Of a stretch of 33,649 nt of DNA, positions 1 to 33,649 are shown in pieces (position 1 is the stretch's first letter; the number at the start of each line of letters is the position of its first letter). The stretch is from Planctomycetota bacterium (GTDB taxonomy: Bacteria; Planctomycetota; Planctomycetia; Planctomycetales; Planctomycetaceae): positions 1 through 33,649 of the forward strand of contig QWPB01000022.1 in assembly GCA_003671275.1 (NCBI GenBank), written 5' to 3'. The notes under the pieces were generated by a model. It did no database searches and had not been told where the DNA came from. It was given only the letters and a program-made list of their open reading frames with translations. Both the position numbers and the translations under genes were made by a program.

Positions 1-185
1 CCTGTTGGATCGACAGTTCCACGAAGCCAGTGCCTCACCCCTGTCTGTCTGGCCCGCACAAATCGCGGAGAAGTCGACCTGTGCCACGTCTGTGAAGACT
101 TGTTGCCTGGAATGCCCGACTGATTGCCACGGTTTGATGCGAAAGCTCCCTCCCCCACACAATCCTGACTTTCCATGAATTGTCG

Positions 186-2138
186 ATGGATTTAGCCGCT
201 CTGGGTCGTACTTCCCGGAAGAATGAATCCACAACTCGACTCGAAAAACCCTATATTGCCTCTGTGGTGTGCCCCTCCTCGGTTGAGTGCCCCGTGATCG
301 TACCCTCCTCATCTCCGTCAGCGATCCACCCCGATGACCTCAATGTCATCCTGGCCACCGATTGCGGCAGCACGACGACCAAGGCGATCCTCATTGAGAA
401 GGTCGATGGGGTCTATCGCCAGACCCATCGCGGCGAGGCCCCGACCACCGTCGAGCAGCCGGTCGCCGATGTCACCGCGGGCGTCGTCAACGCAGCCCTG
501 GAGGTCGGCGAACTGGCCGGGCGGCGGCTGATCGACGACAACGGATTACTCATTCGTCCGTCCCAGGGACCGGATGGGTGCGACATCTATATCTCGACTT
601 CGAGTGCGGGTGGGGGGTTGCAGATCCTGGTCACCGGGGTCGTGCGCGAGATGTCCGCAGCCAGTGCCGAGCGGGCCTCGCTGGGGGCCGGGGCGATCGT
701 GCTGGATGTGATTGCCTCGAACGATCGGCGGCGGCCGCATGAGCAGATCGCCCGCATCCGCGAGCTGCGGCCTGACATGGTGGTGATGGCGGGCGGGACC
801 GATGGCGGGACGCAGAAGCACGTCCTGCAAATTGCCGAACTCATCGCTCCGGCCAAGCCGCGTCCGCGATTCGGCGGCAACTACAAACTCCCCGTCATCT
901 TTGCGGGCAACAAAGACGCAGCCGCCCTGGTGGCGAAGACGTTCGACGATTCGATCACGCTGTCGGTCGTCGACAACGTGCGGCCGGTGCTGGAACGCGA
1001 AAACCTCGCCCCCGCGCGGGACATGATTCATGACCTGTTCCTAGAACATGTCATGGCCCATGCACCGGGGTATGACAAGCTGATCGAGTGGGCCGATGCT
1101 CCGATCATGCCGACGCCGGGAGCGGTGGGCGACATCCTGCAACAGATCGCCAAGACACGCGGGATCAACTGCGTCGGCGTCGACATCGGCGGTGCCACGA
1201 CCGATGTGTTCAGCGTCTTCACCGGAGCCGATGGGTTGCCGGTGTTCAACCGCACCGTGAGCGCGAACCTCGGGATGAGTTACTCGATCTCGAACGTCTG
1301 TGCCGAGGCCGGGATGGCCAACGTCCTCCGCTGGGTCCACGTCGACATGGACGAGCGGGAGCTGCGGAACCGGGTCAAGAACAAGATGATCCGCCCGACG
1401 ACAATCCCCCAGACGCTGGAGGCGTTGATCTTCGAGCAAGCCGTCTCGCGCGAAGCCCTGCGGCTGGCCTACATCCAGCACAAGGCGTTCGCCACGACGC
1501 TCAAGGGAGTGCAGCAGCAGCGGACGATCGCCGACACGTTCTCGCAATCGGCGGGCGGCGGGTCGATCATCGACAACATGCAGCTCGATCTGCTGGTCGC
1601 TTCCGGCGGAGTGTTGTCGCATGCCCCCCGCATGGAGCAGACAGCTCTGATGATGATCGACGCCTTCGAGCCGGAGGGGTTCACCGAGATCGCCAAGGAC
1701 AGCATCTTCATGATGCCGCACCTGGGGGTGCTGGCCAGCGTGCATCCAAGGGCCGCATTAGAGGTCTTCGAACGCGACTGCCTGATCGCCCTCGGCACCG
1801 TCATCGCCCCGCGCGGGACTGGGAAGACCGGCCAGCTGTGTTTGGAGTACGAGATCACCGCTCCCGGCCTCACCGAGAAGGGGTCTTTGGTGTACGGCGA
1901 ACTCCGGCGCTACCCGCTCGCTCTCGGCCAAACCGCCCGCGTCGTGGCGAAACCGGCCCGAGGCTTTGACCTCGGCAACGGCCCCGGTCAACCCGTCGAA
2001 CGCGAAGTCCGAGGCGGGTTGGTTGGCCTGATCCTCGACACCCGCGGCCGCCCCCTCGCCCTCCCGGTGAATCGCGAAGACTGCCGCCGCGTCATGACCG
2101 ACTGGGTGGGGGCCATGGGGTTGTATGAAGTGGGATAG
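186..2138 (+). CDS. glmL: GlmL/MutL-family ASKHA protein (glutamate mutase accessory-like)
   Basis: The family accompanies coenzyme B12-dependent glutamate (methylaspartate) mutase and is thought to act as an ATP-dependent reactivating chaperone. The sequence shows the ASKHA phosphate-1 motif ATDCGSTTTKA near residue 55, a GGTDGG motif near residue 205, an internal GVDIGGATTDVFSV phosphate-2 motif near 335, and a conserved ALGLY-like C-terminus. No mutase subunit lies downstream, and upstream lies outside the window. The start is uncertain. ATG 186 (or TTG 180) gives an N-terminal extension of about 50 residues without recognisable homology and without a ribosome binding site, so GTG 294 is a reasonable alternative. 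The stop codon lies inside the left arm of a long inverted repeat, and the last 97 bases are duplicated at 5360-5456. Family assignment is firm; the in vivo partner is inferred. Confidence 0.85.
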   Translation: MDLAALGRTSRKNESTTRLEKPYIASVVCPSSVECPVIVPSSSPSAIHPDDLNVILATDCGSTTTKAILIEKVDGVYRQTHRGEAPTTVEQPVADVTAGVVNAALEVGELAGRRLIDDNGLLIRPSQGPDGCDIYISTSSAGGGLQILVTGVVREMSAASAERASLGAGAIVLDVIASNDRRRPHEQIARIRELRPDMVVMAGGTDGGTQKHVLQIAELIAPAKPRPRFGGNYKLPVIFAGNKDAAALVAKTFDDSITLSVVDNVRPVLERENLAPARDMIHDLFLEHVMAHAPGYDKLIEWADAPIMPTPGAVGDILQQIAKTRGINCVGVDIGGATTDVFSVFTGADGLPVFNRTVSANLGMSYSISNVCAEAGMANVLRWVHVDMDERELRNRVKNKMIRPTTIPQTLEALIFEQAVSREALRLAYIQHKAFATTLKGVQQQRTIADTFSQSAGGGSIIDNMQLDLLVASGGVLSHAPRMEQTALMMIDAFEPEGFTEIAKDSIFMMPHLGVLASVHPRAALEVFERDCLIALGTVIAPRGTGKTGQLCLEYEITAPGLTEKGSLVYGELRRYPLALGQTARVVAKPARGFDLGNGPGQPVEREVRGGLVGLILDTRGRPLALPVNREDCRRVMTDWVGAMGLYEVG

Positions 2139-2146
2139 GCTTCCAG
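2030..2146 (+). repeat. Left copy of the glmL-tail direct repeat
   Basis: This segment, the 3' end of glmL plus the start of the inverted repeat, matches 5360-5473. Over 2030-2107 it agrees at 76 of 78 positions by eye. A nine-base patch (2108-2116) then differs at six positions, followed by ten identical bases (2117-2126), a 3-base length difference and the shared TAGGCTTCCAG. It defines the left border of the accessory block. Confidence 0.85.
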
Positions 2147-2218
2147 CCTGTCATCTTCTCCGAAAATCCCAATCTCCTCACCAACTCCAAAAACTGACAG
2201 GCTGGAAGCCTATCCCAC
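2130..2218. repeat. Perfect 24-bp inverted repeat overlapping the glmL stop codon
   Basis: The left arm is 2130-2153 (GTGGGATAGGCTTCCAGCC...) and the right arm 2195-2218 is its exact reverse complement, with a 41-base loop. The stop codon of glmL (2136-2138) is inside the left arm. There is no T-run after the right arm, so this looks like a dispersed palindromic repeat and not a classical intrinsic terminator, although the RNA hairpin would be very stable. The core TAGGCTTCCAG recurs at 5463-5473 at the end of the duplicated glmL tail. Confidence 0.9.
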
Positions 2219-2313
2219 GGCAGAGAGATGTCCGCAATATTGACTTCATATCCCCATCTGAGATCATCACTTACCCCGCCGTGTTCGATCACATCCAGAG
2301 ATGGTGAACTTCG

Positions 2314-3261
2314 ATGGATTTCGTTGCCATTGATTTTGAGACTGCGAACCCGAGTCGTAATAGCGCCTGTGCCATCGGCATTACGCCCGTCAAGAATGGG
2401 ATTGTCGGCGAATCGTTTTACAGTCTGATTCGACCACCAGAACTTGAATTCTCGCCCTGGAACACCCGAGTTCATGGCATCACGGAAATCGATGTGATCG
2501 ACTCACCGACTCTCCGTGATCTTTGGCCTGAAATCTCCCCATTGATCGAAGATGGACTTGTCGTCGCCCACAATGCCTCGTTCGATATGAGCGTACTTCG
2601 ACATTCACTCCATGCAGTGGGGTTGTTTGTACCTCGGCTCAGTTATCTGTGTAGCTGTAAACTCTCACGACAGCTGTGGCCGAATCTGGCATCTCATTCT
2701 CTGGGCTTCTTGTCCGTCGCCCATTCGATTCCGCTGGATCATCACCACGCTGGCAGTGACTCTTTGGCTGCTGCTCAACTGGTGCTACTTGGAGGCAAAG
2801 AGAAGGGAGTCGCTTGCCCTCGTGAGTTGGCGAGATGCTGTCACGTGTCCGTCGGAGAAGTCTACTCAAATGACAGCTGGACGCCCGTGTCGGGACCATC
2901 AGGTCGCCGATCCAAAACAACATTCGAACTTCAATTGCCAGACGGCTACGAAGTGTCGACGCACCAGTTCTTTGGCAAGCAGGTGATGTTCACGGGAACC
3001 ATGATCGCTCTCACGCGAGATGAGGCCAAACAGGTTGTGAGGCAGTTGGGAGGCGACACGAAGAGTTCCGTAACAAAGAATACGGACTATCTGGTCGTTG
3101 GCGAATTGGATGTTCGTCGATTGGCTGAAGGTGCGAGCGAGTCAGAGAAGCTGCGAGACGCAACGTCCCTCCGGGAAAAGGGTGGTAAGGTCAAGATCAT
3201 CACGGATTCCGATTTCATGGAGATGATCTCTGCTTTCGATGAAGATTCAGGAAAGCGATGA
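2314..3261 (+). CDS. DEDDh 3'-5' exonuclease with C-terminal BRCT domain
   Basis: The protein has 315 residues. Residues 1-160 form a DnaQ-type exonuclease: DFET supplies D7 and E9, AHNASFD supplies D91, and HHAGSD supplies H144 and D149, so the full DEDDh set is present. A short linker follows, then a BRCT domain at about 222-304 (FTGTM, LGGDTKSSVTKNTDYLVVG) of the type found in DNA ligase LigA and in exonuclease-BRCT proteins. The expected activity is 3'-5' single-strand DNA or RNA trimming, with BRCT directing it to DNA ends or partners. The gene overlaps the next by ATGA (3258-3261), implying translational coupling. Its GC content is visibly lower than that of glmL, consistent with acquired DNA. 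The specific role (repair or defence) is not shown. Confidence 0.85.
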   Translation: MDFVAIDFETANPSRNSACAIGITPVKNGIVGESFYSLIRPPELEFSPWNTRVHGITEIDVIDSPTLRDLWPEISPLIEDGLVVAHNASFDMSVLRHSLHAVGLFVPRLSYLCSCKLSRQLWPNLASHSLGFLSVAHSIPLDHHHAGSDSLAAAQLVLLGGKEKGVACPRELARCCHVSVGEVYSNDSWTPVSGPSGRRSKTTFELQLPDGYEVSTHQFFGKQVMFTGTMIALTRDEAKQVVRQLGGDTKSSVTKNTDYLVVGELDVRRLAEGASESEKLRDATSLREKGGKVKIITDSDFMEMISAFDEDSGKR

Positions 3262-3911
3262 ACACGACAACAGACGAACTACCGCTTTGGAACTCATCCA
3301 CGGATGACCCGCTCCAGCGGTCTCCGATCGAGTGGGTATCTCGCTGTTACGAAAGTTCAGAGCAGTGGAAGCAGAAAGCCCGTGAAGTGTTCCTTTCAGT
3401 CAATGGGGAAAGCAATGTGGCACGGAATCGGGTGGCGGCACTGGTGCGGGACTACTTCATCGCCCTTCCTACTGAGCCGGAAGCTGTCCGCCGGTGGAAG
3501 AAGGGGAGCAATGAAGTCGAGACGATCCTCATGCAGCCACCGAAGGTGTCGACTTCGAATGCCGCCTACTTCGACTGGGTGCATATCGCCGACTTTTTGC
3601 TACTCGCTTGTGCGTCCCCCAACCTGGAGTCTTCAGAGAATCAGACGAGGGACAACGAATACCGATCGGTGTTGGAGTCCTTCAGGATTCGCAACATTGT
3701 GTTTCATGCGAGGAGGGAATTGGTCGACAAACCGGCGGCCTCGGACGAGGATATCCTGGCTTCGCTTCGTTCCGCTCATCCGACAGTCGCACTGGCCCAT
3801 GTCAAAGAGGCTCGTCGACTGAATCGATCTGGGACGCCGAATCGAGAGCCAGTCGAACCGCCGCCACCTTCGCCTGTCCCGCTGTTCGTGCCAATCTACT
3901 TTCGAGGCTGA
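3258..3911 (+). CDS. Unknown protein coupled to the exonuclease-BRCT gene
   Basis: This 217-residue protein starts at the ATG that overlaps the exonuclease stop codon (ATGA), so the two are almost certainly co-translated. No domain is recognised. There is no signal peptide and no clear membrane segment. The middle looks mostly helical and charged, and the C-terminus is a proline-rich tail (PVEPPPPSPVPLFVP) ending in IYFRG. Its base composition resembles the exonuclease gene. The coupling suggests that it works with the exonuclease, for example as a regulator, specificity subunit or partner, but this is inference from gene order only. Confidence 0.7.
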   Translation: MNTTTDELPLWNSSTDDPLQRSPIEWVSRCYESSEQWKQKAREVFLSVNGESNVARNRVAALVRDYFIALPTEPEAVRRWKKGSNEVETILMQPPKVSTSNAAYFDWVHIADFLLLACASPNLESSENQTRDNEYRSVLESFRIRNIVFHARRELVDKPAASDEDILASLRSAHPTVALAHVKEARRLNRSGTPNREPVEPPPPSPVPLFVPIYFRG

Positions 3912-4291
3912 TCCGGGTGAGCAGATCTGGCTTCGGCCTGCCTCACTCACCCCAACCGGCGATTAGAAAACTGGAAAGACGACAGACCTCACACGAAGGC
4001 GCGGGTCGGGTGGCACACTCTGAGTCTTCAAAGGGTGTGGCGAGGGCCGGAAGACCACGGCCTTCGTAAAGCCTCAGGCCGTGCCACCCGTCCGTTGCGT
4101 GCCTGCCGCCGCTTTCGCGGCCGGAGAGGCGAATTCAATCGAGTCCGTGGGCTGTCGCCCACGGCTATCTGCTGCCACCGCTTTCGCGGCGAAGAGTTTG
4201 CCAATGGAGGCACACACCATTGGGATTGGTGCGTTTTCTCTGATAGACTGAATCGAGCCAGAGTAACAGCCGTCGCCCAGGAGAAGTTACC
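3912..4291. other. Intergenic repeat-rich stretch
   Basis: This 380-base stretch carries no convincing gene. It contains a 10-bp inverted pair CGGGTGGCAC (4007-4016) / GTGCCACCCG (4081-4090), a tight hairpin CCGTGGGC-TGTC-GCCCACGG (4145-4164), and two copies of CCGCTTTCGCGGC-like sequence flanking that hairpin. The last 70 bases appear to hold the promoter of the toxin-antitoxin pair. Confidence 0.6.
4220..4249 (+). promoter_or_regulatory. Candidate promoter of the intact toxin-antitoxin pair
   Basis: A TTGGGA at about 4220-4225 and a TAGACT at about 4244-4249, 18 bases apart, resemble -35 and -10 boxes and lie about 45 bases before the antitoxin start. A good Shine-Dalgarno sequence, AGGAG, stands 8 bases before that ATG. 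The promoter is a pattern match only. Confidence 0.35.
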
Positions 4292-4507
4292 ATGATCGCA
4301 CCGCGCGAGAAGATCGTTCGAGAGGCCCTGAAGCTGTCCGAAGGGGAGCGGGCGAAAGTCGTTCAGGAATTGCTCGACAGCCTCAGTCCCGAAGTGGGCG
4401 AGGTGCTGGATGACAGTTGGGCCGAGGAGTTGGACCGCCGTTTCGCCGACTGGGAAGCGAACCCGTCCTCTGGCGTGCCGTGGTCGGAACTGAAGGCTCA
4501 GCGGTAG
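4292..4507 (+). CDS. Antitoxin, addiction-module component family
   Basis: The product is a 71-residue protein with the two-part layout of the 'putative addiction module component' family. A helical N-terminal half (LSEGERAKVVQELLDSL) is followed by a DDSWAEELDRRFADWE segment and a short C-terminal stretch (SGVPWSELKAQR) expected to wrap around the toxin. The start is supported by AGGAG 8 bases upstream. The toxin gene begins 6 bases after the stop, the usual antitoxin-first arrangement. Such antitoxins normally neutralise the toxin and may repress their own promoter. A second, broken copy of this family lies at 5047-5270. Confidence 0.85.
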   Translation: MIAPREKIVREALKLSEGERAKVVQELLDSLSPEVGEVLDDSWAEELDRRFADWEANPSSGVPWSELKAQR

Positions 4508-4513
4508 TCCCTC

Positions 4514-4825
4514 ATGCCCGCAGAAGTCATCTTTGACCACTCGGCCAGTCGTGAATATCTGCGAGCTCGCCGTTGGTACGCTGAACGGGCGGAAGAGCGA
4601 ATCGCTCAAGGATTCACGAACGAAGTCGATCGCGTTCTCGTTCACATCGTCGAAAATCCAGAGGCCGCCGGAACCGTTTTTCGGCAACACTATCGCTGGG
4701 TGCGGCTGCATCGATTCCCGTATCTGATCTACTACCGGATTGCCAATTCCGACACTGTCGTGATTCTGGCGGTGGCCCACAAACGCCGCCGACTGGGATA
4801 TTGGATGCGCCGCGACAAAGAGTGA
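4514..4825 (+). CDS. ParE/RelE-family toxin
   Basis: The 103-residue protein has the RelE/ParE fold signature. An N-terminal strand (EVIFDHSASREYLRARRWY) is followed by two helices and the C-terminal strands RWVRLHRFPYLIYYRI and TVVILAVAHKRRRLGYW. The 'FPYLIYYRI...VAHKRR' ending is typical of the 'type II TA system RelE/ParE toxin' group that pairs with the antitoxin family encoded just upstream. The length is normal and the gene looks intact. Whether it cleaves mRNA on the ribosome (RelE) or poisons gyrase (ParE) cannot be told from sequence alone. Confidence 0.85.
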   Translation: MPAEVIFDHSASREYLRARRWYAERAEERIAQGFTNEVDRVLVHIVENPEAAGTVFRQHYRWVRLHRFPYLIYYRIANSDTVVILAVAHKRRRLGYWMRRDKE

Positions 4826-4830
4826 ATCGC

Positions 4831-4976
4831 GTTGGGTGCCACAGACGGTCGCTTTGGACCGCCAGTGTTGGGTGGTCGATTGACTGCGTATCACACAGGC
4901 AAGTCAAAGCCCTCCCCAATGGCACCCAACGCAGGCCCACCATCTGGCGGTGCAACGTCGCACATGGTGGGCCTGC
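4831..4976. repeat. Two nested/adjacent inverted repeats between TA modules
   Basis: GTTGGGTGCCA (4831-4841) pairs exactly with TGGCACCCAAC (4920-4930). GCAGGCCCACCAT (4931-4943) pairs exactly with ATGGTGGGCCTGC (4964-4976). The two palindromes abut and fill most of the 221-base space between the intact and the broken TA pairs. Neither is followed by a T-run. Confidence 0.75.
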
Positions 4977-5046
4977 ATCGCATTCGCCTCGCCGAACCCA
5001 CCGCTTAGAATGACGGTCAGGTTCACCCACCGGAGTGTTACAGATC

Positions 5047-5270
5047 ATGTCCGCATTGGAACTTAAAGAGCAGTTGGCCACTCTCTCAGTGGAGGATCGC
5101 GCAAGGCTCGCTCTCTACTTGATCGAATCACTCGATGTTGAACCACGATGAATACCGATCACCTGTGGGAAGCGGAACTGGATCGTCGGGTAGAGGAAAT
5201 TCGCCAAGGTGTCGCAGCCAGCGAACCAGCGGAGATCGTGATGAAACGCCTGCGGCAGAAGCCTTCGTGA
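5047..5270 (+). pseudogene. Frameshifted antitoxin (addiction-module family)
   Basis: Two short frames together make one family member. ATG 5047 to TGA 5151 encodes 34 residues ending LSVEDRARLALYLIESLDVEPR. ATG 5148 to TGA 5270 encodes 40 residues (MNTDHLWEAELDRRVEEIRQ...). They line up respectively with the N- and C-terminal halves of the intact antitoxin at 4292-4507 (LSEGERAKVVQELLDSL and DDSWAEELDRR). The junction is a frame change at an ATGA overlap, so a reinitiated two-piece product is conceivable. A frameshifted remnant is the simpler reading. Confidence 0.75.
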
Positions 5271-5465
5271 AAGCTGCGGATTCATTCCGACGCAGCGATC
5301 GAATGGTACAATCAACGTCAGCCGGGGTTGGGCTTGGCCCTGCATGCTTCCGTGCAGACGATCCTCAACACCCGAGGCCGCCCCCTCGCCCTCCCGGTGA
5401 ATCGCGAAGACTGCCGCCGCGTCATGACCGACTGGGTCAATGCGCTGGGGTTGTATAGGGAATAG
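5267..5465 (+). pseudogene. Truncated RelE-type toxin fused in frame to a glmL tail copy
   Basis: The frame from 5271 reads KLRIHSDAAIEWYNQRQPGL..., a typical RelE/ParE toxin N-terminus, and after ...HASVQTI continues without a stop into NTRGRPLALPVNREDCRRV... and WVNALGLYRE, which is the GlmL C-terminus. About 33 toxin residues and 32 GlmL-like residues are joined. A GTG at 5267 overlaps the antitoxin stop and would be the natural start, but it is out of frame by one base in the GTGAAAG run, and a stop (TGA 5268-5270) precedes the first in-frame codon. The toxin's C-terminal strands are missing, so it is very unlikely to be functional. Confidence 0.75.
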
Positions 5466-5473
5466 GCTTCCAG
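5360..5473 (+). repeat. Right copy of the glmL-tail direct repeat
   Basis: This is the second copy of the glmL 3' end (see 2030-2146), in the same orientation and 3,330 bases away. Its peptide reads NTRGRPLALP... and WVNALGLY against DTRGRPLALP... and WVGAMGLY in glmL. It ends with TAGGCTTCCAG, the core of the inverted repeat found after glmL, but the rest of that palindrome is absent. It marks the right border of the accessory block. Confidence 0.85.
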
Positions 5474-5499
5474 AGCCCTGTCTGATCCGAGTTTTCGAT

Positions 5500-6903
5500 T
5501 TAGCCAAACAGCTCGTAAAGACGGCGGCCTTCATCCATTAGCGGAAAGGGGCGACCTTCGCGGTCCCGAGCTGTCAGATCGTCAATTCCCATCGCATGAA
5601 ACACCGTCCGGGCGATCTCTTCCGGACCGACGGGGTGATCGGCAGGATATTCTGCGTGCTTGTCACTGGAACCGTATACCTGCCCTCCCTGGATTCCCCC
5701 GCCAGCCAGCAACACCGACATGCAGCTGGTCCAATGGTCGCGGCCCGCTCCGGACACGCCTCCCGAGCGAGGATCCCCGATCTTGGGACGCCGCCCCATC
5801 TCGCTCGACACGATGACCAGAGTTTCGTCCAACAGCCCCCGCTCGTGCAGGTCCGCGAGCAGCGCCGCGTACGGACGATCGAATTCTGGCAGCAGCTTGT
5901 CCTGCAGGCAGCCAAAATTATTGCCGTGCGTGTCCCATCCTCCACCACTTTTACAGAGACTGTCAAGTTCTTTATTGGCTTTATAGAACACGGTGATAAA
6001 CGGGACGCTCGCTTCCACCAGACGACGGGCCAGAAGCAACGACATCCCCATGATACCGGCCCCGTAGCGTTCACGAACCGCCACCGGTTCCGCCTGCAGG
6101 TCAAAAGCGGCCTTGGTCTCGCGTGAGGTCAGCAGAGTGAAGGCCTTCTGCTGATGCGTGCTGTAACGGTTGATCCCGCCCGTCTGTTCCACGGGACGTT
6201 CGGCTCGATCGATCGCAGCCAGAAGTTCCCGTCGCTGAAGGAGATGTTCAACCGATGTCCCGCCATCCAGCGAGAGTGCCGGAACCTGAAAATCCAGCGG
6301 TTTCTCGCGTGACCCGTCAATGAACACCGGATCAAACTCAATCCCCAGCCTTGCCGCGAACTGCCCGGGTCGCGTGTACTCTGGAGCCCCTTCCTTCTGA
6401 GGCAGTGTGATCGCCGATGGCAGTGACGGATGCGGGGGCCGCTTGGCAGCCACCACGGAAGCCATGGATGGCCAGTCCGTTGGGTAGGGCGTTCGCGCAT
6501 TCAACAATCGATGAAACGTTGGGTCAGGGGCATGCCCGGTCAGGTTGTAATAGTACCCGGCATGATGGTCGCCCGTGCCACGTCCATGATCGCCGACAGA
6601 CCGCACGATCGAGAACCGATGGGCCTGCTGGGCTGTCAGTGGCAAATGCTCACACAGCTGGATCGCGGGACTGGTGGTTGAGATTGGTTCAAACGGCCCG
6701 CGATACTCCCGAGGGGCCTTGGGTTTCATGTCCCACGTATCAATATGCGAGGCCCCTCCGCTGAGCCAGATCATGATCGCCGACTTAGCCACGCGGCGCG
6801 GGGCGGCCCCGCGCGCTTTCCCCGCAGCCAGTAATCCCGCCCCGGACGCAATCAGGAACGTTCTGCGGTTGTGGGGCAACGATCCGCCGAGCGGCAACAA
6901 CAT
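5500..6903 (-). CDS. DUF1501 (sulfatase-like fold) secreted protein
   Basis: The product has 467 residues. The N-terminus, NRRTFLIASGAGLLAAGKARGA, resembles a twin-arginine leader. The body carries DUF1501 signatures: IWLSGGASHIDTWDMKP near 45-60, GDHGRGTGDHHAGYYYNLTG near 105-125, GGGWDTHGNNF near 320-330 and VIVSSEMGRRPKIGD near 365-380. The family is related to the alkaline phosphatase/sulfatase superfamily and is greatly expanded in planctomycetes, often beside DUF1549/DUF1553 cytochrome-like genes. No such partner is seen here. The substrate is unknown. The gene faces, tail to tail, the chimeric toxin/glmL remnant, 34 bases away. Confidence 0.9.
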   Translation of the reverse strand: MLLPLGGSLPHNRRTFLIASGAGLLAAGKARGAAPRRVAKSAIMIWLSGGASHIDTWDMKPKAPREYRGPFEPISTTSPAIQLCEHLPLTAQQAHRFSIVRSVGDHGRGTGDHHAGYYYNLTGHAPDPTFHRLLNARTPYPTDWPSMASVVAAKRPPHPSLPSAITLPQKEGAPEYTRPGQFAARLGIEFDPVFIDGSREKPLDFQVPALSLDGGTSVEHLLQRRELLAAIDRAERPVEQTGGINRYSTHQQKAFTLLTSRETKAAFDLQAEPVAVRERYGAGIMGMSLLLARRLVEASVPFITVFYKANKELDSLCKSGGGWDTHGNNFGCLQDKLLPEFDRPYAALLADLHERGLLDETLVIVSSEMGRRPKIGDPRSGGVSGAGRDHWTSCMSVLLAGGGIQGGQVYGSSDKHAEYPADHPVGPEEIARTVFHAMGIDDLTARDREGRPFPLMDEGRRLYELFG

Positions 6904-6999
6904 TGATCACTCCAACATCAAAAAGTCCTGATGCGATTGTAATGACCTCTTGCCGGGCCGATCCAGCGGAAAGCCGGATTGAGGGAAACGAAGATCCGA

Positions 7000-8370
7000 T
7001 CAGAGCCCCTCAAAACATCCGAGATCCAGGGGGCCGTTCGGGACTCTCTTCACTCCGGGAGTTTTCGGGGTCGGCGGCTCAAACAGAATTTCGAACGGAT
7101 CTCCCGAGAGGGGAACCGTGGCATTCCGTAGAGCGGATGTCGCCGCAGGGCGGAAGTCACCCGTCATGAAGTTGACGAATCCGGGATCGGGCGATTCGAT
7201 GTTTCCGCTGGCAAGGATCTCGCCAGCCAAGGTTCCGTGGCACTTCTTCCAGCCCGGCTTGAGGTAATTCGCGGACATCTGCACTTGGCCTTCCTCATCC
7301 AGGATGGCGAACGATGACCCGGCACCGGACGTAAACAGGACATTGTTGCGGACCTCGGCGGTCTGCTGGTTCGTGGTCAGTTTCAGTAGAACAGTGGTGC
7401 CGGTACGCGTGGAAATCACCGTGTTATTCAATAGTCGCAGCTGACGACGGTTGGCCGTGGGATCGCCACTGTCTCCCCCCCAGTGAATGATCTGATTGTT
7501 GTCGACCCCGGCTGGTTCGATCAACAGATTGCCATACACCAGACCGAGGTGATACCGCGGATCGTTCCGGATCTCCGTCCCTTCCTGGGAGTCCACCAGA
7601 TCCAGTTCGCGATTACCCCCCTCGATACGATTGTACCGGACGACAAGACCGGCAGATCGATCCTTGAGATTGTTTCCGCGACAACCGGTTCGCAGTGGTC
7701 CAAAGCGGTTGAACTGATAGACCATCCCCGCAGCTTCGGAGTACACATTGTGTTCGTAGATGCTGTCTTCGATGCCGTTGTCGTAAATATCACAACCTTC
7801 GACCAGAATCTCTCGGGCGGCAGGAGCGACAAACAGCCCATTGCCACTGTCATGCAAGCGGCAATTACGGATAGTAATGTGCTCGCCACTTTCCAGATAA
7901 ATGGCGGAGGCATTCTGGGCGTACTCGGTCAGCCCCGATTTACCGAGAAAGAACTGGCCGGGTCGCGCGCTGCTAATGTCCAGATTCTCGACCACGATCC
8001 AGGCCGGAGCGGTATCGCCCGAGCTGTCCGAACCGCCAATCTTGATTACCCCTCGGGCTTCCGACCAGAAGTTCTGTGTCGCGGGCGTGGCTGCCCTTCC
8101 GGCATCGAGGATTGGCAGTTCCCCTTTCTCGTTGCGGAGTCCGCGCACGACGATGGGTTGCTCGGCGGTTCCACGGCGTGAGATGGCCCACTTGAATCGA
8201 TACGGCTCGGGACGCCAATGAATTTCAACCACATCCCCGGGACTCAGATTGTCCCAAGGCACATGCCCCGGATGCCGATACATCTGCCCCGGCCCGACCC
8301 GATGCGTCGCGGCGGACGCCAGGCTGGCGATCCATAGACTGAGAACGACTGTTGTAACCATCCAGCGCAT
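7000..8370 (-). CDS. Secreted right-handed parallel beta-helix protein
   Basis: The 456-residue protein begins with a clear signal peptide (MRWMVTTVVLSLWIASLASA). It continues with HRVGPGQMYRHPGHVPWDNLSPGDVVEIH, a typical opening of planctomycete beta-helix (polysaccharide-lyase-like) proteins. Repeated short strand and turn units follow: ITIRNCRLHDSGNGLFV, ILVEGCDIYDNGIED, LRLLNNTVIS, AEVRNNVLFTSG. These fit PbH1/right-handed beta-helix coils and suggest carbohydrate binding or cleavage outside the cytoplasm. No catalytic residues can be assigned. A GAAGAG ribosome site lies about 6 bases before the ATG. It is transcribed in the same direction as the DUF1501 gene downstream (96 bases apart). 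Confidence 0.85.
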   Translation of the reverse strand: MRWMVTTVVLSLWIASLASAATHRVGPGQMYRHPGHVPWDNLSPGDVVEIHWRPEPYRFKWAISRRGTAEQPIVVRGLRNEKGELPILDAGRAATPATQNFWSEARGVIKIGGSDSSGDTAPAWIVVENLDISSARPGQFFLGKSGLTEYAQNASAIYLESGEHITIRNCRLHDSGNGLFVAPAAREILVEGCDIYDNGIEDSIYEHNVYSEAAGMVYQFNRFGPLRTGCRGNNLKDRSAGLVVRYNRIEGGNRELDLVDSQEGTEIRNDPRYHLGLVYGNLLIEPAGVDNNQIIHWGGDSGDPTANRRQLRLLNNTVISTRTGTTVLLKLTTNQQTAEVRNNVLFTSGAGSSFAILDEEGQVQMSANYLKPGWKKCHGTLAGEILASGNIESPDPGFVNFMTGDFRPAATSALRNATVPLSGDPFEILFEPPTPKTPGVKRVPNGPLDLGCFEGL

Positions 8371-8510
8371 GGCAACTCTTCACTCGAAACGAAGTCCAAT
8401 GTCACCGGAACGGACGCGGTCTGGTCGATCCACCGTCGCAGCTGGGTTCATCAGCGCCGTCGTCCCCATCACTCCAACACGACTCTCTGCATTCGAGCCG
8501 ACACTTCAAC

Positions 8511-8987
8511 TTACTCCACACTCGACGGCGGAGGCGGGCTGACACCGGGGCCATCGACCGCAAAGTTCACTGTCTCGAATCCGGCTGCGATACAGGTATC
8601 CCAAACGTCAACGACCTGCTCCATGCGGACCGTTGAGGCAATATCGAGGGTCACCGGAATCTCTTGACCGACTTCGGCCAGGGCCCTCAGGTTCTCCTTC
8701 AGCTGGTCCAGATCCTGGTAAACTGTGCCGTTCATATCGACTTGCAGGGCATCTGCCCCTTCGACCAGCGATAACTTCAATTGCACATCGGTGATCCACG
8801 ATTCGCGTTCCGGGGGAGCAACCGGCGTGGAGACGATGCCCTCGTCAGGCAGATCAGCGGGCAAGAGCTTCTCCGGTATCGTGCCCACAGCGGTCACGAC
8901 AAAGAATATCAGCAGGTTGAAGACAACATCGATCATCGGCGTCATGGGATCGCCGAAATCCGTCGTCCGGGGGCGGGGAACCCGCAT
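8511..8987 (-). CDS. ExbD/TolR-family biopolymer transport protein
   Basis: The product has 158 residues. The N-terminus, FGDPMTPMIDVVFNLLIFFVVTAVG, contains the ExbD/TolR motif with the conserved membrane aspartate in MTPMIDVVF, one transmembrane helix at about 14-36, then a periplasmic domain. ExbD normally works with an ExbB/TolQ proton channel to energise outer-membrane or cell-envelope proteins. No ExbB gene adjoins it here: the upstream 324 bases are non-coding and the downstream gene is the beta-helix protein. Planctomycetes often have several scattered ExbB/ExbD copies, so the partner may be elsewhere. The C-terminus is proline/serine-rich (SPPPPSSVE). Confidence 0.9.
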   Translation of the reverse strand: MRVPRPRTTDFGDPMTPMIDVVFNLLIFFVVTAVGTIPEKLLPADLPDEGIVSTPVAPPERESWITDVQLKLSLVEGADALQVDMNGTVYQDLDQLKENLRALAEVGQEIPVTLDIASTVRMEQVVDVWDTCIAAGFETVNFAVDGPGVSPPPPSSVE

Positions 8988-9311
8988 GGGCAGCTTTCAT
9001 CGAACCTCGGAGGGAAACCACAGCTTTTCAGTGTCTTCGGAATGGGGAATCAACCGCAAGACCGATTTGCGTCGGGATCGACTTCGCTGTGGGTGCAAAC
9101 TCCTCATCGCTCGGCGGAATGAAAACCGCGGAACACACCGAACATGGAGCTTGTGACCATTCAAAATCGGTCTTCAGAATGCGCAGATAGGAATGTCTGT
9201 GCCTCGGGCAATGTCAGTGTTACTGGATTCGTGCTTCTAAAAAGACTGGTGCTGCGGGCTCAGTAGGCCGGGTCGGTCAATCCGCTCCACTTCGAGGGCT
9301 CCCCGCATCTG
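8988..9311. other. Intergenic region upstream of exbD with one palindrome
   Basis: No gene is supported. The only structure seen is the hairpin at 9181-9202 (listed separately). The promoter of exbD should lie near 9000-9100, but no convincing boxes were identified. Confidence 0.5.
9181..9202. repeat. Small palindrome, GCACAGACA-GGAA-TGTCTGTGC family
   Basis: GCGCAGATA-GGAA-TGTCTGTGC folds into a 9-bp hairpin with two G-T wobbles and a four-base loop. The same design recurs at 26623-26642, 26701-26720 and 26752-26773, always between genes. Confidence 0.7.
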
Positions 9312-10298
9312 TTAATCCCTCACAGGAGCGATCCGGCTGACCCGTACCAGAACCGGCAAATGGTCCGACCCGATCGGGGGACCAACCTGTCGATCATGGA
9401 CCTGTAAATCACTGCTCACCAGCACATGGTCGATGGGAATTTGAAACAGTGGATGTCCCGCTGGCCAGCTTGGTTGAAGCCCCCGTCCCGCACGGGAATC
9501 CCTGAGATCCGTCGCTCGCAGCAGATCTCCAAACAGCGGTGACGACGAGGTCGTATTCAGATCACCCGCCACGATCAACGGATGGGACAGCGTCTGAATG
9601 TGAGCGGCAGCCCCCCGCAACTGGGCATCGCGACCTTGTGAGTAGCGGCGGCCTCTGGGGGGAAACGGGTGCAGCCCCAGAACCGTCCAGCGGACTCCAT
9701 GGGCCTCGAACCGACACTCCAGAGCGGGGTTGTCATGGGCCAGGGCGATGACCCGTGGCTCAATCAATGGATACCGACTGAGTATCCCCACACCAAAGTT
9801 ATCCGGGCGGCTGGCGGTCATCTGATAGGGCCAATGGTCTTTCCACCGAGTGACCTCTGCTTCCCACCATTCATCGGGCTCGCACAGGAAGACCACTTCG
9901 ACCTGTTCTTGGATCAGCCACTCCCGCAGGGAGGTCCGATCGCGGTTGGAGGACAGAACATTGGCCGTCACCAAGGTGAGTGCCGGCTGTGAGGCAACGG
10001 CGTTGACGGAGGAGACTCGCTGGTAGAGCGGCCATAGCCCGCCCCCATTCATTAGCGCCAAAATCAGCGTCATCCATGCGGCCCATCGATGACGCCGAAT
10101 GGCCAGCAAGAGTGCGGCTAACGCTGCCAGTACCAGGGATTGCACCGCAAAGTGCGTGGTCAGTTCCAGCAGCCAGTGAACGCGTCCCAGGAAGCGTGCC
10201 AGTGTGCCCAGCCCCACCGCTCCGCACAAAGCCCACGCCGCCCAGCGCTCATACCGGCTGTGACGGGCCGCCAACGGCACTGACGGCCCCGAGGTCAT
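9312..10298 (-). CDS. Membrane-anchored endonuclease/exonuclease/phosphatase (EEP) protein
   Basis: This 328-residue protein has about three hydrophobic helices in residues 15-95 (WAAWALCGAVGLGTLARFL, VQSLVLAALAALLLAI, WMTLILALMNGGG) followed by an EEP domain. Motifs are LVTANVLSSN, VVFLCEPDEWW (metal-binding Glu), GLHPFPPRG, VAGDLNTTSSSP (Asp/Asn pair) and IGSDHLPVLV (SDH catalytic end). The active site probably faces the outside, as in other membrane-tethered EEP proteins of unknown substrate. The start chosen is ATG 10298. It forms an ATGA overlap with the stop of the preceding gene, indicating translational coupling. An ATG 33 bases upstream is possible but lies within that gene. Confidence 0.85.
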   Translation of the reverse strand: MTSGPSVPLAARHSRYERWAAWALCGAVGLGTLARFLGRVHWLLELTTHFAVQSLVLAALAALLLAIRRHRWAAWMTLILALMNGGGLWPLYQRVSSVNAVASQPALTLVTANVLSSNRDRTSLREWLIQEQVEVVFLCEPDEWWEAEVTRWKDHWPYQMTASRPDNFGVGILSRYPLIEPRVIALAHDNPALECRFEAHGVRWTVLGLHPFPPRGRRYSQGRDAQLRGAAAHIQTLSHPLIVAGDLNTTSSSPLFGDLLRATDLRDSRAGRGLQPSWPAGHPLFQIPIDHVLVSSDLQVHDRQVGPPIGSDHLPVLVRVSRIAPVRD

Positions 10299-11287
10299 CG
10301 AGTTCCCCTTGGGAACCCAGCCTTGATCCACACGGCGGACATCCTGTCATAACACCGGCGGGCGGCCTCCAGCGGGTCGTATCCCGGCTGATTCGAAATC
10401 TGGGCACTCACTTCACAACAGAATGCACCGTGATAACCGGTAGCTGCCAGTCCGGACAGAATTGCCTGGTGATCGATCGCTCCGGTTTCCCCCGGCAGGG
10501 CAAAGGTCACCTTGTCCCCCTGCGATGTGGCGTCTTTCATGGCCGCATATCCGAGAATCGGGCCCGATGTCTCCATCGAGCGGACGATCGTCAGTTCGCC
10601 CTCTATGGATTCGGGCCGCAGAGCATAATGGCTATAGTCATAGACCATCCGCAGCGAACGGGGATGCCCCAGCTGTTCGATAATCCATGCCGCGTGCGCT
10701 GGCGTGGACATCGCCCCGAAGCGATGCGGCTTAATACAGACGGTGGCTTCCAGCGATTCCGCCAGTCGAGCCCATTCGCCGACTCGGTCGCGAAGCATCA
10801 TTTTCACTTCATCCCACTTCCCTCCCCCCAGCACGGTCTGCACCAGCGGGCGAGTGTCGGAGACCAGATCACGCCCCAGCTGAATGGCCGCCCGCAACCG
10901 CTCCAATTGCAGCTGATGCACTTGATCGTCGGCACTCGGCGGCAGGTTCTCCATCACAGCCACCAGCGGCAGGCCCGTGGACTTCAGCAGTTCACGGGTC
11001 GTCTGACGACGGTCGCGGTTCATCTGATCGGGTGTGCTATTCCATTCGGGGATGGCACATAGTTCAAAACCATCGAAGCCGATCGCCGCAATCTGCCGGA
11101 TCGATTCCTCTAGCGGCAGGGACTTCATCCCATAATTACCGATGGCCAGCGGATTCCCGATACGGGGAGCAGACTGGGGCTCGGCAGCCCACACGGCGGC
11201 AACCAGTGACCCGGCCAGACAGCCCAGGACGGTCCGCCGGTCAACGAACGACCGGTCCATGAGCGATACGTCGCGACGAATCATCAT
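10295..11287 (-). CDS. Secreted TIM-barrel protein, sugar phosphate isomerase/epimerase family
   Basis: The product has 330 residues. A Tat-like leader (DRRTVLGCLAGSLVAAVWA) is followed by a xylose-isomerase-like/AP endonuclease 2 TIM barrel. Recognisable barrel segments include SIRQIAAIGFDGFELC, PLVAVMENLPPS, ATVCIKPHRFG (where the metal Glu/His usually sit), MVYDYSHYAL and GYHGAFCCEVSAQ. Planctomycetes encode many such exported proteins and the substrates are mostly unknown. The ATG at 11287 has GGAG 6 bases upstream, better than the GTG at 11299. Its stop overlaps the EEP gene start. It is the fifth gene of the minus-strand run that starts with nusA, 54 bases after the endonuclease III-like gene. 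Confidence 0.8.
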   Translation of the reverse strand: MMIRRDVSLMDRSFVDRRTVLGCLAGSLVAAVWAAEPQSAPRIGNPLAIGNYGMKSLPLEESIRQIAAIGFDGFELCAIPEWNSTPDQMNRDRRQTTRELLKSTGLPLVAVMENLPPSADDQVHQLQLERLRAAIQLGRDLVSDTRPLVQTVLGGGKWDEVKMMLRDRVGEWARLAESLEATVCIKPHRFGAMSTPAHAAWIIEQLGHPRSLRMVYDYSHYALRPESIEGELTIVRSMETSGPILGYAAMKDATSQGDKVTFALPGETGAIDHQAILSGLAATGYHGAFCCEVSAQISNQPGYDPLEAARRCYDRMSAVWIKAGFPRGTR

Positions 11288-11341
11288 CCGGGACTCCACT
11301 GCGGCCGGGCGAAGAGTGTCCCCTGCGAAACAGGGCCGTGA

Positions 11342-12319
11342 TCACTTCTTGCGAGCGGCCTTGGGGGCGGGCGCGGGCTTGGACACCTTCTTGGTCACGG
11401 GCTTTTTCGCCGTCGCCGTGGTCCGCACCGGGGTCGACTTTTTCTCCGGTGGCTTCTTCACGGTCGTCGTATGCGCCCCAGCTGGTTTAGTCGGTTTAGC
11501 GACCGCCTTGACGGGTTCGACCTTCACCGGTGGTGACTTCTTGGCGGGTTCCACCTTCGCGGGCTCCGTCTTGGTTTTGACAGAGGGTGGAGCCTTCGGC
11601 GTCTGTCCACTCAGTACCTCGTTGAGCCGTTGAACAGCTGTCGTCGGATCGGGCCCTTCGCCCAGAGCCTGACCAGGTGTGAGTTTGAGTTTTCCCTTGA
11701 ACTGGGGGTCGCAGGCCAGACATCGAACGAGATGACAAAAGTGGGCAGCATCCGCCTTGCGGATGACCTGTTTCAGATCTTCTGAGGCTTGATCGATCGT
11801 TGCGGCGGGCTCGACCACACCCAGAAAGGCAAGGGCATCTCGGCTCTTGTCATCCAGGGCGATTGAGTGGGCTCCCAGCGCGTGCTGGTAAAGGTAGTGC
11901 TTCATGAACGGCGTCGTAAACTTCCACTTCGCCATCAGCTTTTCCAGCTGTTCGACCGGCTTCCGTTTATATTCTTCCAGATCAAACCGATAGAACTTTT
12001 CGAAGACCTGCTGCAGCAGGTCGCGAATGCGGAGAGCCTTCCAGGACGCCTCGTGTACCGGGCTCATCGCGGCTTCGATTTCACTGATGGAGCTGACGCG
12101 AATTTCGTTCATGTCGTGGAACGAATTGATCAGCCGCTCGTAGGCCTCTTCCCCATCATCGTGGTGAACGTTCTCGATGACCGCGGCAAACAGCAACGTT
12201 TCCAGCAAGGCCAGCGAGTGCTTGGGGACTGCGGACTTGTAACGCTTTTTGAGCGCGGTCATCAGGTTCTGAGCGATGACCTGGCGATCGTGAGTCTTGA
12301 GCTTCTTGAGATTCGACAT
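11342..12319 (-). CDS. Endonuclease III-like (HhH-GPD fold) protein with a histone H1-like tail
   Basis: The product has 325 residues. Residues 1-210 resemble the Nth helical fold: SLALLETLLFAAVIENV, DGEEAYERLINSF, an internal region LEKLMAKWKFTTPFMKHYLYQHALG where the helix-hairpin-helix LPGVGRKTA is expected, then SIALDDKSRDALAFLGVV, which matches the Nth 'AVDTHVxRVxxRLG' region. The catalytic lysine of the HhH is not evident. A cysteine group (C-x4-C-x2-C) stands near where the Nth iron-sulfur cluster would be, but the fourth cysteine is missing. Residues 235-325 are a Lys/Pro/Ala-rich repeat tail (AKPTKPAG, VKKPPEKKS, KKPVTKKVSKPAPAPKAA) like histone H1 or DNA-binding tails. It is probably a DNA-binding, non-catalytic relative; this is inference. 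Confidence 0.6.
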   Translation of the reverse strand: MSNLKKLKTHDRQVIAQNLMTALKKRYKSAVPKHSLALLETLLFAAVIENVHHDDGEEAYERLINSFHDMNEIRVSSISEIEAAMSPVHEASWKALRIRDLLQQVFEKFYRFDLEEYKRKPVEQLEKLMAKWKFTTPFMKHYLYQHALGAHSIALDDKSRDALAFLGVVEPAATIDQASEDLKQVIRKADAAHFCHLVRCLACDPQFKGKLKLTPGQALGEGPDPTTAVQRLNEVLSGQTPKAPPSVKTKTEPAKVEPAKKSPPVKVEPVKAVAKPTKPAGAHTTTVKKPPEKKSTPVRTTATAKKPVTKKVSKPAPAPKAARKK

Positions 12320-12427
12320 CCGCGAGATTCCGTACTGACGACTCGAATCGAGTCGAGGATGGGGCCGGGTTCCGCTGGCTGATCGTCCTCACACATCGGA
12401 CGACTTGGCCAACGCACTCATTCCAGT

Positions 12428-12937
12428 TCAGATCGCGTCAGGGGGCATGATCCCATCTCCCTCGACATCGTCCTCTTCGTCGTCCTGCTCTTCCAGGGAA
12501 TCCAACGCATCCAGTTCGTCGTCATCCAGCATCTCATCCGAAACAGCTGCCTCTGCTCCGTCGACACCTTCGGAGGCGGCCTTGCGAGCCGCGTCCTCGG
12601 CATCCAGTTTGCGCAGAATCAGACTGGCTTCGGCACTCTTTTTGATGCCATCATCAAGGATGAAGGTCAACACCGGGGTATACCGCAGGTCAAGGATCTC
12701 GGCGATTTTCCCCTGCAGGAAACCTCGACAAGCCTCCAACCCCTTCATGGTCAGCCGGGCGATCTTCTCGTCACCCAGCACGGAAACGTAGACCTTCGAG
12801 GTCCGCAGATCGGTCGGTGTCTCGACACTCAGCACGGTGACGTTCTTGACCCGCGGATCGCGCACCCCGAACAGTATCGCCCGGCTGATAACCTGGCGAA
12901 TGGCTTCGGCAACCTTAGCTGTACGGCGTGTGCTCAT
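12428..12937 (-). CDS. rbfA: 30S ribosome-binding factor A
   Basis: RbfA helps mature the 5' end of 16S rRNA and is needed for cold adaptation. The 169-residue protein has the KH-type core in residues 1-115: RRTAKVAEAIRQVISRAIL, DPRVKNVTVLSVETPTDLR, AKVYVSVLG-like TSKVYVSVLGDE, and RYTPVLTFILDDGIKKS. After this comes an acidic tail of about 50 residues (DEMLDDDELDALDSLEEQDDEEDD) that E. coli RbfA lacks in this form. It lies 57 bases after infB, the conserved nusA-infB-rbfA order. truB, which usually follows in other bacteria, is not here. Confidence 0.95.
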   Translation of the reverse strand: MSTRRTAKVAEAIRQVISRAILFGVRDPRVKNVTVLSVETPTDLRTSKVYVSVLGDEKIARLTMKGLEACRGFLQGKIAEILDLRYTPVLTFILDDGIKKSAEASLILRKLDAEDAARKAASEGVDGAEAAVSDEMLDDDELDALDSLEEQDDEEDDVEGDGIMPPDAI

Positions 12938-12994
12938 GCGGAAAAGAAACTCAGACGATCAGTGAGGAACAGCGAACGTGAACGGAAAAGCCGA

Positions 12995-15844
<2,850 letters not shown>

Positions 15845-16060
15845 TCGTAACTCCTCGTCGACGCGACGGAGACTTCACGGGAGGCAACCCGCAGGGGGGC
15901 AGCGAAATCTCGGGGGGACCCCTGCCTGCTCCAGGAGTCGGGGGAACCTCGTCACCCCACGGCGGCTGTCATTCTCTTGATACTGCGACGCAATCTGGGA
16001 GCCCCAGCGGTTCCCCTCGGGGTCATTGTCCGCGCCGACAACAACCCTGCCTCCGTGCCG

Positions 16061-17383
16061 TTATGCTTGTCCGCCATCCCCTTCAGATTCCACAGGAGCT
16101 GCTGACTCAGGGGAAACCCCGGCCTCTGCGGGAGCGACCGGTGGTGTTACCGGTGCGGGCTTCTTTTCGCCCCGCCCCTGAGCATCGCGATCAGCCCGTT
16201 CAGCGGCCTTTCGCACCTTGTTTTCCTGTTCTTCCCGCTCGGATTCTTCCTCCGCGCGAGTGACGATTTCTTCACACTCTTCCGCACTCAGGCCACTCAA
16301 TTCCTGCAAGTGGTCCGGCTCAATGACCGACAGATCATCGAAGCTGAAAAATCCCTGCGAAACCAGCGCCTCAGCCAGATCCTCAGTCACCTGAGTGATC
16401 TGCGAGAAGGCCTGAACCGATCGATCGAGCTGTTCGTCCAGCTCTTCACGGGTCATCACGTCGATATCCCAGCCGACCAGCTTGGAGGCCAACCGGACAT
16501 TCTGACCCATCTTGCCGATGGCCAGCGACAGTTGATCTTCGCGGACGAGGACGATCACCTTGCCCAGCATGGGGCACATAATGACGTCTTCGACTTCCGC
16601 CGGTTGAAGGGCATTCGGAATCAGCACGGGAAGGGAGTCATTCCACCGCACGATGTCGATCCGCTCACCATCGAGCTCTTCAATGATGGTCTTGATCCGC
16701 GAGCCCCGCACACCGACGCAGGCCCCGACCGGATCAATGCTGTTATCAAAACACGACACAGCCACCTTGGATCGGTAACCCGCCTCCCGGGACAGCGAAC
16801 GGACTTCGATAATCCGTTCGGTGACTTCAGGAATCTCGACTTCGAACAGGCGACGGACCAGATCCGGGTGCTTTCGCGAGAGCACCACCTTGATTCGCGT
16901 CCCCTGCTTCCGCACTTCAAGAACGATAGCCCGAACGCGGTCGCCCACCTTGTGGGTTTCGCCGGGAATCTGCTCACTGCGGGGCAGCAGAGCTTCTACC
17001 TTGTCGAACTGCACGGTGGTCACGCTCTGATCGACACGGGTTACCGTTCCCGTAATCAGGTGCGTCCGGCGTTCGCTGTATTCATCAAACAGGGTATCCC
17101 GTTCCGCCTCGCGGATCTTCTGGATCATCACCTGCTTGGCCGTTTGGGCCGCAATCCGCCCCAAGATTCCCAACTCTTCTTCAGGGACGGGCTCTCCATC
17201 CACCAAAGCGGTCACCAGACCTGTTTTGCGCTCAATCGAGACCGTGATCGCACAGTCTTCGCCGTAGTGTTTGCGCGCGGCGGAAAGGATCGCCTGTTCG
17301 ATTCCCTCGAACACGATCGCTTCGTCGATTTTCTTATCGCGATGAATGGCATCGACGATTCTCAAAACCTCGGGGCCGTTCAT
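16061..17383 (-). CDS. nusA: Transcription termination/antitermination factor NusA
   Basis: NusA binds RNA polymerase and nascent RNA, and controls pausing, termination and antitermination. The start at ATG 17383 gives [20 protein letters not shown], the family N-terminus; the longer open frame upstream is not NusA-like. Order: N-terminal polymerase-binding domain 1-130, S1 domain about 135-200 ([15 protein letters not shown]), KH1/KH2 about 200-345 ([48 protein letters not shown]), then one helix-hairpin-helix-like segment ([22 protein letters not shown]), and a charged Glu/Arg/Ala tail. It heads the operon nusA-infB-rbfA. No rimP gene lies upstream, where many bacteria have it. Confidence 0.97.
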
Positions 17384-17464
17384 GGTGCTGCACCACACTT
17401 CCTGCCTGGAGCCGACTCCAGGGAATCCGCCACTTGCCCGCGAGCCGCCCCAGCGACCCTCGGG

Positions 17465-17495
17465 AACAAAAAAAGTGGGCACGAAGTCCCACTTT
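17465..17495 (-). terminator. Intrinsic terminator inside the nusA leader
   Basis: On the minus strand AAAGTGGG (17495-17488), an eight-base loop and CCCACTTT (17479-17472) form a perfect 8-bp stem, followed directly by further T residues (CCCACTTTTTTTGTT). It points toward nusA and lies upstream of its start codon. It would end any transcript entering from the leader unless read through. Confidence 0.75.
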
Positions 17496-17501
17496 GCGAC
17501 A

Positions 17502-17557
17502 CCGAAGCAAGCTTCGGCTTCCGGCGCAGCACTTCAGACGAGAATTCTCGCCGGAAG
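17502..17557 (-). repeat. Two hairpins preceding the leader terminator
   Basis: CCGAAGC-AA-GCTTCGG (17502-17517) is a perfect 7-bp palindrome. CTTCCGGCG (17518-17526) pairs exactly with CGCCGGAAG (17549-17557). They abut each other and lie just upstream (in transcription sense) of the terminator hairpin. Confidence 0.7.
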
Positions 17558-18034
17558 CGTGACGATCGGCCTGATTACGCCATTGCTGACATAAACAACC
17601 TCAGAGCACGGGCAGTGCCGGACATCGAACCGGAAACAGGACCGCCCGCTTCCGACCTGAGCGATGCAGCCTCTCCACACCCGTATTCTGTGGGTAGAAA
17701 CCGGCGGATGAACCTCGCTCCACGAAGGAACGGCGGCCCACCGACAGAGGGACTCCATCGCGACCTATCTAACATAAGAAGCCCCCCCTCGAAAGTCAAG
17801 CATTGGAGCCCCCTTTGCGAATCCGTCATGACTATACTAATGACGACATCCCCCCCTCGGCTCACCCGCGAAAGAGGGCAGTCCAAGGCCACATCCCCTT
17901 GAAGCCATTTCCACCAAATCACTCAACGTGCACATGCGTACACATGCAGTGATACCCACGTGTGCCTCCATGCAACTCGGCAAACTTCCCCCGTGCTGTT
18001 CGATCTACTGCCCCGCTCCGGGAGACGACCAATC

Positions 18035-20305
18035 ATGTTTGAATTGCCGGTCCTGAACCAGAATTCAACTCCGCCAACCTCGCGTTCGGGCCGCAAAGCA
18101 CGATTTCTCATCGAAGGGATGCACTGCGCAGGGTGCGTCGGACGGGCCGAGACGGGCCTGCGGGCGGTACCCGGCGTACTCGACGCTCAGGTGAATCTCG
18201 CCAACCGGGAAGCCCAGGTCACCCTCTCCGAAGATGCTCCCGAACCGAACTGGACATCCGTTCTGGCCCCACTCGGCTATCAGTTCCGACCACTTCCCGA
18301 TGCAACAACTCCTCCGGAGTCCCCCCCCAGCCCCATTCCATGGATCATCAGTCTGAGCTTCTCGGCTCTGGTGATGTGGCTCTGCACGGGCGGCGGCCAC
18401 TGGCCCGGAGCGCACCGGCTGGCAGCAGGACTCAGTGCCTTCGTCGTGTTTGGATTTGGAAGAGAGTTCTACCGCATCGCGTGGACACGCTGGCAACAAC
18501 GAACCTCGGACATGAACACCCTGATCGCCCTCGGATCAGGAGTGGCGTACATCGCGGGGCTGGTCGAACTCGGGCTGCACGGTGCGGGGCATGCTGTCTC
18601 TACGTCGGCAATGCCCTTTGACGCAGCGGCGATGATCGTTTCGTTTGTGCTTTTGGGACGATGGCTGGAGGCGCGGGCGCGACAGAGGGCCTCACGGGCG
18701 ATCGATGAACTCGGGGGGCTGATTCCACAAGAAGCCGTACTGCTGCGAAGAGATAACACGGAAGTCATCGTCCCCCTAGCTCAGGTGTGCGTCGCGGACC
18801 GGCTCCTCGTGCGACCAGGAAGTCGCCTGCCCGTGGATGGGCGTATCGAATCGGGACGGGCCGACCTCGACGAATCCCTGCTGACCGGAGAATCGCTTCC
18901 CGTGTCCCGCGGTCCTGGCGATTCGGTACTGGGAGGCTCCCTGTGTCATGGGGGCAGCCTCGTCGTTCAGGCTGAGCAGGTTGGCGACGCCACAACGCTG
19001 GGTCAGATCATCGGGTTGGTCCGGGACGCCCAGGGAACCAAGGCCCCCATCGCCCGGCTGGCGGATCGGATTGCACGGGTTTTCGTCCCCTCCATCCTCG
19101 GATTGGCTCTCACGACAAGCATTGCCTGGCTGATCCTGGCGACCGGTCCCGACCGTTTCGCACGAACCGTACAGGCGACGGTCAATGTGCTGGTCATCGC
19201 GTGTCCCTGCGCCTTGGGTCTGGCCACACCGGTGGCGGTCGTGGTGGCCATGGGGCGGGCAGCGCGGGAAGGACTGCTGATTCGGGATGGCGAGGCCCTG
19301 GAAACACTTGGCAAGGTGTCCCGGGTCGCCTTCGATAAAACCGGAACACTGACGATCGGACAGCCCCACGTGATAGCCTGGGAAGGGCTGGACCAGAACA
19401 GCGAGACGGCTCTCTCGGCGGCGAGGGCGGTGGCTCAGCTTTCCGAACACCCGTTGTCAGGGGCCATAGTGACGTGGATTGATACCGCCAGCGGAGCCCC
19501 TGCCGCCCCGCTTCCTGTCAGTGACTTTCAGAGCATTCCCGGACAAGGCATTCACGGAACCGTGGCGGGGCAGAACATCCGCCTGGAACGCGATCCTCTC
19601 GCCACGCCCGATCAACCGGGAACCAGGACAGCCTTATTCATCGACAATCAGCGAATTGGAAGCTTTGTCCTGCAGGATCAGCTGCGTCCGGAGGCTGCGG
19701 GAGTCATCGCCGCACTGCGAACCCTCGGTATCCAGACAGCCTTGCTGACTGGAGACCGGAAAGCGGTTGCCCAACAGGTCGCTCGCGAAGTCACCATTGA
19801 CGATCCCCGAGCCGAACTGCACCCAGGAGACAAGGGAAGCATTCTGCGTGACTGGCAGTCGCACGGAGAGGTCGTTGCCATGGTGGGAGATGGAATTAAC
19901 GATGCCCCCGCGCTGGCCATCGCGAATGTCGGAATGGCCCTCGGTTCCGGGACAGCTGTGGCCATGGCGACCGCCGATGTGACGGTCCTTTCGGGCTCAT
20001 TGCGAGGCGTGGTGGATGCGATCCTGTTGTCGCGACAAACGCTGCATGTGATTCGCCAGAATCTGGGATTCGCGATCGGATACAACCTGGTCGGAATCCC
20101 GCTGGCGGCGGGGCTGCTCTATCCGTGGACGGGCTGGCTGCTGCCCTCCTGGTTCGCTGCTGCGGCGATGTCTTCGAGCAGTGTCTGCGTGGTACTGAAC
20201 AGCCTGCGTCTGGGACGACGACCCGACCAACGACAAACGGACGCGAAAAACTCTGTTTCGCGTCCGTTGAAATCGTCTCTGTACGATAACCGTACGGGAA
20301 AGTGA
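18035..20305 (+). CDS. copA: Copper-exporting P1B-type ATPase (CopA-like)
   Basis: This ATP-driven Cu(I) exporter has 756 residues when started at ATG 18035 (GGAG about 11 bases upstream). An ATG 75 bases earlier is also open but adds no recognisable domain. One N-terminal heavy-metal-associated domain carries GMHCAGC (C31, C34). Membrane helices follow, then the TGES actuator (LTGESLPVS), the transmembrane metal motif IACPCALGLATP (about 389-391), phosphorylation motif DKTGT (D435), the SEHP nucleotide motif, and GDGINDAPAL. The YN pair in GYNLVGIP and MSSSS in the last helix match the Cu(I) P1B-1 group. No copper chaperone or regulator gene adjoins it. The 3' coding end contains a strong palindrome. 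Confidence 0.93.
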   Translation: MFELPVLNQNSTPPTSRSGRKARFLIEGMHCAGCVGRAETGLRAVPGVLDAQVNLANREAQVTLSEDAPEPNWTSVLAPLGYQFRPLPDATTPPESPPSPIPWIISLSFSALVMWLCTGGGHWPGAHRLAAGLSAFVVFGFGREFYRIAWTRWQQRTSDMNTLIALGSGVAYIAGLVELGLHGAGHAVSTSAMPFDAAAMIVSFVLLGRWLEARARQRASRAIDELGGLIPQEAVLLRRDNTEVIVPLAQVCVADRLLVRPGSRLPVDGRIESGRADLDESLLTGESLPVSRGPGDSVLGGSLCHGGSLVVQAEQVGDATTLGQIIGLVRDAQGTKAPIARLADRIARVFVPSILGLALTTSIAWLILATGPDRFARTVQATVNVLVIACPCALGLATPVAVVVAMGRAAREGLLIRDGEALETLGKVSRVAFDKTGTLTIGQPHVIAWEGLDQNSETALSAARAVAQLSEHPLSGAIVTWIDTASGAPAAPLPVSDFQSIPGQGIHGTVAGQNIRLERDPLATPDQPGTRTALFIDNQRIGSFVLQDQLRPEAAGVIAALRTLGIQTALLTGDRKAVAQQVAREVTIDDPRAELHPGDKGSILRDWQSHGEVVAMVGDGINDAPALAIANVGMALGSGTAVAMATADVTVLSGSLRGVVDAILLSRQTLHVIRQNLGFAIGYNLVGIPLAAGLLYPWTGWLLPSWFAAAAMSSSSVCVVLNSLRLGRRPDQRQTDAKNSVSRPLKSSLYDNRTGK
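20237..20267. terminator. 12-bp hairpin at the end of copA, possible bidirectional terminator
   Basis: ACGGACGCGAAA (20237-20248) and TTTCGCGTCCGT (20256-20267) form a perfect 12-bp stem with a seven-base loop. It lies inside the last codons of copA (stop at 20305) and about 65 bases beyond the csrA stop on the other strand. The A/T closing pairs near the loop and the lack of a long T-run make it an imperfect intrinsic terminator. It may serve both converging genes. Confidence 0.5.
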
Positions 20306-20331
20306 TTGCTCCCGTCATGTCGTCGGGCGGT

Positions 20332-20523
20332 TTAGCGTTCCGCCACCTTATTGGTTTCCGTTTCTCGCTTGATGGCTTCATAGATCTCTTCGCGATGCAC
20401 CGGGACATTGGCCGGAGCCTGGATTCCCAGCCGCACTTTGTCCCCTCGAATGTCGACGACGGTGATCACAATGTTGTCGCCAATCATGATGCTCTCGTCG
20501 CGGTGGCGTGATAGAACAAGCAT
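20332..20523 (-). CDS. csrA: Carbon storage regulator CsrA
   Basis: CsrA is a dimeric RNA-binding protein that blocks or activates translation by binding GGA motifs near ribosome binding sites. The 63-residue product has the full family sequence, MLVLSRHRDESIMIGDNI, then VRLGIQAPANVPVHREEIYEAI including the conserved L4, R6 and R44-region residues. Its own leader has AGGGA and AAGGA overlapping just before the ATG (20531-20539), which would allow self-repression as in other bacteria. No fliW or flagellar gene adjoins. It converges on copA. Confidence 0.97.
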   Translation of the reverse strand: MLVLSRHRDESIMIGDNIVITVVDIRGDKVRLGIQAPANVPVHREEIYEAIKRETETNKVAER

Positions 20524-20783
20524 GTCAAAGTCCTTCCCTGTGGTGGAGTGTTGAGAGGCGAGAGCACACGCCCCCCCTTTGTTCCATGGGGGTTCGAGAC
20601 TCCATCGCCAGAATGTTTCGCGGCACCAGCCCGTGTGATGTTCAGGGCTCGGTACTGAGTGAATCGGACAGCTGGCAAGATTTTCCGCCTACGAAGGGCT
20701 TGATTTCCCCGAAAGCTTTTCGAGTCACGGGGAGCTGCGCGGTCGTGCGGGCTGTAATGAACGCAACCTGTCGTTCCGGGCCT

Positions 20784-21830
20784 TCAGAGGCGATTTTCTG
20801 CAATTCGCTGAAGTCGCTGCTGCTGATCCGGCGTGACCGCCAAGGGTGTCCCGGCGGGCGGAACAGCAGGAACCAGATGCTGGGCGATCCGCCGGAGCAA
20901 CTCGCCCACGCCTTGCCCCGATTGAGAGGAAACGGCCAGCGACCCGGGGGGCCACGCGACCCCCGTGGCGGGAGGCAGATCACTCTTGTGCAAAACCACC
21001 AGGCGCCGCGTCGCCAGTTCAAGCAGCTCGTAATCCTCGGGGTTCGGAAGCTGACTGGCATCCCAGAGCATGATCGCCAGATCAGCCTGGGCCAGTGCCG
21101 CGCGCGTGCGGCGAACCCCCTCCTGCTCAATCGGATGTACCGTATCTCGAATACCCGCACTGTCTGTCAGTCGAACGGGCCACCCCTCGATGGCGGTATC
21201 CAGGGTCACCAGATCCCGCGTGGTTCCCGCTTCCGCGGACACAATCGACCGTGTGAACCCGGCAATGGCGTTCATCAGACTCGACTTGCCCACGTTGGGG
21301 CGGCCACAGAGTACGACCTCCCAGGGACTCGTCAGGTGCTGTACCAGTGGCAGCCACGACTGCATGGCTGCCACACCGGATTTCCGGGCCTCGCCCGTCA
21401 ATGATTCCAGTCGGGTCAGTTCGCGATCCCCCAGTCCCGTGGTCTGCTCCAGCAAGATGTCCGCCGCCCGCTGCGTTCGGGCCTGAGTCACCATCGACCA
21501 GACCCCTTCGAGTGCCACTTCGTGCGGGACAAACCCCCGTTCCACCAGGCTCTTCTGAATCCGCTGAATCGCCGCAATTCCCCCGTGACAGCTGACCTCC
21601 AGGGATTGCTCGGACGTTCGCGCCAGCACGACATCCTCGGCGGGAGCTGCCCCCCAACTTCCGAAACAGAGGACATTCACCGGCTGCTGGCACAGCGGGC
21701 GACCGTGAGCCGCCCGAAACAGCGGGGGAGCTTCCTCCAGGCGTGCCAAATCCCCCGTGACCCGCAGGACGGCAATCGCACTACGGCCCGCACCCGTCAA
21801 AAGTTCCACGGTCGGAGAGATCGTCATCAT
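20784..21830 (-). CDS. Shortened MnmE/TrmE-like GTPase
   Basis: MnmE modifies the wobble uridine of certain tRNAs together with MnmG. This 348-residue relative has an N-terminal TrmE_N-like domain (PTVELLTGAGRSAIAVLRVTG, LEVSCHGGIAAIQRI), a helical linker (TQARTQRAADILLEQTTG), then a GTPase: GRPNVGKSS (about 176-184), GTTRD, DSAGIRDT, HKSD in place of NKxD. The protein ends at ...LQRIAENRL, so the C-terminal helix with the catalytic FCIGK cysteine of true MnmE is missing, and it is about 100 residues shorter. It may be a planctomycete-type MnmE or a different GTPase. ATG 21830 is preferred over TTG 21848. It follows the HPS-like gene by 36 bases. Confidence 0.75.
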   Translation of the reverse strand: MMTISPTVELLTGAGRSAIAVLRVTGDLARLEEAPPLFRAAHGRPLCQQPVNVLCFGSWGAAPAEDVVLARTSEQSLEVSCHGGIAAIQRIQKSLVERGFVPHEVALEGVWSMVTQARTQRAADILLEQTTGLGDRELTRLESLTGEARKSGVAAMQSWLPLVQHLTSPWEVVLCGRPNVGKSSLMNAIAGFTRSIVSAEAGTTRDLVTLDTAIEGWPVRLTDSAGIRDTVHPIEQEGVRRTRAALAQADLAIMLWDASQLPNPEDYELLELATRRLVVLHKSDLPPATGVAWPPGSLAVSSQSGQGVGELLRRIAQHLVPAVPPAGTPLAVTPDQQQRLQRIAENRL

Positions 21831-21866
21831 CGGGCGAACACCCCACAAGAACGGAAGGGGAACGGA

Positions 21867-22574
21867 CTACCGCTTCCCAACCTTCACATCCCCGTACGCA
21901 TGCACCTTCTGACAGATCATCCGCAGGGACTCTTCGAGGTTTCCGCTGGCGGTCTTGAAGGCGTCGGCGTCGATCGTCAGCGGGGCACCGAGGACGACCA
22001 GGGGGGCACCGAATTCGGGGGTGCGGATGGCTTGTTCGAGGGTCAGGCCGCCGACGGCTTGGACGGGGATGCTGACCGCTTGCACCACTTCTCGCAGCTG
22101 GTCGAGGGGGCTGGGCTGGCGGCCTCCGGCGGCGACGATGCCGCGGCGTTCGTCGTAGCCGATGTGGTGGATCACGAAGTCGCAGCCGAGGTCTTCCAGC
22201 CGTTTGGCCGACTCGATCATGCAGGGGGCGGCCATATTGTCGCCCATAACCTTTACGCCGTGGTCGCGACCGGCCTTGACGACGCACTTGATCGTTTCGG
22301 GGTGCGAACGCTCCATGACGACGACATGCGTGGCCCCGGCCTTAGCCATCATCTCGGCTTCGAGGTAGCCGCCGTCCATCGTCTTCAGGTCGGCCACGAT
22401 CGGCACACCGGGGAACGCCTTCCGCAAGGCCCGGATGCCGTGCAGCCCCTCAGCCAGAATCAGCGGCGTCCCCGCCTCCAGCCAGTCGACCCCGGCCCGC
22501 ATCGCCAGCGCAGCAGTTTCGAGAGCCTCATCGATGTTAGTCAGGTCGAGGGAGATTTGAACGATCGGGAGCAT
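21867..22574 (-). CDS. HPS/KGPDC-family enzyme (3-hexulose-6-phosphate synthase-like)
   Basis: The family includes 3-hexulose-6-phosphate synthase (fixes formaldehyde on ribulose 5-phosphate) and 3-keto-L-gulonate-6-phosphate decarboxylase. The 235-residue product has the orotidine-decarboxylase-like barrel with the metal/active-site motif ADLKTMDGG (D62, K64, D67), preceded by GVDWLEAGTPLI and followed by AVGGLTLEQ. The start chosen, ATG 22574 (MLPIVQISLDL), matches the family N-terminus. A longer frame upstream lacks homology. HPS activity would fit formaldehyde detoxification, known in planctomycetes, but the usual partner isomerase (PHI) is not adjacent. The exact reaction is not certain from sequence. 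Confidence 0.8.
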   Translation of the reverse strand: MLPIVQISLDLTNIDEALETAALAMRAGVDWLEAGTPLILAEGLHGIRALRKAFPGVPIVADLKTMDGGYLEAEMMAKAGATHVVVMERSHPETIKCVVKAGRDHGVKVMGDNMAAPCMIESAKRLEDLGCDFVIHHIGYDERRGIVAAGGRQPSPLDQLREVVQAVSIPVQAVGGLTLEQAIRTPEFGAPLVVLGAPLTIDADAFKTASGNLEESLRMICQKVHAYGDVKVGKR

Positions 22575-22876
22575 GGGACGGTTCGCATGAGATGAGGAAC
22601 GCTGGAACATCCAGCCTGTAGTTACATCTTTTACGGTCCGAGAGTTGCCGGAAACAAGTTCACCCACCCTGAAACCAGATGACGTGTATGCGTCGGGATA
22701 GCCGGCAACCGCCAGTTTCTGCCCCTCTGCTTACTGACGACATGCCCTTCATGGAGGGTGTGACCGTGGGAACGCGAGCGGGGCCGGAGCGAAACCGTGC
22801 GTCAGCGGGTCAACCTGGGGCTTCATATTGCACCTCCTCCCTCTGGCTCGGTACAGTCGCCCAGCAGGAGCTGACT
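22575..22876. other. Divergent intergenic region between HPS-like and flippase-like genes
   Basis: About 300 bases between divergently transcribed genes must hold both promoters. No clear boxes or palindromes were recognised. Frames opening at 22679 and 22742 run into the flippase gene but show no membrane character or homology. Confidence 0.4.
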
Positions 22877-24253
22877 TTGGAACCGGTGCCGGGGAATTCG
22901 TGGATCACGCGGTGCCGCAGAGTGCTGCGGTACTGGGAAGTCAATCGCGCCGTTGCCTTTCTGGTCGCCTCCCGCGGTTGGCAGTTTGTCTCTGGCTTTA
23001 TCACGCTGTTTCTTCTGACCCAGTATCTCCCCGGTGAGGCAATCGGCGTCTACTCAGCCTTCGCCAATCAACTGGGAGTGCAGCTGTTCGCCGAACTGGG
23101 ACTGCCAGGCATTGTGGTCGTCCTGGCCAGTCACGAATGGGCCCATCTCCAGCTTGACCCTCAGCGGCGGATTGATGGCAATGCCCAGTGCCAGATGCGA
23201 CTGGCGGGGCTGCTGCGATTCGCGGACCGCTGGTTCTGGATGGCGGGTGTCCTGTTCGTGCTGATCGCCGGAGGGCTCGGAACCTGGAACCTGGAGCACT
23301 CCGACACCGGCTTGGTGGATTGGCGATGGCCGTGGATCTGTTCCGTTCTGTCCAGTGCCCTGTGCTTCCCCTACATCCCGCGCATCGCCCTCCTCGAAGG
23401 CTGCAACCAAGTCGACCGTGTCAACTTGCTTCGATTGTACCAATCGATCGCGGGCAGCTTGGTGGTCTGGCTCGTTCTCATGTCCGGGGCTGGCCTCTGG
23501 GCTCTGGTCGGGTCCAACATGGTGCGATGGGGCTGTGAAACATGGCTGGTGCATGTCCATTATCGGGCCACGTTTCAGAGTCTGCGCGAGGTCACAGTCC
23601 ACGAACCGATGTGCTGGCGCAAAGAAATCTGGCCCCTGCAGTGGCGTTTCGCCATCCAGAGCATCGGTTCCTACTTTAGTACCTATTTCTTTCAACCTCT
23701 CATACTGCGAGTTCAGGGTGGCGTTGTAGCCGGTCAGTTTGGAATGACCTGGCAGGTGCTTAACACCTTGTACACGGTCAGCTACTCCTGGGTGAATACC
23801 CGCATGGCGGAACTGGGGATTCTGGCCTCACGGGGCGAGCACGATCTCCTGCATCGCCGATTGCGAAAGATCGGCTGGATCTCGGTCGGTGTATTCCTGA
23901 TCGGTTCCCTGTGTTTCAGCCTGACTGTCGAGGCCCTTCGTCGGGTGGGGATTCGCATGGGCTCCCAGTTCCTTCCTCACCAGGAGGCTGCCGTACTGGT
24001 CTTGGGGATGACGGGAATTCTGGTCGCCACGCTCTGGCAACTTCGAGTGCGGCTGTACAAGCATGATCCGTTCCTGATCCCCAATACCCTGGCGGCGATC
24101 TCCATGGCGGGGCTCGCCTGGTTCGGCATTCAGCGGGAAGGCAGCTGGGGTCTGGCCGTCGGATACGCGGGCCTGGTCTGGGTATTCACGGTTCCCGTCT
24201 CGTTCTGGGTCATGCGAAACACGATTCCGGCCCCGGCCCACCGTACCGACTGA
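22877..24253 (+). CDS. Polysaccharide flippase-like multi-pass membrane protein
   Basis: With TTG 22877 as start (AGGAG 6 bases upstream) the protein has 458 residues, a normal length for Wzx/MATE-like lipid-linked oligosaccharide flippases. ATG starts at 22679 or 22742 would add a soluble, proline-rich head of no recognised type. About a dozen hydrophobic segments alternate with short loops (FVSGFITLFLLTQYLPG, GLPGIVVVLASHEW, WMAGVLFVLIAGGLG, SLVVWLVLMSGAGLWALVG, AAVLVLGMTGILVATLW). The pattern and N-terminal 'SRGWQFVSGFITLFLLTQYL' suggest the oligosaccharide flippase superfamily. No glycosyltransferase genes adjoin, so the substrate is unknown. Confidence 0.65.
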   Translation: MEPVPGNSWITRCRRVLRYWEVNRAVAFLVASRGWQFVSGFITLFLLTQYLPGEAIGVYSAFANQLGVQLFAELGLPGIVVVLASHEWAHLQLDPQRRIDGNAQCQMRLAGLLRFADRWFWMAGVLFVLIAGGLGTWNLEHSDTGLVDWRWPWICSVLSSALCFPYIPRIALLEGCNQVDRVNLLRLYQSIAGSLVVWLVLMSGAGLWALVGSNMVRWGCETWLVHVHYRATFQSLREVTVHEPMCWRKEIWPLQWRFAIQSIGSYFSTYFFQPLILRVQGGVVAGQFGMTWQVLNTLYTVSYSWVNTRMAELGILASRGEHDLLHRRLRKIGWISVGVFLIGSLCFSLTVEALRRVGIRMGSQFLPHQEAAVLVLGMTGILVATLWQLRVRLYKHDPFLIPNTLAAISMAGLAWFGIQREGSWGLAVGYAGLVWVFTVPVSFWVMRNTIPAPAHRTD

Positions 24254-24389
24254 CACACCGCTCCCGCACGGGGGTTCCGAATAGCCATCCTTCTTGTCCG
24301 TCGTGCGGCGATCGAAGGCCAGCGGCGGGAATTCAAGCACCCTGTCGAACGGCCTTTCCAGTCCGTTTGAGATCGACTGTTCCCGGATG

Positions 24390-24411
24390 AGACGGCCCGG
24401 AAAGGCCGTCT
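24390..24411. repeat. Hairpin between flippase gene and ribF
   Basis: AGACGGCC (24390-24397), loop CGGAAA and GGCCGTCT (24404-24411) make a perfect 8-bp stem. It lies about 140 bases after the flippase stop and 70 before ribF. No T-run follows, so a terminator role is doubtful. Confidence 0.55.
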
Positions 24412-24483
24412 TACGGGGAGACTATTTTCAACCGCCTTCCTAAGATATCGAAAGTCCTCCGCACCCCGGTCATCGAACGGTTC

Positions 24484-25398
24484 ATGCTGCCGCCGAGTCT
24501 TTTTTCTGCCTCCCCCTGTTGCCTGACTGTCGGCAACTTTGATGGGGTGCACCTTGGCCATCGCCGGATGGTCGAAGAACTGGTCGCCATGGCCCAAAAA
24601 CAGGGCACGCGAGCCATCGCTGTGACTTTTGACCCTCCCCCTCTACGGCTCCTCGCTCCGGAGCGTTGTCCACCCCAGCTGACCACGCTGGCCCGCCGAC
24701 AGTCCCTGCTTCTGGCGGCGGGGGCCGACGAAGTGGTCGTCCTGCCGACGACACCCGAGCTGCTCCAGATGACTGCCGAGGAGTTCGTTGAATCGATTCT
24801 GCTTCAGCAACTGAAGGCCGTGGGGATTGTCGAGGGCCCGAATTTCCGGTTCGGACGGGGACGGGTGGGGGATGTCCACACGCTGCGGTCGTTGTGCGCG
24901 GGGCGATTGCCGTTAACCGTAGTGGATGCCGTAGAGACGGACAGCGGCATGATCTCCTCCAGCTTGATCCGTACCGCCATTCAGTCAAGCCAGATCGCGA
25001 CGGCCCGCAAGATGCTGGGGCGTCCCTTTGAAATTCAGGGAGTCGTCGGTACGGGAGCCCAGCGAGGCCGGACCATCGGCTTTCCCACGGCCAATCTCGA
25101 GGCCATCGAAACGCTACTCCCTCCCCCGGGTGTTTACGCCGGACGGGCCCGTGTGCATGGCGTCCCGTACACCGTCGCCCTGCATATCGGTCCGAACCCC
25201 ACCTTCGGAGAAGGCGCCCTCAAGGTGGAAGCCCACCTCATTGGATACCAGGGGAATCTCTACGGGACCGAACTCGTCATTGAATTGCTCGACCAGCTGC
25301 GCGGGGTCGTCCGCTTCTCCTGTGTCGAGTCCCTGATCGACCAGCTGCGAAAAGACGTGGCCCAGGCCCAGGCGATCCTCGCGGGGGATGCCGCCTGA
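24484..25398 (+). CDS. ribF: Bifunctional riboflavin kinase/FAD synthetase
   Basis: RibF converts riboflavin to FMN and then FAD in the cytoplasm. The 304-residue protein has the N-terminal FAD synthetase (nucleotidyltransferase) domain with TVGNFDGVHLGHRRM (residues 15-29, the HxGH motif), VEGPNFRFGRGRVGD and the ISSSLIR signature (about 160-165). The C-terminal riboflavin kinase domain begins near 178 with GRPFEIQGVVGTGAQRGRTIGFPTANL, including the PTAN motif, followed by PPPGVYAG. Length and domain order are standard. gcvT follows 66 bases later on the same strand. No FMN riboswitch was recognised upstream. Confidence 0.96.
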   Translation: MLPPSLFSASPCCLTVGNFDGVHLGHRRMVEELVAMAQKQGTRAIAVTFDPPPLRLLAPERCPPQLTTLARRQSLLLAAGADEVVVLPTTPELLQMTAEEFVESILLQQLKAVGIVEGPNFRFGRGRVGDVHTLRSLCAGRLPLTVVDAVETDSGMISSSLIRTAIQSSQIATARKMLGRPFEIQGVVGTGAQRGRTIGFPTANLEAIETLLPPPGVYAGRARVHGVPYTVALHIGPNPTFGEGALKVEAHLIGYQGNLYGTELVIELLDQLRGVVRFSCVESLIDQLRKDVAQAQAILAGDAA

Positions 25399-25464
25399 TG
25401 CGGTGGCGAACGGGTTGGCGTATCATTCTCGCGGAATTGCGACACACATTCAGGACACCGACCG

Positions 25465-26553
25465 ATGCTTCAAACTGCCCTGCACTCCTGGCATGCCGCA
25501 CGCGGAGCCAAACTGGTTGACTTCGCGGGCTGGCACATGCCGGTGCTGTACACTTCACTGGTCGAGGAGCATCAGGCCGTTCGCCAGCGGGTCGGGCTGT
25601 TCGACGTGTCACACATGGGACGACTGCGGTTTACGGGAAGCGACGCCGAGAACTTCCTGCAGGAACTGCTGACAACCGACTGCGCTCAGCTGGCGGTGGG
25701 CGATGTGAAATACTCGCTGGTCTGTCAGGAGTCGGGCGGCATTCTCGACGACGTGCTGCTGTACCGCCGCGAACAGGAGTGGGCCCTGGTGGTGAATGCC
25801 AGCAATCGCGAAAAACTGCTGGAATGGTTCGAGACGCATCGCCGGGGGCGGGACATTGGCCTGATCGATGAAACCACCACCACAGGGATGATCGCCGTCC
25901 AAGGGCCCCAAAGCGTCGCTCTGATGACCGCCTTGGGGGCGAGCAGCGTCGCAAGTCTCAAGTATTACACGTTCACGGAGGTCGTGGTCGGCAACATCCC
26001 CTGTGTGGTCAGCCGGACCGGCTACACCGGAGAGGATGGATTCGAGCTGACTTGCCCTGCGACGCAGGCCACCTGGCTCTGGGAGCAGTTGATGGCAGCT
26101 GGAGCCGCCTTAGGGATCGCCCCCTGTGGTCTGGGAGCCCGGGACACACTGCGATTGGAAGCGGCGATGCCGCTCTATGGGCACGAGATGGACGAGACCA
26201 TGGACCCGTTCACGGCGGGACTGGCATTTGGCGTCCGGTTGAAAAAGACGATGCCGTTTATCGGACGGGCGGCCCTGGAAGCGGTCAAGGCCGTCCCCAC
26301 GACACGCCGTCGGGTGGGACTCAAGCTGTCCGGAAAACGAATTCCTCGCGAGAAAATGACCATACTCAGCAACGGCGTGAGCGTGGGTTACGTATCCTCG
26401 GGAACGCAGTCTCCCACGCTGGGGTATCCGCTGGCGATGGGCTACGTGCCCGCTGAACTGGCTTCCCCGGGAACCATCGTACAGATCGAAATCCGGGGAA
26501 GCGCTGAACCGGCGGAAGTCTGCCCGTTGCCATTCTATCGACGACCAAGCTGA
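25465..26553 (+). CDS. gcvT: Aminomethyltransferase, glycine cleavage system T protein
   Basis: GcvT transfers the methylene group from the aminomethyl-lipoyl H protein to tetrahydrofolate, releasing ammonia. The 362-residue product begins LHSWHAARGAKLVDFAGWHMPVLY and has DVSHMGRLRFTG (47-58), the folate-binding region SLVCQESGGILDDVLLYR, the SRTGYTGEDGFEL motif (about 173-185), GARDTLRLEAAMPLYGHEMDE and the C-terminal barrel domain (VSSGTQSPTLGYPLAMGYV). The length is standard. The genes for the H and P proteins are not downstream. AGGA lies about 9 bases before the ATG. A terminator-like hairpin follows the stop. Confidence 0.96.
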   Translation: MLQTALHSWHAARGAKLVDFAGWHMPVLYTSLVEEHQAVRQRVGLFDVSHMGRLRFTGSDAENFLQELLTTDCAQLAVGDVKYSLVCQESGGILDDVLLYRREQEWALVVNASNREKLLEWFETHRRGRDIGLIDETTTTGMIAVQGPQSVALMTALGASSVASLKYYTFTEVVVGNIPCVVSRTGYTGEDGFELTCPATQATWLWEQLMAAGAALGIAPCGLGARDTLRLEAAMPLYGHEMDETMDPFTAGLAFGVRLKKTMPFIGRAALEAVKAVPTTRRRVGLKLSGKRIPREKMTILSNGVSVGYVSSGTQSPTLGYPLAMGYVPAELASPGTIVQIEIRGSAEPAEVCPLPFYRRPS

Positions 26554-26572
26554 TCGAGACGGTTGAACCCGA

Positions 26573-26592
26573 GCCCCTGTTGAACCAGGGGC
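26573..26592 (+). terminator. Hairpin after gcvT
   Basis: GCCCCTG-TTGAAC-CAGGGGC is a perfect 7-bp stem 20 bases after the gcvT stop. It has no T-run, so it is either a weak terminator or one more intergenic palindrome. Confidence 0.45.
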
Positions 26593-26622
26593 AGATATTC
26601 CAAGCCACCCCTTGATTCGTGA

Positions 26623-26773
26623 CACAGACAGATCTATCTGTGCCTCGAATCCGTAAAGATGAACAGCGAGAGAGCCTTATCGGTAATTGTCTTCGGGTCT
26701 GGCAGACAGGAATGTCTGCCCCACCGATCCACAGCCCTGCCATCACCAGCGGCACAGACATTCCTGTCTGTGC
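26623..26773. repeat. Cluster of three small palindromes
   Basis: CACAGACA-GATC-TATCTGTG (26623-26642, one mismatch), GGCAGACA-GGAA-TGTCTGCC (26701-26720, perfect) and GCACAGACA-TTCC-TGTCTGTGC (26752-26773, perfect, opposite loop sense) are variants of one palindrome also seen at 9181-9202. They fill the 244-base gap between the converging gcvT and DUF1559 genes. Confidence 0.8.
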
Positions 26774-26797
26774 GCCGGGAAGACAGTTCTGATCCGA

Positions 26798-29305
26798 CTA
26801 GAACTCGCCGACCACCTCACCCCCCTGCATCGTGGCCAGGGCTTCCAGAACCTGGGGGTCGGTATTTTCGGAGACGAATCGGACCGCACCATCGGCCATT
26901 CCAAAGTGACAGCCACCGATGGCGGGGCCGCCGATCCCGTCCGCCCCCTTGATGTACGGCTGCTGCGTCAAAGACCGAATCGTGGCGGCCCCTCCCTGAG
27001 CCCAGGCTCCGGTGTATCCATCCGATTCCGCGATGGCAAAGGTGTTCGAGGTTCCGTCGGTAATATCTCGCATACGTGTGGCGCGATTGTATCCGAAGAT
27101 CCCGGCCACAGGGCTCGGCAATTCCGCTGTCGGTCCCTCCTCCGTGATACCTCCAATGCCCACGTAATGGGTGACTCCCCCTCCCGGCGGAATGCTCGGG
27201 TTCATGTAAGTGGGAATCGCAACCATCAACGGCATCTCATTGGCCGCCGAGGCATAGCCCTCCTTCATGTCCACCTGATTATACAGAGGAGCCTGATCCA
27301 TGTAGGGCAGGATACTCACCATCCAGCTCAGGCGTTCTTCCACTTCCAGATCGTCGTTGGGCACGGTCCCCGGAGGAAAGTGGTTGAACGTGTCATGGTA
27401 GTTGTGCATTGCCAGCAGCAGCTGCTTCATGTTGTTCTTGGACTGCGAACGCCGGGCGGCCTCGCGGGCCTGCTGCACGGCGGGCAACAGCAGCGCGACC
27501 AGCACCGCAGGCACAGCCACACTCGATACGCCCCCATCACCCCCCGGAATCGGCAGGCCCGGCACCGAGGAGCTGGTACGGGTCGTCCAGCCGTTTTCAT
27601 CGACCGTTGACCAGGACACGTTCGGGAACATCGGCTGGGTCACCAACTCCGCAGGAGGCAGTTCGCTGATCACAAATACGGGGGGTGAATTCGGGGGCAG
27701 CATGTGACTCTGAACCATCGCGGCCTGAGCCAAGCTGGCCCCCACGGGAGCCAACCCAACGATCAGACGGTAAGTCGAGCGTGGATCAATAATCGACAAT
27801 CCGGTGAACGATTCGGGCATCACCAGCGTCGTCTCTTCTGGCAGCGACGCCGCATCCCATTGCGGCAACTGCCCCGCCAGACGCATCTCAAACGCCCGCA
27901 CCGGCTGAGGCAGGAACGATACGCACATCCATTCGTCGGTCACGAGGATGGCCGGGGAGACCCCCGCCTGGATCGATTCGATATGGTACGTCTTGCCCCC
28001 CTCGTTTTCCTCGACCCGCGTGTTGACCTGCCCATTCGAAATCTGGGGAAGCAGTTCGACAAGCAGCTTGTTGAGTCCCGTCTGCAATTTTTCGGAGTCT
28101 TTCACCTGGACGATCATGGCTGGCATGATACCGAAACCCGTTTGGGCCTCGTCGTTGTACAGACAAGTCACCGAGCCCAGCGACGACAGCAGATCGTCGA
28201 CCAGATCCATCCCCATCCGGTCGCGAGCTTCGGCCCGCGCGGACTGCACGATCGCGGTGTCGGGTGACAGCACACCTTCCAGCGCCACCGCCGTGTCAAA
28301 GATCGTATTGACGGCGGCGGCACTGTCGAAGCTGGTCGCCATCAACGAGTTCAGCTTTGCGGGCAGCGGCGGCAGATCGGCCACGGTGATCGACTGCTGA
28401 TCCAGCAGCGACAGCAACCCGCGCCGCTCGCCGGGGGCATCCAGCGTGGTCAATGACGTGAGTGACCGCCCCTTGATTCCCCCCTGGACGCCAATCGAAT
28501 TAAGATTGTCGAGCCCCAGCGCGACCAGGATTTCCTGCACCGTGGTGGGGTTGTCTTCGCTCTGTGTCGGAACGGGCATCCCGCCGAACATCGCCCGCAC
28601 CGGAGCCAGATCCAGCCAGCCGAACGAAGTCAGTGCCCCATCGGTGGGCTGACTGTATCTAGCCCACAATGGGTTCGTCGTCACGTTGTCCGCCTTGGCG
28701 TCCGCAACGGCCAGTGCTTGGTTAATGGCATCGATTCCAACCACCACCGCCAGATGCTTGCCTTCGACCCACCAGCCAATTTCCACGCCCGGCGAATCCG
28801 GCACATCGACGCGAACGATGATCCGCTTACCCACCGTTTTACGTTCTGGCTTGGCCTGACCGTTGGAGACCAGTTGCAGCGTGCTGGAGACCAGCTTGTC
28901 GAGTGCGGCTCCGTTGTGAATCACCGCAATCCCCCAAGGTTGGGGACCACGATCCCCCATCCCCGGCGTCACCGCGAAAGAAAACCCGTGGTCGTAAATG
29001 GTTTGCAGGGCATCCGTGTACGGTTTCACCGGGACGGGCCCCGCGAGACCCTTCACGCGATTGAAGGACTTTTCGAAAAACCCGAGCAGTCCACTCTTCA
29101 CCAGGGCATCGTGGGCCGCTGTCTTCTCAAACGCCTCAGCGTGGAGCAAGGCTCCATCCACCTTGGCCATCAGAACGGCATCTCCGGGGAGCAACGTTTC
29201 GGGCGCAACTACCTTGACGGTTCTCCCCTGTCCATAGCCCCAGCCAATCCCCAGCAGCACCAGCGCGGCGATCGTCACTACAAATGAAATCCGACGGGTT
29301 CTCAT
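26798..29305 (-). CDS. Large exported protein with C-terminal DUF1559 prepilin-like module
   Basis: The product has 835 residues. An N-terminal signal or anchor (ISFVVTIAALVLLGIGWGYG) leads into about 550 residues of soluble domain without a recognised family (VAPETLLPGDAVLMAKVDG..., reminiscent of DUF3352-like proteins). Near residue 598 an internal hydrophobic helix, VPAVLVALLLPAVQQAREAARRSQSKNN, starts a DUF1559 module: MKQLLLAMHNYHDTFNHFPPG, MRDITDGTSNTFAIAES and the final HFGMADGAVRFVSENTD. In ordinary DUF1559 proteins this module follows an N-terminal prepilin cleavage motif; here it is placed internally. A strong GGGAGGGAG ribosome site precedes the ATG. The function is unknown, probably at the cell envelope. 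Confidence 0.85.
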   Translation of the reverse strand: MRTRRISFVVTIAALVLLGIGWGYGQGRTVKVVAPETLLPGDAVLMAKVDGALLHAEAFEKTAAHDALVKSGLLGFFEKSFNRVKGLAGPVPVKPYTDALQTIYDHGFSFAVTPGMGDRGPQPWGIAVIHNGAALDKLVSSTLQLVSNGQAKPERKTVGKRIIVRVDVPDSPGVEIGWWVEGKHLAVVVGIDAINQALAVADAKADNVTTNPLWARYSQPTDGALTSFGWLDLAPVRAMFGGMPVPTQSEDNPTTVQEILVALGLDNLNSIGVQGGIKGRSLTSLTTLDAPGERRGLLSLLDQQSITVADLPPLPAKLNSLMATSFDSAAAVNTIFDTAVALEGVLSPDTAIVQSARAEARDRMGMDLVDDLLSSLGSVTCLYNDEAQTGFGIMPAMIVQVKDSEKLQTGLNKLLVELLPQISNGQVNTRVEENEGGKTYHIESIQAGVSPAILVTDEWMCVSFLPQPVRAFEMRLAGQLPQWDAASLPEETTLVMPESFTGLSIIDPRSTYRLIVGLAPVGASLAQAAMVQSHMLPPNSPPVFVISELPPAELVTQPMFPNVSWSTVDENGWTTRTSSSVPGLPIPGGDGGVSSVAVPAVLVALLLPAVQQAREAARRSQSKNNMKQLLLAMHNYHDTFNHFPPGTVPNDDLEVEERLSWMVSILPYMDQAPLYNQVDMKEGYASAANEMPLMVAIPTYMNPSIPPGGGVTHYVGIGGITEEGPTAELPSPVAGIFGYNRATRMRDITDGTSNTFAIAESDGYTGAWAQGGAATIRSLTQQPYIKGADGIGGPAIGGCHFGMADGAVRFVSENTDPQVLEALATMQGGEVVGEF

Positions 29306-29764
29306 TATTCTCCCTCCCGATCGACCCAGACTTCAGAATGAACTTACGACAGCTCCCTCCGTGTCTGAACCTGATGGAAGATTACGTTTGCCCGGACGAA
29401 AAACGCAACAGAATCACGAGAGATTGCACCGCTCCGGGTGTGCATCAGAAAAGTAGGCAGCCGCCATTTTCTGCCCCCTCCTCCCACTGGCGGCAAGGCT
29501 TTCGGAGTGGATTCCGCTGTGGGGAGAGGGCCGGGGTGAGGAGGCCGGAGATCTCGGCTACCTACAATTTGAGGCACACACAAGCCGCTCCGCCCAGCTT
29601 CACGCGGGGGCACTCTCCGTCGTCGGTTTTCATTCCCCGCATGACTCTTCCGGAGTGGTGAAGCCATTGTCCAGGATGTCTTGCGGAGCTGTGGCGAGAA
29701 TGCCGTCCGTTACGATCAAACTCCGGGAAGTGCCTCGGCGCCCTGGCCGGTTGATCCCCGAAAT
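29306..29764. other. 459-base intergenic region with a common dispersed repeat
   Basis: No gene is supported. About 29480-29560 carries CCCTCCTCCC ... GGGGAGAGGGCCGGGGTGAGGAGG, an inverted CT/GA-rich repeat widespread in bacterial genomes, whose translation gives a spurious 'HPGPLP' peptide. The promoter of the DUF1559 gene should lie near 29330-29400. Confidence 0.5.
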
Positions 29765-30904
29765 TCATGGTGTCAGGATCTTTTTCAAAATGGGTGTCAT
29801 CGCATCCGCCTGTCGCCAGAAGCCCAGATCGGACGGATGCGAACTGTCGACCGTCCCCTCGTTGTCATCCCCCAGCAGATGCTCGCCCTCCAGGTAGTGC
29901 AGCCCCGTCACCCCGGCGGCTTGCAGGCGTTCGTACGCAGCCCGGTACTCGCGGCGACTGTCGTCATTGCGTTGCCGCTTGTCTTTGTGAAACAGGGCAT
30001 CGGCGTAGGTCCGATCCTCCACAAGGAGCAGCGGGACGTTCGGTTTCTTCTCACGCATCCGCTGAATGAACGGCTCGGTCCGTTCCTTAACCTCGGCAGG
30101 ATTCATGTTGGGAAGACAGTCGAGGACATAGACCGCCGCATCGATCTCAGCCAGAAGATCAGCCAGCTCCAATTCCATCCGGCCATTCCCTGAAAAACCG
30201 ATATTCACTGTCGGGCGGTCCAGTCGTCGCCCCAGAATCGCCGGATGACACATCCCGGGACGCGAGGCGCACGCTCCGTGGGTGATCGACGTGCCATAAA
30301 ACACGACCGGCTGAATTCGATCCGCCGGGTACGGCTCCGGGCGAAAGAGATCGGACTCTTTCGGAATCCCAATCTCCAGCTTCTGTGTTCCGTTATAGAG
30401 TGGGAGGTAAAGCCGATACTCTCGTCCCGAAGAGGAGGGGGCACCCTCGGCAGGCAGCGGGGAAATCCCCTGCGCCAAATGGGCCGTAGAACTCTGTGCC
30501 GTCGGCTTGCCGCAGGCCACCCACCGCCAGACTCCCGCATCGTCTCGCGCGTACAAGTCGACACCGCTGACCCCGGTGGCGGGCATATGCGGCATTTCCA
30601 GTTTGGCACTGGTGACCGTCCAGCGGGCATGGATGTGGGGAGCGTTGGACCGAAACCGAACACACATTCCGGCAGAATGCCGACTCAGATTCCACACTGC
30701 GTCGCGCACAGTGGCCTTGGCCTTGGCGGGCAACCGGTCGTACGGAGCTTCGACTTCGTTCCAGTTCCGCCCTTCGACACCAATCTCGAGCGCGTCATAC
30801 CAGAGCAGGGAACCTTCTTCCGTGGCGGCCGTTTTGAGCAACGGCTCCCCCGCCACTACCGTCGAAGCCAGACAGCCAAACCACAACAGAAATGCACAGC
30901 GCAT
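29765..30904 (-). CDS. Secreted SGNH/GDSL hydrolase with GxDLY domain
   Basis: The product has 379 residues. The start ATG 30904 has GGGGAG 8 bases upstream and gives a signal peptide (MRCAFLLWFGCLASTVVAG). The N-terminal beta domain contains GVDLYARDDAGVWRWV, the GxDLY motif. It is followed by an SGNH esterase domain: block I GTSITHG (Ser about 205), a glycine in PTVNIGFSGNGRM (block II/III), and DSSHPSDLG (Asp about 352, His about 355). The two-domain layout is common in planctomycetes and Bacteroidetes and suggests deacylation of carbohydrates. The substrate is unknown. Confidence 0.88.
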   Translation of the reverse strand: MRCAFLLWFGCLASTVVAGEPLLKTAATEEGSLLWYDALEIGVEGRNWNEVEAPYDRLPAKAKATVRDAVWNLSRHSAGMCVRFRSNAPHIHARWTVTSAKLEMPHMPATGVSGVDLYARDDAGVWRWVACGKPTAQSSTAHLAQGISPLPAEGAPSSSGREYRLYLPLYNGTQKLEIGIPKESDLFRPEPYPADRIQPVVFYGTSITHGACASRPGMCHPAILGRRLDRPTVNIGFSGNGRMELELADLLAEIDAAVYVLDCLPNMNPAEVKERTEPFIQRMREKKPNVPLLLVEDRTYADALFHKDKRQRNDDSRREYRAAYERLQAAGVTGLHYLEGEHLLGDDNEGTVDSSHPSDLGFWRQADAMTPILKKILTP

Positions 30905-31000
30905 GTGAACTCCCCTCGAGAACAATCAAGATCGCCTGATACGATCCCGGCTGGACGCGGAGCGGTCAAGGCTCACCGCTTAGAGTTCGGGGGGCGCGGA

Positions 31001-31040
31001 AAACAAGAAACCCCGGTCATGCGAGCTGCATCACCGGGGT
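31001..31040 (-). terminator. Intrinsic terminator after the carboxypeptidase-regulatory-like gene
   Basis: On the minus strand ACCCCGGT (31040-31033), a 15-base loop and ACCGGGGT (31017-31010) form a perfect 8-bp stem followed by TTCTTGTTTT. It lies 28 bases after the stop at 31068 and points the right way. Confidence 0.75.
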
Positions 31041-31067
31041 CCGAAATACGGAAGGGATCAGTGCCGA

Positions 31068-31634
31068 TTACGGACTGACGATCTGATCCAGCTTGTCGTT
31101 GATGTCATTCAGGTCGGACTGATTGATTGCGCCGAGCACGAGGGCTCCCGTTGCGGCCGTCACGGTCCAGAGGGTGATGATGTCCAGACCACCGAACACT
31201 CCGCCGTTCGGATCGCCGTAGTATTCGCCGTCTTGGGCGCGAATCACACCTTCTGCAGCCAAGGCCATCTTGCGAGCGGCATGGGCAGGGGCAGTTTCGG
31301 ACTTCCACACGCGGATCGGGGCCTTGGCTTCACCTACGGCGATCTCGTAGACACCGGCCTTCACGGCGGGCATCGAGAAGGTACCGTCCTTCTTCGAGAT
31401 GACCTGAGCCACAGGCTTGCCGTTCTGGGTCAGCACGACCTGAGCCCCATCCACGGGCTTGGCATTGGCACTCAGCACCGCACCCGTCAGAGCGCCGCTG
31501 CTCTGGAGTGCCACATCACGAGATTTCTGAACAGCAACCGCAGCTTGGGGCGCTGCGAAGGCCGCAGGGGGGACGACCATGCCGATGCACGCGAGGGCAA
31601 CGACGGCATGTGTCAGCTTGCGAGAGAATTTCAT
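31068..31634 (-). CDS. Small exported carboxypeptidase-regulatory-like protein
   Basis: The 188-residue protein has a signal peptide (KLTHAVVALACIGMVVPPAAFA), then a beta-sandwich resembling the carboxypeptidase regulatory-like domain: GALTGAVLSANAKPVDGAQVVL, KKDGTFSMPAVKAGVYEIAVG. A linker and a hydrophobic C-terminal stretch (LDIITLWTVTAATGALVLGAI) follow, with a short amphipathic tail NQSDLNDINDKLDQIVSP. The C-terminal helix could anchor it in a membrane. AAGGA stands about 6 bases before the ATG. A terminator follows. The function is unknown, likely periplasmic or envelope-associated. Confidence 0.8.
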   Translation of the reverse strand: MKFSRKLTHAVVALACIGMVVPPAAFAAPQAAVAVQKSRDVALQSSGALTGAVLSANAKPVDGAQVVLTQNGKPVAQVISKKDGTFSMPAVKAGVYEIAVGEAKAPIRVWKSETAPAHAARKMALAAEGVIRAQDGEYYGDPNGGVFGGLDIITLWTVTAATGALVLGAINQSDLNDINDKLDQIVSP

Positions 31635-32135
31635 GGCATGTCCTTACGGTTCGATGCGGCCGAGGGGGGCAGTTATGAAGTGATCCAACACGCCGTCGAC
31701 CGACCGGCGCCCGGGCTGACACGGCTCGCATCCTGAGATGCGTCCACTCCGCGTATTTGGTGGTGACCGAGGACGACCCTCGGAGTGCAGGACAGCTGAG
31801 TGACCGAAACGTCTGTCCTTGACAGTGAGCGGGTAAGTACCCTGCTCGATGAAGGGCCGTCAATCCCTTCCTTCTCTTTTTCGGATTCCAATTCCATCGA
31901 GTTTATGGATTATTTCAAATTCACTGGGTTTTTCGATTAAATCAATTTTCCGTGGCATATTCCACCGGCGAAATCCGCCGCCTGGAACGCACTCCCCGTG
32001 AGTCTGCCGTGTTCCCCCCGCGGCCCACGTTTCTTTTTGACAACAAGGCATCGTGACATAGCGTTGAAGTGAGCGAGTCAGGCTGACCAGACTCTACACC
32101 GGCCCTGATTCCGACGAATCGATCGGATTGTGAAC
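31635..32135. other. Divergent 500-base region with an AT-rich core
   Basis: It separates two divergent genes. The part 31860-31960 is clearly richer in A/T than anything else nearby (TTTATGGATTATTTCAAATTC and TTTTTCGATTAAATC), a likely promoter zone. No coding frame is convincing, and no repeats or RNA gene were recognised. Confidence 0.5.
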
Positions 32136-33649
32136 ATGCCCCACACACGAAAAGCCCCGACACATCCGATGAATTCGCCCCGAAATTTTCTGGGGCTGAT
32201 CGGTCTGTGCGAAGTCGGACAGAACCCGTCTCCCGAGATCCGCGACACCCTCCTGGGAAGAATTGTCAGCGCCATTCAGTTTCGCGATGAGCAGATCCTG
32301 TTTCACTCGCGACGTGTCGCCATCGTCGCTGTCGGGATTTCCCAACGACTGGGCTGGGCTCCCGAAGAATCACAGCAGCTGGAAATCGCGGCACTCCTCC
32401 ATGATTTCGGCAAGGTGGGAATCCCGGATCACATCCTGCAAAAGCCGGGGCGACTCAGTCCGGATGAACGTGATCTGTTGCGGGTGTCGCATGATGTGGC
32501 GGAAATCCTGCTTCAGGCCAGCCGTTTTCCAGAGACCGTCCTGGAGATATTCCATGATTCCGCCAGTCCGGGAGGTGTCTCGGCGGGGCTGCTGGGGCGT
32601 CATCTGGGGGCTCGTATTCTGGCGGTGGCCGACGCGTTTGACTCACTGACCCACCATCAGGCCCACCGCCGGGCCTTGTCACGTGAACAGGCCATGCACC
32701 ACCTGCAGAATATTGACGGTGCCAAATTCGACCGAAATGTGGTGGCGGCACTGCATCGCTGGCTTGCCTCAGAGGACTCCCTGATCCTCGAAGACAACAA
32801 GGAAATCGAAGAAGCCATCCGGAATTCTGGCATCGTCAGCCAGGAAATGATGGAACAGGCCAGTTCACTCTGCCATCTATTTTCTCAGCTGAGCATGCTG
32901 GAAAACCTTTACGACGGTTACTACATGGTGGACGCACAGCGGCGGATCACCATCTGGAGCTGTGGCGCCGAGCGGGTCTTCGGTCTGAAGCGGATCGAGG
33001 TGTTGGGCAAAACCTGGTCACAACAAATCACCAACTACTCGGCAAAGGGGTTGGAATCGAGTGTCTTTGACATGGCCATCTCATCCGGCCAACCCTACAT
33101 GATGTCCGTCCAGATCAAAACGGCTCGTAACTCGGTCGAATCCGATGTCTACGCCATCCCCATTTTTGATTCCCAGGGGATCTATCGGGGAGCCTGTGAG
33201 ATCATACAGCAGCCCAACTCCAGCCATCGGGGATCGGAGAAGTTCCAGGAGCTGCAACTGGCAGCCACTCGGGATCCCTTGACGGGATTGGCCAATCGGG
33301 CGGAGCTGGAAGTTCGCATGAAGAAAGTCACGGAAGCCGCCGAAGAGCCCGGCGGAACACCCTTCAGCGCGATCTTCCTGGACGTGGATCATTTCAAGGC
33401 GATCAACGACGAGAACAGCCACCAGGTGGGGGATCAGGTACTGGTGGATGTGGCCCATCTGATTGAAGATGAGCTTTACTCGGGTGAGATCGTCGCCCGT
33501 TACGGCGGCGAAGAATTCGTGGTGATCTGCCCGGAGACCCTGCTGAACGATGCTGTGCAACGAGCGGACCGGCTCCGGCGGGCGGTTCAAGCGGCGTCTC
33601 CCGGGGGTCTCAAGGTCACCGCCTCTTTCGGAGTCGCTCAACTGGAGGA
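32136..33649 (+). CDS. HD(-GYP)/PAS/GGDEF signalling protein (right end outside window)
   Basis: The frame is open to the window edge (504 codons visible). Residues 40-205 form an HD-type phosphohydrolase domain: FHSRRVAIV, LLHDFGKVGIPDHILQKPGRL, SHDVAEILL, GARILAVADAFDSLT. The HHE...GYP loop reads FHDSASPGGV, so the motif is degraded. A PAS domain lies at about 255-350 (YDGYYMVDAQRRITIWSCGAERVFGL), then GGDEF from about 375: TRDPLTGLANRAEL, LDVDHFKAINDENSHQVGDQVL and the catalytic RYGGEEF. The inhibitory RxxD is replaced by YSGE. It probably makes cyclic di-GMP without product inhibition. ATG 32136 is chosen; ATG 32169 and GTG 32130 are possible, and none has a strong ribosome site. Confidence 0.85.
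   Translation, partial: MPHTRKAPTHPMNSPRNFLGLIGLCEVGQNPSPEIRDTLLGRIVSAIQFRDEQILFHSRRVAIVAVGISQRLGWAPEESQQLEIAALLHDFGKVGIPDHILQKPGRLSPDERDLLRVSHDVAEILLQASRFPETVLEIFHDSASPGGVSAGLLGRHLGARILAVADAFDSLTHHQAHRRALSREQAMHHLQNIDGAKFDRNVVAALHRWLASEDSLILEDNKEIEEAIRNSGIVSQEMMEQASSLCHLFSQLSMLENLYDGYYMVDAQRRITIWSCGAERVFGLKRIEVLGKTWSQQITNYSAKGLESSVFDMAISSGQPYMMSVQIKTARNSVESDVYAIPIFDSQGIYRGACEIIQQPNSSHRGSEKFQELQLAATRDPLTGLANRAELEVRMKKVTEAAEEPGGTPFSAIFLDVDHFKAINDENSHQVGDQVLVDVAHLIEDELYSGEIVARYGGEEFVVICPETLLNDAVQRADRLRRAVQAASPGGLKVTASFGVAQLE

Follow-up and report, generated by a model that had tools for sequence, protein, structure and literature searches.

The window, that is, the whole stretch of DNA that was analysed (33,649 nucleotides of a Planctomycetota contig), carries nusA, infB (encoding IF2) and rbfA in this order on the minus strand, with nusA as the first gene of the operon (Table 1). 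Pfam and NCBIfam matches bear out the identities that the first-pass annotation had given to these three genes, and its remark that a tRNA gene is absent holds for the window. A P-type ATPase gene runs in the opposite direction to nusA from about 18000. As that annotation had also claimed, a leader of about 380 nt separates a promoter-like pair from nusA, and an intrinsic terminator with seven T residues (T7) stands ahead of nusA on its strand. The leader had further been called gene-free, which is mostly correct, the exception being a five-codon ORF led by a Shine-Dalgarno (SD) sequence, hereafter the mini-ORF.

Table 1 Features of the nusA leader and operon in the window
Feature	Positions	Strand	Remarks
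Promoter TTGACT, 17-nt spacer, TATGTT	17771..17799	minus	Same promoter kind in 111/129 family leaders
SD sequence GAGG of the mini-ORF	17599..17602	minus	
Mini-ORF ATG TCA GCA ATG GCG TAA	17575..17592	minus	Family equivalent usually ATG-stop
Intrinsic terminator AAAGTGGGACTTCGTGCCCACTTTTTTT, stem AAAGTGGG/CCCACTTT, then T7	17468..17495	minus	nusA-specific by comparison
nusA	16061..17383	minus	ATG at 17383; Pfam and NCBIfam
infB (IF2)	12995..15844	minus	Downstream of nusA in the operon; Pfam and NCBIfam
rbfA	12428..12937	minus	Downstream in the nusA operon; Pfam and NCBIfam

Conservation of the terminator and promoter

The terminator of the window consists of a hairpin (17495-17472) and the T7 run (17474-17468), 85 nt ahead of nusA. 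In the region 15000-20000, three terminator-like sites were found and 3.5 were expected, so it is conservation and not the count that supports the terminator. Of the 150 genomes of the family sample, 143 had a NusA match, and 142 upstream stretches were compared, one genome without the NusA N-terminus (G063) being left out. Because the sequences are related and therefore not independent of each other, we also report numbers by genus. Using a loose pattern (GGG, 2-12 nt, CCC and a T-run within 500 nt upstream of nusA), we found the terminator at 129 of the 142 nusA loci; the 13 loci without it by this pattern were excluded from the mini-ORF counts. By eye, four of these 13 (L009, L016, L020 and L021) have a longer hairpin, T8 and ATG-TAG; in another (L095), the stem is present and the T-run is interrupted.

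The strict pattern AGTGGGN{2,10}CCCRCTTTTTT gave 112 matches in the 150 family genomes, and 107 of them lie on the nusA strand, 23-405 nt upstream of nusA; the backward control gave one match. The remaining five comprise an opposite-strand reading of the near-palindromic nusA site in G007 and four matches elsewhere, none of them upstream of nusA, at G090:C4:166619, G046:C225:4791, G132:C291:17376 and G067:C1:3894468. In the phylum sample (199 genomes), the pattern matched 29 times, five of these in the window's own family; 27 matches were at nusA and two were unplaceable, against five in the backward control. By this comparison, the terminator sequence is conserved and nearly exclusive to the front of nusA, in agreement with the T7 terminator of the first-pass annotation. 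With a looser pattern, it was detected in 24 of the 55 leaders from the class and phylum, and just four of these are among the 15 from the same class; the terminator is thus widespread without being universal. One base pair alternates between T-G and T-A across the family, and the core GTGGG / CCCRC is invariant in 51 of the 53 genera, an invariance that is partly imposed since the pattern itself requires the core and T4.

The promoter-like pair calls for the same caution. Only one sigma-70-type match (the pair itself) occurs in 15000-20000, with 0.8 expected by chance, so the match in the window proves nothing when taken alone. The conservation in relatives bears it out: TTGAC[AT]-N15-18-TAnnnT was found upstream of the mini-ORF position in 111/129 leaders (46/53 genera), and in 3/129 when the sequence was reversed. 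Driven by this promoter, transcription would start near 17764.

Regarding other RNA structure, the earlier description of two abutting hairpins followed by the terminator fits the fold of the window itself, in which none of 200 shuffles folds as well as 17560-17464 (z -3.88). Among the three hairpins, conservation extends to the terminator and not to the two abutting ones: the pre-terminator hairpin sequence is not kept in a same-genus relative, and over 53 genera the 43 nt before the terminator had a mean z of -0.72 versus -0.37 for a control stretch, which is no significant difference (Wilcoxon p 0.095). The corresponding values in the window were -0.4 and -2.3. In the minimum-energy fold of the whole leader, the terminator hairpin is not a separate element. 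A search for a conserved antiterminator in 50 genera found none, terminator-arm pairing being 0.62 in real and 0.64 in shuffled sequences. A small pairing excess (17.1 versus 4.4) lies 21-30 nt upstream of the mini-ORF ATG; a candidate antiterminator partner some 30 nt ahead of the ATG turned out, with a longer 5' flank and shuffles, to be mostly an end effect and was rejected. A hairpin round the mini-ORF AUG gave a weak signal (the observed sum was equalled or exceeded in 28 of 1000 re-pairings) and is not claimed.

A conserved mini-ORF upstream of the terminator

By sequence comparison, the conserved mini-ORF, noticed through common words in the leaders plus inspection, is a second module of the leader that the first-pass annotation missed. 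An ATG followed by a stop after 0-4 codons, between 175 and 70 nt before the terminator, was found in 122 of the 129 leaders, and the shortest such ORF had 0 codons in 77, 1 in 13, 2 in 6, 3 in 24 and 4 in 2 of them. When an SD was required, mini-ORFs of 0-4 codons lay 88-172 nt upstream of the terminator in 120/129 leaders and 50/53 genera. In a fixed interval 150-95 nt before the terminator, a mini-ORF was present in 117/129 leaders, compared with 1/129 at 110 nt further upstream, 4/129 at 90-35 nt before the terminator and a mean of 3.6 (maximum 9) in 20 shuffles. For bare start-stops only, the corresponding numbers were 69 in the fixed interval, 0 upstream, 1 downstream and 0.85 (maximum 5) in the shuffles.

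Several features of the mini-ORF are consistent with its being translated. ATG is directly followed by a stop in 90/129 loci, while the next best of the 64 trinucleotides reaches 23. When SD-led ATGs in the search interval are considered, the reading frame of the ATG meets a stop within five codons at 120 of 125 loci, compared with 16 and 26 loci for the two alternative frames. ATG-TRR sites comprise TAG (41), TGA (29), TAA (18) and TGG (1), and longer variants such as ATG-ATA-TAG, ATG-AGA-TAG, ATG-AAT-TAA, ATG-TTT-TAA and ATG-GAC-AAG-ATG-TAG keep the frame. Among relatives with the start-stop, 52 of the 73 SD occurrences begin at position -13 or -12 relative to the ATG. Together, the conserved SD, ATG and in-frame stop are signs of translation.

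In the window, the mini-ORF has five codons and is not a bare start-stop (ATG-TCA-GAA-ATG-GCG-TAA in a genus relative), and it lies about 100 nt upstream of the terminator, with 124 nt from its ATG to the end of the T-run. Its frame is open for 110 codons upstream, past the promoter; the resulting 115-aa open frame (17575-17922, minus strand), which ends at the mini-ORF stop and extends beyond the promoter, has no Pfam match and looks like a chance product of a G+C-rich stretch. The possibility that the mini-ORF is the tail of a longer ORF was rejected: with one leader per genus, the median open frame upstream was 25.5 codons in frame 0 versus 9 and 27 in the other frames, so there is no sign of a longer gene.

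The position of the mini-ORF was compared per genus (n=50). The ATG-to-terminator distance was 120 nt (sd 16), a spread partly set by the 85-175 nt search window with the neighbouring windows nearly empty, and the terminator-to-nusA distance was 121 nt (sd 86). Therefore, the mini-ORF appears tied to the terminator, not to nusA. A count over 80 named loci (1.08 Mb on the two strands together) gave 54 SD-led start-stops, of which 35 stand ahead of a nusA-type terminator. A mini-ORF and a terminator both precede nusA in 63 of the 80, for example in Thalassoglobus neptunius (L150), an uncultured Schlesneria (L158) and Gimesia (L186).

The element looks family-specific. A strict scan (SD and bare start-stop within 450 nt) detected it in 75/142 family leaders and 0/55 leaders from the class and phylum. 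With a lax SD, one of the 24 class and phylum leaders that have the terminator contains a mini-ORF in the family range (L298, ATG-TGA, 142 nt before the terminator), and in five more, an ORF of 1-3 codons lies nearer to it. Within the family, the mini-ORF is missing in 9/129 leaders, and seven of these are without any short ATG ORF, including all four loci of one genus (L105, L106, L109 and L110), which have nothing of the kind at the expected position and an altered stem, GTAGGG..CCCTGC; in this genus, the mini-ORF may have been naturally lost or replaced. In the open literature searched, on start-stop ORFs, rimP leaders, nusA autoregulation and planctomycete nusA leaders or start sites, nothing came up that describes a start-stop ORF ahead of nusA.

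Candidate effector and related attenuators

Among the closest known systems is the rimP-leader, an attenuator for which the authors named NusA as the likely effector (Naville and Gautheret 2010, PMC2965389). As reported in the available text, both leaders have a short GGG..CCC stem with a T-run before the nusA/infB operon and no antiterminator, and the signature is specific to this operon here too (107/112 matches in the family; 27/29 in the phylum). The systems differ in gene order, as rimP is the first gene there and nusA is first here, where RimP domains were found in 0/40 relatives (25 from the family, 15 from the class) by both Pfam models; each model matches 10 of 14 control genomes, and a very diverged RimP could escape both. 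As no such domain was found, RimP is unlikely to be the effector. Of the 199 genomes in the phylum sample, 20 had a match to the N-terminal model (RimP_N), 18 of them above the cut-off; where compared, the matches in Planctomycetota were on other contigs or at other places, never beside nusA. By analogy, NusA is the best effector candidate for the terminator, and the persistence of the terminator where RimP was not found supports the preference of the rimP-leader authors for NusA.

The sequences may differ as well. The inner c/g of the rimP-leader stem (GGGc..gCCC; PMC2965389) is here mostly A and G or T: in the tabulated genera, the loop starts with AC in 27, AT in 8 and TC/TT/CG/CA in 12, and it ends with G in 24, T in 21 and A in 4 of 49. 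The start-stop mini-ORF is an addition here, the available text of that report describing no larger conserved element. The Rfam rimP covariance model (RF01770), which among the 14 control genomes matches E. coli only, had no match in the window or in its own genome. Scanning the window against Rfam gave nothing at gathering score; under relaxed settings, three weak matches appeared, the best being a viral tRNA-like pseudoknot (E 0.25), and were taken as chance.

Feedback of NusA by leader attenuation is already published for other bacteria (PMC2965389, PMC12288461, PMC4448216). NusA of B. subtilis autoregulates by attenuation according to a review (PMC12288461), and autoregulation in S. agalactiae was suggested from a short leader RNA (PMC4448216). 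The B. subtilis nusA leader shares with the present one an intrinsic terminator in the 5' leader; stimulation by NusA is reported there and would be assumed here, and the available account mentions no mini-ORF (PMC12288461). The E. coli metY-rimP-nusA-infB leader likewise has terminators ahead of the operon, with NusA feedback reported (PMC6511841), and its sequence carries a CTGGGCTTTAGGCCC-T7 terminator; it differs in having a tRNA gene and rimP ahead of nusA (PMC6511841), the tRNA being absent in this window. Bacterial minigenes are also very short SD-led leader ORFs that act in cis, but in the part of the literature covered (PMC8708949) they act on the translation or stability of the next gene, whereas here a terminator accompanies the mini-ORF, which is conserved across 50 genera.

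A proposed attenuator and its alternatives

The comparison of relatives indicates that the order of promoter, mini-ORF, nusA-specific terminator and nusA is conserved. From this arrangement, we propose that the leader may be a transcription attenuator of nusA-infB-rbfA, in which NusA exerts feedback and a ribosome at the mini-ORF opposes termination; we assign this reading a probability of roughly 0.6. By analogy with B. subtilis, NusA would promote termination at 17495-17468, and high NusA would lower the expression of its own operon. The first-pass annotation had already suggested such feedback, and the comparison supports it well: the terminator sequence is conserved, almost confined to nusA and retained in relatives in which no RimP was detected. 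The effect of NusA is what we infer. The terminator thus probably lets NusA limit its own production. At the mini-ORF, a ribosome would initiate, hardly elongate and therefore park, and the parked ribosome or initiation complex could contact RNA polymerase by mRNA looping, so that NusA would be kept from its pause- and termination-promoting state. Plentiful translation initiation would then lead to more readthrough; this direction, like the choice of NusA and ribosomes as the two inputs, we infer from the arrangement and from work on other bacteria. With E. coli components, a NusA pause is shortened 2.2-fold by a ribosome with 106 nt of mRNA in between; the ribosome is still coupled at 156 nt and blocks the pause-promoting pose of NusA, as reported in PMC11711091, and a 30S initiation complex can reportedly couple to a paused polymerase (PMC12820379).

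More tentatively, and with a chance we consider clearly below even, the leader could be a two-input attenuator without any RNA switch. The start-stop ORF would sense translation initiation, hence the output of IF2 and RbfA, the nusA-specific terminator would sense NusA, and the two would be joined by long-range ribosome-polymerase coupling. If true, both sensors would read products of the same operon, which includes the IF2 gene. IF2 binds NusA in E. coli, through domains that, per the authors, are not conserved throughout bacteria (PMC12297416).

The proposed attenuator is useful in two respects. First, it extends the rimP-leader attenuator to lineages in which RimP was not found, a natural experiment favouring NusA over RimP as effector. 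Second, a start-stop site about 120 nt before the nusA terminator is a conserved natural construct for an in vivo test of the ribosome rescue of NusA-paused polymerase that has been reported over 100-150 nt of looped mRNA.

Several alternatives were considered. Simple NusA feedback as in B. subtilis, with a role of the mini-ORF unrelated to termination, would explain why the terminator motif reaches across the phylum without the mini-ORF and why no antiterminator was found; we regard it as somewhat unlikely, as the spacing of the mini-ORF varies little relative to the terminator, unlike its spacing to nusA, within the spread that the 85-175 nt search window allows. Also, an SD-bound ribosome might act as a stabiliser that shields the leader or mRNA from ribonuclease, for which precedents are reported in the part of PMC8708949 covered: minigenes of toxin-antitoxin and other leaders whose effect comes from SD binding or from translation. 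This is improbable, because a stabiliser would need the SD only, and here the in-frame stops and the spacing to the terminator are both maintained.

Still less probable is that the AUGUR motif is a protein-bound RNA hairpin and no translated ORF. A short stem could flank the AUG in some genera (its length exceeds that in 972 of 1000 re-pairings), and in one lineage NUAG sits in the loop of a long hairpin; however, all three stops are used with TGG at 1/89 ATG-TRR sites, in-frame stops are kept upon codon insertion, and the SD is at a normal distance. We give very little weight to the idea that the terminator ends a small RNA made from the promoter, with nusA read from a separate downstream start. 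Although the product of about 300 nt would be a discrete RNA, there is a single promoter-like match in 15000-20000, the part of the leader that separates the modules differs even between members of one genus, and the terminator tracks nusA.

As a minor observation, the leaders of L039, L040, L059, L060, L063, L066, L107 and their relatives carry ATG-GAC/GGC-AAG-ATN-TAG within a long hairpin (GAAATGG..CCATTTC). In leaders of this type, the first ATG is retained and the second degenerates into ATT or ATC.
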